Assembly (NCBI GenBank): GCA_021847425.1
Contig: JAJZRF010000001.1
Location: 1 to 64,000, forward strand
DNA: 64,000 nt
Direction of reading: 5' to 3'
DNA from: Deltaproteobacteria bacterium
Lineage (GTDB): Bacteria > Desulfobacterota > Desulfobulbia > Desulfobulbales > Desulfurivibrionaceae
Numbering within the stretch: position 1 is the first letter of the stretch; every line of letters starts with the position of its first letter. The position numbers were made by a program, and so were the translations under genes. Below the pieces are notes generated by a model, which had not been told where the DNA came from, did no database searches, and saw nothing but the letters and a program-made list of their open reading frames with translations. This document shows positions 1-64,000 of this stretch, piece after piece.

Positions 1-1471
1 CGCGATCCGCCGCTTCCGGCGAGACATGGCCGATACAGGCGCCCTGGGTTCCGCCGCTGAAACGCCCGTCGGTTATCAGGGCCACGCTCTTGCCGAGCCC
101 CATGCCGACAATGGCCGAGGTCGGGGAGAGCATCTCCGGCATGCCGGGCCCGCCCTTGGGGCCGCAGTAGCGGATAACCACCACGTCCCCGGCCTTGATC
201 TTGCCGCCCAGGATGGCACCCTGGGCCTCGTCCTCGGATTCGAACACCCGGGCCGGGCCGCTGTGCTTGAGCATCTCCTCGGCCACCGCCGACTGCTTGA
301 CCACGCAGCCGTCCGGGGCCAGATTCCCGTAGAGCACGGCGATGCCGCCGAAGGGGTGGTACGGTTCATCCACGGGCCGGATGATGTCGGCATCCCGCAC
401 CCGGACCTTTTCCAGATTCTCGCCCAGGGTTTTGCCGGTAACAGTCATGACCTCCAGATTGAGCCCTGCCTCGGTATTGAGCAGTTCGCGCATCACCGCC
501 GGCACTCCGCCGGCCTCGTCAAGCTGTTGCAGGCTGTGCGGCCCGCCGGGAATCAGGCTGCAGAGATGGGGCACCCGCTCGCTCACCTCGTTGAACAGGG
601 CCAGGGGCAGATCCACCCCTGCCTCCCTGGCGATGGCCGGCACATGGAGGACGGTATTGGTGGAGCAGCCCAGGGCCATGTCGATGGCCATGGCATTTTC
701 AAAGGCGGCGCGGGTGGCGATATCCCGGGGACGAATGTCATCGGTCCACAGACGCATCACCGCAATGCCCGCCTCCTTGGCCAGCCTGATCCGGGCAGCA
801 GCCACCGCCGGAATGGTGCCGTTGCCCGGCAGGCCAAGGCCGATGGCCTCGGTGAGGCAGTTCATGGAATTAGCGGTAAACATCCCGGCGCAGGACCCGC
901 AGCCGGGACAGGCATGGTCCTCGAGTTCGGCCAGATCTTCCTCGCTCATGGTCCCGCCCTTCACCCGGCCGACCCCTTCAAACACACTGACCAGGTGCAC
1001 GTCCTTGCCGCGAAAACGCCCGGTGAGCATGGGCCCGCCGCTCACCATGACGGCCGGGATATTGACCCGCAGCATGGCCATGAGCATGCCTGGCGTCACC
1101 TTGTCGCAGTTGGGAATCAGCACCATGGCGTCAAAGGGATGGGCCATGGCCATGATCTCCACCGAATCGGCGATGAGCTCCCGGCTGGCCAGGGAATACT
1201 TCATGCCCTTGTGGTTCATCGCCAGGCCGTCGCAGACGCCGATGGTCCCGAAGGCGATCGGCGTGCCCCCGGCAATGCGGACCCCGGTTTTCACCGCTTC
1301 CAGAATCTTGTCAAGATGGATATGGCCGGGGATGATCTCGTTATGGGCGTGGGCAATGCCGATCAGAGGCCGCTTGATTTCCTCGTCGGTGTAGCCCATG
1401 GCCTTGAGCAGGGAGCGATGCGGCGCCCGCTCCACTCCTTTCCGTATTGCATCACTGCGCATCTTTTTCAT
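1..1471 (-). CDS. ilvD: Dihydroxy-acid dehydratase, 3' end cut by window edge
   Basis: Encodes the Fe-S enzyme that dehydrates 2,3-dihydroxy-isovalerate and -methylvalerate to the 2-keto acids in valine and isoleucine synthesis (cytoplasm). About 490 codons are present of the usual 550-560; the C-terminus lies outside the window. The reverse-strand reading starts [20 protein letters not shown] and contains the family hallmarks [10 protein letters not shown] (first cluster cysteine), [19 protein letters not shown] and [17 protein letters not shown]. The ATG at 1469-1471 was chosen because the conserved N-terminus begins there. The gene points away from the toxin-antitoxin island and has its own promoter. 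Identification is firm. Confidence 0.96.
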
Positions 1472-1524
1472 AGATTCGATTCCCGTCAATTGTCCTGAAT
1501 TGTTCATGCTTTCATCAAAACTTG

Positions 1525-1555
1525 AGAATACTAGCAGGACGCTGCCTGCTGTCAA
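1525..1555 (-). promoter_or_regulatory. Predicted ilvD promoter with dyad in a long spacer
   Basis: On the minus strand TTGACA (1550-1555) and TATTCT (1525-1530) are separated by 19 bases. The spacer, with the last base of the -35 box, holds a perfect dyad AGCAGG-N6-CCTGCT (1533-1550). A 19-base spacer with an internal dyad is the architecture of MerR-family promoters. That a MerR regulator acts here is inference only. Confidence 0.5.
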
Positions 1556-1648
1556 GGCAAAAGTCTCCTGCCCCCGAATTTGGCGAGGTGCTCTCTGGAC
1601 TCCGAAGTATCCTTTCTTGTTGTCTGCTCCTTCCAAAATGATTAAGAT

Positions 1649-1675
1649 TGAACCAAGATTGTTTTTTCTGGTTCA
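1649..1675. promoter_or_regulatory. Inverted repeat before the vapBC-like operon (candidate operator)
   Basis: Perfect 7-base arms TGAACCA (1649-1655) and TGGTTCA (1669-1675) lie just upstream of a near-perfect Shine-Dalgarno AAGGAGG (1677-1683). Antitoxins of this class usually repress their own operon by binding such dyads, so this is the likely autoregulatory site. Confidence 0.45.
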
Positions 1676-1689
1676 GAAGGAGGTTGCCC

Positions 1690-1947
1690 ATGAAATCCAT
1701 CACCATCCACAATCTCGATGATCCGCTGAACACCCTGATTCGCGAAAAGGCAAAAAACGAGGGGATGAGCCTTAACTATACCATAAAAAAACTGCTGGCC
1801 GAAGCCCTTGGCCTCTCGCCCAGGAAGGGGGAGGATCGCGAAAATGATTTCCTTGATCTCTTCGGCGTCTGGTCGGACAAGGAGGCAAGGGAATTCCACA
1901 AACAAGTCAGTGATTTTGAAAAAATCGACCGAGAAGATTGGACGTGA
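1690..1947 (+). CDS. VapB/FitA-type antitoxin
   Basis: 85 residues. The N-terminus MKSITIHNLDDPLNTLIREK reads as a ribbon-helix-helix DNA-binding domain (residues 1-45), and the acidic C-terminal half (KQVSDFEKIDREDW) resembles the toxin-neutralising tail of FitA/VapB antitoxins. The ATG follows AAGGAGG at 7 bases. An upstream in-frame start at 1648 was rejected because it lies inside the inverted repeat and adds a non-conserved leader. The stop overlaps the toxin start by four bases (GTGA), the usual translational coupling of these pairs. Confidence 0.8.
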   Translation: MKSITIHNLDDPLNTLIREKAKNEGMSLNYTIKKLLAEALGLSPRKGEDRENDFLDLFGVWSDKEAREFHKQVSDFEKIDREDWT

Positions 1948-2345
1948 AGAAAATCGTTCTGGACACCAACTGTTACGCCGCGTTTCTGTCCGGTGACGCA
2001 AGGGTATTTGAGGCCCTGGCCGCTGCGGAAATTGTCTTCCTCTCTATTTTTGTTCTGGGTGAGCTTTTCGCCGGCTTCAAAGGCGGCAGCCGGGAGGCTG
2101 CAAACCGTGAACTGCTTGAAAGATTTCTGAAAAAACCCACGGTACAGGTACTGAACGCCACCGCAGAAACCGCCACGGTTTTCGGCCAGCTCAAAGCCGC
2201 CCTCAAAAAGGCGGGAACGCCTCTGCCCATCAACGATGTGTGGATCGCCGCCCATGCGGTTGAGACCGGCGCCACCCTCGTAAGCTACGACAGCCATTTC
2301 GAGAAGATCATCGGACTCAAGATCTGGCAGCCCCGCACCACTTGA
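1944..2345 (+). CDS. VapC-type PIN-domain ribonuclease toxin
   Basis: 133 residues. The PIN domain starts with the metal-binding aspartate in VLDTNCYAAFLSG, then a conserved glutamate in VLGELFAGFKGG, and ends with the paired aspartates of PINDVWIAAHAVETGATLVSYDSHFEKI. All acidic active-site positions expected for a VapC endoribonuclease (cleaves tRNA or rRNA) are present, so the toxin looks functional. GTG at 1944 is preferred because it gives the GTGA overlap with the antitoxin stop; a TTG two codons upstream is possible. Confidence 0.85.
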   Translation: MKKIVLDTNCYAAFLSGDARVFEALAAAEIVFLSIFVLGELFAGFKGGSREAANRELLERFLKKPTVQVLNATAETATVFGQLKAALKKAGTPLPINDVWIAAHAVETGATLVSYDSHFEKIIGLKIWQPRTT

Positions 2346-2435
2346 TTTCACCTGACCAGGCTGAAAAAATAAGGGCGATCTCCCTGGTTTCCACTGTGTT
2401 AGCCTTCAGCAGACCTCCATCACCAAAGGATCGGT

Positions 2436-2633
2436 ATGCCCGACTACATTTCCGATGAACTATTTCATTTCGTAGGGCGCAGTGCGCCGGATGATCACGA
2501 GCACAATTTCGAGGTCTTGCTTCAAGTTATCCGTTCGAAATGCATCTCTAGCAGACCACCGGGAGTTGGGTGGGGAACAACAAGGAGAATGCCGGGGGAT
2601 GTTGCTTTCTATTTTTCTAATTGGCCTCCCTGA
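2436..2633 (+). pseudogene. AbiGi-like N-terminal fragment
   Basis: A 65-codon reading frame with a good ribosome binding site (AAGGATCGGT before ATG). Its first 36 residues (MPDYISDELFHFVGRS...VLLQVIRSKC) resemble, from memory, the N-terminus of AbiGi-type abortive-infection proteins (DYIS-x-L-x-HFVGR followed by a LLKI/LLQV helix). Full members run to about 200 residues. Here the similarity stops near base 2,545, where the sequence changes to a HicA-like reading in another frame, so this is a truncated relic. The family assignment is moderate to weak. Confidence 0.4.
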
Positions 2634-2729
2634 CTATCACAAGCCGTATCCGTCGCCAATACTGAAGCCTTATCAGATTGGCCAAGTGCTGGATGTTTTG
2701 CATCAGGAGGGTTTGCTACGAAAAACACC
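2551..2729 (+). pseudogene. HicA-like toxin remnant
   Basis: In the frame of base 2,551 the translation reads ELGGEQQGECRG, then SIFLIGLPDYHKPYPSP and LKPYQIGQVLDVLHQEG. This matches the C-terminal half of HicA mRNA interferases (LGAE-x-EG-x-GSRV, then FHRPHP, then KPYQV-x-DVRDFLE-x-G). The N-terminal half, including the start, is missing and the frame runs on into hicB without a stop. The position directly before a HicB reading supports the call: hicA normally precedes hicB. Not expected to make a working toxin. Confidence 0.45.
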
Positions 2730-2941
2730 ATGGAATACATGGGCTATACCGCATCGGTTGAATACAGCGATGAAGATGGAATTTTTTCGAAAAGGTGCGG
2801 TTTATTCGTGCGCTGACCAGCTACGAAAGCAGCAACGCCGAAGAGTTGCGCAAAGACTTCCGCGATGGCGTGGATGATTATCTGGCGATGTGCGAGGGAA
2901 AAAACATCCCGCCGGAGCAGCCATTCAAGGACAACCCATAA
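2730..2941 (+). pseudogene. HicB-like antitoxin broken by a one-base deletion
   Basis: ATG at 2730 opens MEYMGYTASVEYSDEDGIF, the typical start of the HicB partial RNase-H fold. The frame then breaks in a run of six T (2782-2787). Adding one T restores FEKVRFIRALTSYESSN, followed by AEELRKDFRDGVDDYLAMCE and KNIPPEQPF, all characteristic of HicB. The restored protein would be about 70 residues and stops right after the PEQPF motif, so the C-terminal DNA-binding helix domain is also missing. A homopolymer sequencing error could explain the frameshift but not the missing C-terminus. Confidence 0.6.
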
Positions 2942-2974
2942 CGCTTGACGTTACATAACCCAATGCGTTATAGT
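2938..2974 (+). promoter_or_regulatory. higBA promoter with overlapping dyad operator
   Basis: TTGACG (2945-2950) and TATAGT (2969-2974) with an 18-base spacer form a good sigma-70 promoter. Perfect 7-base arms ATAACGC (2938-2944) and GCGTTAT (2965-2971) bracket the -35 region and overlap the -10 box. That placement suits repression by HigA. The -10 box ends only five bases before the higB ATG, so the transcript should be nearly leaderless. Confidence 0.6.
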
Positions 2975-2979
2975 CTGTC

Positions 2980-3261
2980 ATGATCCTTGATTTCCACTGC
3001 GCTGAGACGGAAAAGATTTGGCAGGGGGTGGTCTCGCGCCGACTCCCACAAGAGATGCAACAGGTTGCCCTGCGCAAGCTCTTCATGCTCGACAAGGCTC
3101 AGACCCTGGATGACTTGCGCATCCCTCCCGCAAATCGGTTGGAGCCCCTCAAAAATAAGCGCAAGGGGCAACACAGCATCCGCATCAACGATCAGTGGCG
3201 AATCTGCTTTATCTGGACGGAGCGTGGGCCGTCCAGGGTTGAGATCGTGGATTATCACTGA
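2980..3261 (+). CDS. higB: HigB/RelE-type mRNA interferase toxin
   Basis: 93 residues, the usual size. The RelE-fold signatures are present: LPPQ-like start (RRLPQEMQQVALRKLFML), DDLRIPPANRLEPLKN and the C-terminal block GQHSIRINDQWRICFIW with the conserved basic and aromatic residues, ending VEIVDYH. HigB toxins cleave mRNA on the ribosome. No Shine-Dalgarno precedes the ATG and the predicted transcription start is at or next to it, so translation may be leaderless. The antitoxin follows 27 bases downstream in the toxin-first order typical of higBA. Confidence 0.88.
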   Translation: MILDFHCAETEKIWQGVVSRRLPQEMQQVALRKLFMLDKAQTLDDLRIPPANRLEPLKNKRKGQHSIRINDQWRICFIWTERGPSRVEIVDYH

Positions 3262-3288
3262 ACAGCGACCCCAACGAGGTGCGATCAC

Positions 3289-3579
3289 ATGAAAAAATTA
3301 AAAAACATTCATCCCGGCGAAATCCTGCTTGAGGAGTTCCTCAAGCCGATGCAGATCAGCCAGAATGGGCTGGCCCGCGCCATCGGCGTACCGCCGCGCC
3401 GCATCAATGAAATTGTCTTGGGGAGGCGTGCCGTTACGGCGGATACCGCTCTTCGTCTGGCACAGGCGTTTGGCACCTCGGTCCAGTTCTGGATGGGGCT
3501 GCAGGATGAGTATGCGGTGCGTGAGGCCAGGGAGGCCATCGCCCATAAGCTCGCCGCCATCCAACGCCTGGCCGCCTGA
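3289..3579 (+). CDS. higA: HigA-type antitoxin (XRE family)
   Basis: 96 residues. It begins with the HigA hallmark [15 protein letters not shown], then a Cro/C1 helix-turn-helix ([21 protein letters not shown]), then [20 protein letters not shown], which is nearly diagnostic of HigA/VapI antidotes. It neutralises HigB and represses the operon, probably through the dyad at 2938-2971. The start has a GAGGT ribosome binding site. Complete and apparently functional. Confidence 0.92.
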
Positions 3580-3649
3580 AATTGATGGTGGGGGCTTTGT
3601 GGCTCAGCAAATTTGCCTTGCCAAGAGCACCGGATTGTTATACCTTGCC

Positions 3650-3700
3650 AAACAAGAAAAAATCCCCTACCAGCGGAGGGAATGACCTGCGACCCTTGAC
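3650..3700 (-). other. tRNA-3'-end-like sequence (possible old attachment site)
   Basis: On the minus strand the sequence resembles the T-arm and acceptor end of a tRNA (CGCAGGTCATTCCCTCCGC) and is followed by GGGGATTTTTTC, a T-rich stretch. There is no intact tRNA body, the T loop lacks the canonical TTCGA, and no CCA is present. It sits at the right edge of the toxin-antitoxin island, where a degenerate attachment site would be expected. Weak evidence. Confidence 0.2.
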
Positions 3701-3748
3701 GCACAGACCTCTATCCTCAGCCGTTTCGCCTCGGACCCGTAGAACCCC

Positions 3749-4681
3749 ATGAAATATGTATTTGGCCCGGTCAATTCCCGCCGTCTGGGAATTTCACAAG
3801 GCATTGATCTCGTCCCCCCCAAGATATGCAATTTCAACTGCATCTATTGCGAGATCGGCGCCACCACCACCCACACCTGTGTCCGCAAGGAGTATATTCC
3901 GCTGCCCGAGCTGCTGGCGGAAATAGACACCGTCCTTGCCGACCGGGAACTCCTGGCTCACATTGATGTTTTCACCATCACCGCCAGCGGGGAACCCACC
4001 CTGCACAGCGGCATCGGCCAGGTAATCCGCTATCTCAAGGAAAAAGCCGGCAAGCCGGTGGTGATCCTGACCAACGGCTCCCTGCTCTTTCTGCCGGAAG
4101 TGCGCCAGGACCTGCTCGCTGCGGATATCGTCATCCCCTCCCTGGATTCGGCCAGGGAGGAAAGCTACCGCCGCATCAACCGGCCGGCCGCCTGCTCGCC
4201 CCTTGCCGAGCTGATCGAAGGGCTCATCGCCTTCCGCAGGGAATTTTCCGGAAAATTCTGGCTGGAGATTCTCCTGGCAAAAGGGATCAACGACAGCCCG
4301 GAGGACATCGCAGCCCTGGTGGCGGCGGTGGAAAAGATCCGGCCGGACAAGGTGCAGCTCAACACCGTGGCCCGGCCGCCCCTGGAAAGCTTTGCCAAAC
4401 CCCTGACCCGGGCGGAGCTTGAAGCGGTTGCCCGCCAGCTTCCAGGACCGGTGGAGATTCTGGTTGATTTCACCACCCGGGAGCGGGAAAAATTCCGCAC
4501 TATCTCCGAAGACGAAATCATTGAAATGCTGAAAAGAAGACCCTGCACTACCAACGATGTCGGCGAGGCCCTTAATCTGGACCCGGACACCACGCAAATC
4601 ATGTTACAAAAACTGGCCGCCAGCGGCCGCATCATAGAGACGACACACCATGACAAACGATACTACCAAACCAGCAGATGA
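3749..4681 (+). CDS. Radical SAM protein, wyosine-synthase-like (COG0731), with C-terminal helix domain
   Basis: 310 residues. The radical SAM cluster motif CNFNCIYC is at residues 27-34 (cysteines 27, 31 and 34), followed by TASGEPTLH, the glycine-rich SAM-binding strand, and SLDSAREESYRRINRP. The N-terminus MKYVFGPVNSRRLGISQGID is typical of a family of unassigned radical SAM enzymes related to TYW1. The last 70 residues (EIIEMLKRRPCTTNDVGEAL...) look like a winged helix. The substrate is unknown. The end overlaps the rng start by 32 bases, so the two are probably co-expressed. Confidence 0.85.
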   Translation: MKYVFGPVNSRRLGISQGIDLVPPKICNFNCIYCEIGATTTHTCVRKEYIPLPELLAEIDTVLADRELLAHIDVFTITASGEPTLHSGIGQVIRYLKEKAGKPVVILTNGSLLFLPEVRQDLLAADIVIPSLDSAREESYRRINRPAACSPLAELIEGLIAFRREFSGKFWLEILLAKGINDSPEDIAALVAAVEKIRPDKVQLNTVARPPLESFAKPLTRAELEAVARQLPGPVEILVDFTTREREKFRTISEDEIIEMLKRRPCTTNDVGEALNLDPDTTQIMLQKLAASGRIIETTHHDKRYYQTSR

Positions 4682-6635
4682 ACGGCCGAACGGCCAGGGC
4701 ACCGAAAACAACGGGGAAGAGCGCTCCATTCTTGCCCGGGTGAGCAAATGGCTGAAGAAACCAGGCAAACCCGGCGAAGAAGAAGGCCCGTCCGGCGGCC
4801 AGGGTTCCAGCCCGACCGCTCCGGCTTCAGGCCCGACCGATCCCGCCCAAGCCTCGGGCAGTACTTCCCGGCCCGAAGGCGAACCCTCCTCCCCCGCCGG
4901 CTCCAAACCCCGCCGCCGGAAACGCCCGCCCCGGAGACGGTCGAAATCCCCCAGACCGGAAGGCCAGAAGGTGGAACCAGGTGGCGAGGAAGGGCAACCA
5001 GCCCCGGCCCCGCGTGAAGCGGAGAAACGGAAAACCGCCGGACCAGCCAGGCCTCCGCGCCAGCGCCAGCCCCGGGCCAGAAAAGACGCGGAACCGGGCA
5101 AGGAAGCCGCCATGCCCTCCGAGGGCAGGGTGCCGGCCAAGGGCGACACCGCGCTGAAGCTGCTGATCAACACCGATGAGCCGGAAGAATGCCGTCTTGT
5201 CCTCCTGGAAGGCGGCAGGGTGGAATCCTTTTACGTGGAAACCGTCAGCCAGGCGCAGACCAAGGGCAACATCTACAAGGGGCGGGTCACGGCGGTGGAG
5301 GCCAACCTGCAGGCCGCCTTTGTCGATTACGGCACGGAGAAAAACGGCTTTCTGCCCTTCGGCGACATCCATCCGGAATACTACGCCACCGAGGTGGCGG
5401 CTGACACCCACTGGAAGGATCTGCCCATCCAGAGCGTCTTGAGCAAGGGCCAGGAGGTGCTGGTCGAGGTGGTCAAGGAGGCCACCGGCAACAAGGGCGC
5501 CACCCTCACCACCTATCTCTCCCTGCCGGGGCGGTATCTGGTGCTCATGCCCGGCAGCGACAGCGCCGGGATTTCCCGGAAGATCGAATCCGAGGAAGAA
5601 CGCAACAAGCTGCGGGAGATGATAGAGAGCGTCAGCATCCCCGAGGGCATCGGCTACATCGTCCGCACCGCCAGCCAGGAGATCACCAAAACCGCGCTGG
5701 CCCAAGATGTCCGCTACCTTCTCAATCTCTGGAATGAGATCAAAAAAAGGGGCCAGATCGAAAAAGCCCCGGCCCTGTTGCACAAGGAACAGAACATCGT
5801 CTCCCGGTTCCTGCGCGACCATTTCACCTCCGAGATCGCAGAGATCCTGGTGGACGCGGAAGAGGCCCTGGCCCAGGTCAACAATTTCCTCGAACTGCTG
5901 CCCGCGGCCCAGCGCAAATCGACCGTAGCCAAGCTGCACAAGGGAACCCAGCCCCTGTTCCATCAATACCATGTGGAGAAACAGATCGAGCAGATCTACC
6001 AGCCCACCGTGCCCCTGCCCTCCGGCGGCTCCATTGTCATCAACCCCACCGAGGCCCTGGTCGCCATCGATGTCAATTCCGGCCGCACCGGCAAGGACAA
6101 GAGTTTTGAAGACGCCATTTTCCTCGCCAACATGGAGGCGGCGGAGGAATTATCCCGCCAGCTGAGGCTCCGCGACCTGGGCGGCCTCATCGTTGTTGAC
6201 TTCATCGACATGCGGGATTCCAAACACATCCGCGAGGTGGAAAAAAAGGTGCGCGACTGCATGAAGCGCGACAAGGCCAAGGTGGATTTCTCCAAGATCT
6301 CCAAGTTCGGCCTCATGCAGATCTCCCGGCAGAAGATGGCGGCCCCGGTGTCGGTGGGCAGCTACCACCTCTGCCCCCACTGCCAGGGCCGCGGCATGCT
6401 CCGTTCCGTGGAAACCCAGGCCCTGGTGCATATCAGACATATCCAGACCGGGGTGACCAGAAAGGAGATCAAACGGGTAGTCTGCCATCTGCCCATGGAG
6501 GTTGCCCAGTACATCCTGAACAAAAAACGCCAGGATCTCATCGAACTGGAACAGGAGCATCAGGTCGAGATCAGCATTCTCCCGGATCCGGCCATGCCGC
6601 CCACCGAGAGCAAGATCGATTTCCTCAAGGAATGA
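4650..6635 (+). CDS. rng: Ribonuclease G/E family endoribonuclease
   Basis: 661 residues. Residues 1-165 are a low-complexity, Pro/Arg/Glu-rich, probably disordered extension. The RNase E/G core follows: S1 domain (NIYKGRVTAVEANLQAAFVD, near residue 215), RNase-H/DNase-I-like region with catalytic aspartates in VAIDVNSGRTGKDKSFEDA and GGLIVVDFIDM, and the zinc-link CPHCQGRGMLRS (near residue 575). It matures 5S/16S rRNA and decays mRNA. E. coli RNase G is about 490 residues; the extra length here is the N-terminal tail, unlike RNase E, whose tail is C-terminal. Its start lies inside the upstream radical SAM gene and the ribosome binding site is weak, so the start is uncertain. Confidence 0.93.
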   Translation: MTNDTTKPADERPNGQGTENNGEERSILARVSKWLKKPGKPGEEEGPSGGQGSSPTAPASGPTDPAQASGSTSRPEGEPSSPAGSKPRRRKRPPRRRSKSPRPEGQKVEPGGEEGQPAPAPREAEKRKTAGPARPPRQRQPRARKDAEPGKEAAMPSEGRVPAKGDTALKLLINTDEPEECRLVLLEGGRVESFYVETVSQAQTKGNIYKGRVTAVEANLQAAFVDYGTEKNGFLPFGDIHPEYYATEVAADTHWKDLPIQSVLSKGQEVLVEVVKEATGNKGATLTTYLSLPGRYLVLMPGSDSAGISRKIESEEERNKLREMIESVSIPEGIGYIVRTASQEITKTALAQDVRYLLNLWNEIKKRGQIEKAPALLHKEQNIVSRFLRDHFTSEIAEILVDAEEALAQVNNFLELLPAAQRKSTVAKLHKGTQPLFHQYHVEKQIEQIYQPTVPLPSGGSIVINPTEALVAIDVNSGRTGKDKSFEDAIFLANMEAAEELSRQLRLRDLGGLIVVDFIDMRDSKHIREVEKKVRDCMKRDKAKVDFSKISKFGLMQISRQKMAAPVSVGSYHLCPHCQGRGMLRSVETQALVHIRHIQTGVTRKEIKRVVCHLPMEVAQYILNKKRQDLIELEQEHQVEISILPDPAMPPTESKIDFLKE

Positions 6636-6656
6636 TGGATTCGCAAAGAAGGAAAA

Positions 6657-6761
6657 AGGGCCGGGGTGGACGACTATCTCCTCAAGCCCTTCACCGCGGC
6701 GACCTTGGAGGCAAAGATCAACGGGGTGCTCAAGCTCCCCCCTCGGACTCCGGTTAAATAA
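6657..6761 (+). pseudogene. Remnant of a CheY-like receiver domain (C-terminal end)
   Basis: Twenty-one bases after the rng stop, in the same frame, the translation reads RAGVDDYLLKPFTAATLEAK and then [14 protein letters not shown] before a stop. This is the alpha4-beta5-alpha5 end of a response-regulator receiver domain (the lysine of KPF is the conserved one). The rest of the domain and a start codon are missing. Its tail overlaps the 3' end of the convergent HD-GYP gene by eight bases. It looks like what is left after a deletion joined rng to the two-component locus. Confidence 0.7.
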
Positions 6762-7872
6762 TCCGGCGCTCCTCTTCGGTGTCGGCAAACCGCAAGGCTG
6801 TCAATCTAAAGGCATCCTCTTGGGCGACGAAGGCCGCCAGGATATCCGGATCAAAATGATGCGGCATGGTCCGGCCATCTCCCTGGGTGATGATCCTTAC
6901 CGCCTCCTGGTGCGAGAAGGCCGGCTTATAGGGCCGCTTGCTGATCAGGGCGTCGTAGACATCCGCCAGGGCCATCAGTCTGCCGGCCAAGGGAATATCC
7001 TCTCCCTTCAACCCCAGGGGATAGCCTGATCCGTCCCACTTCTCATGATGGGTCTGGGCGAATTCCCTGGCAGTGCGGAGGAAGGAGTTGCCGCCCAGCT
7101 TCCTTTCCGCCCCGGCAATGGCGTCGTGCCCGTAGCTGGTGTGCCGGGCCATCGTCTGGAATTCCTCTGCAGTCAGCCCGCCGGCCTTGAGCAGGATGGT
7201 GTCCGGCACCCCCACCTTGCCGATATCGTGGAGGGGGGCCGATCTGTACAGGAGATCGATGGTGGTGTCGTCAAGTATCTCCCTGAACCTGGGGTGACTG
7301 CGAAGATGGGTGGCCAGCAACAGGACATAGTGCTTGGTGCGCCTGATGTGGTCTCCGGTCTCCGGATCGCGGTACTCGGCCAGGGCCGCCATGGAGTCGA
7401 TGGTGACCTCCTGGGTCAGGGCCAGCTCCATTGTCCGTTCCCGCACCCGCTCTTCCAGAAGCTCGTTCTGCCTGGCCAGCTGCTGCTGGGCCAAACGCAG
7501 GGAGAGATGAGTCTTGACCCGCACCCGCACCTCCTCCACCTCAAAGGGCTTGGTGATATAATCCACCGCCCCGAGCTTAAACCCCTTGGCCTTGCTGGTG
7601 ATCTCGGTGAGGGCGGAGAGAAAGATGATCGGGATCTCCCGGGTGGCCGACGACTCTTTCAGCCGGCGGCAGACCTCGTAGCCATCCAGTCCCGGCATCA
7701 TGATGTCGAGGAGGATGAGATCCGGCAGGCTGTTGCGGCTGATATCCAGGGCGGTTTGCCCGTCCATGGCCACCATGATGTCATAGGCGCCGGCCATGGC
7801 GCCTACCAGGACATCGAGATTTTCCCTGGTGTCGTCCACCAGCAGTACCGTGCATCTGGCGAGTTCTTTCAT
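6754..7872 (-). CDS. Response regulator with HD-GYP output domain (predicted cyclic-di-GMP phosphodiesterase)
   Basis: 372 residues. Receiver domain at residues 5-125 (acidic pocket D13/D14, phospho-acceptor D56 in [10 protein letters not shown], lysine in YITKPF), a coiled linker, then an HD-GYP domain at about 150-345: [30 protein letters not shown] and [15 protein letters not shown]. All metal-ligand and GYP signature residues are present, so it should hydrolyse cyclic-di-GMP. It overlaps the stop of the upstream hybrid kinase by four bases (ATGA), which makes it that kinase's likely partner. Confidence 0.93.
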
Positions 7873-10800
7873 TCCGGGCCTCCGTCTTCAAGGGCGGCGA
7901 GGAGCCTTTCTGCAAGTTGCAGGGCCTGCCTGAATTGATAGTTTCCAATGGCCCTGACCAGGTCATTTTTCTCAAGCTGCAGCGGGACAGGCCACTTGCT
8001 TCGGCTGATTTTCGCGACATGCTCGGCGCACTGGACCGGCCGATGGGCCTGGAGGTCGGGAAGCATGGCCGTGAGAAGACCCCGCAGCCGGACCGGATCG
8101 ATGGATGCCCCGGACAGGTCTGTCCGGGGAGAAGGTGGCGCTGGGGGAAGATGCGTCTGCAATGCCTGGATAAGGGCGGCATGTCCTGACTTGAAGGCAG
8201 CAAGCAGCTCGGGGGGGATCTGTTGTGCCTGGCAACCCTTTTCCAGTGCCACCGTAAGCCCGAAGAGTTCCTGGGCGCAGATGGTCCCCGCCACCCCCTT
8301 CAGGGTATGGAGCGCCCGGCCGGCCTCGTCCCAATGCCGTTGCCCAAGAAGCGCGGAGATGGACTCCGCCGCGGTTGCATAGTTTTCAGCAAACTGACAC
8401 AAGATGTTCCGATAGAGGCGGGCATCGCCGATGCGTTCCAGGCCGAGCGCCAGATCAATGCCGGGGATTTCCGCTGGCAGCGGTGCGTCCCCGGCGGACA
8501 TCTCGTCTGACAGCCGGGCGATCTCTTCCGGTCTCTCCTTGGAGGGAATCCACTTTGCCATGGTGGCGAAAAGGGTTTTCGGATCAATGGGCTTGGTGAG
8601 ATGGTCGTTCATGCCGGCCCCAAGGCTGAGCGCCTCATCGCCCTTGATGGCATGGGCGGTCATGGCCACGATGGGCAGGTCCGTCAGCCTTGCCACCCCG
8701 CTGCCCCTGATGCGCCTGGTGGCCTCAAGGCCATCCATGCCCGGCAGCTGGATATCCATGAGCACCAGATCGTACTCGTTTTGCAGCACCATGGCCAGGG
8801 CGGCTTCGCCATTGCCGGCGATCTCCACCACAACCCCCGCCCGCTCCAGGATCTCCCGGGCCACCTGTTGATTGATCAGGTTGTCCTCGACCAGCAGAAT
8901 CCGCGCTCCTTTTACCTGAAGCCTGTGGGCACCGCTTTCCGGCTCCCCAGCCATTGCGGCACCCTTGGGAAGGCCGGAGCCGTACAACTCCATGATTGCC
9001 TCAAACAGGCCGGACCTGCTCACCGGTTTGGTGATCACCCTGTCGCAGCCTGCCTCGAGACAACGGCCGATGACCTCCTCGATCCTGGTTGAGGTGAGCA
9101 CCAGAATCTTGGGTTGGCCGGTGGCAGGTTGCCCTTTCCGTATCGCCCGGGCCACCTTCTCGCCATTCAAGCCCGGCAAGCAGTAGTCAAGCAGGATAAG
9201 GTCGAAGGGAGCCTCACCCCCTCTCCGGTGCAGGATATCCAAGCACGCTTCGCCGCTGGCCGCCGCCTCCACCGTGAAAAAGAACGACTCCAGCGCCCTT
9301 TGCAGGATGGCGCGGGTGGTGGGGTTGTCTTCCACCACCAGCACCCGGAGGTTCCGCCGGTCCGGGTGGGGGAGGAGTGGAGCCGCAGGTTCCGGCGCTT
9401 CGGCAAGGGTCGCGGTGAAGGCAAAGGTGCTGCCCTGGCCCGGTGCGCTTTCCACCCGGAATTCCCCGCCCATCAGTTCGACCAGCCGTTTGCTGATGGC
9501 CAGCCCCAGGCCGGTGCCGCCGTGGGTTCTGCTGATGGAGCCATCACCCTGGCTGAAGGGGGTGAAGAGCCTGGCGAGCTGTTCCCCGCTGATCCCCATG
9601 CCGGTGTCGCGGACGGAAAATTGCAGGATCAACCGGCCGGAGGTGCGCTTCTGGACGGAGATTCCCACCACGACCTCGCCCTGGTCGGTGAACTTGATGG
9701 CGTTGTTGGTGAGGTTGAGCAGTACCTGCCCCAACCGTACCGAGTCGCCGACAAGGCGGTCCGGCACATCGGGGGCCACGCTGAACATGAACTCCACCCC
9801 CTTTTCCTGGGCCTTGAGAGCGGTGATGCCGGCAAGGTCGTCCAGCACCCGCTCCAGGGAAAAGGGATGGGGATCGAGCTCCAGTTTTTGCGCCTCGATC
9901 TTGGAAAAATCCAGAATATCGTTGATCACGCGCAGGAGGTTATTCCCGGAGACGGCGATCTTGGAGAGATAATCGCGCAACTCTGGCGACAGCTCCATCT
10001 CCAGAGCCAGGTGGCTGAGGCCGATGATGGCGTTCATGGGGGTTCTGATCTCATGGCTCATGCGGGCCAGGAAATCGCTCTTGGCCCGGTTGGCCTTCTG
10101 AGCCTCGTCCCGCGCCAGGAGAATGGCCTCTTCCGCCTCCTTTCTGGCGGAGATATCGTTGACCAGCCCCACGGCATGCCATTTCCCCTTGATCAGCAGC
10201 GCCGAGATGGAGAGTTCCGCCGGAAATTCGCTCCCGTCCTTGCGCAGCGCGCTCAGCTCCACCTGATTGCCAACTATGGCGCCTACTCCGTTTTGGCTGA
10301 AGCGCGCAAAGTTTTCCTGGAAGCTTTTCCGGTAGAGGGGCGGCGCGATCAGCCGGTGCAGATCCTGGCCAAGGGCTTCGTCCCGGGACCAACCGAAGAT
10401 CTCCTCCGCCGCCTTGTTCCAGAAGGTGATATGGCCATCGCTGTCCATCATGACAATGGCGTTCAGGGCGGCGGCGGCGATACTCGCCAGTATCTCGGTG
10501 CGCTCCTGCAGGGCATCGGTCAGGTTTTTCCGTTCGCTGATGTCCTCCTTGATCGCGATGTAGCTGACCACCGTGCCGTCGTTGCCGGTAACCGGGGCGA
10601 TGATGACATGCTCCCAGAAGAGGGCGCCATCCTTCTTGCGGTTGCATATCTCGCCCTGCCAGGTTTTGCCGGCGGAGATGGTCTGCCAGAGTTCACGATA
10701 AAATGCCGGAGGGTGTACCCCCGACTTGAGGGAGCTGGGTTTCTTGCCGACCACCTCGGCCTGCGCGTACCCGGTGACCGCGCTGAAGAAGGGGTTGGCG

Positions 10801-12518
10801 TACTCGATGTATCCTCCGGGATCGGTGATGACGATGGAGAGGGGGCTCTGTTCAATGGCCTTGTAAAGCCGCTTGAGTTGTTCCTCGTAGAGCTTCCGCT
10901 CACTGACATCCTCGACCGTGGGCAAAAAGTAGCGGGGATCGCCGTTTTCATCCCTGACCAACCGGATGGTGGTTCTGCCCCAGATAATGTCCCGGTCCTT
11001 GCGGATATACTTCTTATCCGCTCCGGACACTCCCAGGTCCCCGGCCAGGACGCGCTCCAGGTGTTTGAGGCAACCCTCCCTGTCGTCCGGGGGCATGAGA
11101 TCGGGAAAGGCACGGGAGAGCAATTCCTCCTCGGAGTATCCGATCATCCGGCAGAACTCCTCGTTGGCCGTGATGATCTCCCCCTTGAGTCCGAGCAACG
11201 CGGCGCCGAACGGCGCCTTGTTGAAGGTAAGCTGCAACCGGGCCTCGCTTTCCCGCAGGGTCCTGTTGGCAGCCTCCAGCTCCTCGGTGCGCGTCCGCAC
11301 CTCTTCTTCAAGCTGGGTCGCATGATCGGCCTGCGCCTTTTCCCGCAGATCCCTTTCCTCGATGCGGCTGAAGGCGATGGACAGCTGGTCGGCGATGATA
11401 TTGCAGAGGTTGACATCCTCTTCTTCCCAGAACCGTGTCTTCCCCTGTACCGACAGGACAAGGACGCCGACGGTCTTTCCTGCCTGTCTGATGGGAAAAT
11501 TGAGCATGGAGCGGATATCAAGCGGCTTGAGATAGTCTCCCGCGAACTTCCGGAGCAGGGGATGGGTCTGGACATCTTCGGCAACGATGGGGGCTTCCCC
11601 TTTTTTGATGGTCTCAAGGTACCGGGGGAACTCCTCGCCGGCAATGACCGCTTCCCGCGAAAACCGCCCGGTGGCCAACTCATACAGGCAACAACACCCC
11701 AGCCGGGCGCCATCCCCGAGGAACATCCACACAGAGACCCGGTTCACCATCAGATGTTCGGCCAGCCAGGAGGTGATCATCTCGTACACCGGCTCCATGG
11801 CGGCGGTGTCCCGGCAGAAACGGCTGAGCTGGGAGATGAACTGCTCCCGTTCTTTTTTTTCGGAGATGGTTTCCATGGCGTGTTTCCGCGCCAGATCATA
11901 GCGGTGGAAGACCAGAATGGTGAGCAGGGCCAGGGCCACGCTCGCCAGGATCATGCCGACCTGAATCTCCAAAAGAAAGGCCTTGTCCTGATCCCTGGAC
12001 TGCCAGAGAGATGCCTCCAGGGTATTGGTGGTATCGATCAGCCGACTGAAGGCGTCATCGTATTGCAGGGTCAGAGCGGAAGCGGCCTCGTGGCCCGCCT
12101 GGGCTTGCAGCCGTTGGTGGCCCAACAGGCGCAGGGCATTGAGTTGCGCGGTGATCTCCTGCAGAGTCCCCTCAAATCCTGCCGGGGAATAGTGATGGAT
12201 CAGTGACTCCTCCCTGTTGGATATGGGCAGCAGACGGGCCTGCTCGATGGCCCAGTCCAGCCGTTCCTCGACTGCTTCGGGATTCTCCTCCCGATTCCCC
12301 CCCAGGATGCGCTCGAGGGCGAGGTGGGCCGAGGTGGCGCTGCCACGCAGGTTGCTGAGGTATTGAAGCTGTTTTTTGTGGAACTGCCCCAAGGTGCTGG
12401 TGAAAAAAACGCTGAAGACCTGCATGGAGATGATGGCGAGAAGAAAAAGCGCCGCAACGATACGTCTCAGCCAGAGGGAGATAAAGGTCCGATCCTTGAT
12501 GGAGGGAGGGGCGGGCAT
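7869..12518 (-). CDS. Large membrane-bound hybrid histidine kinase (GAF, 3x PAS, HisKA, HATPase, 2x receiver, HPt)
   Basis: About 1,549 residues. Order: membrane segment near 18-40, extracytoplasmic sensor of about 150 residues, second membrane segment near 188-210, GAF domain (about 235-385), three PAS domains (about 420-805), HisKA with the phospho-histidine in [16 protein letters not shown], HATPase with the G boxes GISGEQL and GGTGLGLAI, two receivers ([14 protein letters not shown] and [14 protein letters not shown]) and a C-terminal HPt ([12 protein letters not shown]). It thus carries a complete phosphorelay in one chain. ATG at 12518 is preferred to an upstream TTG at 12539 because GAAGGA lies at correct spacing before the ATG. 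The HD-GYP regulator is coupled downstream, so the signal probably sets cyclic-di-GMP level. The input signal is unknown. Confidence 0.92.
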
Positions 12519-12731
12519 GTCGAATCCTTCGGTTGTCAATGGGGTTCAGGGGCTGGCCCCCTTGCATTGCTTAGTAATTATAATAAATTATGCTCTATAC
12601 CCCCCTGATTGTGCAAGACCTCTCTGGCCGGTAATTTTTTTACTCGACCACAACCGGCACGGCGTGTAGATTTGGGGGCTGTCCCCCAGGGGGGATAAAG
12701 ACAACGGCACATTTCCAGGGAGCGCTACCCC

Positions 12732-14234
12732 ATGCAACGAGAACGGATCCGGGTCGCCCTGCTCTACCGAGGGCCGCAGCATGAGGGGAGGGATGATTTT
12801 TCCTCCTTTGTCCCCATCGGTCTCTTTAATGTCTTGAAAAGCCTGCGCGATGCCGGCTACGACGCCAGCCTGCACAATCTTTCCGCCACCCCCCGCGCCG
12901 ATCTTGCCGGGGCCATACACGACACCGGCGCCAACGCCTTTCTGATCTCCGCCTTCTTCGGCTGCCACCATGAGGCATTCACTCTCGCCCGGGCCGTCAA
13001 GAAACAGCCGGGCACCATGGTGGTCATGGGCGGGCCGCTTACCGTCCTGGGAAGCGCTATACTCGAAGAGGTGGAGGAGATCGACTTTCTGATCCGCGGC
13101 GAGGGGGAAAAAGCGGCGGTGGCGCTGCTCGATGCATTTTTTCTTGGGAATGGCCCGATTTCCGGGGTACAGGGTGCGATCTTCCGCACCTCGGCCGGGA
13201 TCAGGGCGATTCCCCCCAGGCTGCTGGCTGATATCGACCGCTGCTTCTTTCTGCCCTCCGAGGTGATGGGCCACTGCCACGGGGTTCAGCCGGAAAACTT
13301 TGCCATCCTCATCTCCTCCCGGGGCTGTCCCTACCGCTGCGCCTTCTGCTCTTCCACGGCGCTCTGGCAGAACCGGGTCCGCCACCACAAAGTGGATCTG
13401 CTGCTCAGCTACCTCGTCGATCTCCGCGCTGCAACCGGAGCCATCTATTTCAGCCTGCGGGACGAAAATTTCCTGGTCAACCAAACCCATGTCCGGGAAT
13501 TCACCGCAGCCCTCAGACAAAGCGGCCTCCACTACCTTTGGAACGCCCAAGGCTCTCCCCACCTCCTTGATGACGACCTGGCCCGCACCCTGGCCGAGGC
13601 TGGCTGCGATCAGCTCCAGATGGGAATCGAGGCCATTCCGCCCCGTTTGGCGGAGATGCTCAATAAACAGGGCTCTCCCGCCCGGACCGCAAAGGCGATC
13701 ACCACCTTGCGCCGTCAGGCCATCCGGCCTTTCGGCTATTTCATCTACGGAATGGACGAGACCGAGGCCGAGGGTGCGGAGACCCTCGACTTTATCCGCC
13801 ATTCCGGCCTGCTTGATGCGGTGGCTTCGCCTCTTGTCCTGTATCCGGGCACCGCGCTTGCCCAGAAGGTGGAGGTGCACCGTTTTTTTGCCAAGGGCGA
13901 GGTGCTTTTTTATTCCCCCGCCTCGGCGCGGAAATGGAAAAAGAAATACCGGCAGGCACTGGCCGGACTCCATGACAGGGAAGGATTTCAGCGGGAAGAG
14001 GTTGCTCCGGGGGAAAGGCCGCATCTGGTCCGGACCGTCGCCCGCCATTTTCAGCTGCTGGAGCATGGGGATCTGGCCGGGGCGGAAAAAATCCTGCTGA
14101 CCCTTACCGCCAAAGAGCCGGACAACCCTTGGGGATTTGAACTTCTCTCCCGTTTGTACGAAGAGCTTGGCGACAAACGAAAAGTTGCGGCCATGCGTCG
14201 GCAACTCCGTCTGCTGACCGGGCTTTCCGCCTGA
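12732..14234 (+). CDS. B12-binding-domain radical SAM protein
   Basis: 500 residues. Residues 5-150 form a cobalamin-binding Rossmann-like region (PIGLFNVLKSLRDAGYDASL, VVMGGPLTVLGSAILEE, IDFLIRGEGEKA). The radical SAM motif is CPYRCAFC in SSRGCPYRCAFCSSTALW (near residue 200), followed by GIEAIPPRLAEMLNK and FGYFIYGMDETEAEG. The last 80 residues (HLVRTVARHFQLLEHGDLAGAEKIL) look like a TPR-type repeat. The class includes methyltransferases and ring-forming enzymes; the substrate cannot be told. It stands alone, divergent from the kinase operon and convergent with mltG. Confidence 0.88.
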   Translation: MQRERIRVALLYRGPQHEGRDDFSSFVPIGLFNVLKSLRDAGYDASLHNLSATPRADLAGAIHDTGANAFLISAFFGCHHEAFTLARAVKKQPGTMVVMGGPLTVLGSAILEEVEEIDFLIRGEGEKAAVALLDAFFLGNGPISGVQGAIFRTSAGIRAIPPRLLADIDRCFFLPSEVMGHCHGVQPENFAILISSRGCPYRCAFCSSTALWQNRVRHHKVDLLLSYLVDLRAATGAIYFSLRDENFLVNQTHVREFTAALRQSGLHYLWNAQGSPHLLDDDLARTLAEAGCDQLQMGIEAIPPRLAEMLNKQGSPARTAKAITTLRRQAIRPFGYFIYGMDETEAEGAETLDFIRHSGLLDAVASPLVLYPGTALAQKVEVHRFFAKGEVLFYSPASARKWKKKYRQALAGLHDREGFQREEVAPGERPHLVRTVARHFQLLEHGDLAGAEKILLTLTAKEPDNPWGFELLSRLYEELGDKRKVAAMRRQLRLLTGLSA

Positions 14235-14236
14235 AC

Positions 14237-15295
14237 TCAGCGGTTGCCGCGGCTTTTCTGGTACTTGCAGACGGCCCGGTTATGCTCGGGCAGATCGCAG
14301 GAAAAATAATGGGTTCCGTCATTTTTTGAGACGAAATAGAGGTAGGATTCCGCGGCGGGGTGCAGCACCGCAACGATGGAGGCGCGGCCCGGATTGGCGA
14401 TGGGGCCCGGGGGCAACCCGTTGATCAGATAGGTGTTGTACGGGGTGGGCGTCTCCAGGTCTTTCCTGGTGAGATTGCCGTCAAAATCGGCAAGGCCGTA
14501 GATCACGGTGGGGTCGGTCTGCAGCCGCATACCCAGCCGCAACCGATTTAGAAAAACCCCGGCTATGCGGGGCCGCTCTTCCGGGACAGCGGTTTCCTTT
14601 TCCACGATGGAGGCCAGGGTGAGCACCTGGTGGGGAGAAAGGTCAAGGGGGTTATCGCGCAGACCGCCCAGTTCCTGCCGCACCTTTCTGCCCCGCTCAA
14701 CCATCAACCCGATAATCTCCTTCGGGTCCTGGCCGCGCACCAGCTGATAGGTGTCCGGAAACAGGTAGCCCTCCAGGCTTGCGGCCACCACCCCATAACG
14801 GGCCAGCATTTCCGGATCGCGCATCAGCTTCAGAAAGAGTTCCCGCTCTCCCCAGCCGCCCTTGGCCAGGATATCGGCAAGCTGATACATGTTGGCGCCT
14901 TCCGGGATGGTGACCGACCAGCGCACGGTGGACCCGGCGGCAAGCGTACAGAGGATTTGATAGGGGGTTTGTCCGGGAGTGAACAGATACTCTCCGGCCT
15001 GCAACCGCTGGCTGAGCCGGGAAACCCTGGCAAGATAATAAAATCCGCGTCCCGGCGGGATCACCCCGTTTTCGACAAGAATCTTCTCTATCCCGGCAAG
15101 GCTTGTTTTGGCAGGAATCAGAACATGCGGGTTAGCCCCTGCCCGCATGGGCACGGGGGTTACAGCATAGGACCAAAGCCAGAGCCCAAACCCGGCCACC
15201 CCCAGAAAGGCAACGGCGCACAGCCAGATGGCCAGGCGCCGGATGGTGCCGGGCCGGTGTTGGCCTTTTTTCAGGAACTCCCTTCCCTGACCCAA
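14237..15295 (-). CDS. mltG: Endolytic murein transglycosylase MltG (YceG-like)
   Basis: 352 residues. One N-terminal membrane helix (about 20-45), then the YceG fold with IPEGANMYQLADILA, SLEGYLFPDTYQL, the catalytic glutamate in LTLASIVEKETAVPEERP, GMRLQTDPTVIYGL and TPYNTYLINGLPPGPIANPG. It cleaves nascent glycan strands at the inner membrane and helps end peptidoglycan chains. It lies 62 bases after lon on the same strand and may be read from the lon promoter. The TTG start at 15295 has a moderate GGGAG site ten bases upstream; a few residues of uncertainty remain at the N-terminus. Confidence 0.95.
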   Translation of the reverse strand: MGQGREFLKKGQHRPGTIRRLAIWLCAVAFLGVAGFGLWLWSYAVTPVPMRAGANPHVLIPAKTSLAGIEKILVENGVIPPGRGFYYLARVSRLSQRLQAGEYLFTPGQTPYQILCTLAAGSTVRWSVTIPEGANMYQLADILAKGGWGERELFLKLMRDPEMLARYGVVAASLEGYLFPDTYQLVRGQDPKEIIGLMVERGRKVRQELGGLRDNPLDLSPHQVLTLASIVEKETAVPEERPRIAGVFLNRLRLGMRLQTDPTVIYGLADFDGNLTRKDLETPTPYNTYLINGLPPGPIANPGRASIVAVLHPAAESYLYFVSKNDGTHYFSCDLPEHNRAVCKYQKSRGNR

Positions 15296-15357
15296 AAACA
15301 GTATCTCCCGCGGATTTTCACAATGAGGCGAGCAATTGCGCCATGCCTTCCCCAGCC

Positions 15358-17739
15358 TTAGAGCTTGTCCGTAAACACCATGGAAAGAATCCGGTCCATG
15401 TTCTTCACGGGGACAAACTTGATCTTCTTGCGGAGATCCTCGGGAATCTCCACCAGATCCTTCTTGTTCTGCTCCGGGATGATCACCGTGGTGATCCCGG
15501 CCCGGAGGGCCGCCAGGGCCTTCTCCTTGAGGCCGCCGATGGGCAGCACCCGGCCCCGCAGGGTGATCTCCCCGGTCATGGCCACATCCTGGCGCACCTT
15601 TTTCCGGGAAAGCGCCGAATACATGGCCGTGGCGATGGTCACCCCGGCGGACGGCCCGTCCTTGGGAATGGCGCCGGCCGGCACATGCACATGGATGTCG
15701 ATCTCCTCGAAATAATTATCGGCGAGCTTGAGCTTTTTCAGGCGTGAGCGGCAGAAGCTCAAGGCGGCCTGGGCCGACTCCTTCATCACATCGCCCAGCT
15801 GGCCGGTCATGGTCAGGTTGCCGCGGCCCTTCAAGATGGAAATCTCGATATAGAGGATCTCCCCGCCCACCTCGGTCCAGGCAAGGCCGGTGGCCATGCC
15901 CGGCTGGTCGATGATCTCGGTTTCCGATTCGGGCGTGAACTTGGGCGGGCCAAGATACTTGCTCAGGGTCCGGTCCGTGAGGGGGAAAGGCCCCTTGGCC
16001 CCTTCCGCGACCCTCCGGGCGTTTTTCCGGCAGATGGTGCCGATCTCCCGCTCCAGGTTCCGCACACCCGCTTCCCTGGTGTAATTGGTGATGATCCTGG
16101 CCAGCACCCCGTCGTCAAACTGGACCTGCTTGGCGGTGACGCCGTTTTCCCCAAGCTGGCGGGGCACCAGATAGCGGCGGGCAATCTCGACCTTCTCCTC
16201 CAGAGTATAGCCGGCCAGACGGATCACCTCCATCCGGTCATAGAGCGGGGCCGGAATGGTGTCCGCCATGTTGGCGGTGGTGATGAACATAACCTTGGAA
16301 AGATCAAAGGGCATATTGAGGTAATGGTCGGTGAAATCAACGTTCTGGGCCGGGTCCAGCACCTCAAGCAGGGCGGAGGACGGGTCGCCCCGGTAGTCGG
16401 CGCCGACCTTGTCGATCTCGTCGAACATGAACACCGGGTTGTTGGCCCCCGCGGTTTTCAACCCTTGGATAATCCTCCCCGGCATGGCGCCGATATAGGT
16501 GCGCCGATGGCCGCGGATCTCGGCCTCGTCGTGCATGCCGCCCAGGGAAATACGGTGGAATTTGCGGCCCATGGCCCGGGCGATGGACTGGCCCAGCGAG
16601 GTCTTGCCCACCCCGGGCGGGCCGACAAAACAGAGGATCGGCCCCTTGGTCGTCTTGTTCAGCGACCGCACGGCCAGATATTCGAGGATACGCTCCTTGA
16701 CCTTTTCCAGCCCGTAATGATCCTCGTCCAGCACCGCCTTGGCGAGCTTGAGATCAATCCGGTCCTTGGTGCCCTTGCGCCAGGGCAGGTCGAGAATCCA
16801 GTCGATATAGGTGCGGACAATGGAGGCCTCCGAGGCGTCGGGGTGCATGGTTTCCAGCCTTTTCAGCTGCTTGGCCGCTTCCTTCTTGACCTCGGGCGGC
16901 ATCCGGCATTTGGCCAGCTTATCCCGCAACTCTTCCATCTCCTGGGAACGGTCGTCGATGTCGCCCAGCTCTTTTTTCAGGGCCTGCAACTGCTCGCGCA
17001 GGTAATACTCCCGCTGGGTGCGGCTCATCTCCTCCTTGGCTTCGGACTGAATCTTGGCCTGCATGGTGGAGACTTCCAGCTCTTTCTGCAGATACTCGGC
17101 CACCTTTTTCAGGCGCAGGGCAGGGTCAAAGGTTTCCAGCACCGACTGGGACTCGGAAACCCGCAACTGCAGGTTGGAGACCACCAGATCGGCAAGCCTC
17201 CCCGGCTCCTCCACGTTGTTCAGGATAACCATGAGATCGGAAGACATGATGCCCTTGAGCGAGAGGATTTTCTCCGTCTGCTCGCGGACATTGCGCATCA
17301 GCGCCTCCATCTCCACCGAGACCTCGCCCACCTCTTCGTCCTGGATCAGCTCGATCCGGGCGATATGATGGGGCTCTTCCTGGACAAAGGATTCGACCCG
17401 CGCCTTGCGCAAGGCCTGAACCAGAACCTTGAGACGGCCGTCCGGCAGCTTGAGGGTGCGCATGATCATGCAGACCATGCCCACATCATACATATCCTCG
17501 GACTGGGGCTCGTCCAGGGAGGCGTCCTTCTGGGTAACGAGCATGAGGAGCTTGTCCTTGCTCATGGCGTCGTTGACCGCGCCCACCGAGGCAGGCCGCC
17601 CGACAAAAAGAGGGATGATCATGTAATTGAAGATAACCACATCCCGCACCGCCATGAGCGGCAATTCCCCAGGAATATCCTGCCCTTCGGGTTCATGAAA
17701 ATCGTTCAACTCCGAGGTCATGGAATCATTAATATCCAC
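15358..17739 (-). CDS. lon: ATP-dependent Lon protease
   Basis: 793 residues, normal for LonA. The N-terminal substrate domain begins [20 protein letters not shown]; the AAA+ module has Walker [14 protein letters not shown] and Walker [12 protein letters not shown]; the protease domain has the catalytic serine in [14 protein letters not shown] and the lysine in [13 protein letters not shown]. It degrades misfolded and regulatory proteins in the cytoplasm. GTG at 17739 is preferred because GGAGG lies six bases upstream; an ATG six codons inside is possible. Confidence 0.98.
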
Positions 17740-17764
17740 AACATGCCTCCAGGTTATATTTTAT

Positions 17765-17783
17765 CGGCAAGTCTGCCTTGCCG
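17765..17783. promoter_or_regulatory. Inverted repeat upstream of lon
   Basis: Perfect 7-base arms CGGCAAG and CTTGCCG around a 5-base loop, 26 bases before the lon start, next to an AT-rich stretch that may be the -10 region. It could be an operator or a 5' leader hairpin. No CIRCE or sigma-32 sequence is evident. The rest of the 264 bases between lon and the next gene shows no convincing gene. Confidence 0.3.
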
Positions 17784-18003
17784 GAAAGAACAAGGGGTTT
17801 AAGTTGGGCAACATAAGCACCCCTATCAATGAAGTCAAGACGATATCCGCATGGCGGGCCAGCCCGGAAATATGCTTGAAGAAATCGCTGTTTTGCACCA
17901 TAGTACCCGGTGCGTCCGGCAGAATGTTCCACACAAAACGACCGGCGCAACCGTAATAATCATGCCATGACGGCCAACAAAAAACAACCGGCAACCGACC
18001 CTG

Positions 18004-18801
18004 ATGAACCTTACAAACGCTTCTTTTTTTGATCTGAGCCGCTATGCCCACGCCTCTCTTTTCGCGGCAGGGGAATACCCCTGGCAGGCGCTGGAACGGC
18101 TGAAGAGTTATCTGGCGGAGTATCCCTGGCCGCAGGTCGCCTGGCCGCAAACCCCGGGCCCGCTCCCTGCCACCCTGATCCTCCACGACACGATGCTGAT
18201 CGAGGCCGCAGGCCTCACCATCGAATTCGGCGAGGCCACCAAGGGCAACCTCAGGGTTTTTCGCGGCGCCACCCTGCTGGAAGGGGCCAGCGTGCTCATG
18301 GCCGGGACCGTGCTGGCCGGCGGGCCGCTCAGCATCGGCAGGGGGGTGCTGGTTGAGTCCGGCGCCTTTATCAAGGGGCCGGCGATCATCGGCGATCAAA
18401 GCGAGATCCGGCAGGGCGCCTATCTCCGCGGCCACTGCCTGGTTGGCAGCCGCTGCGTGGTCGGCCATGTCACCGAGGTCAAGCACGCCATCTTCCTCGA
18501 CGACGCCAAGGCCGGGCATTTCGCCTACCTGGGCGACAGCATCCTGGGCAACGAGGTAAACCTGGGGGCAGGGACGAAACTGGCCAACCTGCGCTTCAGC
18601 GCAGGGGACGTCCTGGTGAAAACCCCGGCCGGCCCGATCAGTTCGGGGTTGCGCAAATTCGGGGCAATCCTGGGAGACAAGACCCAGACCGGCTGCAACG
18701 CGGTGACCAACCCCGGCACGGTGCTCGGGAAAAAATCCATTGTTTTGCCCAACACCACCGTGCCTTCCGGCTGGCACACCAGCAACTCGCTGATCCGGTA
18801 A
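18004..18801 (+). CDS. Left-handed beta-helix transferase, GlmU-C-terminal-like
   Basis: 265 residues. From about residue 60 the protein is built of hexapeptide turns (TLLEGASVLMAGTVLAGGPL, IGDQSEIRQGAYLRGHCLVG), then VGHVTEVKHAIFLDDAKAGH, YLGDSILGNEVNLGAGT and FGAILGDKTQTGCNAVTNPG. This matches the acyltransferase half of GlmU-like sugar-phosphate nucleotidylyl/acetyltransferases, but the N-terminal nucleotidyltransferase half is missing. The HVTEVK motif belongs to a subgroup often labelled UDP-GlcNAc diphosphorylase-like. The acceptor is unknown. Its stop codon is supplied by the first bases of the palindromic repeat that follows. Confidence 0.75.
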   Translation: MNLTNASFFDLSRYAHASLFAAGEYPWQALERLKSYLAEYPWPQVAWPQTPGPLPATLILHDTMLIEAAGLTIEFGEATKGNLRVFRGATLLEGASVLMAGTVLAGGPLSIGRGVLVESGAFIKGPAIIGDQSEIRQGAYLRGHCLVGSRCVVGHVTEVKHAIFLDDAKAGHFAYLGDSILGNEVNLGAGTKLANLRFSAGDVLVKTPAGPISSGLRKFGAILGDKTQTGCNAVTNPGTVLGKKSIVLPNTTVPSGWHTSNSLIR

Positions 18802-18958
18802 CCGTTCAGCAATGCCGCATCTGCTTCGCAGTCTCGCTCTGCGCTCGCTTAGCTGTCATCGGCCTGGTCCGCATACCGTGTGTATAGCGGACAGTCCTCT
18901 TGGTCGGCACTGCTGCCGACAATTGACACGCGCATCTGCGGCATTGCTGAACGGTTAC
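18798..18958. repeat. Palindromic intergenic element, copy 1 (161 bp)
   Basis: The ends are perfect 22-base inverted repeats (18798-18819 and 18937-18958) beginning GTAACCGTTCAGCAATGCCG. Inside are GCTGTCATCGGCCTG and two further hairpins (GTCCGC...GCGGAC and GTCGGC...GCCGAC). A related copy is at 60307-60426. No open reading frame inside suggests a transposase. It looks like a non-autonomous MITE or a structured-RNA repeat. The remaining bases to 19,013 show no gene. Confidence 0.75.
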
Positions 18959-19013
18959 TCTTCCGGAGGACGGCCGCAATTTTGGGGCACTTGGTGAATA
19001 ATTGCCTGATCCG

Positions 19014-19418
19014 CTAAACAGCCCCGTTCATCTCGAAATAATGGGCAAGGCCGAGGATGAACTCCAGGCAGATGGCCACCACGAAATAGAAACGCAGCGT
19101 TCTGCTGAGCGGCAGCCGCTCCTTGACCAGCCGCTGCAGAACGGCGACAATAATCAGCGTGGCTCCCAGGTTGATCGGCGCCACGGACAGCACATGGATC
19201 ATGGTTTCCACCATTGAATGCAGGGCCTGCCCGGGGAAGTAACGGACACTGGCCAGCAGATAGACGACAGCCAGGAGGGACAGGGAAATTTGCTCCCGTA
19301 TTTTTGGTTGAAATCGCAAAAAACCGCGATTACAACAGTTATTGCTTGGGGACTCTTCGATTTCGTGTCGCGGACCTGTGACTTTTTCCCCTTTTTGCGA
19401 GTCCATCATTTTTTGCAT
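19014..19418 (-). CDS. Small membrane protein of unknown function
   Basis: Up to 134 residues. Residues about 44-60, 70-98 and 106-126 are hydrophobic (SLLAVVYLLASVRYFPG; VLSVAPINLGATLIIVAVL; FYFVVAICLEFILGLAHYF), so three inner-membrane helices are likely. The first 40 residues are polar and cysteine-containing with no good ribosome binding site, so the true start may be internal. I do not recognise the family. It diverges from the unknown gene at 19497. Confidence 0.5.
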   Translation of the reverse strand: MQKMMDSQKGEKVTGPRHEIEESPSNNCCNRGFLRFQPKIREQISLSLLAVVYLLASVRYFPGQALHSMVETMIHVLSVAPINLGATLIIVAVLQRLVKERLPLSRTLRFYFVVAICLEFILGLAHYFEMNGAV

Positions 19419-19496
19419 GCGCAGCCTGTTGTTGATTTTTTTCTCGATGATCCCCAGCCCGGGGAGAATTCCAGCCCATTGTAACAGGAATTACAA

Positions 19497-20591
19497 ATGA
19501 CACAATCGCTCAACGCCCTTTTTTCTCCGGAAACAAGTCCCCATCCCGCCGAGTTACAGCCCTTCCGGCTCCTGTGCGACTCTCTCTTTTTCTATGCCCT
19601 GCCGGACAGCAGCTCTCCCCTGCCCGACAAAGCCGGACAGCAGCAACCCTGGACGGGATACACCCCGGTGCATCTTTCCGAAAAAGAACAAGCCCGCTTC
19701 CAGTCCCTTGCCCATGAACTCAAGGGCCATGAAGTCGAATTCCATGGCGGGCTCCTTGCCTCTCTTTCCGCGGCGCACACCGACCGGGACGAGGCTTCGT
19801 CCGGCGCGCTGGCTTCCAGCCTGCGCGCCGGCGCAAAACCTGCCGACCCGCAAAAGGCGGAGGACGAAGCGCTCTGGCAGGCCATGCTCATTCTGAAACT
19901 GGCGGAGATGTTTCGGGAGGAGCAACGGGAAATCACCCAGGGGTTCCTGGCCATCTCGGATAAAGAGGCCGAACTTTTTGCCGCCATCCGGGGCGAGGAG
20001 ACGGAAGAAGGGGGGGAGGACGAAGAAGAAAAGCAGGCGCTGGGGGAGCTTGCCGCAGCCACGGCGGTGAGCGGCCCGACGATCAACCTGGTCCGGCTGG
20101 CCAGGGCCTGGGGATGCCTCTACCTCCGGGATGCCAAGGCAAAGGAGATCCCCCTGCTGGTCACGACCCACCAGGAACTCCAGGGCTTACTCACCGAGGC
20201 TTACGAGGCTCTCACCGGCAGGGTCCCCAGGCAGCTGGTCAGCCTGGCCCTGCCGAACCGGACAGGAAGCGAGGACGATGACGCCCTGCTTGAAAGATTC
20301 AGGACGGACACCGAGGCCGCCAGGGAACATTTCAGCCGGTTGCTGCTCGGGGTTGGAGCAGGCGGGACCATCGCCGCCGAACGGCTAACAGAGCTGCAAG
20401 GGGCAGGAAACGACCTGAACCGGACGGCCCTGCCTTTTCTGCAAAACAGCCCCGACGAAAAGGCCATGCGCTTTTATGCCTATGAGGGAACCTCGTTTCG
20501 AGATCTTTTTGCCAGACTGAGCGGCGCCCGAGTCGCCGAACCGCGGAAAGACACGGAGACAACCACCGCTCTTCTCGCGGTTCTGGGCTGA
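19497..20591 (+). CDS. Unknown 364-residue cytoplasmic protein
   Basis: No signal peptide or membrane segment is visible. The protein is mostly helical by composition, with an acidic stretch (about residues 163-180, rich in Glu and Gly) splitting it in two. The sequence after it, INLVRLARAWGCLYLRD, and the ending FYAYEGTSFRDLFARLSG are the most distinctive parts. No catalytic motif could be recognised. Base composition and codon use resemble neighbouring genes, so it is not obviously acquired. The universal stress protein gene converges with it nine bases away. Confidence 0.7.
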   Translation: MTQSLNALFSPETSPHPAELQPFRLLCDSLFFYALPDSSSPLPDKAGQQQPWTGYTPVHLSEKEQARFQSLAHELKGHEVEFHGGLLASLSAAHTDRDEASSGALASSLRAGAKPADPQKAEDEALWQAMLILKLAEMFREEQREITQGFLAISDKEAELFAAIRGEETEEGGEDEEEKQALGELAAATAVSGPTINLVRLARAWGCLYLRDAKAKEIPLLVTTHQELQGLLTEAYEALTGRVPRQLVSLALPNRTGSEDDDALLERFRTDTEAAREHFSRLLLGVGAGGTIAAERLTELQGAGNDLNRTALPFLQNSPDEKAMRFYAYEGTSFRDLFARLSGARVAEPRKDTETTTALLAVLG

Positions 20592-20599
20592 TTAGCCGT

Positions 20600-21046
20600 C
20601 TACCGGTAGGGGTTGATGGTCAGCACCGGACAGGGCGCGGTCTTGACGATCTTTTCCGCCACGCTGCCAAAGAGGATCTTGTCCAGTCCCTTGTAGCCAT
20701 GGGTGCCCATGACAATCATGTCAGCCTTCTCTTCCCCTGCAAAGCGATTGATCTCCTCGACCACGTCGCCGCTCAGGACCGCCGTGCTGTGCGGAACCGA
20801 ACCGTTGAGGGTTTCCGCCGCGAAACTCTTCATTTTTTCCTCGGCGCTCTTGACCATCTCTTCCTCAAGCTGGATGATGGGTATATGGGGCACGAAAAAA
20901 CCGGAATAATCGTCAAAGCTCTGCACCACAAAAACAACAATCAGCTCCGCCTTGAATCTGCCGGCAACGTCGGCGGCCATGCGGAGAACTTTCTGCGAAT
21001 TCTCTGAAAAATCCACGGGAACCAGAATTTTTTTAATTTCTTTCAT
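20600..21046 (-). CDS. Universal stress protein (UspA family)
   Basis: 148 residues, normal size. It begins with the family start KKILVPVDFSENSQKVL and ends with the ATP-binding loop GTHGYKGLDKILFGS (G-x2-G-x9-G-S pattern) and VKTAPCPVLTINPY. ATP-binding Usp proteins respond to starvation and redox stress. A single gene, with a good AGGGGAAAT ribosome binding site before the ATG. Confidence 0.95.
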   Translation of the reverse strand: MKEIKKILVPVDFSENSQKVLRMAADVAGRFKAELIVVFVVQSFDDYSGFFVPHIPIIQLEEEMVKSAEEKMKSFAAETLNGSVPHSTAVLSGDVVEEINRFAGEEKADMIVMGTHGYKGLDKILFGSVAEKIVKTAPCPVLTINPYR

Positions 21047-21177
21047 TTCCCCTCCTTATGGTATAGATGTCAAACTTTAGCTACGATTGCGACCTGGTCG
21101 AGCCTGGGCGCATTATCCTCTCTCCATGATCAGGCTAGCAGAATGCTTTTCCCCTTGTCAACAGGAGAGACTCCCCC

Positions 21178-23175
21178 TTGAATCCGCGCCCAGAGCAAAG
21201 CCAGATGTCCACTTCCCTGTCAGAGGCCATGGCCGATATCTTTGCCGCAGGCGGCATCCTGGCCCAAAAGCTGCCCGGTTACGAATCGCGCCCCAGCCAG
21301 CTGCGCATGGCTGAAGCCATTGGCGCCACCCTGGAGCTGGAAGAAGGCGAAAAACCGGGCCAACCGGGGATGCTGGCGGTCGAGGCGGGCACCGGCACGG
21401 GCAAGACCCTGGCCTATCTGGTTCCGGCCATCTTGAGCGGCCGGAAGGTGGTGGTTTCCACCAATACCCTGAACCTGCAGGATCAGATCCTCACCAAGGA
21501 AATCCCCTTCATCAAAAAACATCTGGCCCCGAGGCTGAACGTGCTCTGCATCAAGGGGAGGCAGAACTACCTCTGCCTCTACCGCTGGCAGCAGTTCCTC
21601 GCCTCGCCCCAGCGCAATCTCTTTGCCGACGACCGCGACACCCAGCGGATCGCCGACTGGCTTGAAGAAACCGAGACCGGCGACCGCAGCGAACTGGCCT
21701 GGCTGGCGGACAATGCCCCGCTCTGGCAGACAATCACCGCCTCGACCAGCCAGTGCCTGGGCGGGAACTGCCCGGACGGTTCCGCCTGCTTTATCACCCG
21801 GCTGCGCAAGAAGGCGGGCCTGGCCCAGCTGCTGGTGGTCAACCACCACCTCTTTTTTTCCGATCTTGCCCTGCGCCGTTTCGGCCATGCCGAGGTCCTG
21901 CCCCGCTACGAATCGGTGATCTTCGACGAGGCCCATCATCTGGAAGGGGTGGCAACCCGCTACTTCGGCACCTCCTTCAGCCATTATCAGGTGATCGATC
22001 TGGTAAAAGACCTGGAGACTGCGGCCCAGGCCGATCTGGTTGGCCGCGCCAGGGAAGGGGTGGTGCAGACCGCCAGGGCGCTGGCCAAGCAGATCGATCT
22101 CTTTGCCGAGCTTTTCCCCAAGGAGCGGGGCCGTTTTTCCCTGCTGCAATTCATCGAGCGGTTCCCGGGCTGGGAAGAAGAGCGGCAGCGGTTCGCCGAC
22201 CAGATCAAGGGGCTCTGCAACCAATTGGCCAAGGCGGCCGTGAGCGGGGAGTCCTGGCTGGGCATGCAGCGCAGGGCGGAAGAGATGCTGACCGCCTTCA
22301 CCACTATTACCGAAGCGCGGGACACCTCCTCGGTCTACTGGTACGAGCGGCGGGAGAAAACCGTGGCCCTTTCCGCCTCGCCCATCGACATCGCCGGCGA
22401 GCTGCAGGATTTTCTCTACGAGCAGGTCCGGAACGTGATCTTCACCTCGGCTACGCTGACCACGGACAACACCTTCACCTACTTTTTCAGCCGCCTCGGC
22501 CTGCCCTCCGACACCCCGGCCCTGACCCTGGCCACCCCCTTTGATTACGAAAAGCGCACCCTGCTGTTCGTGCCGGGCAAGGGGTTTCCCGAGCCCACGG
22601 CCCGGGAGTTTCCAGCGGCAAGCCAGCAGCTGATGCAGGAACTGATCACCGCCGCCAATGGCAGAACCCTGCTGCTGTTCACCAGCCTCAGCGCCATGCG
22701 TGCGGCCCACGAGGTTCTCCTGGCCCGGCTGCCATTTCCGGTGCTGGTGCAGGGAGAGGCGCCCAAGGCCCGGCTGCTGGAGCAGTTCCGCGACCAGACC
22801 CATTCCGTGCTCCTGGCCGTGGCCAGCTTCTGGGAGGGGGTGGATGTGGTGGGCGAATCGCTCAGCTGCGTGATCATCGACAAACTTCCGTTTGAAGTCC
22901 CCTCGGACCCTGTTATTATGGCCCGCATGGAACGGATCAAAAACGAGGGCGGCAACCCCTTCTTCGATTTCCAGATTCCCCGCGCCATCCTGACCCTGCG
23001 CCAGGGCGTGGGCCGGTTGCTGCGCAGCTCCACCGACCGGGGGATTCTGGCCATCTGCGATGTCCGCCTATTCAGCAAGCAGTACGGCAGACTTTTCCTG
23101 AAAAGCCTGCCCACAAGCCCGATCTGCCGCGAAATTGCGCCGGTGCGGGATTTTTTTTCGGAGAAAAACCCATGA
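21178..23175 (+). CDS. ATP-dependent DNA helicase, DinG/XPD (Rad3) family
   Basis: 665 residues. Helicase motifs in order: Walker A AGTGTGKTLAYLVPA, the Fe-S-type cysteines (NYLC; STSQCLGGNCPDGSACF, four cysteines), DEAH box VIFDEAHHLEG, motif III FTSATLTTDNTF, and motif VI ILTLRQGVGRLLRS. These 5'-3' Fe-S helicases act in repair and R-loop removal. TTG at 21178 is chosen because AGGAGA lies upstream at good spacing; the ATG nine codons in has no such site. The stop overlaps the next start by four bases. Confidence 0.92.
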   Translation: MNPRPEQSQMSTSLSEAMADIFAAGGILAQKLPGYESRPSQLRMAEAIGATLELEEGEKPGQPGMLAVEAGTGTGKTLAYLVPAILSGRKVVVSTNTLNLQDQILTKEIPFIKKHLAPRLNVLCIKGRQNYLCLYRWQQFLASPQRNLFADDRDTQRIADWLEETETGDRSELAWLADNAPLWQTITASTSQCLGGNCPDGSACFITRLRKKAGLAQLLVVNHHLFFSDLALRRFGHAEVLPRYESVIFDEAHHLEGVATRYFGTSFSHYQVIDLVKDLETAAQADLVGRAREGVVQTARALAKQIDLFAELFPKERGRFSLLQFIERFPGWEEERQRFADQIKGLCNQLAKAAVSGESWLGMQRRAEEMLTAFTTITEARDTSSVYWYERREKTVALSASPIDIAGELQDFLYEQVRNVIFTSATLTTDNTFTYFFSRLGLPSDTPALTLATPFDYEKRTLLFVPGKGFPEPTAREFPAASQQLMQELITAANGRTLLLFTSLSAMRAAHEVLLARLPFPVLVQGEAPKARLLEQFRDQTHSVLLAVASFWEGVDVVGESLSCVIIDKLPFEVPSDPVIMARMERIKNEGGNPFFDFQIPRAILTLRQGVGRLLRSSTDRGILAICDVRLFSKQYGRLFLKSLPTSPICREIAPVRDFFSEKNP

Positions 23176-24152
23176 ACAACGGCGAGCTGCTTGCACTCTT
23201 CAAAGAACAGGCCTCCAGGATCGACGCGGTTATGGAGGCGGATCTGACCATCGTCGAAAGTCCGCTCCTGAGCCAAATCATCCGGCATGCCATTTTCCAG
23301 GGCGGCAAGCGCATCCGCCCCCTGCTCACCCTGCTCGCTGCAAGCCTGGTTGGCGATCCCCCCCCGGATACGGCGCGGCTGGCCATTTCTTTCGAGTATC
23401 TCCACGCGGCAAGCCTCTTGCACGACGATGTCATCGACCATGCCACCCTGCGGCGGGGCGCTGAAACCGCCAACACCATCTGGGGCATGGAGCCGGTCAT
23501 CCTGGCCGGGGATTATCTGCATGCCCATGCCATGGCCCTGGCCAGCGAGGTTGGCGGCCCGGCGGCCATGGCCCTCATCGGCCGCGCCACCGCGGCCATG
23601 GTCGAGTCGGAATTTATGCAGATGCAGAACGCCCAGGAGATCCTCATCGCGGAAGAAAAATATTTTCAGGTCCTGATGGGCAAAACCGCCGCCCTCATTG
23701 CCGCGGCCTGCGAGGCTGGCATTGCTCACAATCACGGCACAGCCTCGCAACGGCTCGCCCTGCGCACCTACGGGGCCAACCTGGGTCTGGCCTTCCAGAT
23801 CGTGGACGACCTGCTCGATTATCTGGGCGACCCGGCAAAAACCGGCAAGGCGGTGGGCAACGATTTCCAGGAGGGCAAGATGACCCTGCCCCTGATCAAA
23901 ACCCTGGAGCGGGCCGAGGCCAAGGACCGCGAGGTTCTGATCGGGCTGCTCAAGGCAACCCCGCAGGAGCGCCGTCGGCAGCTGGCCACGGCCCACGGCC
24001 TGATAGAAAAATATCAGGGCTTCTCCCTGGCCAGGGCCCAGGCTGAGTCGCTGCTTGCCGAAGCCCTTGCCGGTTTGACTATCTTTGGCGAGGCAAAAGC
24101 AAAAGAATCCCTGGCCGGTCTGGCCCATTATGTCTTGAGCCGGGACAAATAG
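23172..24152 (+). CDS. Long-chain polyprenyl diphosphate synthase
   Basis: 326 residues. The two aspartate-rich motifs are clear: HAASLLHDDVIDHATLRRG (first) and LAFQIVDDLLDYLGD (second), with GGKRIRPLLTLLAA for substrate binding. It extends farnesyl-type diphosphates, probably to the side chain of menaquinone. Product length cannot be fixed from sequence. An ATGA overlap couples it to the helicase, and the deacetylase-like gene follows two bases after its stop. Confidence 0.92.
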   Translation: MNNGELLALFKEQASRIDAVMEADLTIVESPLLSQIIRHAIFQGGKRIRPLLTLLAASLVGDPPPDTARLAISFEYLHAASLLHDDVIDHATLRRGAETANTIWGMEPVILAGDYLHAHAMALASEVGGPAAMALIGRATAAMVESEFMQMQNAQEILIAEEKYFQVLMGKTAALIAAACEAGIAHNHGTASQRLALRTYGANLGLAFQIVDDLLDYLGDPAKTGKAVGNDFQEGKMTLPLIKTLERAEAKDREVLIGLLKATPQERRRQLATAHGLIEKYQGFSLARAQAESLLAEALAGLTIFGEAKAKESLAGLAHYVLSRDK

Positions 24153-24154
24153 CC

Positions 24155-25132
24155 ATGCCCAGGGCTTCCTCGAAAAAACCCGCCCGGAAAGGCGCCAGAA
24201 AGAAGACGGCCAGGCGTCTCGGACTCTTCTGCCTCTTTCTTTTTGTGGCCGCGACCCTGGCCGCCGGATTCTATTTCATGTTCCTCTATCCTGGGCAACA
24301 GCACGAAACCCCGTTGCCCCTGCTGAGCGGGCAGTCCAAGAACATGCCCAAGCACCAAAAGGCGGAGCCGCTATCAGGCCAGACGGCTCGGCTCTACGAG
24401 GAGCCCACCCTGCCCCGCCAGGCGCCTCCGGCCGCAACCCGGCATAAGAAGCCGGAGCAAAAATCTCTTCAGGGCAAGCCCCTTGTCGCCATTGTCATTG
24501 ACGATATGGGGTACCGGCAGAATACCGGCAAGGCTCTTGTCGCCCTTGACCTGCCCCTTTCCTTCTCCTTCCTGCCCTTCACCCCATTTTCCGTTGAGCT
24601 GCAAAAGGAGGCCCGGGCCAGAGGCCGGGACATCCTCCTCCACCTGCCCCTTGAGCCCATGGACCCAAAATGGAATCCCGGCCCCGGCGCCTTGACCACG
24701 GCCATGGACCCGGAAACCATGAAAACCGTCTTCCACGACGACCTGCAAGCGGTCCCCAACGCCATCGGGATCAACAACCACATGGGTTCCCGCTTTACCG
24801 CCAACCCCCAGGCCATGCGGACCCTGCTGGCCCTGGTGCGGACGCGTAATCTTTTTTTCCTCGACAGCGTGACCATATCCCAGAGCGTTGCCTACGATCT
24901 CGCCCGGGAAATGGGGATAAAGGCAGAGCGCCGCACCGTTTTTCTCGACAACGACCAGAGCCCGGACAAGATCCGGGCCCAGCTCGACCTTCTTCTCCGC
25001 CTCGCCGGGGAGCATGGTCAGGCCGTGGGCATCGGCCACCCCTATCCGGCCACGGTGGAGGCCCTGCGCGGGTATCAGGCCCAGTTGCGCACCCGGGCCG
25101 AAATGGTCCCCATCCACCGCCTCGTTCACTGA
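24155..25132 (+). CDS. Divergent polysaccharide deacetylase family protein (YibQ-like)
   Basis: 325 residues. A Lys/Arg-rich start is followed by one membrane helix (about 29-50), a Pro/Gln/Lys linker, and the domain from residue 108: PLVAIVIDDMGYRQNTGKAL, LPLSFSFLPFTPFS, LLHLPLEPMDP, NAIGINNHMGSRFTANP and VGIGHPYPATVEAL. This is the divergent deacetylase fold anchored to the inner membrane and facing the periplasm. Enzyme activity in the family is poorly defined. Confidence 0.9.
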   Translation: MPRASSKKPARKGARKKTARRLGLFCLFLFVAATLAAGFYFMFLYPGQQHETPLPLLSGQSKNMPKHQKAEPLSGQTARLYEEPTLPRQAPPAATRHKKPEQKSLQGKPLVAIVIDDMGYRQNTGKALVALDLPLSFSFLPFTPFSVELQKEARARGRDILLHLPLEPMDPKWNPGPGALTTAMDPETMKTVFHDDLQAVPNAIGINNHMGSRFTANPQAMRTLLALVRTRNLFFLDSVTISQSVAYDLAREMGIKAERRTVFLDNDQSPDKIRAQLDLLLRLAGEHGQAVGIGHPYPATVEALRGYQAQLRTRAEMVPIHRLVH

Positions 25133-25265
25133 AGGACCAGCTGCTTTTTATTTTCCTGCTCGCCCTGTCGCCAATTCTCGATTACACTCCTGAAATTCAT
25201 TCAGGAGAGACGCTGCAACCCCTGTGCCTCTCCTGTTTTGCCCGTGCAGGAGAATGATAGAAACC

Positions 25266-26078
25266 ATGCCGCCCATCATCACCTTGACCACCGATTTCGG
25301 CCTGCAGGATGAATATGTGGGGGTCATGAAGGGCATCCTTGCCGCACAGGCCCCGCAAGCGCAGCTCGTCGACATCTGCCATCATGTTGCCCCCCAGGAT
25401 ATTTGCCAGGCCTCCTTTCTCCTCCAGGCGGCCGCCCCCTGTTTTCCCGCGGGCACCATCCATCTGGCCGTTGTCGATCCGGGGGTGGGAACCCCGCGAA
25501 AACTCCTGATTCTGCGGGCCATGGACCAGTACTTCGTCGCGCCGGACAACGGGTTGCTCACCCCTTTTCTTGCCGAACCCCTGTTTCAGGCCGCCGTGTT
25601 CATCGACTGCCCGCACCTGTACCGCCAGCCCCTGAGCGCCACCTTTCAGGGGAGGGACATCCTCGCCCCGGTTGCCGCGGCCCTGGCCAATGGCGCAGAC
25701 CTCTCCCGCCTTGGCGCTCAAGCGTTTAAGGAAAATCTTACAAAACTTGCATCCCCCACCTTGCAAATTGACCGGATTCGTGGCAACATAGCCGGGTCCG
25801 TGGTCCATATCGACCACTTCGGCAACCTGACCACGAATGTCCACCAGCGTGATCTTGCCGAACTGACAGCTGATCCGGCTTCCATCCAGGTCGTTCATAA
25901 AAAACGGCACGTGACCGGCTTGGCAGGCGCGTACGCCTCATCGGCGGACGGGCAGATTTTGGCGCTCATCGGCAGCCGCGGCTATCTTGAACTGGCGGCA
26001 ACCAATGACAATGCCGCCCGGATTCTCGGAGCGGAGGTACATGACCCTGTGCGGGTGAGCCGAGGAAGGAAAGCGTAA
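25266..26078 (+). CDS. S-adenosylmethionine hydrolase/hydroxide adenosyltransferase (DUF62)
   Basis: About 270 residues. The family signatures are ITLTTDFGLQDEYVGVMKG at the start, VDICHHVAPQDICQASFLL, HLAVVDPGVGTPRKLL, FVAPDNGLLTPFL, TFQGRDILAPVAAALANG and VVHIDHFGNLTTNV. It splits SAM to adenosine and methionine with hydroxide, related to fluorinases; the biological role is unclear. An in-frame GTG at 25224 and ATG at 25254 precede; ATG at 25266 fits the conserved start, with AGGAG 13 bases upstream. Confidence 0.9.
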   Translation: MPPIITLTTDFGLQDEYVGVMKGILAAQAPQAQLVDICHHVAPQDICQASFLLQAAAPCFPAGTIHLAVVDPGVGTPRKLLILRAMDQYFVAPDNGLLTPFLAEPLFQAAVFIDCPHLYRQPLSATFQGRDILAPVAAALANGADLSRLGAQAFKENLTKLASPTLQIDRIRGNIAGSVVHIDHFGNLTTNVHQRDLAELTADPASIQVVHKKRHVTGLAGAYASSADGQILALIGSRGYLELAATNDNAARILGAEVHDPVRVSRGRKA

Positions 26079-26384
26079 CCCTTTTCCGTTTAGGGGCCGT
26101 GCGAAAACAACTTGTACTATTTTGCCTCGCCTTCCGGCTCGTTATGCCGTTTTGGCAGGACTCGATGTTCAAGTTATTTTTGCTCAACGGCTTACAGGCA
26201 AAACTGCCCGCATGGCTTTGCCGACCGTTCCGAAACAACCCTCGCCGTTGGCACTGCTGTTCTTTTAACCATTTTGCTGCGGCGCCTTAAGCCGTTTAGC
26301 CGTTTCAACGGCAATATAGCATTACGCTCCGGCAGTGACAGCGGAGACGACTTACAGCTTAACTTCAGGTAAGGAACCAGCTCC
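26079..26384. other. Intergenic region, 306 bp, unexplained inverted repeats
   Basis: No convincing gene. The stretch holds several copies of the GCCGTT/AACGGC hexamer pair (for example near 26142, 26188, 26301 and 26310), so a folded RNA or a decayed repeat is possible. Its opening GGGCCGTGCGAAAAC resembles the hairpin after flgH (42892), but the match is short. It should contain the promoter of the arsR-type gene. Confidence 0.3.
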
Positions 26385-26672
26385 ATGCATGACCAACATA
26401 TCGAGGATATCGCCAAGCTCCTCAAGACCATGTCGCACCCCATCCGCCTGAAGATCCTCTGCCTGCTGCAGGACGGAGAACTGACCGTGGGCGATATCCA
26501 CAAAGAGGTGCATACCACCAACGCCAATGTCTCCCAGCATCTCTCCATCCTTCGCAACCAGGGGATAATCGCCTTTCGCAAGGATGCGAACTTCATCTAC
26601 AACCGGATCGCGGAAGGCCGTGTCACCGAGCTGATCAAGACCATGCGGGAACTCTTCTGCCAGATTTCCTGA
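26385..26672 (+). CDS. ArsR-family repressor with SqrR/BigR-like cysteine pair
   Basis: 95 residues. A winged helix with the ArsR recognition block TTNANVSQHLSILRNQGII. The metal-site cysteines of ArsR (ELCVCDL) are absent: the equivalent reads ELTVGDI. Instead, C26 in ILCLLQDGE and C92 in RELFCQIS sit where the persulfide sensors SqrR and BigR carry their two sensing cysteines. The predicted role is a sulfide/persulfide-responsive repressor of the gene 28 bases downstream. The family call is firm; the signal is inference. Confidence 0.85.
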   Translation: MHDQHIEDIAKLLKTMSHPIRLKILCLLQDGELTVGDIHKEVHTTNANVSQHLSILRNQGIIAFRKDANFIYNRIAEGRVTELIKTMRELFCQIS

Positions 26673-26700
26673 TTCCGCACACCACCAAGGAGGTTTCACC

Positions 26701-26919
26701 ATGATCGTCACGGACTGGGTTCATGTTTTTGCCGGCGCTTTCATCCTGATCAGCCTGGCCCTGGGCACCTGGGTACATCCCTACTGGTACTTTTTCACCG
26801 CCTTTGTCGGGGCGAATCTTTTCCAGTACGGCTTCAGCAAATTCTGCCCGCTGGCCATGATCCTCAAAAAACTCGGCGTGCCGGAAAGCCGTTCCGGCAA
26901 GGGCTGCTGCGCCAAATAA
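26701..26919 (+). CDS. DUF2892 (YgaP-type) small membrane protein
   Basis: 72 residues. Two membrane helices (about 6-24 and 29-46), then FSKFCPLAMILKKLGVP, which is the DUF2892 signature with its conserved cysteine, and a C-terminal GKGCCAK. The same domain forms the membrane anchor of the rhodanese YgaP. AAGGAGG lies before the ATG. Its pairing with the two-cysteine ArsR suggests a role in sulfur or persulfide handling. Strong family match. Confidence 0.85.
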   Translation: MIVTDWVHVFAGAFILISLALGTWVHPYWYFFTAFVGANLFQYGFSKFCPLAMILKKLGVPESRSGKGCCAK

Positions 26920-26952
26920 ACCCTCACAACAAACGCCGGCAAGGAAGCGCTG

Positions 26953-27657
26953 CTAACAGGGGGCGGAACCCTTCCGGATTGCCGCGAGAATGGCCTGGCC
27001 AACCGGGATAAAATCCGCCTTGGCCGCGCCAGGATCAGGAGCGTACTCCAGGCACCCCAAAACCGCAATCCGCCCCATCTCGGCGATGGTCCGCATATTG
27101 TCCTCAACCAGCAGCGCATCTTCCCCGGGCGTTGCCTCGGAAAACACCACGCCCAGGACGGGGATATCCCGATGGCGCAGGGCCGCAAGGCTCAGCAGGG
27201 TGTGATTGATGGTGCCCAGGCCGCTTTTGGCCACCAGCAGCGTGGGAATTCTCAGCTCTTCGAGCAGATCGATGAGCAGCAGATCCCGCCGCAGGGGCAC
27301 CATGAGGCCGCCGACCCCCTCCACCACCAGCAGCTCATGGAGACCAAGCATCTCCTGGTATTTCTTGCGGATCAGCTCCGGCTCAACAACCTTCCCTTCC
27401 CGCTCCGCGGCGAGATGGGGCGAGGCGGGCAGCTCAAAATGATAGACCACCTGACTGCCGGCCAACTCCGGAACAAGGGGAAGTCCCGCCATGCGCAGAC
27501 AGTTCCTTAGGTCAGCAGGCGGAGATTCCGGCCCGGTGGCCGCCCATTTCTGATACCCGGCCTTGATCCCCTCTTTGAGGAGAAAACCGAGCAGCAGCCC
27601 GCAGACATGGGTCTTGCCCACATTGGTGTCCGTGCCGGCAACAAAGATCGCGCTCAT
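26953..27657 (-). CDS. bioD: Dethiobiotin synthase
   Basis: 234 residues. P-loop FVAGTDTNVGKTHVCGLLLG at the start, the substrate region GYQKWAATGPES, VVEGVGGLMVPL and VAKSGLGTINHTLLSLAALR. It closes the ureido ring of dethiobiotin using ATP and CO2. Last gene of a bioH-bioC-bioD operon; its ATG overlaps the bioC stop (ATGA). bioF, bioA and bioB are not in this window. Confidence 0.95.
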   Translation of the reverse strand: MSAIFVAGTDTNVGKTHVCGLLLGFLLKEGIKAGYQKWAATGPESPPADLRNCLRMAGLPLVPELAGSQVVYHFELPASPHLAAEREGKVVEPELIRKKYQEMLGLHELLVVEGVGGLMVPLRRDLLLIDLLEELRIPTLLVAKSGLGTINHTLLSLAALRHRDIPVLGVVFSEATPGEDALLVEDNMRTIAEMGRIAVLGCLEYAPDPGAAKADFIPVGQAILAAIRKGSAPC

Positions 27658-28430
27658 TTCTCCCCCCTGACGACAAAGGCCTGATAGGTGGCGGGAAACC
27701 CGCCGTGGGTCGCGAGAAACCAGGCCTCAAGCTGGTGCAGCCTTCCCCTGGTCAAAGTGGACGGCAGCTGGGTGCCGCCGGTGCCGGTCTTGCGGATGTG
27801 GTCCAGCAAATCGAGAAGCGAACCATAGTTTTTGCGCACAAGCTCTTCCTGCACGGAAAAACGCGGAAAGATTCCGCCCAGCATGGACTCCAGATGCTTC
27901 CCGGTGGGAAAACCATGGGGTGGCAAGCGCACCTCCTGGCCGAAAACCCGGCTCAACCCCTGGGCAAGCTCGGAAAAGGTCCGGGGGCCGAACAGCACCC
28001 CGGCAAAGCGCCCTTTGCCGGAAAGCAGCCGTCCGATATGCCCCAGGGCCGCCCCGAGATCATCAAACCACTGCAGGGTGGAATTGGCGCAGATCAAGTC
28101 AAAGGCGGCGGTGCAACCGGCCAGGAACCGCTCCCCATCCTCGCACAGCACGGAAACATTCCCCGTCCCCTCCAGCCGTTTTCCGGCCAGCTGCACCATG
28201 CCTTCGGCAAAATCCAGGGCAATGATCCCGGCCTTGGGATACCGTTCGGCAAGAAGCGCGGTGAACCGCCCGGTGCCGCAGCCGATCTCCAGAATGCGTT
28301 CCGGCCCGCTGGACTCGGGAAGCTCCCGGAGCAGGCGTTGGGCCAGATCCTTCTGCACCTCGGCATGGGCGTCATAGGTCCGGGCGGCGCGGGAAAACCG
28401 GTGCCGGATTCTTTGTTTCCGGGAAGTCAC
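27654..28430 (-). CDS. bioC: Malonyl-ACP O-methyltransferase
   Basis: About 258 residues. N-terminal RHRFSRAARTYDAHAEVQ is typical of BioC; SAM motif I is RILEIGCGTGRFTALLAERYP; then FDLICANSTLQWFDDLGAAL. It methylates malonyl-ACP to start pimelate synthesis disguised as a fatty acid. GTG at 28430 overlaps the bioH stop (GTGA) and is preferred; a TTG one codon upstream is possible. Flanked by bioH and bioD, which supports the call. Confidence 0.93.
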   Translation of the reverse strand: MTSRKQRIRHRFSRAARTYDAHAEVQKDLAQRLLRELPESSGPERILEIGCGTGRFTALLAERYPKAGIIALDFAEGMVQLAGKRLEGTGNVSVLCEDGERFLAGCTAAFDLICANSTLQWFDDLGAALGHIGRLLSGKGRFAGVLFGPRTFSELAQGLSRVFGQEVRLPPHGFPTGKHLESMLGGIFPRFSVQEELVRKNYGSLLDLLDHIRKTGTGGTQLPSTLTRGRLHQLEAWFLATHGGFPATYQAFVVRGEK

Positions 28431-29101
28431 CAAGGGACAAACTCCCGGTCGAGAAAAAGCGCATGCCCGCCATGCTCGACGACGAAGAGCCGGGCTCCGG
28501 GAATCATGGCCCGGTCAGCCACCGGCGCGATGATATCCCGCCTCCCATGCCAGCAGGAAACCGGGCATTGCACCCCTTGCGCCGGCAGACGCCATTGCCC
28601 CAGATAGTCGAGGCCCCGGCCAAGGGTTGGCATATCGAGAGATTCAAGCAGCCCCTCCTGCTGGCCGGCCGCAAACCGGAGGGCTTCCTTTTTGTAGCCC
28701 AGCAGGCTTTTCCGGTAAAAATTCCGCAAAAATGACGCAGGCTCGTCCGCAAGACCCAGGCGGATGGCCTTGATTTCCGAGGGCGGCCAGGAAGCCCGCA
28801 TGCCCAGCAAGGTCAAGCCCGCCGCCTTTTCGGGAAAGGCCCGGGCAAAATCATAGGCCAGGAAGGCGCCCATGGACCAGCCAACCAGCTGGACGGTTTC
28901 AATCTGGTGTTCAGCAAGAAAAGCCAGGATCTCCGCCACGGCGGTATCCGGGTCCAGCGGCACAGCCGGTCGCGCCCAGGAGTGGCGCTTTTCCGCCAGA
29001 TCGAGCACCTGTCCGGAAAATCCCCAGCCGGGGAGGAAAAGGACAGGAGGGTGCGGCAGCGGTTTGCCTCCCTCCGCATGGTAAATCCAGCTCTGGGCCA
29101 T
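28427..29101 (-). CDS. bioH: Pimeloyl-ACP methyl ester esterase-like alpha/beta hydrolase
   Basis: 224 residues. Oxyanion region VLFLPGWGFSGQ, nucleophile elbow LVGWSMGAFLAYDFA, acid in WHGRRDIIAP and histidine in VVEHGGHALFL complete the catalytic triad. Its place directly before bioC indicates it removes the methyl ester that ends pimeloyl-ACP synthesis. BioG or another BioH analogue would be equivalent; the exact subclass is not certain from sequence. ATG at 29101 is chosen; a GTG one codon upstream is possible. Confidence 0.85.
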   Translation of the reverse strand: MAQSWIYHAEGGKPLPHPPVLFLPGWGFSGQVLDLAEKRHSWARPAVPLDPDTAVAEILAFLAEHQIETVQLVGWSMGAFLAYDFARAFPEKAAGLTLLGMRASWPPSEIKAIRLGLADEPASFLRNFYRKSLLGYKKEALRFAAGQQEGLLESLDMPTLGRGLDYLGQWRLPAQGVQCPVSCWHGRRDIIAPVADRAMIPGARLFVVEHGGHALFLDREFVPW

Positions 29102-29368
29102 CACTGTTCAGGCATCATGGGGTTAAAAAACACGGGACCAGGTTGGTTTTGCCTTGGCCTGTTTCACGAAATAATGCTGTATACTCATAAAAACCCAGCC
29201 GGAGGAGGTTGCGCACATAATCAGAGGTTTGCCGTATCTGTAATGGACCACATCGTACTATGGAAGCGGCAAATTCTCAAGCCAACGCTGCCATGAACCC
29301 GGCAAGACAGAGAAAAAATCAACCCCGACACGCAACCCGCAGGCAAGGCGGATCAGAGGAGAAACTGC

Positions 29369-30817
29369 ATGGCTGACTTTGAGTATGACCTCGGCATTAT
29401 CGGCGGCGGAGCCGCCGGGCTCACGGTCGCCTCCGGCGCGGCGCAGCTCGGCGTCAAGACCATGCTGGTGGAAAAAGAAGCGGCCCTGGGCGGCGATTGC
29501 CTCCACTATGGCTGCGTGCCGAGCAAGACCCTGCTCAAAACCGCCCATGTCTATCATCTCATGAAAAACGGGCCGAAATTCGGTCTTCCGTCCTTTACCC
29601 CGCCTGGCGTGGATTTTCGCCAGGTCTCCGCCCGGATCGACTCGGTGATCAGCGCCATCCAGGAGCATGACTCACCGGCGCGGTTCCGCAAGCTCGGCGC
29701 CCGGGTCGAATTCGGCAACCCGGTGTTCACCGACGAACACGCCATTGTCCTGGGCGGCAAAACCATCTCCGCCCGCGCCTGGGTCATCGCCACCGGCTCA
29801 TCCCCGGAGATTCCGCCCATCGAGGGGTTAGCCGCAACCCCCTATCTGACCAACCGCGACCTCTTTTCCCTGAAAACGCTTCCCGGCTCGATGATCATTC
29901 TCGGCTGCGGGCCCATTGGCGTAGAAATGGCGCAAGCCTTCTGCCGGCTGGGCACCAGGGTGACGGTGATCCAGCGCGGCGGCCAGATCCTGAGCAAGGA
30001 AGACCGGGACATGGCCGGAATGGTCCAGCAGGCCCTGGAGGAGGAAGGCGTCACCTTTTTGCTGAACACCGCAGTGGTCCGGGTGGGGGATCTGGGGCGC
30101 GAACGGGAGGTGGTGGTGAAAAACGCGGCGGGCGAGACCGTGCGCCTCAAGGCCCAGGCAATCCTGATCGCCCTTGGCCGCACCCCCAACGCGGCTGGCC
30201 TTGGCCTGGAAAAAATCGGGGTCCCTTTCGATCAGGCCGGAATCACGGTGAACCCCTATCTGCGGACCAGCCACCGCCATATCTATGGTGCCGGCGACGT
30301 CATCGGCGGCCATCAATTCACCCATGTCGCCGGGTATGAAGGCGGGGTGGTGCTGAGCAATGCTGTTTTTCATCTGCCCAAAAAAGCCGACTACACCCTG
30401 GTGCCCTGGTGCACCTATACCCATCCGTCCCTGGCCTCCATCGGCTTAAACGAGAAACGCGCCCAAAAAGCCGGGATCGACTACACGGTCTGGCGCGAGG
30501 AGTTCGCCAACAACGACCGGGGGTTGGCCGAGGGAGAAAGTGCGGGGAGGATCAAGCTGCTCCTCGGCCGCCGGGGAAAGCCGCTGGGCGTTCAGATTCT
30601 CGGGCCCCAGGCCGGGGAGCTTTTGCACGAATGGGTGGCGGTGATGAACGGCGGGGTTGGGTTGTCCAGGATTGCCTCGGCCATCCATCCTTACCCCACC
30701 CTGGGCGAGATCAACAAAAGGGTGGCAGGCGCGGTTTTTTCCAAAAAGATATTTTCCGCCCCCGTCCGCAGGGGGCTCAGGTTCTTTTTCGGCTTCAGAG
30801 GCAGGGCGGGCGAGTAA
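29369..30817 (+). CDS. FAD-dependent disulfide reductase (mercuric reductase/lipoamide dehydrogenase-like)
   Basis: 482 residues. FAD motif LGIIGGGAAGLTVASGAAQL, redox disulfide GGDCLHYGCVPSKTLLK, NAD(P)H motif MIILGCGPIGVEMAQAF, second FAD motif IYGAGDVIGGHQFTH and dimer-domain IHPYPTLGEINKRVAG. The usual HAHP of lipoamide dehydrogenase is replaced by IHPYP, and the MerA C-terminal CC pair is absent, so neither classical activity is assured. It stands alone, with a possible -10 box TATACT at 29180 upstream. Confidence 0.9.
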   Translation: MADFEYDLGIIGGGAAGLTVASGAAQLGVKTMLVEKEAALGGDCLHYGCVPSKTLLKTAHVYHLMKNGPKFGLPSFTPPGVDFRQVSARIDSVISAIQEHDSPARFRKLGARVEFGNPVFTDEHAIVLGGKTISARAWVIATGSSPEIPPIEGLAATPYLTNRDLFSLKTLPGSMIILGCGPIGVEMAQAFCRLGTRVTVIQRGGQILSKEDRDMAGMVQQALEEEGVTFLLNTAVVRVGDLGREREVVVKNAAGETVRLKAQAILIALGRTPNAAGLGLEKIGVPFDQAGITVNPYLRTSHRHIYGAGDVIGGHQFTHVAGYEGGVVLSNAVFHLPKKADYTLVPWCTYTHPSLASIGLNEKRAQKAGIDYTVWREEFANNDRGLAEGESAGRIKLLLGRRGKPLGVQILGPQAGELLHEWVAVMNGGVGLSRIASAIHPYPTLGEINKRVAGAVFSKKIFSAPVRRGLRFFFGFRGRAGE

Positions 30818-30859
30818 GGGAACTTCTCTATTCTGCGATTTTCCGATCGGATCTACATC

Positions 30860-32008
30860 CTACAGGGCGAAACCCTGCCGGGATCTGGCAACCGCTTCCG
30901 GCAACAGGGCCAACAGGGCCGCAACCTCTGCCTCGGTATTATAGCGGCTGAGACTGATACGCAGGGTTCCGTGCAGAAAGGGTTCAGGCACCCGCATGGC
31001 CCGCAGCACATGCGAGGGGTCCAGATCGCCGCTCTCGCAGGCGGCATGGGCCGAAACCGCGATGCCGCCCGCATCGAGATCCTGGATAAGCCCGGCCGAG
31101 GCCGCATGCCGGAAACTCACGTTGCTGGTGTTGACCAGTCTGGGTGAAGTTTTGCCATTGATCCGCACCTCGGGGATCGCGGCGACAATCCCCGCCTCAA
31201 GACGGTCCCGCAAAGCGGCCAGCCGCTGATGCGCCGTTGCGTCAATCTCCATGGCCAGCGCACAGGCCGCGCCAAGGCCAACGATACCGGGCACGTTTTC
31301 GGTCCCGGATCTCCGGCCATTTTCCTGGCCGGAACCCATGATCAGCGGGGTGAACGGCGCGGTGCGGCGGACATACAGCGCCCCGGCCCCTTTGGGCCCA
31401 TGCAGCTTATGTCCGGCAATGGTGAGATAGTCCACCCCCAGCGTTTCCGCCGAAATGGGAGCCTTGCCGGCCAGCTGGATGGCGTCGCAGTGAAACAGCA
31501 CCCCCCGCTCCCGGCAGATACCACCGATCTCGGAAACGGGCCAGATCACCCCGGTTTCGTTGTTCGCCCCCATGAGGGAGACCAGTCCGGTGTCCGGCCG
31601 GATCGCACTCTTGAGCGCGTCCAGATCAAGACCGCCGTTTTCGTCCACCCCCAGCAGCTCCACCTCGTAGCCCTGGGTTGCGAGAAACGCCAGCGGCGCC
31701 AGAACCGAGCCGTGCTCGACCTGCGAGGAGATGATGTGCTTTTTTGCGGGATCAGCCCAGACCGCGCTGAGGATGGCGGTGTTGTTGCCTTCGGTGCCGC
31801 CGCTGTTCAAGACAATCCGGCCCGGAGGGCAGCCGAGCAAGCCGGCCACCTGCTCCCGGGCCAGCGCCAAGCCCCGCCGTCCAGCCTCGCCGAAACGGTG
31901 GGAGCTGGCCGGGTTGCCGAACCATTCGGCAAGATAGGGGGCCATACCCTCCCGCACCGCCGGGTCCAGCGGGGTGGAGGCGTTGTTGTCAAAGTAGATG
32001 TTTTGCAT
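30860..32008 (-). CDS. Cysteine desulfurase (NifS/IscS-like)
   Basis: 382 residues. PLP-enzyme class V start MQNIYFDNNASTPLDPAVRE, NSGGTEGNNTAILSA, HVEHGSV-type region QVEHGSVLAPL, Schiff-base lysine in LTIAGHKLHGPKGAGAL, QENGRRSGTENVPGIVGLG, and the mobile-loop cysteine in VSAHAACESGDLDPSHVL. It supplies sulfur for Fe-S cluster assembly. It starts three bases after the nadA stop, so it most likely serves the Fe-S cluster of NadA, as NifS-like proteins do beside nad genes in Bacillus. Confidence 0.93.
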   Translation of the reverse strand: MQNIYFDNNASTPLDPAVREGMAPYLAEWFGNPASSHRFGEAGRRGLALAREQVAGLLGCPPGRIVLNSGGTEGNNTAILSAVWADPAKKHIISSQVEHGSVLAPLAFLATQGYEVELLGVDENGGLDLDALKSAIRPDTGLVSLMGANNETGVIWPVSEIGGICRERGVLFHCDAIQLAGKAPISAETLGVDYLTIAGHKLHGPKGAGALYVRRTAPFTPLIMGSGQENGRRSGTENVPGIVGLGAACALAMEIDATAHQRLAALRDRLEAGIVAAIPEVRINGKTSPRLVNTSNVSFRHAASAGLIQDLDAGGIAVSAHAACESGDLDPSHVLRAMRVPEPFLHGTLRISLSRYNTEAEVAALLALLPEAVARSRQGFAL

Positions 32009-32011
32009 GGG

Positions 32012-33103
32012 TCAGATCCGCAGCATTCTGTCCAGGGAAAGTTTGGCCTCGGCCGCCACCTCGGGCGGTACGGTGATCCGGTTGACCACCCGCCCCTGGG
32101 CCAGGTTGTCGAGCACCCACAACAGGTAGCCGGGCTTGATCCGGTACATGGTGGAGCAGAGGCACTGGAAGGGCGAAAGGGAATGGATCTCCCGATCCGG
32201 GTACTGGTGCTTGAGCCGGTTCACCAGATTGACCTCGGTGCCGATGGCCCACTTGCTGCCCGCCGGGGAGTCGCGCACCGCCGCGATGATCGCCTCGGTG
32301 GAGCCGTACTGGTCGGCCCGGCTCACCACCTCGTTGCGGCACTCCGGATGGACGATGATCCGCACCTCGGGGTCGCGCTGCCGCCAGGCGGCCACATGGG
32401 CGGCGGTGAACTGCATGTGCACCGTGCAGTAGCCGTTCCAGAGGATCACCTTTGCCTTCCGCAGCTGGGCCGGGGTATTGCCGCCCAACGGTTTGTCGCG
32501 CTGCCACAGCACCACCTCGTCCTCAGGGATGCCCAGGGCGCTGGCGGAATTGCGGCCCAGATGCTCGTCCGGGAAGAAGAAAACCTTTTCCCCTTGGGCC
32601 AGGGCCCAGGTCAGCACCCGCTCGGCATTCGACGAGGTGCAGACCGAGCCGCCGTGGTTGCCGACAAAGGCCTTGAGCAGGGCCGAGGAATTCACATAGG
32701 TCACGGGGATGACCCGGCCGGTGGTCACCTTGGCCAGATCCTCCCAGGCCCAGGCCACCTCTTCGCTGGTGGCCATGTCAGCCATGGGGCAGCCGGCCCG
32801 CAGATCGGGCAGGATGACCACCTGACCCGGCGCGGCCAGGATGTCGGCGGATTCCGCCATGAAATGCACGCCGCAGAAGACGATGTACTTCCGGTCCCTG
32901 GCCTCGGCGGCATTGCGGGCAAGCTTGAGGGAATCCCCGGTCAGGTCGGCGAACCGGAAGGTCGCCTCCTGCTGGTAGTGATGCCCCAAAATCAAAAGAT
33001 TGCCGCCCAGCTCTTTCTTGCGGGCGGCAATCTTTTGGCAGATTATCTCTTCTTTTTCCTGCAGGTATTCCGAGCCAAGCTCAACCTGCTGCAACACGGT
33101 CAT
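32012..33103 (-). CDS. nadA: Quinolinate synthase
   Basis: About 363 residues. The [4Fe-4S] cysteines are in IVFCGVHFMAESADIL, WNGYCTVHMQFT and PFQCLCSTMYRI; the substrate loop LLILGHHYQQEATFRFADL and VTYVNSSALLKAF are conserved. It condenses iminoaspartate with dihydroxyacetone phosphate for NAD synthesis. ATG at 33103 is chosen because AAGGA lies seven bases upstream; an upstream in-frame start at 33142 adds non-conserved residues. nadB and nadC are not in the window. Confidence 0.95.
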   Translation of the reverse strand: MTVLQQVELGSEYLQEKEEIICQKIAARKKELGGNLLILGHHYQQEATFRFADLTGDSLKLARNAAEARDRKYIVFCGVHFMAESADILAAPGQVVILPDLRAGCPMADMATSEEVAWAWEDLAKVTTGRVIPVTYVNSSALLKAFVGNHGGSVCTSSNAERVLTWALAQGEKVFFFPDEHLGRNSASALGIPEDEVVLWQRDKPLGGNTPAQLRKAKVILWNGYCTVHMQFTAAHVAAWRQRDPEVRIIVHPECRNEVVSRADQYGSTEAIIAAVRDSPAGSKWAIGTEVNLVNRLKHQYPDREIHSLSPFQCLCSTMYRIKPGYLLWVLDNLAQGRVVNRITVPPEVAAEAKLSLDRMLRI

Positions 33104-33135
33104 CGGTAAGTCCTTCACTCCCAACTGAAGTATGT

Positions 33136-33207
33136 AACGCAAAGACGCAAGGACGCGAAAAAAGAGTTCTTTTTTTCGATTTCTTTGCGCCTCTGCGACT
33201 TTGCGTT
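33136..33207. repeat. Imperfect palindromic repeat AACGCAAAG...CTTTGCGTT
   Basis: Left arm AACGCAAAGACGCAAGGACG and right arm CTCTGCGACTTTGCGTT form a long imperfect hairpin between the HPF-type gene and nadA, followed by a run of T on the plus side (33209-33215). Repeats of this wording occur in many bacterial genomes as short REP-like elements. It could end or attenuate transcription. Confidence 0.5.
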
Positions 33208-33224
33208 TGTTTTTTACGCCGCTC

Positions 33225-33758
33225 TTATCTAACCAGCTTTACCCAGGCCGCGGTCGGCCCCTTATCCCCTTCCCCCTCGCCGAAACGGACCTCGTCGCCC
33301 TCGGCCAGCTGGGCCATGGTCACGTCCTTGAGGGAGTTTTCGTGAAAATATACCTCCTGGCCGTCCGGGGTCATGAGAAACCCGTAGGACTCATAGGGGA
33401 ACAGACTCTTGATGGTGCCCATGGCCGGGCCCACCGCCGCACCCTCCGGTTCCTTGCCATTCTGCCGCCGTTTGCGCTGTAACTCCTTCAACTGCAGGCC
33501 AAGGGTGTCAAACGCCTCCACCAGCAGGGGCCGCACCGTCTCCCCCTTTCTTTTCACGACCACGGTGTCATTGGGAACGGAAGCAACCACGCGGACCTCG
33601 TGGCCGCCTGCCTTATGACCGGCGGTCTCCTCAATGGAGACGCGGAGATGATGAACAAGGCCGGGGTGGTGACGATCAAGGCGTCCCTTCTCCTCTTCGA
33701 TTTTTTCCTGCCATGCTTTACGAATTTCCAGGTTCCGTCCTTCAACTTGTAGTTCCAT
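33225..33758 (-). CDS. Ribosome hibernation (HPF/RaiA) domain fused to a cold-shock domain
   Basis: 177 residues. Residues 1-95 form an HPF/RaiA fold (MELQVEGRNLEIRKAWQEKI, HEVRVVASVPNDTVVVKRKG, LLVEAFDTLGLQLKELQRK). Residues 110-177 form a cold-shock OB fold (MGTIKSLFPYESYGFLMTPD, EVYFHENSLKDV). This fusion would let an RNA-binding domain act on ribosomes during dormancy or stress. GGAGGAAATGC before the ATG is a strong ribosome binding site. Confidence 0.88.
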   Translation of the reverse strand: MELQVEGRNLEIRKAWQEKIEEEKGRLDRHHPGLVHHLRVSIEETAGHKAGGHEVRVVASVPNDTVVVKRKGETVRPLLVEAFDTLGLQLKELQRKRRQNGKEPEGAAVGPAMGTIKSLFPYESYGFLMTPDGQEVYFHENSLKDVTMAQLAEGDEVRFGEGEGDKGPTAAWVKLVR

Positions 33759-33923
33759 GCATTTCCTCCATCACAGTGATTAAATTGCCGCCCGCAGGGG
33801 GCAGCCGATTGGAGAGCTTTCGATTGTATTCTACCATGACGCAGGGCAAAAAACAGCTTCTCTTCGTGCGGGCTACAAGAAAAAAACCGGTACGCACCAG
33901 CGGGGAACCGGTTGCATACCGCC

Positions 33924-34994
33924 CTATTTGCCGGCTATCTCCGGCAGCTCCTTGATGTGCACATCCTGCCGCGGGAAAGGGATGGAGATGGAGTTTGCGG
34001 CAAAGGCCCCGTAGACCGCCTTTAACAGATGGTGGATTTCCAGTCCCTTGAGCCTTGGGTCTTCGACCCAGCAGAGCAGCTCGAAATCAACGGACGAGGA
34101 GCCGAAGGCGCGCACCCGCACCCTGGCCTGCGGCTCCTTGACCACCGCCGGATTAGCGGCGGCAACCGCCAAGAGCACCGCCTCGACCCGTTCCAGGTCG
34201 CTGCCGTAGGAAACCCCCACCGGCACCCTGATCCGGAAGCGGGGGATGGGCGCGCTTTCATTGATGATCTTGCTGTTGGCCAGGATGGAGTTGGGGATGG
34301 TGATCAACACATCGTCCCGGGTCATGATCCGGGTGGAGCGCACCCCGATCTCCACCACCTCGCCCCGATGGGCATTGTCGATGATGATATAGTCCCCCAC
34401 CTTGAAGGTTTTGTCGGCAAAGATGCTGATGCCGCCGAAAAAGTTGGCCAGACTGTCCTTGGCGGCCAGGGCCACGGCGATACCGGCGATGCCGGCGGAG
34501 GCGAAGAGGGGGGCCAGGTTGACGTTCCAGATGGAAAGCAGCCAGATCAGGGCGGAAACAAAGATGATCACCCGGACCACGTTTTTGAGCAGGAGAAAAA
34601 GGTCGGCCCCGATCTTGCCGCGCTGGGAAATGGATGCCATATAATGCTCGCCCACCACCATAAAGAGACGCAGCACACCAAGGGTCCAGACAATAAGGGC
34701 AATGCTTTCCGTCACATCCGGCACGAATCGCCCCCAGGGATGGGCAAGACCGGGCTCCATGCTCACGGCATGAAGAATGCCGATCAAGAAAACACTGAGA
34801 ACAATGGGGGTATGGAGGATGTCGATGGCCTTGTCGTCAAGATCGGTGGCGGTGTAGGCGGCGGCCAACCGCTTGAGGATGCGGTTGACAAAGATATCCA
34901 CCGCCTTGGCCATCACACCGTAGGCCGCGACCACCATGAGCCGCTGCATGATTGGCTGCCGGGAAAGATCGTGCAGAAAAGGGGGAATGTCCAT
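33924..34994 (-). CDS. Small-conductance mechanosensitive channel (MscS family)
   Basis: 356 residues. Three to four N-terminal membrane helices (about 15-35, 60-80, 93-113, 130-150), pore region LFASAGIAGIAVALAAKDSLANFFGG, and the MscS beta domain FKVGDYIIIDNAHRGEVVEIGVRSTRI with TIPNSILANSKIIN. It opens on membrane tension to release solutes after hypo-osmotic shock. Pore helix glycine-alanine packing is typical of the family. Single gene. Confidence 0.93.
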   Translation of the reverse strand: MDIPPFLHDLSRQPIMQRLMVVAAYGVMAKAVDIFVNRILKRLAAAYTATDLDDKAIDILHTPIVLSVFLIGILHAVSMEPGLAHPWGRFVPDVTESIALIVWTLGVLRLFMVVGEHYMASISQRGKIGADLFLLLKNVVRVIIFVSALIWLLSIWNVNLAPLFASAGIAGIAVALAAKDSLANFFGGISIFADKTFKVGDYIIIDNAHRGEVVEIGVRSTRIMTRDDVLITIPNSILANSKIINESAPIPRFRIRVPVGVSYGSDLERVEAVLLAVAAANPAVVKEPQARVRVRAFGSSSVDFELLCWVEDPRLKGLEIHHLLKAVYGAFAANSISIPFPRQDVHIKELPEIAGK

Positions 34995-35027
34995 GTATTC
35001 ACTCAGTTGTATTTGGTTAAGGACTGG

Positions 35028-35043
35028 GAGGCTGCCAAAAAAA
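35028..35043. repeat. Direct repeat A flanking the alpha/beta hydrolase
   Basis: GAGGCTGCCAAAAAAA. The first 15 bases recur in the same orientation at 35916-35930, so the hydrolase gene lies exactly between the two copies. Confidence 0.55.
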
Positions 35044-35113
35044 CGGCCTGCCCGACTTCTAAGGTTGTCTGCTTTTAAGTTCGGAGAGCAAATAAATCAA
35101 TCCCCGTTTTCAT

Positions 35114-35893
35114 TCATGGCTCGCCTTTGAGTATTTCGAGGTACAGGGGGCTCTCGGATATCGTGTCGTGGGTTGCTCCCGCTATGACCCTGAGCGTAGC
35201 GACCCCCTTGCCGAAGCTTGCGTACAGCCGTTCCGTGCTTGACCGCGGGACCACCTCATCGTTTTCAGCCACAATCAGTACGGTAGGCGCAACCACGCGA
35301 GGGGCATACCGCCAGGATTCGAATTTATCGCGCAGCAGCCAACCTACCGGGATGTAGGGGTACAACCGGGCAGCAAGGTCTTCAAGACTGTAGTACGGCG
35401 TGACCAGCACCAAACGAGATACAGGCCGCTGGCTGGCCAAGTAAACGGCAACGCCGGAACCAATGCTGCGCCCCACCACGACGATGTTGGGATGCTTGGC
35501 GTGGACCGTGTCAAACAAGGCAAGGGCATCCTTCTGGATCGCCTCCTCCGACGGCGTTCCGGAACTGCCGCCGTAGCCTCGGTAATGAAGCAAGTAGATG
35601 GCGTGCTCCGGAAAATTCCTCGAAAAGGAGGGCAGACTCAGGGAGACATCCTCCGCGTTTCCGCCGAAGTAGAGCAAGGCCTTTGCCCCGTCGTGCGGCC
35701 GGACCGACACCAAGACCTCTGCCTCCGCGATCGGCAACTTGACGATGGTGGCAGGGCTCCCGAGAGCGCTCGGCCGCGGAAGGTAGATCAGGGAGCGCTG
35801 AAAGACGAACAAGGCTGCGCAGAGCCCCAAATACATGGCGGCAATGGTGGCGAAGATGATCATGGCGATTCGCGGCACGGACCTACCTCCCAT
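35114..35893 (-). CDS. Membrane-anchored alpha/beta hydrolase (ABHD17/BEM46-like)
   Basis: About 259 residues from ATG 35893. An N-terminal hydrophobic segment (IIFATIAAMYLGLCAALFVF) is followed by SLIYLPRPSALGSP, LYFGGNAEDVSL, YLLHYRGYGGSSGTPSEEAI, nucleophile VVVGRSIGSGVAVYLA, DNDEVVP-like IVAENDEVVPRSSTERL and histidine in VIAGATHDTISESP. The full triad is there, with an unusual GRSIG elbow common in this subgroup. Longer readings start inside the flanking repeat and are not favoured. Substrate unknown. Confidence 0.85.
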   Translation of the reverse strand: MGGRSVPRIAMIIFATIAAMYLGLCAALFVFQRSLIYLPRPSALGSPATIVKLPIAEAEVLVSVRPHDGAKALLYFGGNAEDVSLSLPSFSRNFPEHAIYLLHYRGYGGSSGTPSEEAIQKDALALFDTVHAKHPNIVVVGRSIGSGVAVYLASQRPVSRLVLVTPYYSLEDLAARLYPYIPVGWLLRDKFESWRYAPRVVAPTVLIVAENDEVVPRSSTERLYASFGKGVATLRVIAGATHDTISESPLYLEILKGEP

Positions 35894-35915
35894 GGTCACG
35901 CAGCCGAGCACCGCA

Positions 35916-35930
35916 GAGGCTGCCAAAAAA
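35916..35930. repeat. Direct repeat B flanking the alpha/beta hydrolase
   Basis: GAGGCTGCCAAAAAA, identical to 35028-35042 and in the same orientation, 888 bases apart. The 110 bases after it, up to the cupin gene, show no gene. Confidence 0.55.
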
Positions 35931-36040
35931 GGAGTTTGCATTGTTTGAGGCGAAAGCCGAGTTTGCAAAGCCCCGGCAGCATCGAGGAGCACAGGGCATC
36001 CCGCCAACGGCGGGAACAATTTTTTTTACCGTTTTTTATA

Positions 36041-36418
36041 TTATTCCACAATCCGATACCCTGCCGCCTTCAAGGACGGCCTCGTATACACAAAGAGCAT
36101 CTCCACTGGCTCATCGAACGGATTGTAAAACCAGTGAACTGCGCCCCGTGGCACAAACATCGTATCGCCTTTGCTCATATCCACTTCTGTTTCGCCAAGT
36201 CCGCTGACCCCTTTTCCAGACAAAATATAAATAACCTCCTCCGCGTCCTTGTGGGTATGCTTCTTGTGTGCAGAGGTTTTCGCCTCGAACTTACAGTATG
36301 CGAAAGTTATATCCTCCGCACCCACGGTATCCTTGTCAACGAGCACGACCCTTTTCGCATTATCCAAGTCCTTGATCGGCTCATTTCTTCCATCGGCAAG
36401 CCCAAGAAGATACCTCAT
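36041..36418 (-). CDS. Cupin-domain protein
   Basis: About 125 residues. Cupin motif 1 is HKKHTHKDAEEVIYILSGKG (with the metal-binding histidines and glutamate) and motif 2 is GDTMFVPRGAVHWFYNP. It ends EMLFVYTRPS. It probably binds a metal ion; small one-domain cupins act as isomerases, dioxygenases or regulators, and the role cannot be chosen here. ATG at 36418 is supported by GGGAGG five bases upstream. Confidence 0.85.
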   Translation of the reverse strand: MRYLLGLADGRNEPIKDLDNAKRVVLVDKDTVGAEDITFAYCKFEAKTSAHKKHTHKDAEEVIYILSGKGVSGLGETEVDMSKGDTMFVPRGAVHWFYNPFDEPVEMLFVYTRPSLKAAGYRIVE

Positions 36419-36496
36419 GTCATCCTCCCTGTTCGAATGAAATCCCAACTCTGTTTCCAAATACCATCAGCCTTGCCCGACACACGGACTCCGCCC

Positions 36497-37492
36497 TCAA
36501 TCCCCGGCAAACAGCTTCCGCACCGCACCAATCCGAGCCAGCGATTTCCTTACCCTCTCCTCGGAAATCTCCCCACCCACCGCCTTACTCAGCAATGCAT
36601 GGGCCGCAATGATCTTCGGGTGCTCATGGCAGACCAGCAGCATATCCGCCCCGGCCTTAAAGGCGACAAGGGCCGCATCCGCCACCGTACCTTCATTCTC
36701 AATGGCCCCCATCTCCAGATCGTCGGTAACCACCATGCCATCATAGCCCAGCTCATCGCGGAGCACTCCGCCCAAAATCCTCGGCGACAGGGTGGCTGGC
36801 TGCTCGGGATCAAGCTGGGGGTACACGGTGTGGGAGGTCATCACCCCGGCCACCCCCGCCCGGATCGCGGCACCAAACGGCACCAGATCGCACCCGCGCA
36901 GCTCGTCGAGCGAACGATCCACCACGGGCAGCACCTTGTGGGGGTCCAGGGTTGCTCCACCCAAGCCGGGGAAATGCTTGGCGCAGGCAGCTAGGCCGTT
37001 CTCCTGCATGGCCGTAATCACCAGCGCGCCCAAGCGGGCCACCTGCTCCGGCGTCCCGCCCAGACTCCGCCTTTCCATAAACAGCCCCAACCCTGCCGGG
37101 CTTACATCCAGCACCGGGGCCAGGTTCATGTTGATCCCCACCGCCAGCAGCTCCCTGGCGCAGGTTCTGGCATAGTCGACAAGCAATTCCTCGGCCCGCT
37201 CGCTCTCCGCCAGCGCTCTGGCATCGGGAAACTCCGTAAAATCTGGGGCCTTTAGCCGGGCCACGGTGCCGCCCTCCTGATCGATGGAGATCAGCGGCGC
37301 GCCCAGCCCGGCCGCGCGGCAGGCCTCGGCCAGCCCCAGGCAGAGGATGCGGATCTGTTCCTGGTTTTCGGCGTTTCTCTTAAAGAGGATAAAGTTGTTG
37401 ATCCCATAATTCTCAATGAGGTTGCGGGTGGAATCATCCAGCTCCGTCCCTGGCAGGCCGACCATGAACAACCCGCCCAATGCATTCTTCAT
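36497..37492 (-). CDS. nagZ: Beta-N-acetylhexosaminidase, GH3 family (NagZ-like)
   Basis: About 331 residues. GH3 signatures are ISIDQEGGTVARLKAPDFT, NMNLAPVLDVSPAG, AACAKHFPGLGGATLDPHK with the family KHFPG motif, and nucleophile aspartate in GMVVTDDLEMGAIENEG. It removes GlcNAc from muropeptides during peptidoglycan recycling; no signal peptide is seen, which fits a cytoplasmic NagZ. ATG 37492 has GAGG five bases upstream; a GTG start at 37519 would touch the queC stop. Confidence 0.93.
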   Translation of the reverse strand: MKNALGGLFMVGLPGTELDDSTRNLIENYGINNFILFKRNAENQEQIRILCLGLAEACRAAGLGAPLISIDQEGGTVARLKAPDFTEFPDARALAESERAEELLVDYARTCARELLAVGINMNLAPVLDVSPAGLGLFMERRSLGGTPEQVARLGALVITAMQENGLAACAKHFPGLGGATLDPHKVLPVVDRSLDELRGCDLVPFGAAIRAGVAGVMTSHTVYPQLDPEQPATLSPRILGGVLRDELGYDGMVVTDDLEMGAIENEGTVADAALVAFKAGADMLLVCHEHPKIIAAHALLSKAVGGEISEERVRKSLARIGAVRKLFAGD

Positions 37493-37515
37493 ATCGTCCT
37501 CTCTGCTCTGCATGT

Positions 37516-38211
37516 TCACTGATACTCCACCGGATCAACCCGGCCGGCCTCGGCAAACCCCTTGAGCCGCAACAGGCAGCTGTCGCAGGAGCCGCAGGCC
37601 CGCCCCCGGGCGTCCGGGTCATAGCAGCTGTGGGTCAGGCCGTAATCCACCCCGAGATCGAATCCCTTTTCGATGATCTCCCTCTTGGTCAGCTTGAGGA
37701 GCGGGGCATGGACCCGGAAACGGGTTTCTCCTTCCACCCCGGCCCTGGTGGCCAGATTGGCCACCCGCTCAAAGGCTTCGAGAAACTCCGGTCGGCAGTC
37801 GGGATAGCCGCTGTAATCCATGACATTGACCCCGAGAAACACATCGCCCGCGCCCAGCACCTCGGCCCAGGCCATGGCATAGGAGAGGAAGATGGTGTTG
37901 CGGCCGGGCACATAGGTGATGGGGATGGAACTGTTCATCTCGGTCTGGCTGCGTCCCTTGGGCACGGCGGTATCCGTGGTCAGGGCCGAGCCGCCGATGG
38001 CGTCGAGATCCAGGCGGAGGATGAGATGCTTTGTGATCCCCCTGCGGGCGACATTGGCCTTGGCCCGCTCCAGCTCCACCTGCTGGCGCTGGCCGTAGGC
38101 AAAGCTCAGACAACAGCACTCGTAGCCCTCGGCCATGGCCATGGCCAGGACCGTGGCCGAATCAAGCCCGCCGCTCAAAAGCACCACGGCTTTTGGTTTT
38201 TTTTGCATCAT
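37516..38211 (-). CDS. queC: 7-cyano-7-deazaguanine synthase
   Basis: 231 residues. ATP-pyrophosphatase P-loop [50 protein letters not shown], and zinc cysteines in [19 protein letters not shown]. It turns 7-carboxy-7-deazaguanine into preQ0 on the way to queuosine in tRNA. AGGAGG lies upstream of the ATG. No preQ1 riboswitch was recognised before it. nagZ follows closely and may share its transcript. Confidence 0.97.
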
Positions 38212-38345
38212 AAGCCTCCTCTTGCCGCGCCATGCGGCCCCTTTTCTGTTCCTACTCTATTGCACGGGTTGTTGCGGCGCAAGCTGAGAAAAATCTCGCC
38301 TCCATTTTGTGACACAGTCCCCCCGCCCCTCGCGGGAGGGGGTTA

Positions 38346-38381
38346 GGGGGTGGGGGTGGGGGTGGGGGTGGGGGTGGGGGT
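38346..38381. repeat. Six tandem GGGGGT units (G-quadruplex candidate)
   Basis: Six uninterrupted copies of GGGGGT, preceded by GGGAGGGGGTTA. Six or more G-tracts of five with one-base loops could form very stable quadruplex structures. The tract sits between the start of queC and the end of sfsA. Just left of it is the hairpin CCCCTC-GCGG-GAGGGG (38326-38341). Confidence 0.85.
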
Positions 38382-38393
38382 GCTTGCCACATC

Positions 38394-39152
38394 CTAGGCC
38401 ATCGGCAGCTTCACCCACCCCTCAGTCCCCTCCCGTCGAGGGAGGGGAGGCAAGAAAACCGGCAGCTGACGGACAACGGTGATCGCCTCCGGGCTCAGGG
38501 ATGCCCCATAGGCCAGCACCTCCACCCCCTGGACTGCCGCCTCCCGCAACGCCTGGGCATACCCAGGATCGATGTGGACGGCCGGGGAAAAATAAGCAAC
38601 ATCCTCCCGCTGGACACAGAAAAAAACCACGGCCCGGCAACCGGTTTGGCGCAGGGCCAGCAGCTCGGCCAGATGCTTCGCGCCCCGCACGGTAACGGCA
38701 TCTGGGAACATGGCCGCCCGGCCCAGGGCCAGGCTGCAGTTTTTCACCTCCACATAGATCTTCTCTTCCCCGCGGGTGAGCAAAAAATCCAAACGGCTCT
38801 TTTCCGACACCTTGACCTCGGGCCGGATCGTCTCGATTCCGGCCAGCTCCGCCACCACCCCGGCGCTGACGGCCTCGGCCACCAGTCCATTGGTGCGCGC
38901 GGTGTTGATCCCCACCCAGGTCGCGCCGACCCGCACCATTTCCAGGGTGTGGGCATATTTGCGCTTGGGGTTGGCCGCCAGGGAGACGAGCACCCGGCTG
39001 CCCGGCTCCTTGCAGCCCGACATGCTGCCGGAGTTCGGACAATGCACGGTGAGGAGCCTGCCATCGTCCATCGCCACGTCGGCAAGAAACCGTTTGTACC
39101 GCAAGATAAGCTTTCCCGGCTGCAAGGTCTGTCCGAATCGCATTTTTTTCAT
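38394..39152 (-). CDS. sfsA: SfsA family DNA-binding/nuclease-like protein
   Basis: About 252 residues. Family motifs: KRFLADVAMDDGRLLTVHCP, NSGSMSGCKEPGSRV, GATWVGINTARTNGLV, SRLDFLLTRGEEKIYVEVKN (nuclease-fold region) and CSLALGRAAMFPDAVTVRG. It binds DNA and was linked to sugar fermentation genes in E. coli; a nuclease role is suspected. The last 20 residues (LPPLPRREGTEGWVKLPMA) are coded by a GC palindrome rather than conserved sequence. ATG 39152 has CGGAG just upstream; longer readings are not favoured. Confidence 0.92.
   Translation of the reverse strand: MKKMRFGQTLQPGKLILRYKRFLADVAMDDGRLLTVHCPNSGSMSGCKEPGSRVLVSLAANPKRKYAHTLEMVRVGATWVGINTARTNGLVAEAVSAGVVAELAGIETIRPEVKVSEKSRLDFLLTRGEEKIYVEVKNCSLALGRAAMFPDAVTVRGAKHLAELLALRQTGCRAVVFFCVQREDVAYFSPAVHIDPGYAQALREAAVQGVEVLAYGASLSPEAITVVRQLPVFLPPLPRREGTEGWVKLPMA
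38427..38447. repeat. GC-rich palindrome inside the sfsA 3' end
   Basis: CCCCTCCC-GTCGA-GGGAGGGG, 8-base arms and a 5-base loop. Its wording matches the hairpin left of the G-tract (38326-38341), so the two probably bracket one inserted repeat element. Confidence 0.6.
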
Positions 39153-39230
39153 CCGCTCCGATTGTTGTCGGGTATAATTACAACCAATGGCCCCTTGCCC
39201 ACGCACTCATGCAACCAGAAAGCATCCATA

Positions 39231-39509
39231 ATGCCAGATACCCCAACAAAAAAAAAGGCTGTTGCCCTCCGCTACGATACAAGCCAGGATGCCGCGCCCA
39301 AGGTTGTCGCCAAGGGGACGGGAGAGATTGCGGAAAAAATCATCGCCCTGGCCAAGGAGCATGGCGTCCCCATCCAAGAGGATGCCGACCTGGTTGAGAT
39401 TCTGGCCAAACTGAACCTGAATGCGGACATCCCCCCGGACACCTATCTGATCGTGGCGGAAATCCTTGCCTTTATCTACCGGACCAACACCAGAATGACG
39501 CCCTCATAA
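39231..39509 (+). CDS. Orphan FlhB/YscU C-terminal-like protein (FhlB-like)
   Basis: 92 residues. KKAVALRYDTSQDAAPKVVA, GEIAEKIIALAKEHGVPIQE and DIPPDTYLIVAEILAFIYRT match the cytoplasmic part of FlhB after its NPTH cleavage site. The membrane half and the NPTH motif are absent. Stand-alone versions can replace the cleaved FlhB fragment in substrate-specificity switching of the flagellar export gate. It lies 256 bases before the flgF operon. Confidence 0.82.
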   Translation: MPDTPTKKKAVALRYDTSQDAAPKVVAKGTGEIAEKIIALAKEHGVPIQEDADLVEILAKLNLNADIPPDTYLIVAEILAFIYRTNTRMTPS

Positions 39510-39716
39510 GACAATCTGGCTTCTGATTACCATCGTAATGGCAACCATTTTTCAAGTCATTCCCGCTAGGAAAAATCTACCACCCCTCCTCCGAAGACCT
39601 CCATTTTTTTGACGCTCACCTCTCCGAGCACCCAGCCCACCGGTAATCAGACAATCTATTGTATTTACTACATTTACTGCACAAGCAATACTCCGCTTCC
39701 AACCTCAGGAAAACTC

Positions 39717-39730
39717 GGCACGCCTTTTGC
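39717..39730 (+). promoter_or_regulatory. Sigma-54 promoter of the flgF operon
   Basis: CGGCACGCCTTTTGCA holds the GG (39717) and GC (39729) exactly 10 bases apart, as in the TGGCAC-N5-TTGC consensus. The start point would be near 39742, giving a leader of about 24 bases before the flgF ATG. Nothing else was recognised in the 256 bases before flgF. Confidence 0.75.
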
Positions 39731-39765
39731 ATCAGCAGAGGACACCACACACAATGAGGTATGCC

Positions 39766-40491
39766 ATGTTCATCGACAACAGACTCGGATTGATGGAAAG
39801 CGTTGAAACCATGATCAACCAGGAGCAGCGGCTCAACCAGGTGTCAAACAACCTGGCGAATGTCGACACGCCTGGCTTCAAAAAGGAATCCGTCACCTTC
39901 AACGAGATGCTCTACCAGGCCAACCGCTACCGCCAGAGGGTCGGCAAGGGCTTGCGCATCAACACGGTGCAGGATCAGGGCGTTGTTCAAAAAACTGACG
40001 CCCCCTTGGACTTCGCCATTACCGGGGAAGGGTTTTTCCGGGTTCAGACCCCGGCCGGCATCCGCTATACCAGGGCCGGAAACTTCCAGCGCAACAATGC
40101 GGGGCAGCTGGTCACGGCCAATGGCGACCCCGTGCTTGGCGAATCCGGACCCATCACCCTCACCGGCAAAAATGTCGAGGTATCCCGCGACGGCCGCATT
40201 TCCGTCGATGGCAACCAGATCGACCGCCTGTCGGTGGTCACCGTTGACCCCAAGGCTCTGACAAAGCAAGGAGAAAATCTTTTTCGCCTTGCGGATGGGG
40301 CGGCGGAAACACCCTCCCCGAATTTTCAGATCCTGCAGGGAAACCTGGAAAAATCAAACGTCAATACCGTGACGGAAATGACGGAAATGCTCGATCTGTA
40401 CCGCGCCTACGAAGGACAGCAAAAGATGATCCAAGGGGCGGACGCCCTGGACGAGCTTGCCGCGACCAGGGTCGGCAGTCTGTCCGGATAA
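39766..40491 (+). CDS. flgF: Flagellar basal-body proximal rod protein FlgF
   Basis: 241 residues. N-terminal rod motif LNQVSNNLANVDTPGFKKES, central DFAITGEGFFRVQTPAGIRY and C-terminal LEKSNVNTVTEMTEMLDLYR are typical of FlgF. It forms part of the rod through the periplasm. ATG 39766 has GAGGT five bases upstream; an ATG four codons before is possible. First gene after the sigma-54 promoter. Confidence 0.93.
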   Translation: MFIDNRLGLMESVETMINQEQRLNQVSNNLANVDTPGFKKESVTFNEMLYQANRYRQRVGKGLRINTVQDQGVVQKTDAPLDFAITGEGFFRVQTPAGIRYTRAGNFQRNNAGQLVTANGDPVLGESGPITLTGKNVEVSRDGRISVDGNQIDRLSVVTVDPKALTKQGENLFRLADGAAETPSPNFQILQGNLEKSNVNTVTEMTEMLDLYRAYEGQQKMIQGADALDELAATRVGSLSG

Positions 40492-40623
40492 CCGCTGCCC
40501 ATCGCAACAAAGGTTCGCGGCCTGAACGGCAGCAAATTTGGTGAGAGAAGAAGCCCGTTGCGGAGGCTGGCATGCATGCGTGCTCCGTAACGGCGCCAAA
40601 ACATTCAACACAAGGGGACCAGT

Positions 40624-41409
40624 ATGCTTCGCGCATTATTCTCGGGACGCACCGGCATGACCGGGCAACAGTTGCAATTGGACACCATCGCCAACAACCT
40701 GGCCAACGTCAACACCGCCGGCTTCAAGAAAAGCCGGGCCCAGTTCGAGGATCTCTACTACCAGGAAATCAAGGCCATGGGCTCGCAAACCCCGGACGGC
40801 GGCAGGGTGCCAGCCGGCATCCAGGTCGGCCTCGGCGTCGAGCCCACCTCGGTGCAAAAAATCTTCACCCAGGGCAGCCTCACCGAAACGGGCAACGACC
40901 TGGATTGGGCCATTTCCGGCAATGGCTTTTACAAGGTGATTCACAACGGTGAGAATTACTACACCCGGGCAGGCTCCTTCAGCCTTGATGCCAACGGCGA
41001 TGTGGTCACCCAGAACGGCGACCGGCTGCAGCCGCAAATTACCGTGCCCCAGGGAACCGTCTCCATGAGAATCGACAACAACGGCCTCTTCACTGCCCTG
41101 GATGCCCAGCAGAAGGTTCTTGCCACGGTTCAGCTCACCATGGACAGCTTCATCAATCCCAGCGGCCTGCGCAGTTCCGGGGCAAACCTTTTCCAGGAAA
41201 CCGAGGCCTCCGGCGCCCCCGTCGAGGCCAACCCCGGCACCCAAGGCCTGGGCACCATCCAGCAGCGCTTCACGGAGGTCTCCAACGTGGATGTCACCGA
41301 GGAACTGGTCAACATGATCATCACCCAACGGGCCTACGAGGTAAACTCCAAGACGATCCAGACCGCGGACCAGATGCTGCAAGTGGCGAACGGCCTGGTG
41401 GTCCGCTAA
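40624..41409 (+). CDS. flgG: Flagellar distal rod protein FlgG
   Basis: 261 residues, the normal length. LRALFSGRTGMTGQQLQLDT, IANNLANVNTAGFKKSRAQF, DLDWAISGNGFYKV and the C-terminal LVNMIITQRAYEVNSKTIQT are near-diagnostic. It builds the distal rod. AGGGGACC precedes the ATG. The 132 bases between flgF and flgG hold no gene. Confidence 0.97.
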   Translation: MLRALFSGRTGMTGQQLQLDTIANNLANVNTAGFKKSRAQFEDLYYQEIKAMGSQTPDGGRVPAGIQVGLGVEPTSVQKIFTQGSLTETGNDLDWAISGNGFYKVIHNGENYYTRAGSFSLDANGDVVTQNGDRLQPQITVPQGTVSMRIDNNGLFTALDAQQKVLATVQLTMDSFINPSGLRSSGANLFQETEASGAPVEANPGTQGLGTIQQRFTEVSNVDVTEELVNMIITQRAYEVNSKTIQTADQMLQVANGLVVR

Positions 41410-41423
41410 AAGGAGGCATTAAG

Positions 41424-42152
41424 ATGCTTTTGCGCATGGTGCGTCCGCTCTTGGCTGCGCTGCTGTTCTGCCTTGTCTGTCCTCTTCCCGGACAAACGGC
41501 GGAGAGAGTCGCATCCCCGGACCTTGCCTCGCTGAAAAATATCTTTAGCAAGGTTGTGCTCAAGGATTGCCCCTGGCCCAGGGAGGACGTCAAGATCACC
41601 AATTTTTGCGTCCACCCCCTGGCCATGGCCTTGCCGACCGGCGGTTTCGACTACCGGATCACCCAGAAGCCAAGCGACTTCCGCCCCGGCTCAAAAAGCG
41701 TCATCGCCGACATCCTGAAGGATGGTCAACCGCAGGGCCAGATAAATATGAGCGGCGACCTCCGCCTTTTCGGCACGGTGATCAACACGACAAAACGGTT
41801 GAACCGGAACGATATCATCGCTGCCGATGATATCGCGGCACGGCGGCAGGACATCTCCATGCTGGATAACGGCCTCGTCAGCGACCCGAAACAGGCGGTG
41901 GGGAAAATGCTCAAGCTCTCGCTGCCGCCGGGCTCCATCCTGTATTCCCAGGCCCTTGAAGCCCCGCCCCTGGTAAACCGGGGCGACCAGGTGACCATCA
42001 TGGCCAAATCCCGGACCATCAAGATAACCGCCCCTGGAGAAGCCAGAAACTCCGGGGCTCTCGGTGAAATGGTCCGGGTCAAAAACCTCATGAGCCGCCG
42101 CGAGATCCAGGCCCGGGTGATGGGCGCCGGCCTCGTGGAAACCGAATTCTGA
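41424..42152 (+). CDS. flgA: P-ring assembly chaperone FlgA
   Basis: 242 residues. Signal peptide LLRMVRPLLAALLFCLVCPL cleaved near QTA-ER, then a SAF domain in the C-terminal half (TKRLNRNDIIAADDIAARRQ, LPPGSILYSQALEAPPLVNR, VTIMAKSRTIKITAPGEA). It helps FlgI polymerise in the periplasm. AGGAGG lies before the start, 14 bases after flgG. Confidence 0.92.
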   Translation: MLLRMVRPLLAALLFCLVCPLPGQTAERVASPDLASLKNIFSKVVLKDCPWPREDVKITNFCVHPLAMALPTGGFDYRITQKPSDFRPGSKSVIADILKDGQPQGQINMSGDLRLFGTVINTTKRLNRNDIIAADDIAARRQDISMLDNGLVSDPKQAVGKMLKLSLPPGSILYSQALEAPPLVNRGDQVTIMAKSRTIKITAPGEARNSGALGEMVRVKNLMSRREIQARVMGAGLVETEF

Positions 42153-42184
42153 AGAACATGCCCCAGCCATCACAGGAGAAAATC

Positions 42185-42889
42185 ATGCGCTCGACACCCC
42201 ATGCTACCCTTGTCATCCTTCTGCTGGCAGGCCTTTCCGGCTGCGCCGGTATGGACAGCCAACAGGCCCAACAGCTTCCCGAGCGTTATACCCTGCCTAC
42301 CCCGCCAAAAGCGGCGCAGGTCCAGCCTGAGGGAACAATCTACGCCGCAGGCAACAACCTGAATCTCTACGCGGACACCCGGGCGAAAAAGGTCGGCGAT
42401 ATCGTGCTGGTTCGCATCGTGGAAACCTCCAAGGCCAACAAGGCGGCCGACACCAAAACCCAACGCACATCCACCACCACCGCCGGCATTGCCAACCTGT
42501 TCGGCCTGGAAACCGCGCTGGCGAACAAAAACCACAACTTCACCCCCTCCCTCACCGAGATCAATGCCGGCCTGACCAATTATTTTGAAGGAAAGGCGAC
42601 AACCGACCGGCTGAGCAATGTAACCGCCACCATCTCCGCCAGGGTCATCGATATCACCACCGATGGCAATCTGGCCATTCGCGGCTACCAGGAGGTGAAG
42701 GTCAACGAGGAAGCCCAGCATATCATTCTTTCCGGCATCATCCGCCCGCAGGATGTGGCCCAGGATAATTCCATCCTCTCGACCAATGTTGCCGACGCCC
42801 GGATAGAATACAGCGGCCAGGGAGCACTCGGCGACACGCAGCGCCGGGGCTGGATGGCCAGGGTGCTGGACACCGTCTGGCCATTTTAG
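42185..42889 (+). CDS. flgH: Flagellar L-ring lipoprotein FlgH
   Basis: About 234 residues. Lipobox LSGC follows a short signal (LVILLLAGLSGC), then LNLYADTRAKKVGDIVLVRI, SNVTATISARVIDITTDGNL and IRPQDVAQDNSILSTNVADA. It forms the outer-membrane ring. ATG 42185 has AGGAG at good spacing; a start nine codons upstream is less likely. A GCCGTTTGAAAACGGC hairpin (42892-42907) follows the stop. Confidence 0.95.
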   Translation: MRSTPHATLVILLLAGLSGCAGMDSQQAQQLPERYTLPTPPKAAQVQPEGTIYAAGNNLNLYADTRAKKVGDIVLVRIVETSKANKAADTKTQRTSTTTAGIANLFGLETALANKNHNFTPSLTEINAGLTNYFEGKATTDRLSNVTATISARVIDITTDGNLAIRGYQEVKVNEEAQHIILSGIIRPQDVAQDNSILSTNVADARIEYSGQGALGDTQRRGWMARVLDTVWPF

Positions 42890-43046
42890 GAGCCGTTTGA
42901 AAACGGCATCGCTCTTCACAGCAGCAGAGCGGCAAGGCGACAGAGACTTTGCTAGGAAAAATATTCCCCCCTACTCCCAAGGTGAGCCCATGGAAAAAAG
43001 AATATTTCCTTTAAAAATAGCCCATTACAACACTTGTCTCTCCCGT

Positions 43047-43060
43047 GGCACATTGCTTGC
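43047..43060 (+). promoter_or_regulatory. Sigma-54 promoter before flgI
   Basis: TGGCACATTGCTTGCT has GG (43047) and GC (43059) separated by exactly 10 bases and matches the -24/-12 consensus very well. The start point would be near 43072, about 38 bases before the flgI ATG. It makes flgI-flgJ-flgN-flgK-flgL a second transcription unit. Confidence 0.8.
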
Positions 43061-43109
43061 TAGACTTTCGAGGTACAGGCTCCGGAGAATACAAGCCGAG
43101 GACATATCC

Positions 43110-44258
43110 ATGCAGGCAACAACTGGCCCCATTAACGACAGCATAAACACCGCGGCCGCACCCATGAACAACCCCGCGCAGACCATTCGCCGCGCCACGC
43201 TGTTTTTTGTCGGCACGCTGTTGCTCGGACTTTTCTGGAACGCGGGCCTTGCCCATGCCGTCCGCTTGAAGGATCTGGCCACGGTAAAAGGGGTGCGGAA
43301 CAACCAGTTGGTGGGCTACGGCATCGTGGTCGGCCTAAACGGCACCGGCGACACCAACAATGCCGGCTTCACCGGCCAGGAACTCACCAACATGCTGAAC
43401 AATCTCGGGGTCAAGGTGTCCCCGGCAAACGCCAAGGTGAAAAATGTTGCCAGCGTCATGGTAACCGCCACCCTCCCGCCTTTTTTCAAGGTGGGGCAAA
43501 ACATCGATGTGACCATTTCCTCGATAGGCGATACCACCTCCCTCTCGGGCGGCACCCTGCTGGCCACCCAGCTCAAAGGTCTGGACAATAACGTCTATGC
43601 CATGGCCCAGGGCCCCATCAGCATTGGGGGCGGCTCGGACGGACGGCCCGCGGCGAACCGGCAAGCGAATTACCCGACCGTGGCCCGGATTAGCAACGGC
43701 GCCACGGTTGAGCGGGAAGTGCCGATGAACTTTGCCGACAAGAAAAGCGTCACCATCAGCCTGTCCTCGCCGGACTTCACCACCATCTCTCTGATGAAAA
43801 CCGCCATTGACACCTATCTGGGCGGGCACTACGCCAACGCCAGGGACGGGGCCTCGGTGGATGTCGCCGTCCCGGCAAAATACCGGAACCAGGAAATCGC
43901 CTTGCTGGCAGCCTTGGAAAACATCGAGATCAACCCGGAACATCGGGCCAAGGTGATCCTGAATGAACGGACCGGCACGGTGGTCATGGGCGACAATGTC
44001 ACCATCAGCCAGTTTGCCCTTTCCCACGGGAACCTGAGCCTGCAAGTCGCGCCCCCGCCCCTGCCGGGAACTCCGTCCAATGCTCCGGTCAATCCTATCG
44101 TGGTCGGCCAGAAGGTGGTGACCCTGCAACCGGGCGTGACCTTAGGCGAGATGGTAAAGGCTTTGAACTCGGTTGGCGTCGCCCCCCGTGACCTCATCGC
44201 CATTTTTCAGGCCATCAAGGCGGCGGGAGCCCTGCAGGCGGACCTGGAAATCATTTAG
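43110..44258 (+). CDS. flgI: Flagellar P-ring protein FlgI
   Basis: 382 residues. After a long N-terminal region (about 30 residues) comes the export signal (ATLFFVGTLLLGLFWNAGLA, cut near AHA-VR), then VRLKDLATVKGVRNNQLVGY, GIVVGLNGTGDTNNAGFTGQ and VVMGDNVTISQFALSHGNL. It forms the periplasmic ring around the rod. ATG 43110 has GAGGA at seven bases; an ATG 18 codons inside would give a more ordinary signal peptide. Confidence 0.96.
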   Translation: MQATTGPINDSINTAAAPMNNPAQTIRRATLFFVGTLLLGLFWNAGLAHAVRLKDLATVKGVRNNQLVGYGIVVGLNGTGDTNNAGFTGQELTNMLNNLGVKVSPANAKVKNVASVMVTATLPPFFKVGQNIDVTISSIGDTTSLSGGTLLATQLKGLDNNVYAMAQGPISIGGGSDGRPAANRQANYPTVARISNGATVEREVPMNFADKKSVTISLSSPDFTTISLMKTAIDTYLGGHYANARDGASVDVAVPAKYRNQEIALLAALENIEINPEHRAKVILNERTGTVVMGDNVTISQFALSHGNLSLQVAPPPLPGTPSNAPVNPIVVGQKVVTLQPGVTLGEMVKALNSVGVAPRDLIAIFQAIKAAGALQADLEII

Positions 44259-44276
44259 GAGCCGGACGGGAGCAAT

Positions 44277-44588
44277 ATGAATATTACCAGCGAAGCAACA
44301 GCGGGACTTAAGGGAAACGCCAATTCTGCCGATACGACCAAAGAAAAGAAACTCCGCGAGGCCTGCGCCGGATTTGAAGCCCTGATGATCAAGCAGATCC
44401 TGACCTTGGGCCACAAGAGCGTTCCCAAAAGCGGCCTGATTGACGGCGGCTATGGCGAGGAAATGTTTCAATCCATCCAGGATGACCAGATAGCCCAGAA
44501 AATGGCGGGAAGCAAAGGTCTCGGCTTTGGCGAAATGCTCTACCGGCAACTGTCGCAAGCCCACGTCCCAACGAGCAAGGAGAAATAG
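44277..44588 (+). CDS. flgJ: Rod-binding protein, FlgJ N-terminal domain only
   Basis: 103 residues. KKLREACAGFEALMIKQILT, GGYGEEMFQSIQDDQIAQKM and GLGFGEMLYRQLSQ form the rod-binding domain. The C-terminal peptidoglycan hydrolase domain of enterobacterial FlgJ is absent, so a separate hydrolase must open the wall for the rod. Single-domain FlgJ is common in Desulfobacterota and Helicobacter relatives. Confidence 0.9.
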   Translation: MNITSEATAGLKGNANSADTTKEKKLREACAGFEALMIKQILTLGHKSVPKSGLIDGGYGEEMFQSIQDDQIAQKMAGSKGLGFGEMLYRQLSQAHVPTSKEK

Positions 44589-44591
44589 GCC

Positions 44592-45113
44592 ATGCAGCAC
44601 ACACAAACGACAGGGCAGCACTCCCTGCCCGCCAGATTCTTCGAAGTCCTGGAGCAGGAAATCCTTCTTTCCCAGGACATGCTCGCCATCTTGAGCGAGG
44701 AGCAGAAAGCCCTGGTGGCCATGGACATGCAGGGGCTCATCCGCCTAAGCGGCAAGAAGGAAAACCGGCTGAGCCGCATCCAGGCCCTGGACTCACTGCT
44801 CGCCGACATGGCTAAAGAACTCCAGCCAGGAACAAACGCCAAAACAGCACGGCTCACCGCCCTCATCCCCCTGCTCAATCCGGAAGAAGGGGAAAAACTC
44901 GGCCAGTACCGGAAGAAACTGGCAGGACTGCGGGAAGAGATCATGGGCCGCAACCAGATCAACCGGCATTTTGCCGAGGATGTAAAAACCTACCTGAACG
45001 ATGCCGTTTCCCTGATCACCAGCGGGATTACCGATCGCCCCATGTACGGCAATGCCGGCCCCAGAAGAACGGCCTCCCTGAATCAGCCTTCCTTTATCAG
45101 CAGAGCGGTCTAA
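44592..45113 (+). CDS. flgN: FlgN-family export chaperone
   Basis: 173 residues, mainly helical (FFEVLEQEILLSQDMLAILS, EEQKALVAMDMQGLIRLSGK, KENRLSRIQALDSLLADMAK). Position directly before flgK and flgL, its usual partners, supports the FlgN call; sequence similarity in this family is low. It keeps the hook-filament junction proteins soluble and delivers them to the export gate. Three bases separate it from flgK. Confidence 0.83.
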   Translation: MQHTQTTGQHSLPARFFEVLEQEILLSQDMLAILSEEQKALVAMDMQGLIRLSGKKENRLSRIQALDSLLADMAKELQPGTNAKTARLTALIPLLNPEEGEKLGQYRKKLAGLREEIMGRNQINRHFAEDVKTYLNDAVSLITSGITDRPMYGNAGPRRTASLNQPSFISRAV

Positions 45114-45116
45114 GCC

Positions 45117-47636
45117 ATGGGCCTCTCCTCCGTGCTGAACATCGCCAAACAGGCGCTCCTCGCCCACCAGCTTTCCATCGAGGTGGCGTCGAATAATATC
45201 GCCAATGTTGACACCCCCGGCTACACCAGGCAATCACTGGAACTGGAAGCCAACAATGCGACCCCCATCAGCGCCGGCATGCTGGGCGGCGGCGTCACGG
45301 GGACAAAAATCCTGCGAAGCTACGACCAGTTCATGGTGCAAGAGCTTGCCAGCCAGCAATCAGGCTTGGGCAACCTGCAGGCGCAGCAGGACTCCATGAA
45401 GCTGGTGGAAACCGTGTTCAATGAAGCGCCTGGCCTGGGCATCAACGACCTGATGAGTAAGTTCTGGAGCAACTGGCAGACCTTGGCCGACAGCCCGAAT
45501 GTGCCCGCGACCAGACAGAGCGTGATCCAGTCAGCCCAGACGATCATTGATCAGCTGCATACCATGACCGGCCAAATAACCCAGGCCAAATCCGACATCG
45601 GGACCAGTCTTGACACGGCCGTGGGAAGTGTCAACTCCACCACCAGCCAGATCGCCAGTCTCAACGTGCAGATTGCCACGGCGGAATCCGCGTCCGGGGG
45701 CCAGGCCAACGATCTGCGCGACAAAAGGGACTCTCTGGTCCAGAATCTTTCCAAACTGCTGAAGGTCTCTTATTTTGAGGATAAGAACGGCAATTACACC
45801 GTTCTCATGGCCGATGGCCACAGCCTGGTGCAAGGCGATCAAGCCTCGAAGGTGAACTGGGCGAATGATCAGCTTCTCCTGGTAAGCAAAGACAGCAAGG
45901 GCGCCGAAACCACCCAGGCCATTGGCAACGGGGCTGCGCTGGGCGGCCAGATCGGGGGCTGGCTTGAGGTAAGCAACAATTTGGCCGAAGGGAACCCAAA
46001 CAATATCCTTGGCCAATTGAATGCCTTTGCCAACTCCCTGATCCGCGAGGTCAACCAGCAGCATTCCCAGGGGGTCGGGCTTACCCTGTTCAGTTCTCCC
46101 CTGACCGGTTCGGAGCAGGACAATAATGTCGCCCGCCTCACCTCCACCCTGGACCCGAGCTCTGTCTCCGCAAACACGACCATCCCGGCGGGCACCATCA
46201 CCATCAATGACCGGCCGGTGGGCAAAATCACCGGCGGCCCAGCGGTAAACGGCCTGGCCATGACCAAGGCCGCCAATGCCGTGACCGCCATCAACAATGC
46301 AGCGACCGGGGTCACCGCCAAGCTGACCACGCTGATGGCTGGCGCCGCAGTGACAGATCCGGGGGCCGCCAATGTCGGCAGTACCATCTCCTTTGACATC
46401 AACGGCGTTGCCGTTAACTACACCATAGCTCTCGGCGATGTCGGCGCCGGCAACGCCTCCACTTTTGCCGGCAATCTGGTTGGCGCCATCAATACCGCCC
46501 TGAACACCTATAATGGGCTGTCCACAACTGCCAATCCCATCACCATCCAGGCTGCGGTCGGAGACGGAACCACCAACGGCGGAGCGCTCAATGCCATTGT
46601 CCTTACAAATACCAAGCCAGGCGACCAGTCAAATATCATTGTCGGCAACCTGACCTCCTCCGTGGCCGGCGTTGCAGCTTCCACCGGTCTCACCGCCGGC
46701 ACCTACAACGCCGACGCCACCCACAACACCGGACAGCTCACCCTGTTTTCCACCAGCACCTTCACCCTCAAGGCCGGTTCAAATGATTACATCCTGGCTC
46801 AGCTTGGCCTTACCGGACCCACCGTCTCTTCCTTTGACACGCAATCCGGAGATGGCACCATTCAATATGGCCCGGCCACCAAATCTGAAGGCCCGCTGCT
46901 CACCGGGTACAATTACGCTGACCAACTGGCCACGGACAAGGGCAGCTTTGATATCTGGCTTTACAACAAGGATGGCTCCCTGGCCATGCCCCAGCCCGTT
47001 ACCGTTTCCCTGAACCGCGACTACGACCTGAACGACGTGGTCCACTCCATCAATGCCGCCATGACAAATGCCGGCGCCGCAGGCATGGTGACGGCCTCGA
47101 TTTCCGGCAACAGCCTGTGTCTCACCCCGGACGCCACCCACCAGTTCGCCTTTGCCAACGACACCTCCAATTTTCTCCAGGTTGCCGGACTCAACACTTT
47201 TTTTTCTGGCAACAGCGCGGCAAGCATCGGCCTGAACAGCCTGATTACCAACGATCCCAACACCCTTACCGCAGCCACCGTCGGCTCGCAGGGACAAATA
47301 TTTTCCGGGGACAACTCCAATGCCCTCAAGATCACGGCCATCCAGAACGATACGTCTGTTGCCTTCACCGGCGGCTCACCAAACACCCTGGATGGCTTTT
47401 ATAATTCCCTGGTCGGCCAGGTTGGCAATACCACGAGCAGCCTCGGCCAGTCCTACGATTCCAGTGTGCTGATCAACCAGCAGGTGAGCGCCATGCGCGA
47501 TTCGGTCTCCGGCGTTTCCCTGGACGAGGAAATGGCGAATCTGATCAAATACCAACAGGCATACACCGCCGCCGCCCGCCTCATCACCATGTCGGACGAT
47601 ATGATGAAGACCCTGCTTGCCGCGGTAGTGGGATAA
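45117..47636 (+). CDS. flgK: Hook-filament junction protein FlgK, with an inserted module
   Basis: 839 residues against about 550 in E. coli. N-terminal LSIEVASNNIANVDTPGYTR and C-terminal DSVSGVSLDEEMANLIKYQQ with AYTAAARLITMSDDMMKTLL are conserved. The extra length is mid-protein, about residues 400-560 (AKLTTLMAGA through DQSNIIVGNLT to ILAQLGLTG), Thr/Ala/Asn-rich and shared with FlgL. The inserted part would face outward from the junction. First of two HAP proteins in the operon. Confidence 0.95.
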   Translation: MGLSSVLNIAKQALLAHQLSIEVASNNIANVDTPGYTRQSLELEANNATPISAGMLGGGVTGTKILRSYDQFMVQELASQQSGLGNLQAQQDSMKLVETVFNEAPGLGINDLMSKFWSNWQTLADSPNVPATRQSVIQSAQTIIDQLHTMTGQITQAKSDIGTSLDTAVGSVNSTTSQIASLNVQIATAESASGGQANDLRDKRDSLVQNLSKLLKVSYFEDKNGNYTVLMADGHSLVQGDQASKVNWANDQLLLVSKDSKGAETTQAIGNGAALGGQIGGWLEVSNNLAEGNPNNILGQLNAFANSLIREVNQQHSQGVGLTLFSSPLTGSEQDNNVARLTSTLDPSSVSANTTIPAGTITINDRPVGKITGGPAVNGLAMTKAANAVTAINNAATGVTAKLTTLMAGAAVTDPGAANVGSTISFDINGVAVNYTIALGDVGAGNASTFAGNLVGAINTALNTYNGLSTTANPITIQAAVGDGTTNGGALNAIVLTNTKPGDQSNIIVGNLTSSVAGVAASTGLTAGTYNADATHNTGQLTLFSTSTFTLKAGSNDYILAQLGLTGPTVSSFDTQSGDGTIQYGPATKSEGPLLTGYNYADQLATDKGSFDIWLYNKDGSLAMPQPVTVSLNRDYDLNDVVHSINAAMTNAGAAGMVTASISGNSLCLTPDATHQFAFANDTSNFLQVAGLNTFFSGNSAASIGLNSLITNDPNTLTAATVGSQGQIFSGDNSNALKITAIQNDTSVAFTGGSPNTLDGFYNSLVGQVGNTTSSLGQSYDSSVLINQQVSAMRDSVSGVSLDEEMANLIKYQQAYTAAARLITMSDDMMKTLLAAVVG

Positions 47637-47649
47637 AAGGAGAAAAGCC

Positions 47650-50268
47650 ATGCGGATCACCACGCAGACCATCAATAACACGATTCTGACCAACCTCAAC
47701 AATATCACCACCGGCATGGCCAAGCTCAATGCCCAGATTTCCTCGGGGAATCAGATGGCAACGATCTCCGATAACCCGGTCAATATGGTGACGGCCCTAA
47801 TTCTCAGGACCAATCTCACCCAGATCACCAACTACCAGAACAATCTCAGTTTCGGCAACACGGCCATCAACGCCGCGGAAAACTCCCTCACCCAGATGAA
47901 GGATCTGACCATGCAGGCAAAGACCCTGGCGATTCAGCAGGTAAACGCCTCGGTAAGCCCGGAAAATCGGGCCAGCGCCGCGCAACAGGTCAACAACCTC
48001 TGGCAGGAGGCCATTACCCTTGCCAACAGCCAGGTGGCCGGCCAATACGTGTTCGGAGGCTACCGGACCACCGGCTACACGGCAGCGGAACCGGCGCCGT
48101 TTATCGCCGACATGGGGAGCGGGTATCAGGTCAACGGCAACAGCATTGCCGGCACGAGCCAGATGCTGACCGGAACGGTGGACAACACCCCCCCCGCCGA
48201 CCTTGTTGCGGGCGATGTGCGGATCAACGGCACGGACATCGGTCCGGTCACGCTCAATGTCGCGGCCAGCAACGGCCTCAACATGAGCGGAGCGTTCAAT
48301 CTCGCTACCAGTGTCAATGGCGCAGCCACCAGCCCGGCAGTCCCCGCAAAACTCACTACACTATACGCAGGTGCGACCGCCACGGCGGGAAACAACACCG
48401 TCTCCTTCACCTTAAACACCGTGCCGATCAGCTACTCGACAACGGCAGTCGATGCCTTAACAGCGGCGAATGATGCCATAGCCGCAATCAACAGCAAGAG
48501 CAACCTTACGGGGGTCACAGCGATACGCGGTACCGGCACCAATGGCGGAGGATTGAACTCCGTGGTTTTGCGCAACGCCCTAACCGGAGACCAATCGAAC
48601 ATCGCCATCGCAGCCTATACTGAATCTGGCCCCGGCAGCACGGGCCTCGCCAACGTCAACCAAGCCGCCGACGCCACCCACAACACCGGCCAGATTTCCC
48701 TTTCCTCCGCCGGAGCATTCACCATCACGACCAGCGCGGCCGACGACACCATTCTCAACCGCATCGGCCTCGGCGGCGGCAAAGGCTTTGCCGATACGGC
48801 AGGCGATGGCGTCCTGCGTTATGCGGCGCAAGGCATTGCCCTGGCAGCCGGCGATCTGACCATCAACGGCACCTCCATCGGTCCTTCCGTAGACGCCTCT
48901 GCCACAGCCAAGGCCAAAGTGATCAACGATGCTACCGCCACCACAGGAGTTACGGCCAATATCACCCCGGCCTCCCACACCGCCACGGGTGCGGTGGAAG
49001 CCGGCCCCCTCGGGCAAATGCAAACCGGCGATCTGGTCATCAACGGCGTGAACATCTTTGACGGCACCTCGACAACCAATGCCAACCCTGCCCCGGTCAT
49101 CGCGGCGGATACGGACAACACCATCCTCAACGCCATCAACGCCAAAACCGGCAGCACCGGCGTCCTGGCCACCAGGAACAGCACCGGCGTTATCTCCCTG
49201 ACCGCCATCGACGGAAGGAATCTGGAAATCCAGACCTCCATCAATGGCGAAAATATCACCCACCTGAACGGCACGCCTTCCGATACCGCTTATTACGGCT
49301 CCATACAGCTGACTTCAGCCAATCCGTTCTTTGTGGATACAACGCCGAGAGTCGGCTCCTTTGAACCTGGATTGGAAAACCTTGGCCTCGCAGGCGGCGC
49401 GGCCAAAACCGGCGAAAGCAAAGACATTGCCGGCGACGGCCAACTCCAGGTGGTCACCATCCGGAAAGATACGGGCAATGTCCGCTATGCCGGAGACCCC
49501 AACAACGATATGTCAGTCATGATTGGCTCGCAAAGCACCCTGTCCGTTGCCAAAAACGGGCAAGCGGCTGTGGCGGACACAGGGATCTTTACGACGCTCA
49601 AACAATTTGAAAATGCCTTGAATGGGGTAAAGTTCAGCACCGTCACCGGAACCTATCAGGCCACGGACATCAACGCCACGCTTGGCAGCGGCGCCACCGG
49701 CCTTGAACAGGCGGATACCCCCTTTACCAATGGCGCCATTTCTGTAACCGTGACTGACAATTCCTATTCTCCGCCCAGAAATTCGACCATGGATGTCGGG
49801 GTGGATACCACAAAGGACAGCCCCGCATCCATTGCCGCCAAAATAAACGGCATTCCGGGGATGACCGCCGCCTGGAACGCCGACGGCACCCTGAAGCTGC
49901 AGACCAGCGACACAAGCCGGTATTCCTTTACCGTCACCGACACCAGCAACTTTCTTGCGATGGCGGGCATCACCAACGAACAAATGCAGGTTCAGGCGAT
50001 CAACAAGTCCATTGGCGACTTCGATACGGTAATGAACAACGTGACAAACCAGGTCTCCGATTTCGGCGCCCGTTCGAACCGGATCACTGTCCAGCAACAG
50101 ATTTATTCAAACCTTGGGCTGTCCACCAAGTCAAATCTTTCGGACAAGGAAGACACCGATCTCACCCAGGCCGTGATGGATCTCCAAAGCAAAACAACCG
50201 CCTACCAGGCGGCATTGTCGGCGGCTGCCAAAACCATGCAGCTGAGCCTGGTGGACTTCCTCAAGTAA
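47650..50268 (+). CDS. flgL: Hook-filament junction protein FlgL, strongly enlarged
   Basis: 872 residues against about 300-500 usually. Conserved ends are [40 protein letters not shown] and, at the C-terminus, [20 protein letters not shown]. The middle carries the module shared with FlgK (about 231-375: [29 protein letters not shown]) and three GDL-x-INGxxI flagellin-insert motifs (residues about 186, 399 and 458). The insert should be surface exposed. 13 bases separate it from flgK. Confidence 0.93.
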
Positions 50269-50353
50269 GCATTGTTTTCTCTTTGTAAAAAAGGGAGAAT
50301 ACGTTCAGGGAAGAGCGTACTTCGTTATCAATCAAGCCAGGGAGGGCGACACA

Positions 50354-50620
50354 GTGCTGATACTTGCCAGAAAGACAGGAGAAGCCATTGCCATCGGCGA
50401 CGGCATAAAGATCCGGGTTCTTGAGATAAAGGGCGGCCAGGTGAAGATCGGGGTCGAAGCCCCGGCCGAGGTCATGGTCCACCGGGAAGAAATCTATCTC
50501 CGGATCATGGAGGAAAACACCAGGGCGGCAGCGGAGGCCCCCGCAGATCTTTCCTCCCTCGCCTCTGTTTTCAGCGGCGACAAGACACGGATTAAACCGC
50601 CGCCCACAGGCGGCAAATAA
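50354..50620 (+). CDS. csrA: Carbon storage regulator CsrA
   Basis: 88 residues. [40 protein letters not shown] and [14 protein letters not shown] are the complete CsrA fold, with an extra charged C-terminal tail. It binds GGA motifs in mRNA leaders and represses flagellin translation in bacteria that have FliW. The GTG start has GGAGG eight bases upstream. It precedes fliW, its protein antagonist. Confidence 0.97.
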
Positions 50621-50712
50621 CAGATTTATACACAACACGGGAAATGAAACGAGATGAGAACAACCACACGCCGCCACACTGCTCTTCAGCCCCGAGGGAG
50701 AAGGAGAAAAGG

Positions 50713-51201
50713 ATGATGCCCGCCATGGCCACAACAACCTGCACTGAAAAACAAGGGGAAATCTCGGTGTCCACCAGCCGCTTCGGCGCACTGTCGGTAA
50801 ACCCGGAGAAGATCATCACCATGACCTCCCCTTTTCTGGGCTTCCCTGGCTCAAAACGGTTCATCGTCAAGCCACACGGGGAAAACTCGCCGTTTCTCTG
50901 GCTTCAGTCCCTGGACGACCCGAAGCTCGCCTTTGTGCTCATCCAGGCCGCCCTCCTGATCCCGCAATACCAGCCGGAAATTTCCACCCTTATCCGGCAG
51001 GAGTTGCAAGCCTCGCCGGATCAAGCCTTGGAAGTCCTGCTCATCCTGACCGTCCCCAGGGAAAACCCCGAAGGGATGACGGCCAACCTGCTTGGTCCGG
51101 TGGTGATCAACTCCGACAAACGGCTGGCCAAACAGGTATTGCAGGATCCCACGCGCTACGATGCCTGCTGGCCTGTTTTCGTCATGGAAAATGCGGAATA
51201 A
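50713..51201 (+). CDS. fliW: Flagellar assembly factor FliW
   Basis: About 162 residues. SVSTSRFGALSVNPEKIITM, SPFLGFPGSKRFIVKP, SPFLWLQSLDDPKLAFVLIQ and NLLGPVVINSDKRLAKQVLQ are characteristic. FliW binds CsrA or flagellin alternately, linking filament export to flagellin translation. ATG 50713 has AGGAG six bases upstream; the in-frame start at 50644 adds non-conserved residues. The 98 bases to flgM show nothing. Confidence 0.93.
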   Translation: MMPAMATTTCTEKQGEISVSTSRFGALSVNPEKIITMTSPFLGFPGSKRFIVKPHGENSPFLWLQSLDDPKLAFVLIQAALLIPQYQPEISTLIRQELQASPDQALEVLLILTVPRENPEGMTANLLGPVVINSDKRLAKQVLQDPTRYDACWPVFVMENAE

Positions 51202-51300
51202 CAGGGGCAACGGCAAGTGACAGGAATACGCGAAAAGGCCGGAACTAGTTGGAGGAAAACCGGAGAAAAGAAAGAAATGGGGCTCGGACTCGACTGGCCG

Positions 51301-51600
51301 TTACTCCACCACGGTCTCGGAAAGCAGGCTGCTCATCATTTTATCGGCAATCCGGTGAGGATCGAGCAGATATTGGCCGCTGGCAATATCTGCCTTGAGC
51401 GTCTGAACCTTGTCCGCACGAACTTCCGGAGTCTGCGCAATAACATCCCTGGCCTTCTGCACGTCCATGGAACCAGCCGACAGCACCACGCTATCCGTTG
51501 GCAGGACAGCCTTGTCAGCCTTGGAAGCCGAAGAGCGTTCAGATTTCTTAACCTGAACCTTCTCTGTTTTGATCGGAGGAAAAACGCCAGTTAGTTTCAT
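51301..51600 (-). CDS. flgM: Anti-sigma-28 factor FlgM
   Basis: 99 residues. A polar, disordered N-terminal half (TEKVQVKKSERSSASKADKA) and helical C-terminal half (DVQKARDVIAQTPEVRADKV, QTLKADIASGQYLLDPHRIA, DKMMSSLLSE) match FlgM. It holds sigma-28 inactive until exported through the finished hook. ATG 51600 has AAGGA seven bases upstream. It stands opposite the flagellar operons with its own promoter. Confidence 0.93.
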   Translation of the reverse strand: MKLTGVFPPIKTEKVQVKKSERSSASKADKAVLPTDSVVLSAGSMDVQKARDVIAQTPEVRADKVQTLKADIASGQYLLDPHRIADKMMSSLLSETVVE

Positions 51601-51702
51601 GACCAAATCCTTGCTTCCCTGCAGGTTCTTTGTTGCCGCCCATGGATATTGAGGCTCCGGGACACCCTGTCCCTACACTCATCCACACCTTCTGTATTTA
51701 TC

Positions 51703-51729
51703 ATATCGGACTTTTACTTACAAACTTAA
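51703..51729 (-). promoter_or_regulatory. Sigma-28 (FliA) promoter of flgM
   Basis: On the minus strand TTAAGTTT (51722-51729), an 11-base spacer, and TCCGATAT (51703-51710) match the FliA consensus TAAAGTTT-N11-GCCGATAA at seven of eight and six of eight positions. It lies about 100 bases before the flgM start. The rest of the 301-base gap to polA is AT-rich with no gene seen. Confidence 0.72.
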
Positions 51730-51901
51730 AAATAAAAAATCTCTCTCGAAAAACCACGGCAATTCAAACGGAAACCACACATTATCCCCCGGAACTTCAA
51801 CCTGGTCTTCCTCGACAGGGCGCGATCCGGCCGCACATGTTGCACAACAGGACGCGGGCCGGTGTTGCCAAACCACCACGCGGCTGGTAGTATCTTGCCC
51901 C

Positions 51902-54577
51902 ATGATCCAGCAAGAGCCTGTTTACCTCATCGACGGCAGCGCCTACATCTACCGGGCCTACCATGCCATTGCTCCGCTCACCAACAAGAGCGGTCTGCCC
52001 ACCCATGCCGTGTACGGGTTCACCAACATCCTGCTCCGGGTTCTGCGGGAAAAGGCGCCCAGGTTTCTCGGCATCGCCTTTGACGTCCGGGGCCCCAACT
52101 TCCGCCATGAAATGTACCCGGCCTACAAGGCAAACCGGCCTGCCATGCCCGAGGATCTTGCCTGCCAGATCCCCTATATTAAGGAGATTGTCGCAGCCCA
52201 CAACATCGCCTGCCTGGAGCGCCAGGGCTATGAGGCCGACGACCTTCTCGCCTCCGCGGCCAAAAAACTGGCCGCCCAGGGACACCCGGTGATCATCGTC
52301 TCCGGGGACAAAGATCTCCTGCAGCTGGTCTCGGAGTCCATCACCGTCTGGGACCCCATGCGGGACGTGTTCATGGACCCGGTCGCGGTACGGAAAAAAT
52401 ACAATATTGCGCCGGAACAGCTCGTCGATTTTTTTGCCCTGATGGGCGACAGTTCGGACAACGTGCCCGGCGTGGCGGGCATCGGCCCGAAAACAGCGGA
52501 GAAGCTGATCAATCAATGCGGTTCGCTGGATGATCTTTACCGGAATATCGAGACGGTGTCCCAGGCAAAGCTTAAGGAAAAACTTCTGGCCAGCCGGGAG
52601 AACGCCTTTCTCTCCCGCCAACTCATCACCCTCAAGGAAGATCTTGCCACGCCGGAGCTGCAGGAATACGAAATCCCCGAGCCCAACGAGGAAAAACTCC
52701 GGGAGATCTACACCTTTCTCGATTTCAGCCGTCTGCTGAAAGCCGAGATCTCCGGGGTTGCCCTTGAGACCAAGGGATTCCGGCTGATCACCACGGAGAA
52801 GGAGCTTGAGAGCGTCTGCCCGCAGCTGGCCAAGGCCCCCTTTCTGGTGCTGGACACGGAAACCACCTCCCTTGACCCGCTGGTGGCCGAACTGGTGGGC
52901 ATCTCGCTCTGCACCACAGCCGAGGAGGCCTATTACCTGCCCATCGGCCACCGGAATTCCAGCGGCACCCTGCTCCCCGGCCAGCTGGACCTGGCCCTGG
53001 TCAAAAAAAGCCTGGCCCCGCTTTTTTCCGACCCCCATCTGCCCAAGCTCGGCCATAACCTCAAGTTCGATCTGGCCATTTTGGAAGGCCAGGGATTCCG
53101 CCTGACCGGCCCTCTGTGGGACACCATGATCGCCTCCTACCTCCTCGACCCTTCCCGCCGTTCCCAGAAGCTCGACGACCTGTGCCTGGAGATGCTCGGC
53201 AAGCGCTTGACCAGCTTCGGCGAAGTCACCGAAGGCGACAAGCGGCCGGACAGCTTTGCCTATGTTGCCCCGGAGGCGGCCAAGGACTATTCCTGCGAGG
53301 ATGTGGTCGGCGCCTTTCTGCTCTGGCAACGGCTCCACCCCCAGCTCGAACAGTTTGGCCTCTGGGAACTTTTCTCCACCCTGGAGATGGCGCTGGTGCC
53401 CATTCTGGTCCAAATGGAACAGACCGGCATCACCGTGGACCAGGGTCAGCTGCACCGTCTGTCCGAGGATTTCGGCCTCCAGCTGGCGGAGCTGGAAAGG
53501 ACCATCTATGATCTGGCCGGGGAGGAGTTCAACATCAATTCCACCCGCCAGCTCGGCGAGATCCTCTTTGCCAAACTGCGTCTGCCCCAGGGGCGGAAGA
53601 CCAAAACCGGCTATTCCACCGATGTCAAGGTTCTGGAAACCCTGGCCCGGCAGCACGACCTGCCCGCGGCGATCCTGGCCCACCGAAGCTTAAGCAAGCT
53701 CAAGAACACCTATGTGGACAGGCTGCCGGAACTCATCCATCCCAAAACCGGGCGGGTCCACACCTCCTTCAACCAGACGGTCACCGCCACCGGCCGGTTG
53801 AGCAGCAGCAACCCCAACCTGCAAAACATCCCGATCCGCACCCCCGAGGGGCAGAAGATCCGGGCCGCCTTCGTCGCCGCGCCGGGCCAGCTCTTTTTGT
53901 CGGCGGATTATTCCCAGATCGATCTGCGGGTCATGGCCCATTATGCCCAGGATCCGGCCCTGCTGGCCGCCTTCCGCGCGGGCCAGGATGTGCACAGCCA
54001 GACTGCGGCCGAGATCTTCAGGGTCAACCCGGCCTTTATCTCACCGGAGATGCGGCGGGTGGCAAAGACCATCAACTTCGGGATCATTTACGGGATCAGC
54101 GCCTTTGGCCTGGCAGCCCAGCTCAACCTGAGCCGCAAGGAGGCTGCCACCTTCATCGAACGCTACTTCGCCCACTATGCCGGGGTGAAGCGTTTCATGG
54201 AGGAGATCGTCGAAAAGGCCCGGCAGGACGGCTTTGTCACCACCCTGCTCAACCGGCGGCGGTTGCTGCCCGACATCAACAGCTCCAACAAGGCCAGCCG
54301 CGAATTCGCCGAGCGCACCGCGATCAACACCCCCATCCAGGGCACGGCCGCCGACATCATCAAACTGGCCACCATCGCCGCCACCCGACGCCTCACGGAA
54401 CAAGGCCTGTCCGCCCGGCTCCTGCTCCAGATCCACGACGAGCTGGTCTTTGAGGTTCCGGCCCAGGAAATCGAGGTGACCGGCGCCGTGGTCAAGGAGG
54501 CCATGGAAGGTGTCATGCTCCTTGACGTTCCCCTGGTGGTGAATACGGTGGTGGGGGAAAATCTGGCCAAGGTATAA
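51902..54577 (+). CDS. polA: DNA polymerase I
   Basis: 891 residues with all three activities: 5'-3' nuclease (VYLIDGSAYIYRAYHAI, GYEADDLLAS, VSGDKDLLQLV), 3'-5' exonuclease (VLDTETTSLDP, LGHNLKFDLA, DYSCED) and polymerase (ADYSQIDLRVMAHYAQD, KTINFGIIYGISAFG, LLQIHDELVFEVP). The proofreading aspartates appear intact, unlike in many thermophilic PolI. The ATG has no strong ribosome binding site. Confidence 0.98.
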   Translation: MIQQEPVYLIDGSAYIYRAYHAIAPLTNKSGLPTHAVYGFTNILLRVLREKAPRFLGIAFDVRGPNFRHEMYPAYKANRPAMPEDLACQIPYIKEIVAAHNIACLERQGYEADDLLASAAKKLAAQGHPVIIVSGDKDLLQLVSESITVWDPMRDVFMDPVAVRKKYNIAPEQLVDFFALMGDSSDNVPGVAGIGPKTAEKLINQCGSLDDLYRNIETVSQAKLKEKLLASRENAFLSRQLITLKEDLATPELQEYEIPEPNEEKLREIYTFLDFSRLLKAEISGVALETKGFRLITTEKELESVCPQLAKAPFLVLDTETTSLDPLVAELVGISLCTTAEEAYYLPIGHRNSSGTLLPGQLDLALVKKSLAPLFSDPHLPKLGHNLKFDLAILEGQGFRLTGPLWDTMIASYLLDPSRRSQKLDDLCLEMLGKRLTSFGEVTEGDKRPDSFAYVAPEAAKDYSCEDVVGAFLLWQRLHPQLEQFGLWELFSTLEMALVPILVQMEQTGITVDQGQLHRLSEDFGLQLAELERTIYDLAGEEFNINSTRQLGEILFAKLRLPQGRKTKTGYSTDVKVLETLARQHDLPAAILAHRSLSKLKNTYVDRLPELIHPKTGRVHTSFNQTVTATGRLSSSNPNLQNIPIRTPEGQKIRAAFVAAPGQLFLSADYSQIDLRVMAHYAQDPALLAAFRAGQDVHSQTAAEIFRVNPAFISPEMRRVAKTINFGIIYGISAFGLAAQLNLSRKEAATFIERYFAHYAGVKRFMEEIVEKARQDGFVTTLLNRRRLLPDINSSNKASREFAERTAINTPIQGTAADIIKLATIAATRRLTEQGLSARLLLQIHDELVFEVPAQEIEVTGAVVKEAMEGVMLLDVPLVVNTVVGENLAKV

Positions 54578-54696
54578 GGGCCGGGAGCACATCCTCCCCA
54601 TGCCGGTTAAATCGGTTGACTGTTTTCCTGAAAAAAATTAGGATAACGTCCTGAATTTCAAACAAAACAGCCTTCTCATTACTACACAGGTGACAC

Positions 54697-56592
54697 ATGC
54701 TCGACTTCATGCGCCGCAAGGCTCAATCGACCTATATCCAGGCCGCCATCCTGATCATTATCCTGGTTTTTGTCTTCTGGGGGGTAGGAAAAACCCAAAA
54801 AGGCGGCGGCCCGGACGCCATTGCCACGGTCAATGGTCAGGCCATTACCTCGCAGCAGTACCAGCGGCTCTATAAACAGACCATCGACCGCTACCAGCAA
54901 CAGTTCGGCGGCACCCTGCCGGCTGGGCTTCTTGAGGCCCTCAATCTGAAGCAGCAGATATTGAACCAGATGATTCAGGAGCTGCTCATGCAGCAGGGCG
55001 CCAAGGAAGCAGGGCTGATTGTCGGCAGCGACGAGGTGCGCAAGGTTATCCAGGGCATGGATGCCTTCCGGGAAAACGGGGTCTTCAATCTCGACCGCTA
55101 CAAGAAGTTGCTGGCCTCCTCACGGATGACCACTACCGATTTTGAAAACAGCGTGCGCAACGACCTCCTCCACACCAAGATTCTCACCTATCTCTCCCAA
55201 TTCGTCCGGGTCTCCGACAGCGAGCTCGAAGACCGTTTCGCCTTTGACAACGATCAGATCAAGCTCGAATATGTCGCCTTCAGCGCGGATGGTTTCCGGA
55301 GTAAAGGTCCGGTTGCCGACCAGGAGCTGAAGCCATTTTTTGAGGGCCGCAAGCAGTCCTACCTGACGGAACCGCAGGTCAAACTCCGATACATCACCTT
55401 TCTCAATGACCAGGCCGCGGCCAGCATTCAGGTGAGCGATCAGGATATTGAGCAATACTACAAGATGAACCCCGATAAATTTTCCACCCCGGAGCTCCGC
55501 CAGGCCCGGCACATCCTCATCCGCTCGGACGCCAAGGACAGCGCCGAACTGAAGGCCGCCAAGCGCAAAAAACTGGAGGCGATCCTGGCGCTGGCCAAGG
55601 CAGGCAAGGATTTCAGCCAACTGGCCAGGGAGTATTCCGAGGATTCCACCGCAAAAAACGGCGGCGACCTCGGCTTTTTCAGCAAAGGCCAGCTGGTCCA
55701 ACCCTTTGCCGAGGCAGCCTTTGCCCTCAAGGAAGGGGAGGTCAGCCAGATTGTGGAAACACCGTTCGGCTTCCACCTCATCAAGCTTGAGAAAATCAAG
55801 CCGGCAAGCGTGACCCCCCTTGCGGCGGCGCGGGAACAGATCGTCAATGAAATCAAGGCCCAGCGCGGCAAGGAGCTTACCTTCCAGCAGGCAAACCGGG
55901 CCTACGAGGGAATCATCCAAGCCGGCAGCCTGGACAAGTATGCGGCCACCTCGACAACGCCGGTGGAGACAACCGACTATTTTTCCCAGACCAATCCCCC
56001 CAAGGCCCTGGCGGGACAGCCCGCGCTGCTCAAAACCATCTTCGGCCTGAAAAAAGGCGAACTGAGTTCGCTCCTTGAAATCAAAGGCGGCTACGCCATT
56101 CTTTACATTGACGAGGTGAAGGAACCACAGGTCCCGCCGTTGGCCGAGGTTCGCGCCAGGGTGGAAAAGGATTTTCTTGACGATCAGGCCTATGCCAAGG
56201 CCAAGGAAGCGGCCTTCACCCTGCTGGCCCAGGCAAGGAAGGAAGGCTCCCTTGCCGCTGCGGCGGAAAAGACAAAGAGCCCCGTTCAGGAAACCTCTTT
56301 TTTCACAAGAAGCCAGCAGGCGGCCAGCGGCTTGCCCGCCTCCGTCGCCGCGCAGGGGTTGAACCTCAGCGCAGCCTCACCCTATCCCAAGGAGATCGGA
56401 GAGAACAACAACACCTTTTATGTCCTCCATTTCAAGGAAAGCAAACCAGCCGGCGAGGCAGCATTTGCCAGTCAAAAAGAAGCGCTCCGGAAAACGCTGA
56501 CCCAGGAAAAACAGATGCAGGTCATGGGCGCCTGGCTCGCTTATCTGCAAAGCCGGGCCAAAATCACCACCGACAAGAAATTCATGGAATAG
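54697..56592 (+). CDS. PpiD/SurA-like periplasmic peptidyl-prolyl isomerase
   Basis: 631 residues. One N-terminal membrane anchor (IQAAILIIILVFVFWGVG, residues 16-34), a SurA-like chaperone region starting ATVNGQAITSQQYQRLYKQ, a parvulin domain at about 265-370 (ELRQARHILIRSDAKD, NGGDLGFFSKGQLVQPFAEA, TPFGFHLIKLEKI) and a second half without clear catalytic residues. It should help outer-membrane and secreted proteins fold as they leave Sec. PpiD is the closest known arrangement. Confidence 0.9.
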   Translation: MLDFMRRKAQSTYIQAAILIIILVFVFWGVGKTQKGGGPDAIATVNGQAITSQQYQRLYKQTIDRYQQQFGGTLPAGLLEALNLKQQILNQMIQELLMQQGAKEAGLIVGSDEVRKVIQGMDAFRENGVFNLDRYKKLLASSRMTTTDFENSVRNDLLHTKILTYLSQFVRVSDSELEDRFAFDNDQIKLEYVAFSADGFRSKGPVADQELKPFFEGRKQSYLTEPQVKLRYITFLNDQAAASIQVSDQDIEQYYKMNPDKFSTPELRQARHILIRSDAKDSAELKAAKRKKLEAILALAKAGKDFSQLAREYSEDSTAKNGGDLGFFSKGQLVQPFAEAAFALKEGEVSQIVETPFGFHLIKLEKIKPASVTPLAAAREQIVNEIKAQRGKELTFQQANRAYEGIIQAGSLDKYAATSTTPVETTDYFSQTNPPKALAGQPALLKTIFGLKKGELSSLLEIKGGYAILYIDEVKEPQVPPLAEVRARVEKDFLDDQAYAKAKEAAFTLLAQARKEGSLAAAAEKTKSPVQETSFFTRSQQAASGLPASVAAQGLNLSAASPYPKEIGENNNTFYVLHFKESKPAGEAAFASQKEALRKTLTQEKQMQVMGAWLAYLQSRAKITTDKKFME

Positions 56593-56603
56593 AAAAAACC
56601 CCG

Positions 56604-56641
56604 GCGCACAGGGAGGCGGGCAACTCCGCCTCCCTGTGCGC
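56604..56641 (-). terminator. Strong hairpin terminator of the J-domain/plsY unit
   Basis: Perfect 16-base arms (left from GCGCACAGGGAGGCGG, right 56626-56641) around a 6-base loop, followed on the minus strand by GGTTTTTTC. It ends minus-strand transcription at the stop codon of the J-domain gene and may also block readthrough from the plus-strand chaperone gene. Confidence 0.85.
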
Positions 56642-56970
56642 TACTTGCGGGGGCGCGGACCCCAGACATCCCCAAAGCGCTCCATCCACCAGTCTTCCCC
56701 CTCAAGGGGCTGATCCTCCCCCGGCACCAGGGGGATTCTGTATTTTTTCGCATATTCCAAAAGAATCTGGCACGCTTCGGTGAGTCTGTGCATTTCCAGC
56801 CGCTGCCCCTCCGTCCCCCCTGGCCCCTCTGGTCTGTGGTGGGCAAGATCGGGATGATGCTCCTTGGAGAGCCGGCGGTACGCCTTTTTTATCTCCGCCA
56901 GGGTCGCCTGATCCGGCAACCCCAGGAGATTCTTGGCCGCCACGATTTTTTTCCATTCATCATTGGTCAT
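56641..56970 (-). CDS. J-domain (DnaJ-like) protein
   Basis: 109 residues. Residues 12-50 are a J domain: LLGLPDQATLAEIKKAYRRL, SKEHHPDLAHH with the essential HPD that stimulates DnaK. There is no Gly/Phe region, zinc finger or C-terminal substrate domain, so it is a short specialised partner. The rest is acidic and Trp-rich (EGEDWWMERFGDVWGP). Its start overlaps the plsY stop by 11 bases. Confidence 0.9.
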   Translation of the reverse strand: MTNDEWKKIVAAKNLLGLPDQATLAEIKKAYRRLSKEHHPDLAHHRPEGPGGTEGQRLEMHRLTEACQILLEYAKKYRIPLVPGEDQPLEGEDWWMERFGDVWGPRPRK

Positions 56971-57580
56971 GATCGTCCGGCCCCGGCGGCTCCTTTCTCC
57001 AGCTCTTTTCTTCGTGCTTCATGAGCCGGTCGATGTTGTCCCGGTGCTTGTCCCAGATCAAGACCCCGATTGCCAGAGCCAGCAGGGAGTTGCTCAGCGA
57101 CCCGGACAGCAGCCAGACCAACCCCGGCATCAGCAGCGCCGCGGTGAGCGAGCCCAGGGAAACATAGCCCCAGTTATAGACCACCCCGGCAAAAAGAAGC
57201 AGATCGATGAGCGCGGCCACCGGCGCCAGATAGAGAAAAATGCCCAGCGCCGTTGCCACGCCCTTGCCGCCCTTAAACTTCAGATACACCGGGTAGAGAT
57301 GTCCGAGAAAAGCGGCGCCGCCGCAGAGCGCCACCCAAAGCTCCCTCTGACTGCCATTGGCCAGCAGCCGCCCCGCGACCAGCATGGGCAGAACAGCCTT
57401 GAGCGCATCGCAGACCAGGGTCAGGACCCCGAGTTTCTTGCCGGCCAGACGGGCAACATTGGTGGCGCCGATGTTGCCGCTGCCAGCACCCCGCACATCA
57501 ATGCCTGCCGCTTTTCCCAAAACCAGGCCAAACGGGATTGAGCCTACGAGATATGAACCGATAACCAAGAGATATTCCAT
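56960..57580 (-). CDS. plsY: Acyl-phosphate glycerol-3-phosphate acyltransferase PlsY
   Basis: 206 residues. Five predicted membrane segments with the three PlsY motifs: GSIPFGLVLGKA, RGAGSGNIGATNVARLAGKK and FKGGKGVATALGIFLYLAP, then WDKHRDNIDRL. It transfers acyl groups from acyl phosphate to glycerol-3-phosphate, the first step of phospholipid synthesis. Upstream region 57,581-57,745 shows nothing clear. Confidence 0.97.
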   Translation of the reverse strand: MEYLLVIGSYLVGSIPFGLVLGKAAGIDVRGAGSGNIGATNVARLAGKKLGVLTLVCDALKAVLPMLVAGRLLANGSQRELWVALCGGAAFLGHLYPVYLKFKGGKGVATALGIFLYLAPVAALIDLLLFAGVVYNWGYVSLGSLTAALLMPGLVWLLSGSLSNSLLALAIGVLIWDKHRDNIDRLMKHEEKSWRKEPPGPDDHDQ

Positions 57581-57745
57581 GCCGCTCCTGCCACGTTATG
57601 GAGAATGAAAATATGTTCCGCGCTCGCAACTTAAACCGCAAGGCGACATTTTTCATGCTTATTTTTTGCTTTTCGCCGCCGGCGTTCCGGCTTTCAGCCA
57701 CGTCCGGTGAAAAAAATCAAAACCGGACGAAAAAACTCTTTCTTC

Positions 57746-57787
57746 TTGATTTAAGTCAACGCCCCGGGGGATAATCAACGCTATAGT
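57746..57787 (+). promoter_or_regulatory. hcp promoter with HcpR/FNR-like operator at -41.5
   Basis: TTGAT-TTAA-GTCAA (57746-57759) is a CRP/FNR-family dyad of the form proposed for HcpR, the nitrosative-stress regulator of sulfate reducers. The -10 box TATAGT is at 57782-57787, placing the start near 57794 and the operator centre 41.5 bases upstream: the class II activator geometry. No good -35 box is needed or seen. Confidence 0.65.
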
Positions 57788-57849
57788 TTGCACAACAAAT
57801 GCACCAATACGGGTTACACCAACCTTTACATCCAAACAAGGAGAGTGCC

Positions 57850-59481
57850 ATGTTTTGCAACCAATGTGAACAGACCGCCAAGGGAACCGGATGCACCGCC
57901 ATCGGAGTCTGTGGAAAAAACGAAGCCGTGTCCGGACTTGAAGACCTGCTTACCCATGCGGTCCAAGGGCTGTGCCTGGTGGCCACCGCCGGCCGCAAGG
58001 TCGGGATTGTTGACAACGGGGTTGACCGCTTCACCTGCGAGGCGATCTTTTCCTGCCTCACCAATGTGGATTTTGACCCGAGCCGCTTTGAGGTCCTGAT
58101 CCGCAAGACCGTCGAGCTGCGCGAGTCTTTAAAGAAAAAGGTCCTGGCAGCGGGCGGCAAGATTGATTCCCCCGCCCTGGCAGCCACCTTTATCCCGGCG
58201 GGCAACCTGCCCGGTCTGGAAGCCCAGGGCGCAGCCCTGAACTTCATCAATACCCTGGACGCCAATCCGGACCTGCAATCCTTAAAGCAGATCACCATGT
58301 ACGGCCTGCGCGGCTTAGCGGCCTATGCCGACCATGCCGCGATCCTCGGCAAGGAAGACGACGCGGTCTATGCCTACATCCATGAGGCCATGGGTGAGCT
58401 GACCCGCAAGGATTTGGGCCTCGACCAGCTGGTGGGACTTGCCCTGAAATGCGGCGAGGTAAACCTCAAGGCCATGGAGCTGCTCGATGCGGGCAACACC
58501 ACCACTTACGGCCATCCGGTTCCCACCCCGGTGCCGCTGGGGCATATCCCGGGCAAGTGCATCCTGGTCACCGGCCATGACCTCAAGGATCTGGCCATGC
58601 TCCTGGAGCAGACCAAGGGCAAGGGGATCAACATCTACACCCATGGGGAGATGCTGCCCTGTCACGGCTACCCGGAGCTGAAGAAATACCCCCATTTCTA
58701 CGGCCACTTCGGCACGGCCTGGCAGAACCAGCAGAAGGAGATGCCCGAATTCCCCGGGGCCATCCTGTTCACCACCAACTGCATCCAGAAGCCGAAAGAC
58801 TCTTACAAGGACAACGTCTTTACCACCGGTCTGGTCGGCTGGCCCGATGTGGCGCACATCGGCGCGAACAAAAACTTCAGCCCGGTCATCAACCGGGCCC
58901 TGGCCCTGCCCGGCTTCACGGACACCCTCGACAAGGACTCGGTCCTGGTGGGCTTTGCCCGTAACACCGTCCTGGGCGTGGCCGACAAGGTCATCGCCGC
59001 GGTCAAGGCCAAGGCCATCCGCCACTTCTTCCTGGTGGGCGGCTGCGACGGGGCCAAGCCGGGCCGCAACTACTATACCGAGCTTGTGGAACAGATCCCA
59101 GCGGACTGCATGGTCCTGACCCTGGCCTGCGGCAAGTTCCGCTTCTTTGACAAGAAACTGGGCGACATCGGCGGCATCCCGCGTCTGCTCGATGTGGGCC
59201 AGTGCAACGATGCCTACTCGGCCATCCAGATCGCCGTGGCCCTAGCCGGGGCCTTTGAGTGCGGGGTCAACGACCTGCCGCTCTCCCTGGTGCTTTCCTG
59301 GTACGAGCAGAAGGCGGTGGTCATCCTCCTGACCCTGCTGAGCTTAGGCATCAAGAATATCCGGCTCGGACCGACCCTGCCCGCCTTCATCACCCCCAAC
59401 GTGCTGGATGTGCTGGTAAAAAACTTCGCCATCAAGCCGGTAACCACCCCGGCCGAGGATCTGAAGGCCATCCTCGGATAA
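57850..59481 (+). CDS. hcp: Hydroxylamine reductase / hybrid cluster protein, class I
   Basis: About 543 residues. The N-terminal cysteines follow CX2CX8CX5C (C3, C6, C15, C21), as in Desulfovibrio class I Hcp with a cubane cluster. Hybrid-cluster ligands lie in TTNCIQKP, GGCDGAKPGRNYYTELVEQ, LACGKFRFFDKKLGDIGGIP and VGQCNDAYSA. It reduces NO or hydroxylamine and takes part in S-nitrosylation control. ATG 57850 has AGGAG six bases upstream; an in-frame start 17 codons before lies in the leader. Confidence 0.97.
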   Translation: MFCNQCEQTAKGTGCTAIGVCGKNEAVSGLEDLLTHAVQGLCLVATAGRKVGIVDNGVDRFTCEAIFSCLTNVDFDPSRFEVLIRKTVELRESLKKKVLAAGGKIDSPALAATFIPAGNLPGLEAQGAALNFINTLDANPDLQSLKQITMYGLRGLAAYADHAAILGKEDDAVYAYIHEAMGELTRKDLGLDQLVGLALKCGEVNLKAMELLDAGNTTTYGHPVPTPVPLGHIPGKCILVTGHDLKDLAMLLEQTKGKGINIYTHGEMLPCHGYPELKKYPHFYGHFGTAWQNQQKEMPEFPGAILFTTNCIQKPKDSYKDNVFTTGLVGWPDVAHIGANKNFSPVINRALALPGFTDTLDKDSVLVGFARNTVLGVADKVIAAVKAKAIRHFFLVGGCDGAKPGRNYYTELVEQIPADCMVLTLACGKFRFFDKKLGDIGGIPRLLDVGQCNDAYSAIQIAVALAGAFECGVNDLPLSLVLSWYEQKAVVILLTLLSLGIKNIRLGPTLPAFITPNVLDVLVKNFAIKPVTTPAEDLKAILG

Positions 59482-59565
59482 AGGGATTCGGCTGCCGGCG
59501 ATCAGCCTTCAGCCTGTGCTGATCGCCGGCAGATTGACAGATCGAACAAAAAAAGGACAACGACC

Positions 59566-60297
59566 ATGCAGTGCCCCGGACAGGACAGCCGCTACTGGGA
59601 CGCCAACGCCGTATTCGAGGCAACCTGCCCCAAATGCGGCAACAGTGTCGAGTTTTTCAAGGACGACTCCAGCCGCAAATGCAGCAAGTGCGGTGCCAAG
59701 ATGCTCAACCCCAACAACGACTTCGGCTGCGCCTCCTATTGCCCCTACGCCGCGCAGTGCCTGGGCTCTTTGCCCCCGGAGCTGCTGGCCAAGAAGCAGG
59801 AAGTGCTCAAGGAACGGGTGGCCGTGGAGATGAAACGCTACTTTGGCGACGACTTCCGCCGCATCGGCCACGCCGGCCGGGTGGCCCGTCATGCCGGGGA
59901 GATCGCCGCGCAGGAGGAGTGCAACCCGGCGGTGGTGGCGATCACCGCCTATCTCCACGACATCGGCATCAAGGAAGGCGAACGCAAGCACAACAGCTCA
60001 TCGCCCAAATACCAGCATATCGAGGGGCCGCCGGTGGCCAGGGATATCCTCACCGGACTGGGCGCGCCGCAACCGCTCATCGACGAGGTCTGCGACATCA
60101 TCGGCCACCACCATGTGCCGAGGCCGGTTGAGACCATGAACTTCAAGGTGCTCTACGACGCTGATCTGATCACCAATCTTGAAGAAAAACAGAAGGATGC
60201 GCCTACTCCCCCGGCGCATCTGCAAAAAATCATCGCCCGCTCCTTCCTCACCAAGGCAGGAGCCGCCCTGGGCGCCAAGGTGCTGCTCAGGGGATAA
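59566..60297 (+). CDS. HD-domain phosphohydrolase with N-terminal zinc ribbon
   Basis: 243 residues. Cysteine pairs ATCPKCGNSVEFFKDD and RKCSKCGAKMLNP form a zinc ribbon, and FGCASYCPYAAQC adds three more cysteines. The HD domain follows: GHAGRVARHAGEIAAQE, AITAYLHDIGIKEGER, HIEGPPVARDIL and IGHHHVPRPVETMNFKVLYD. It is likely a nucleotide phosphohydrolase or signalling enzyme. Its place between hcp and a ferredoxin suggests a part in the same nitrosative stress response. Function unknown. Confidence 0.88.
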   Translation: MQCPGQDSRYWDANAVFEATCPKCGNSVEFFKDDSSRKCSKCGAKMLNPNNDFGCASYCPYAAQCLGSLPPELLAKKQEVLKERVAVEMKRYFGDDFRRIGHAGRVARHAGEIAAQEECNPAVVAITAYLHDIGIKEGERKHNSSSPKYQHIEGPPVARDILTGLGAPQPLIDEVCDIIGHHHVPRPVETMNFKVLYDADLITNLEEKQKDAPTPPAHLQKIIARSFLTKAGAALGAKVLLRG

Positions 60298-60306
60298 CGG
60301 AGACAC

Positions 60307-60426
60307 GTAACTATCCAGCAGCGCCACATCTGCTTCGCCGTTGCGCTGCTGTCATCAGCCTGCTTATGTGCAATAGCACACTTCGCAGACCTCTTCCGCG
60401 CATCTGCGGCACTGCTGAACAGTTAC
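60307..60426. repeat. Palindromic intergenic element, copy 2 (120 bp)
   Basis: Imperfect inverted ends: GTAACTATCCAGCAGCGCCA on the left and, reversed, GTAACTGTTCAGCAGTGCCG on the right. Inside it shares CATCTGCTTCGC, GCTGTCATCAGCCTG and CGCGCATCTGCGGCA with the copy at 18798, and has the hairpin TGTGC-AATA-GCACA. It lies between the HD gene and the ferredoxin gene, so it is transcribed if the three genes form one operon. Confidence 0.7.
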
Positions 60427-60484
60427 ATTCTGTATTTTTTAGTCCAATTCCGGCATCAAGCTGGATAGTTACGGAGACACAGCC

Positions 60485-61240
60485 ATGAAAATAATGCGAA
60501 AGATTATTGAGATAGACGAGTCCTTGTGCAACGGCTGCGGCCAGTGCATTATTTCCTGCGCGGAAGGCGCCCTGCAGATCGTGGACGGCAAGGCAAGGAT
60601 GCTGGCGGAAAAGTATTGCGACGGTCTGGGCGCCTGCCTGGGCGAGTGCCCCACCGGCGCGCTGCGCATCATCGAGCGGGAGGCCGAGGACTTTGACGAA
60701 GAGGCGGTGGAAGAACTGCTCAGCAAAAGAGACGAGGCAAAAAGACACCCCGCCCCGCCCGTTGGCGGCTGTCCCTCGGCCAGATTGCAGACCTTCGCCC
60801 CTGCCACTCCCTGCCAGACGGCCAATATCCCGGTCCAGCTTGGCGCGGCCACCGGTTCCGCCCTGAGCCACTGGCCGGTGCAGATCCGGTTGGTGCCGCC
60901 CAGTGCGCCCTTTCTCAAGGGTGCCGACCTCCTGATCGCGGCGGACTGCGTGCCGGTGGCCTATCCGGACTTTCACCGCGATCTCCTGAGCGGCAAGGTG
61001 GTCATGCTGGGCTGCCCGAAATTCGACGAGGTGGAAAACGCTATCCAGAAGTTCACGGAGATCTTTGCCACGTCAGGGATCAAAAGCATCACCATGGCCA
61101 TCATGGAGGTGCCCTGCTGCGGCAACATGCGGTATATTGTTTCCCAGGCCCTTAGCCGTTCCGGACAGGCCATCCCCGTGCAGGAGGTGATTATCTCCGC
61201 CCGCGGGGAACGTCTCCGCCAGGGTGGTGTGCCCTCCTAA
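60485..61240 (+). CDS. 4Fe-4S ferredoxin-type protein of the hcp cluster
   Basis: 251 residues. Two 4Fe-4S motifs: CNGCGQCIISCAEGAL (residues about 15-30) and CDGLGACLGECPTGAL (about 45-60). A linker with several more cysteines leads to a C-terminal domain (ADLLIAADCVPVAYPDFHRD, VVMLGCPKFDEVENAIQKF, IMEVPCCGNMRYIVSQAL). It probably feeds electrons to Hcp. GGAG lies eight bases before the ATG. Such proteins regularly accompany hcp in Desulfobacterota and Clostridia. Confidence 0.9.
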   Translation: MKIMRKIIEIDESLCNGCGQCIISCAEGALQIVDGKARMLAEKYCDGLGACLGECPTGALRIIEREAEDFDEEAVEELLSKRDEAKRHPAPPVGGCPSARLQTFAPATPCQTANIPVQLGAATGSALSHWPVQIRLVPPSAPFLKGADLLIAADCVPVAYPDFHRDLLSGKVVMLGCPKFDEVENAIQKFTEIFATSGIKSITMAIMEVPCCGNMRYIVSQALSRSGQAIPVQEVIISARGERLRQGGVPS

Positions 61241-61363
61241 TTACCAGAAACACCGAGCCAATATTTCCCCTTTTGTTTCCCTGAAAAAGAGGGTACAAAG
61301 AATCTATTTTGGTAAAAGATTAACAGTTCGTAACCGTGGCAACCATTTACCCAGGAGAAATTC

Positions 61364-61873
61364 ATGCAAACCATAAAATTCACGGCGGCAAAGATCCGCG
61401 TTCTGACCATCACCCTTGCCCTCTTCGCCCTGATGGCGAGCGGGGCTCAGGCCGCCGCCACCAAGGTGCCGGACTTCAGCCTGCCCTCGGTAAAAGATGG
61501 TTCCATGGTCAAGCCCAGCGGCTACCAGGGCAAGGCAATGCTCATCAATTTCTTTGCCACCTGGTGTCCTCCCTGCCGCAAGGAAATCCCCTCGCTCATT
61601 CAGCTCCAGAAAGATTTCGGCCCGAAAGGCTTCACTGTGCTCGGCATCTCCACCGACCAGGGCACCGCTTCCATGGTTGAAAAATTTGCCCAGAAAATGG
61701 AGATCAACTATCCCGTTGTTCTCAGCGATTCGCAAACCCCAAGGGCCTTCGGCGGCATCCTTGGCATTCCCACCTCGTTTCTCGTGAACAAGGAGGGCAA
61801 TGTGGTCAAGCGCTATGATGGCTATGTCGATCACCAGACCCTGGTGAACGACCTCAACGCCATCCTCAAATAA
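61364..61873 (+). CDS. Exported TlpA/ResA-type thiol-disulfide oxidoreductase
   Basis: 169 residues. Signal peptide (residues 1-30, cut near AQA-AA), then the thioredoxin fold: VPDFSLPSVKDGSMVKPSGY, active site FATWCPPCRKEIPSLIQLQK, cis-proline loop LGIPTSFLVNKEGNVV. It reduces periplasmic disulfides, often for cytochrome c maturation. AGGAG precedes the ATG. The 123 bases before it show no clear promoter. Confidence 0.93.
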   Translation: MQTIKFTAAKIRVLTITLALFALMASGAQAAATKVPDFSLPSVKDGSMVKPSGYQGKAMLINFFATWCPPCRKEIPSLIQLQKDFGPKGFTVLGISTDQGTASMVEKFAQKMEINYPVVLSDSQTPRAFGGILGIPTSFLVNKEGNVVKRYDGYVDHQTLVNDLNAILK

Positions 61874-61889
61874 AAAGCGAATTTTCCGG

Positions 61890-61917
61890 TTGACATTCTA
61901 CCCCCCTGTCGGATAGT
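61890..61917 (+). promoter_or_regulatory. Promoter of the small exported protein
   Basis: TTGACA (61890-61895) is a perfect -35 box; GATAGT (61912-61917) is a four-of-six -10 box at 16-base spacing. The gene starts about 75 bases after it with a strong ribosome binding site (GGAGGAG). Confidence 0.5.
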
Positions 61918-61992
61918 TTCTGAATGGCTATTCATTATTTTCCTGTTTCGCATAACAGGACATTCCCAAATACAACTTAGGAGGAGAAAAAG

Positions 61993-62226
61993 ATGAGCAA
62001 GAAGATGATTTCCCTGGCAATGGCAGTGGCTTTCGTGGCAGGCTTCGCAGCAGTATCCTTTGCTGGCAAGTGCAAAGTAACCGCGGTTGAAGGCAACAAG
62101 GTAACCGTTGATTGCGCCGGCGCTGTATCCACAGTGGAAGGCACCGCCAAGGTTGGCGACATGGTAATGGTAAAAGACGGCAAGATCGAAGCCGCCAAGA
62201 AGAAAAAAGCCATCGAGGGTTGCTAA
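61993..62226 (+). CDS. Small exported protein of unknown function
   Basis: 77 residues. Signal peptide MISLAMAVAFVAGFAAVSFA with cleavage after SFA, leaving a mature form of about 53 residues: GKCKVTAVEGNKVTVDCAGA, VSTVEGTAKVGDMVMVKDGK and the Lys-rich IEAAKKKKAIEGC. Three cysteines remain. The repeated VxVEGNKVTV pattern suggests a small beta fold. Own promoter, strong ribosome binding site and terminator suggest high expression. No family recognised. Confidence 0.8.
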   Translation: MSKKMISLAMAVAFVAGFAAVSFAGKCKVTAVEGNKVTVDCAGAVSTVEGTAKVGDMVMVKDGKIEAAKKKKAIEGC

Positions 62227-62258
62227 TCCCCTTTTGATGACCTGTTACAGGTTTATCT

Positions 62259-62289
62259 AAAAAGCCCGGCCTCTGGCCGGGCTTTTTTT
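62259..62289 (+). terminator. Rho-independent terminator
   Basis: AGCCCGGCC-TCT-GGCCGGGCT with 9-base perfect arms, preceded by A-run and followed by seven T. It ends the small exported gene and separates it from uppP. Confidence 0.9.
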
Positions 62290-62353
62290 ATTGAGACACC
62301 CAAACCCCCATCAGTATTTACTTTTCCTCATCCCTTTCGTATAGTGCCAGACC

Positions 62354-63166
62354 ATGAACATCTTCACCGCAACCATATTCGGCATCATCCAGGGCGCCAC
62401 GGAATTCCTGCCCGTCTCCAGCTCGGCCCACCTGGCCCTGGCCCATTATTTTCTCGGCGCCCAGGAATCCGACCTGGCCTTTGACGTAGCCCTCCATCTC
62501 GGCACCCTCTTGGCCATCCTCGCCTATTTCCGTGATGATTTCTGGCAGATGGGCAAGGCCGTCATTGGCCTCCACAAAGAGCCCGCGGAAACACAGCGTC
62601 TGCGCAAGATGGCTCTCTTCATTGCCCTCGCCACCATCCCTGGCGCCTTGGCCGGTCTCTTGCTGGAAAAAACCGCAGAAAACTATTTCCGGCATCCGGC
62701 CATGGTGGCGGCAGCGCTGGCCGGCGCCGGCCTGCTCTTGCTCCTTGCGGACCGTGCTGGCAAACGCGCCCGCAACTTTGAAACAATAAGACTGGTTGAT
62801 GCCCTGCTCATCGGCCTTTCCCAGGCCTGTGCCATCATCCCGGGGGTGTCGCGGAGCGGCAGCACCATCACCTGCGGTCTTGCCATGGGACTCACCCGGC
62901 AGGCGGCGATCCGTTTTTCCTTTCTGCTTTCCGCCCCCATCATCTTCGGGGCAGGGGTTCACGAAATTCCGAAGATTATCAAAAACGGGTTGCTTGCGGG
63001 GCAAACCATGCTCTATGTCTCAGGATTTCTGGCCGCGGCAATCTCCGGCTACCTGTTCATTGCCTGCATCATGCAGTACATCCGGGCCAGGAGCTTTGCC
63101 ATTTTTGCTTACTACCGCTTTCTGCTTGCGGCCTTGGTCTTTGTCGCCCTTTTCCTGCAACGATAA
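62354..63166 (+). CDS. uppP: Undecaprenyl-diphosphatase (UppP/BacA)
   Basis: 270 residues. Catalytic motifs GATEFLPVSSSAHLALAHY and IIPGVSRSGSTITCGLAMGL, with about eight membrane segments. It dephosphorylates undecaprenyl diphosphate to renew the lipid carrier for cell-wall synthesis and gives some bacitracin resistance. Weak ribosome binding site. The methyltransferase gene follows 35 bases downstream on the same strand. Confidence 0.97.
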   Translation: MNIFTATIFGIIQGATEFLPVSSSAHLALAHYFLGAQESDLAFDVALHLGTLLAILAYFRDDFWQMGKAVIGLHKEPAETQRLRKMALFIALATIPGALAGLLLEKTAENYFRHPAMVAAALAGAGLLLLLADRAGKRARNFETIRLVDALLIGLSQACAIIPGVSRSGSTITCGLAMGLTRQAAIRFSFLLSAPIIFGAGVHEIPKIIKNGLLAGQTMLYVSGFLAAAISGYLFIACIMQYIRARSFAIFAYYRFLLAALVFVALFLQR

Positions 63167-63201
63167 CATCACCGGCGTCCTTCGCCGCCTGGGAGACCCT
63201 G

Positions 63202-63897
63202 ATGGATCCTGCGCAGCTTCCTGAAAAACAGTATGCCCGGCTCCGGGAAATCCGGAAAACCTACAAGGTGGACTTCGATCCTCTGCGTCTGCGCGGCAAG
63301 GAAATTCAGCTGCTGCAAGTCACCGACCTCGAACCGCTCCTGGCCGGGAAAGATCCCTTTCAGGATGTGGCAGACTTTCCCTTCTGGGTGAAACTCTGGG
63401 AAGCCGCCATGGTCCTGGCGGACCTCATGCTCACCACCCCGCCGGCCAAAGAGGGGCAGACCCTGATCGAACTCGGCGCCGGCCTCGGCGCGCCAGGCCT
63501 TGCCGCCGCCCTGGCAGGCTACCGGGTAACCCTGACCGATTACGAGCCCCATATTCTTGATTTTGAGCGGGTCAGCGCCGCGGCCACCGGGCTCAAGGGG
63601 GTGGAATGCCGGATGCTCGACTGGCTGAAACCGCCGACCCTGCCGCGCTTTGACACCATCATCGGCGCGGAGATCCTCTTTAGGGAAGAATTTTTCGCGC
63701 CGCTTTTGAACATCTTCCGCTCGCTGCTGGCGGAGCAGGGGGTCATCTATCTGGCCCACGATGTCCGCCGCAAAAGCCTGCCAAAATTTCTCCTGCTGGC
63801 GGAAAAAGAATACGAGATCGCGGTGAGCAGCCGCAAGATGCGCAGCCAAGGCAAGGAATTGACCATCATCGTCAACCGCCTCACCAAACGGGCCTGA
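63202..63897 (+). CDS. Class I SAM-dependent methyltransferase
   Basis: 231 residues. SAM motif I LIELGAGLGAPGLAAALAGY with the following acid in VTLTDYEPHILDFERV, and DTIIGAEILFREEFFAPLLN. The layout (FWVKLWEAAMVLADLM before motif I) is that of the nicotinamide N-methyltransferase-like/METTL21 group, some of which modify protein lysines. Substrate unknown. GGGAG precedes the ATG. Seven bases separate it from the next start. Confidence 0.87.
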   Translation: MDPAQLPEKQYARLREIRKTYKVDFDPLRLRGKEIQLLQVTDLEPLLAGKDPFQDVADFPFWVKLWEAAMVLADLMLTTPPAKEGQTLIELGAGLGAPGLAAALAGYRVTLTDYEPHILDFERVSAAATGLKGVECRMLDWLKPPTLPRFDTIIGAEILFREEFFAPLLNIFRSLLAEQGVIYLAHDVRRKSLPKFLLLAEKEYEIAVSSRKMRSQGKELTIIVNRLTKRA

Positions 63898-63904
63898 GGG
63901 ACAG

Positions 63905-64000
63905 ATGCGCTATCAGGATATTGACTGGGACACCATGTGGCGGGAATCCAGAGCCCACAAGTCCTGGAAAAAGAAAAAAAGCGGCGACTGGGACCGGCGG
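63905..64000 (+). CDS. Possible methyltransferase, cut by window edge
   Basis: The first 32 codons are present, reading MRYQDIDWDTMWRESRAHKS. The W-D-x-x-W start followed by a Lys-rich stretch is seen at the beginning of some class I SAM methyltransferases, but no catalytic motif lies inside the window. It begins seven bases after the previous stop and is probably co-transcribed. Confidence 0.5.
   Translation, partial: MRYQDIDWDTMWRESRAHKSWKKKKSGDWDRR

Follow-up and report, generated by a model that had tools for sequence, protein, structure and literature searches.

A dithiol ArsR repressor and a rhodanese-less YgaP-type membrane protein: a probable persulfide-responsive operon in Desulfobulbales

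A two-gene locus from a sulfate-reducing member of the order Desulfobulbales is best read, by analogy with characterised homologues, as a persulfide-sensing ArsR repressor that would switch an operon encoding a sulfur-handling DUF2892 membrane protein, a full mechanism to which we assign a probability of about 0.65. The window, by which we mean the whole 64,000-nucleotide stretch that was analysed (assembly GCA_021847425.1, contig JAJZRF010000001.1, positions 1 to 64,000), carries both genes on the forward strand. The first, arsR (26385-26672), encodes a 95-aa dithiol winged-helix repressor, recognised by its HTH_5 match, its alignment with BigR, its AlphaFold (AF2) model and the conservation of its cysteines. 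The second (26701-26919) encodes a 72-aa DUF2892 protein, a stand-alone YgaP-type transmembrane (TM) protein recognised by PF11127 and by the YgaP TM domain structure 2mpn. The novelty lies in the order-wide operon with its transporter set, in its operator, and in the compact form being one of two arrangements that recur.

From the stop codon of arsR to the start of DUF2892 there are 28 bp, and purine-rich ribosome-binding-like sequences precede both genes. A sequence-only reading had placed an arsR-DUF2892 pair at 26385-26919; both reading frames are exactly as it described them, strongly conserved and linked. Chance open reading frames are excluded by the conservation of both genes across the order, and a one-off pairing by their order-wide linkage. 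Downstream of the pair, bioD lies on the opposite strand. The upstream neighbour is a SAM hydroxide adenosyltransferase family gene (25224-26078, forward strand; PF01887, 3.1e-52, and PF20257), which lies 5' of arsR in many relatives' loci and is regarded here as a conserved neighbour in part of the order, not as a member of the operon.

ArsR matches the Pfam family HTH_5 (2.5e-15) and has cysteines at residues 26, in α2, and 92, in α5. The closest sequence with a solved structure is BigR (3pqj, 3.7e-18), followed by HlyU, SqrR and others, with YgaV (3cuo) lower. Both cysteines coincide with the known pair in five alignments, to BigR, HlyU (three entries) and SqrR, and the YgaV alignment sets C26 and C92 on YgaV C31 and C98. 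The structure model (mean pLDDT 86.6) retrieves SqrR first in Foldseek, then HlyU and BigR; its residues 1-94 align with BigR 17-110 in VIA-align (Z 16.1, rmsd 1.9, 94 residues) and residues 1-95 superpose on SqrR 16-110 (6o8m). The offsets of these structural alignments set C26 and C92 on C42 and C108 of BigR and on C41 and C107 of SqrR. The fold alone is not diagnostic, because SmtB, CadC and other ArsR proteins obtain structural scores nearly as high.

What, then, separates this repressor from the metal sensors? The cysteine pair is complete in 68 of 70 distinct ArsR relatives (loci up to L171), the two exceptions being L165, whose sequence beyond residue 77 is masked by N, and L153, which has Ser at position 26. 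As had been noted from the sequence, the CXC metal motif is absent from α3, with ELTVGD standing where metal sensors have ELCVCD, and a metal-sensor reading is rejected on this ground; four of the six ArsR paralogues in the same genome (L002, L003, L004, L007) do carry a CVC metal motif. In a tree of 102 ArsR proteins the clade of the order (99/94) joins BigR, YgaV, HlyU and SqrR on a branch whose support (81/80) is moderate in a tree built on few columns, and the six paralogues fall outside this grouping. The NCBIfam BigR equivalog NF040642 scores ArsR at 78.5 bits, below its cut-off of 155. Alignment, fold and tree agree in placing C26 and C92 at the dithiol positions of SqrR and BigR, as had been proposed; a separation too great for cross-linking, the weak point foreseen for that proposal, is not what homology indicates, since the aligned positions cross-link in BigR, SqrR and YgaV. 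ArsR is likely a dithiol repressor of the SqrR/BigR/YgaV/HlyU type. In YgaV a Cys31-Cys98 tetrasulfide forms and sulfide derepresses ygaVP (PMC9774250), and a sequence network places every known ArsR persulfide sensor in a single cluster, marked by the α2/α5 cysteine pair (PMC10509353). Judged by these homologues, ArsR very probably senses persulfides.

The output protein corresponds to YgaP reduced to its transmembrane domain, with the rhodanese domain missing. Its match to PF11127 (YgaP-like_TM) reaches 33.6 bits against a cut-off of 25.3 (4.3e-8) and is the only Pfam match, and the 72-aa frame leaves no room for a rhodanese domain. The sole convincing relative of solved structure is the TM domain of Escherichia coli YgaP (2mpn, 2.3e-5), so that a protein at first taken to be uncharacterised turns out to belong to a known domain and not to a new family. 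Cys49 aligns with E. coli YgaP Cys159, and its column is cysteine in 90 of 90 distinct DUF2892 relatives. The claim of a conserved cysteine followed by a CC tail holds for Cys49 but not for the tail: after the LGVP segment a CC pair occurs in 26 of the 90, a single Cys in 10 and none in 54. The tail is therefore a lineage feature, and it was discarded as a functional core on the same count. The two helices expected from the sequence are indeed predicted (residues 3-25 and 29-57), with Cys49 in the second half of helix 2, in a model of low confidence (pLDDT 61.9, pTM 0.33). An EPR study of YgaP, in which Cys159 is replaced by Ser in a Cys-less construct, suggests that the second helix takes part in binding and exporting thiocyanate (PMC4730233).

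Across Desulfobulbales, DUF2892 is found in 199 of 242 genomes (E<=1e-3) and the present arsR in 178 (E<=1e-15). Among the 150 matches listed per search, 107 genomes have both genes; 93 have them on one contig, the 14 with the genes on different contigs standing outside this set, and in 92 of the 93 arsR is followed by DUF2892 on one strand. The gaps in these 92, again among the matches listed, are below 600 bp in 59, 1.0 kb in one, 2.5-9 kb in 28 and 12-14 kb in four. In most of the loci read, gaps of ~5 kb hold an RND exporter of ~870 aa (MMPL 9.3e-33, HAE3-like), a LolA-like protein (PF17131, 2.9e-55) and a protein of 430 aa with weak resemblance to DUF1302. In gaps of ~3 kb only an RND gene is present out of these three (L083, and also L141, L154 and L169). 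Examples of the set of RND, LolA-like and barrel-like genes between arsR and DUF2892 are seen at L071:2329-7071 and L068:2714-7455. When the lists are compared by eye, an RND gene (E<=1e-150) occurs, among the matches listed, in 24 of the 28 genomes with a gap of 2.5-9 kb and in one of the 59 with an adjacent pair (G233, where it is on another contig). RND matches appear in three of 17 genomes of the window's genus, all of them weaker, and the window's own genome has none at 1e-20. On the ArsR tree the two arrangements require at least eight changes among 63 labelled loci (24 RND, 39 DUF2892; the other six of the 69 have neither gene within 700 bp), a count that does not tell gain from loss. 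Since DUF2892 keeps its place even behind the transporter, it is argued to be part of the repressor's unit. The compact pair is thus the short form of a larger Desulfobulbales operon, one of its two recurrent arrangements.

Of 317 genomes in a phylum set, 92 have a DUF2892 match and 61 a match to the ArsR profile. Twenty-nine loci outside the order were read. None of the 22 high-scoring ones (L222-L243, ~1.5 kb each side; the best DUF2892 match from outside the order, L218, stands outside this set) has an ArsR neighbour of DUF2892; in six of the seven from genomes with both genes (L274-L280), ArsR lies beside or near it. L276 comes from a different family of the phylum; there arsR and DUF2892 share one run of genes (1224-3230) with a true sulfide-quinone reductase (SQR; 4e-169 to 3sz0), and the ArsR lacks the dithiol. 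L274 has arsR, DUF2892 and an RND gene, and L275 has arsR, an SQR-like gene, DUF2892 and an RND gene. Among those seen, only L251 and L252 are dithiol ArsR proteins from outside the order, and in the aligned set the dithiol is absent from L258 and L262, the repressors of arsR-DUF2892 pairs in other families of the phylum. Pairs of this kind exist without the dithiol, so persulfide sensing is not a requirement for the pairing. The association of DUF2892 with ArsR, SQR and RND genes reaches beyond the dithiol sensor. This speaks for a sulfide role of the operon and, at the same time, against the pairing by itself proving persulfide sensing.

Does the repressor act on its own operon? After upstream regions below 100 bp and identical proteins were dropped, 69 loci were left, and the pattern ATTAA-N9-TTAAT with up to two mismatches occurs in 46 of their arsR upstream regions (120 bp), against 11.1 in dinucleotide shuffles; with at most one mismatch it occurs in 21 of 69, against 1.1 expected. 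Of the half-site spacings from 5 to 14, 9 gives the highest count, and 5, 8 and 10 give smaller maxima; in the leaders of several relatives the operator, by eye, follows a TTTACA-like box at promoter distance. For the order, this conserved operator is direct sequence evidence that the repressor would act on its own operon. It differs from ATTC-N8-GAAT, the site described for SqrR and also present within the YgaV footprint; neither the window nor the 21 relative loci scanned contain an exact match to that site. The strict operator pattern yields 60 sites in 48 of the 242 genomes, ~20 of them at arsR promoters (by eye), and none in the window's genome. The ~40 sites away from arsR do not exceed a reversed-pattern control (55, hand count), and no wider regulon is claimed for this reason.

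In the window itself the operator is degenerate: the best match in the 120 bp upstream of arsR has four mismatches, its left half being gone, and comparison with relatives' intergenic regions shows that the leader (26345-26384, forward strand) retains only the right half, CTTAAC. In the window's genus, an operator with up to two mismatches is present in four of 13 sequences. The notion that the repressor controls the DUF2892 gene is thus supported by the operator conserved in relatives and weakened by its state in the window; here we infer control from conservation elsewhere, and control of the pair by ArsR is less certain in the window's genome than in the order. The gap to the previous gene measures 306 bp, against 22-80 bp in several close relatives, and parts of it (26079-26384) recur at seven other places in the genome, at best with 87-89% identity over ~110 bp. 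The dispersed repeat (26088-26297, no strand), between the SAM hydroxide adenosyltransferase gene and arsR, is an interval that joins separate repeat matches. It is possible, if rather doubtful, that the promoter region and one operator half disappeared when a repeat inserted, so that ArsR has lost control in this genome and both genes are constitutive or read from upstream. The four mismatches and the long, repeat-bearing gap would fit such a loss; however, both proteins are intact and conserved, the proximal CTTAAC is kept, two promoter-like sites, one per strand, are left against 0.6 expected, and ArsR proteins can bind imperfect sites. A second candidate operator in the window leader, CTTA-N8-TAAG, was rejected, as the Shine-Dalgarno region forms its right arm, which L011, L017, L021 and L024 have not retained.

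Two further alternatives concern the signal and the output. The dithiol ArsR could mainly answer another signal, such as disulfide stress, hydrophobic toxicants or organometals, with the operon serving toxicant export. The gene set of the relatives would suit this, with an HAE3/MMPL-type RND exporter and a LolA-like protein typical of hydrophobic cargo, and tributyltin was the inducer in the first description of ygaVP (title of Gueune 2008; mentioned in PMC9774250). We nevertheless regard it as unlikely: HlyU, with the same cysteine pair, is reported not to react with H2O2 or GSSG, the characterised members of the ArsR persulfide-sensor cluster answer reactive sulfur (PMC10509353), and in the window's genome the search at 1e-20 found no such exporter. 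Alternatively, DUF2892 may be a structural or assembly membrane peptide that merely shares the operon and has no role with sulfur. The stand-alone DUF2892 gene of Azospira suillum (Dsui_0042, likened here by its annotated domain) is strongly induced in perchlorate-dependent sulfide oxidation, its transcript rising ~10-fold, and yet its deletion is reported to have a minor effect only (PMC5358917). DUF2892 also stands without an arsR neighbour in many genomes, including 23 of the 29 loci examined outside the order. Set against this are the invariance of Cys49 (90 of 90), which is common to YgaP as Cys159, and the order-wide linkage to arsR that persists even with a transporter between, and we hold a protein without a sulfur role to be a minority prospect.

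The preferred reading, a persulfide switch, would work as follows. ArsR would be a winged-helix repressor of the SqrR/BigR/YgaV/HlyU type, by analogy a dimer, in which rising cellular persulfides or polysulfides would form a sulfur bridge between Cys26 and Cys92 within one subunit; as its homologues suggest, the cross-linked protein would leave its own promoter and the operon would be turned on. The DUF2892 gene is presumably co-transcribed with arsR, and its product, a predicted two-helix inner-membrane protein with Cys49 probably towards the cytoplasm, would most likely act at the membrane as an acceptor or relay for sulfane sulfur, or for a small sulfur anion. In this scheme, the sensing of persulfides and what DUF2892 does are the steps that we infer. 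In many members of the order the repressor also precedes the RND exporter, often with the LolA-like and outer-membrane proteins, and the fuller output would resemble an envelope or export response to sulfide stress; in the window's genus it would consist of the repressor and the small membrane protein only. A bolder version, improbable as it stands, would extend this to all Desulfobulbales: a persulfide-sensing ArsR would control an envelope response (RND exporter, LolA-like carrier, outer-membrane barrel and rhodanese-less YgaP thiol protein) that exports or shields lipid-phase polysulfur in sulfide producers, with several lineages, the window's included, having only the sensor and the membrane thiol protein.

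The host had been presumed to metabolise sulfur, and the presumption holds, because its genome encodes dissimilatory sulfite reductase (dsrA, 577.7 bits against a cut-off of 392.85). No close SQR was found in the genome, whose assembly is 81% complete (best 1e-4), and no sulfide-oxidising gene adjoins the pair.

The pair would work like ygaVP of E. coli and is best described as a rhodanese-less variant with a repressor of the persulfide-sensor type. In both, a dithiol ArsR is directly followed by a YgaP-type TM domain, Cys26/92 corresponding to Cys31/98 and Cys49 to Cys159, and ygaVP is repressed by YgaV and induced by sulfide (PMC9774250). Differently to the window's protein, YgaP is a membrane rhodanese, and the window's relatives, unlike E. 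coli, hold an RND exporter, in many cases together with LolA-like and outer-membrane genes, between the two. SqrR (Rhodobacter), BigR (Xylella, Acinetobacter) and HlyU (Vibrio) share the ArsR fold and the α2/α5 cysteine pair at the same positions, although identity to those with solved structures is only ~30-35%; SoxR and sHdrR (Hyphomicrobium) share fold and pair as described by their authors. The usual targets of SqrR/BigR-type sensors are SQR, persulfide dioxygenase, rhodanese, sox and shdr genes. None of these stands beside the window's pair, where the repressor's neighbour is the YgaP-type TM protein only.

Literature searches, judged by the titles listed, gave nothing on persulfide sensing in Desulfobulbales; in the searches made, the term "YgaP family" was not found, ArsR, sulfide quinone and YgaP occurred nowhere together, and DUF2892 appeared in few papers. 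With a conserved operator, an invariant cysteine pair and an invariant membrane cysteine, the operon is a compact and testable model in which to ask how bacteria that make sulfide perceive it, and it bears on the function of a YgaP membrane domain that has no rhodanese attached.

Several loci depart from the common layout. Two close relatives, L044 (genome G118) and L056 (genome G018), keep the dithiol arsR, and in neither genome did the search find a DUF2892 match. In L134, L138 and L150, DUF2892 occurs without arsR and is convergent to a set of genes that by eye look like a NiFe hydrogenase or sulfhydrogenase. L131 and L133 have, in a row, an RND-like gene (~900 aa), DUF2892 and a thioredoxin-reductase-like gene, without a dithiol ArsR. 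Finally, at L070:5627-7268 an SQR-like flavoprotein gene is followed directly by the gene of a different ArsR that lacks the cysteine pair, close to the RND gene.

Follow-up and report, generated by a model that had tools for sequence, protein, structure and literature searches.

The flagellin FliC combines conserved D0/D1 flanks with a variable, exposed centre, which recombines in a cassette-like manner. Thousands of flagellin copies build up one filament and the reshuffling of their outer domains is textbook knowledge. At the joint of hook and filament, FlgK and FlgL make up only thin rings, and the usual view of them is that of structural adapters. Outer domains of these two proteins are known from structural studies. 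The D2 domain of FlgL from Xanthomonas resembles that of FlgK; in both proteins it is attached to the helical D1 and lies exposed in the published model, and a quasi-homotypic contact between the two was proposed (PMC6155364). FlgK outer domains vary by taxon, and in Burkholderia pseudomallei the D3 domain of FlgK has a fold like its own D2 (PMC5691160).

The locus described here has the same layout of flanks and variable centre as fliC, but in FlgK and FlgL and not in flagellin. Modules of this family, though not every copy, match the motif pair AGDLxINGxxIG ... AINxxxxxTGVxA of the Flagellin_IN repeats (PF07196) of flagellins and FliD; they differ from these repeats by their location in FlgK and FlgL, by the larger unit of about 205-230 aa and by an exchangeable core. 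The likeness between the D2 domains of FlgL from Xanthomonas and FlgK from Burkholderia is structural and between species, whereas the copies found here show sequence homology, occur repeatedly, can lie within one another and are exchanged. A literature search found no account of modules being exchanged between FlgK and FlgL. The new part is the reshuffling of outer domains in FlgK and FlgL, and the same process is already known for flagellin.

Layout of flgK, flgL and their modules

The window (the whole stretch of 64,000 nucleotides that was analysed) carries flgK at 45117..47636 and flgL at 47650..50268, both on the forward strand like all features given below. FlgK, hook-filament junction protein 1, comprises 839 aa and is matched by TIGR02492 (E 1.4e-99), PF22638 (residues 96-322) and PF06429 (797-834). 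FlgL, hook-filament junction protein 2, comprises 872 aa and is matched by TIGR02550 (E 2.5e-53), Flagellin_N (3-139) and Flagellin_C (791-871). The conserved ends pass the curated cut-offs with 334.4 bits for TIGR02492 (cut-off 170.75) and 181.8 bits for TIGR02550 (cut-off 127.2). The excess length of both proteins is real, because module-less relatives are far shorter (459 aa for FlgK, 312-346 aa for FlgL); this bears out the first-pass annotation, which had put both at 300 or more residues over the usual length.

A related segment in FlgK and FlgL had been noted as well, and it is present, but the ranges given (about 400-560 and 231-375) were too narrow. BLASTP of one protein against the other aligns residues 358-584 of FlgK with 187-391 of FlgL at 40% identity (E 9e-19). 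The FlgK segment, a module of type A, is located between helical parts of D1 (46188..46868; 228 bits with the module HMM). Its FlgL counterpart is an optional module of type A (48208..48822; 226 bits) and is preceded by a leader of about 17 residues (48157..48207, ends approximate), recognised by eye from alignments and sequences; leaders like this one also stand, again by eye, before nested copies and before copies in DUF4347 proteins. The three reported landmarks were located in both genes. LTTL at 46323..46334 and 48352..48363 forms the 5' edge of a core, GDQSNI lies at 46620-46637 and 48586-48603, and ADATHNTG at 46709..46733 and 48666..48690 forms the 3' edge. The core extends over 46335..46709 in FlgK and 48364..48666 in FlgL.

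The observation of a common module was correct, but understated, as two further elements had been overlooked. FlgL contains a second, diverged copy, the constitutive module of type B (residues 400-601; 48847..49452; 250 bits with HMM B), which carries two Flagellin_IN motifs and shares ancestry with the type A copy (profile-profile E 4e-18). Behind the modules follows a second domain of about 90 aa common to FlgK (about residues 599-697; 46911..47207) and FlgL (about 686-779; 49705..49986), with approximate ends and a profile-profile E of 5e-10.

Family, fold and distribution of the module

The module probably belongs to the outer-domain units of the Flagellin_IN or flagellin D2-D3 kind. The type B copy of the window matches PF07196 with E 6.7e-08 and 33 bits, passing the gathering score of 22.7. 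This family matches 22 of 22 type B copies (E up to 0.1) and 10 of 33 type A copies (best E 1.6e-06); the FlgK copy of the window has no Pfam match. With the type B profile the solved flagellins 9ygu, 6x80, 9yh1 and 6b5b are found (E 1.7e-17 to 2e-11). The predicted model of the FlgK core (pLDDT 82, pTM 0.79) resembles flagellin D2 and FliD domains: comparison with FliC and FliD (4nx9, 6iwy) gave a VIA Z of about 7.4 and an rmsd of 3.1-3.2 over 102-103 aligned residues, with nearly equal scores for phage tail proteins, and the best Foldseek E was about 1e-3. For such a model, a Z just under 8 may reflect a common arrangement only. The D2 domains of FlgL and FlgK (xcFlgL, bpFlgK) were absent among the best 50 structural matches listed for the core model, and the second domain common to FlgK and FlgL is an equally good candidate for the counterpart of their D2 beta-sandwich. 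The model of full-length FlgL was poor (pLDDT 46). From the position between D1 segments and from published structures we infer that the module is exposed outside the D0/D1 rings.

The relatives were represented by one genome per species, mostly MAGs with many contigs, and the module was found only in the order of the window, Desulfobulbales. The FlgK modules all group in a single clade (SH-aLRT 99; 100/100 for the module ends alone), and FlgK retains one copy by descent. FlgL has one fixed copy of type B and zero to four optional copies of type A. The latter are missing from about half of the FlgL proteins of the same genus, and their number changed at least 16 times on the FlgK+FlgL backbone tree of 43 genomes. 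Type A can also be nested inside type B near HMM position 63 (G011, G013, G015, G017, G018, G025, G031, G223 and others); the site concerned, placed from the architecture of these relatives at approximately 49012..49032, just before a stretch of 10 residues, is empty in the window. The modules have an old common origin, after which the FlgK copy was inherited stably and the optional FlgL copies were gained, lost and nested. The single clade of FlgK modules across the order supports an old duplication of the outer domain between flgK and flgL.

Outside the junction proteins, the module occurs in giant DUF4347 proteins of surface type, which fits a generic role as exposed domain. A tblastn search with the FlgK module in 50,697 phage records gave no match, and a scan of viral contigs with the type B profile detected no relative. 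A wider reading, which we put forward tentatively and consider possible, though the less probable outcome, is that the module is promiscuous throughout the lineage: it would travel as a whole with its leader, or as the core alone, among junction proteins and giant DUF4347 surface proteins, entering loops, its own included, by recombination at conserved motifs on its edges, and would thereby diversify a part of the flagellar surface that is not flagellin.

Exchange of the module core

In three sister species (G004, G005 and G006), FlgK has received from FlgL a core of about 105 residues that reaches from LTTL to ADATHNTG. Their FlgK core, the same interval as defined above, has about 0.22-0.42 identity to other FlgK and about 0.55-0.78 to FlgL type A of G001, G002 and G004, whereas the module ends show the reversed pattern and are nearer to other FlgK than to FlgL type A. 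In the core tree these sequences are joined with FlgL type A (100/99) and monophyly of FlgK is rejected (AU p 0.0028, a genus-level test run after the chimera had been noticed); the ends tree of the same comparison retains the single FlgK clade with 100/100. The core trees are built on few columns with long branches, which possibly meet, and in the full set of 94 rows, which held one mislabelled flagellin row (G089), a single FlgK clade was not rejected (AU p 0.37). Between FlgK of G010 and G004, dS is 0.16 and 0.26 in the flanks and 1.38 in the module. LTTL and ADATHNTG, known from the first-pass annotation as landmarks, coincide with the exchange boundaries.

That exchange serves to keep the two proteins matched, their modules being held alike by like-to-like contacts of the adjacent rings, would agree with the proposed D2 contact (PMC6155364) and with G004, where flgK and flgL have cores of one type (54% identity across the module). 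We regard this as unlikely, since G005 and G006 hold the FlgL-type core in FlgK without type A in FlgL, G001 and G002 hold that core in FlgL only, and the mean identity of FlgK and FlgL is 0.397 within the same genome compared to 0.376 between different genomes.

The type A copy in FlgL of the window has a mosaic structure, its breakpoints being those of the FlgK chimera. Its ends have 0.77 identity to G002 and G004 and its core 0.35 and 0.32; the core is closest to that of G017, from another genus (0.67). For the FlgK module, correlation with the backbone amounts to r 0.84 for the ends and r 0.15 for the core. Most exchanges of the core took place among flgL alleles, across species or genera; a transfer from flgL to flgK was detectable once. 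Within the two sister pairs G001/G003 and G004/G010, a block consisting of module A and the first part of B differs, and the rest of flgL is mostly 83-98% identical. A simple in-frame deletion was rejected as origin of module-minus FlgL, as the linker before type B differs too in both pairs; whole-allele replacement is therefore preferred over a loss confined to the module.

Purely vertical inheritance of an old outer domain by both proteins, changing fast and lost differentially but never exchanged, has little probability. It would account for the single clade of FlgK modules and for ends which track the backbone, but not for the supported conflict between core and ends trees in the FlgK of the three sister species, the jump of dS within the module of G010 and G004, the mosaic FlgL copy, or the differences in module presence between sister species, whose block ends diverge.

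The identical run of 24 bases described for the two genes lies exactly at 46709-46732 and 48666-48689, inside the ADATHNTG landmarks and within a repeat of 94 nt with 72% identity. Duplication or gene conversion between the neighbouring genes had been proposed; an old duplication stands, a recent conversion at this place does not, and conversion or transfer of a segment between the two genes is found in the relatives G004, G005 and G006. Among 192 FlgK-FlgL pairs taken across genomes, 21 have a run of at least 24 bases (24-31), and FlgL of the window shares longer runs with FlgK of G005 (30) and of G003 (27) than with the FlgK beside it. Use of the same codons is not raised either (0.43 for the window pair, 0.47 as mean between genomes). 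Conversion in this genome was rejected on these grounds as a reading of the run, and a recent conversion anywhere in its lineage as the source is very improbable. Synonymous codons of ADATHNTG common to FlgK and FlgL exceed expectation (mean excess 0.18 versus 0.04 elsewhere), so that short conversion tracts at the joint are possible at some time. Artefacts of assembly or binning of repeated sequence, conceivable for relatives that are mostly MAGs with many contigs, are hardly credible as origin of the copy-number changes and chimeras, since the same chimera is found in three separate assemblies (G004, G005, G006), copy number also varies among few-contig assemblies (G007 with 3 contigs, G019 with 1 contig, G015 on a 783-kb contig) and the reading frames are open throughout.

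Possible role of module diversity

We consider it probable that the modules of FlgK and FlgL are homologous outer domains of surface type, which are inherited, nested and recombined and whose exposed core is diversified at the junction. The modules would sit between the conserved D0/D1 helices of both proteins. Homology for recombination could be supplied by D0/D1, the module ends and the repeated GDLxING motifs, with imported DNA or unequal exchange between repeats as possible sources, and the exposed core may vary while the flanking homology stays conserved. The benefit is probably a changed outer surface of the junction rings, like that of flagellin outer domains for the filament; phages, grazers, adhesion partners and hydrodynamic demands are candidate drivers. 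If it is true that domains are exchanged, nested and moved to other surface proteins, some agent acts on the small patch of the junction, possibly phages that attach close to the hook, grazers, attachment or glycan display. Within Desulfobulbales, close relatives with and without the module form natural pairs in which such an agent could be tested, and the locus would be a clear case of domain-level cassette exchange with edges readable from the sequence.

A check of the flagellins for the same module had been proposed. Type A was not found in the flagellin of this genome (C7, more than 800 aa), which carries a Flagellin_IN motif. In the junction proteins, average dN/dS gives no sign of positive selection, all values being below 1, and is higher in the module than in D0/D1 in all six close pairs.

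The module shared by FlgK and FlgL

The genes flgK (45117-47636, 839 aa) and flgL (47650-50268, 872 aa), whose products both score above the family cut-offs, are neighbours within a flagellar gene cluster of the window. A related segment in the two proteins, reported in the first-pass annotation, was borne out by BLASTP of one against the other: FlgK 358-584 and FlgL 187-391, here called type A, are 40% identical (E 9e-19). The identical 24-base run (46709-46732 and 48666-48689) and the landmarks AKLTTL, GDQSNI and ADATHNTGQ likewise lie where they had been placed. Iterated searches with a module HMM detected a second, diverged copy at FlgL 400-601 (type B). Profile-profile comparison relates the two types to each other (E 4e-18) and reveals a further domain of about 90 aa behind the modules, common to FlgK and FlgL (E 5e-10).

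An AGDLxINGxxIG...AINxxxxxTGVxA stretch occurs twice in type A and twice in type B. Among type B copies all 22 match the Pfam family Flagellin_IN, against 10 of the 33 of type A; solved flagellins (Campylobacter, Helicobacter and others) were retrieved with the type B profile. An AlphaFold2 model of FlgK 345-600, built on ten rows, reached pLDDT 82 and pTM 0.79; the full-length FlgL model was unusable (pLDDT 46). The modelled core (FlgK about 400-544) superimposes on the outer domains of FliC and FliD with Z ~7.4 and rmsd ~3.1 over ~100 residues. Since phage tail proteins score almost equally against it, the model is no more than suggestive of a FliC/FliD outer-domain fold. The D2 domains of FlgL and FlgK are known to resemble each other, and FlgK outer domains are taxon-specific (PMC6155364, PMC5691160).

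Type A was found in 73 of 258 genomes of the class, all 73 belonging to the order of the window; 395 genomes spread across the phylum gave a single match beyond this order, a weak one (E 1e-9). Two sampled families of the order carry no module, with a plain FlgK of 459 aa and a plain FlgL of 312-346 aa.

Copy number, nesting and other carriers

FlgK nearly always contains one type A copy starting around residue 356. In some genomes (loci L051, L053, L058, L060, L067 and L075) a second, partial copy covering HMM positions ~47-210 follows directly behind the first; it is fast-evolving and present across several genera. In FlgL, every module-bearing genome examined has one type B copy beside the C-terminal half, and the number of type A copies ranges from 0 to 4. 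Nesting, seen in at least 10 genomes, places a type A copy around HMM position 63 of type B, where it separates the two Flagellin_IN halves. A tree of 43 genomes, calculated from the FlgK and FlgL parts outside the modules, requires no fewer than 16 changes in type A copy number and no fewer than 8 in nesting. Sister species differ in type A content (G001/G003 and G004/G010). Two genomes, G243 (L096 and L097) and G242 (L100-L102), each hold two flgK-flgL sets with FlgL architectures unlike each other.

The module also occurs in giant cadherin-like proteins, with one type A copy each, preceded by an FlgL-like leader: L068:3828-9527 (G029, 1900 aa) and L088:1552-8973 (G253, 2474 aa), which start with DUF4347, and L076:1-3834 (G018), a 1278-aa fragment that lacks that end. 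The insertion site is identical in all three, within a cadherin-like repeat between SATLL (SAVVL in G253) and IRFVP, and the remaining repeats are uninterrupted there. A flagellin of G032 (L072:190-3663, 1158 aa) carries one full and four partial, diverged type B copies. The flagellin of the window's own genome (L001, contig C7, 40875-44030; >800 aa) is enlarged in another way: its outer region contains an extended array of SGSTLASGST-like repeats.

Exchange of module cores

The first-pass annotation had attributed the shared segment and the 24-base run to duplication or gene conversion between flgK and flgL. Within this genome, conversion did not hold up. The window FlgL copy shares runs of 24-30 bases with FlgK of several other genomes, and those with G005 (30) and G003 (27) exceed the run with its own FlgK. 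Runs of at least 24 bases occur in 21 of 192 cross-genome pairs, nearly all at ADATHNTG, and same-codon use is not higher in the window pair (0.43) than between genomes (mean 0.47). Synonymous sharing between FlgK and FlgL generally lies on average 0.18 above expectation at ADATHNTG compared with 0.04 elsewhere, which hints at recombination at that joint.

Exchange does occur, however, in relatives and in the window FlgL. In FlgK of three congeneric species (G004, G005, G006) both module ends are of FlgK type, whereas the core, from LTTL (alignment column 45) to ADATHNTG (column 156), is ~0.22-0.42 identical to other FlgK and ~0.55-0.78 to FlgL type A of G001, G002 and G004. Within the genus, the ends form a single FlgK clade (100/100); in the core tree the three FlgK join the three FlgL (100/99), and a single FlgK clade is rejected (AU p 0.0028). 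In a larger set, which included one mislabelled flagellin row (G089), it was not rejected (p 0.37). The next relatives of the mixed group in the larger core tree are all FlgL, and therefore transfer from FlgL to FlgK is the simplest direction. Between FlgK of the sister species G010 and G004, dS rises from 0.16 and 0.26 in the flanks to 1.38 inside the module.

In FlgL of G001 and G004, type A and the first part of type B form a block; at shared positions it has 62-75% identity to the sister lacking the module and mostly 75-88% between the two carriers. Outside it, flgL is mostly 83-98% identical to the sister. The ends of the window FlgL type A show 0.77 identity to G002 and G004, which belong to its own genus, but its core only 0.35 and 0.32, respectively. 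This core is 0.67 identical to that of G017, from another genus, whose FlgL backbone reaches only 0.52-0.58; the breakpoints again lie near LTTL and ADATHNTG. Taken over the full genome set, the module ends of FlgK track the backbone (r 0.84), the cores scarcely at all (r 0.15).

The data establish the ancestry of the copies, changes in their number, their nesting, the exchange of cores at common edges and their presence in unrelated protein classes. Homologous recombination may proceed via conserved D0/D1, the module ends and the repeated GDLxING segments. It is well known that fliC outer regions recombine. A literature search covering few subscription journals found no paper on FlgK/FlgL exchange or on modules nested in FlgL.

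Rates of change and a further gene of the window

Mean identity of FlgK within the genus falls from 0.80 in D0/D1 to 0.70 in the module ends and 0.54 in the core; for FlgL type A, ends show 0.62 and cores 0.40. The six close pairs all show a higher dN/dS in the FlgK module (0.17-0.62) than in D0/D1 (0.07-0.37). As the module values stay below 1, change is relaxed or episodic, and positive selection is not proven. Judged by its position between D1 segments and by published FlgK and FlgL structures, the module is probably surface-exposed, and an altered exposed surface could be the benefit. A required matching of FlgK and FlgL is unsupported: identity in same-genome pairs (0.397) barely exceeds that in different-genome pairs (0.376), and in G001, G002, G005 and G006 the core types of the two proteins do not match.

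Elsewhere in the window, the minus strand at 7872-12539 encodes a hybrid sensor kinase of 1556 aa, whose domains are GAF, PAS (several), HisKA, receiver (two) and Hpt. On the opposite strand, a long open frame (9114-12206) without any match in Pfam appears to be a shadow frame.
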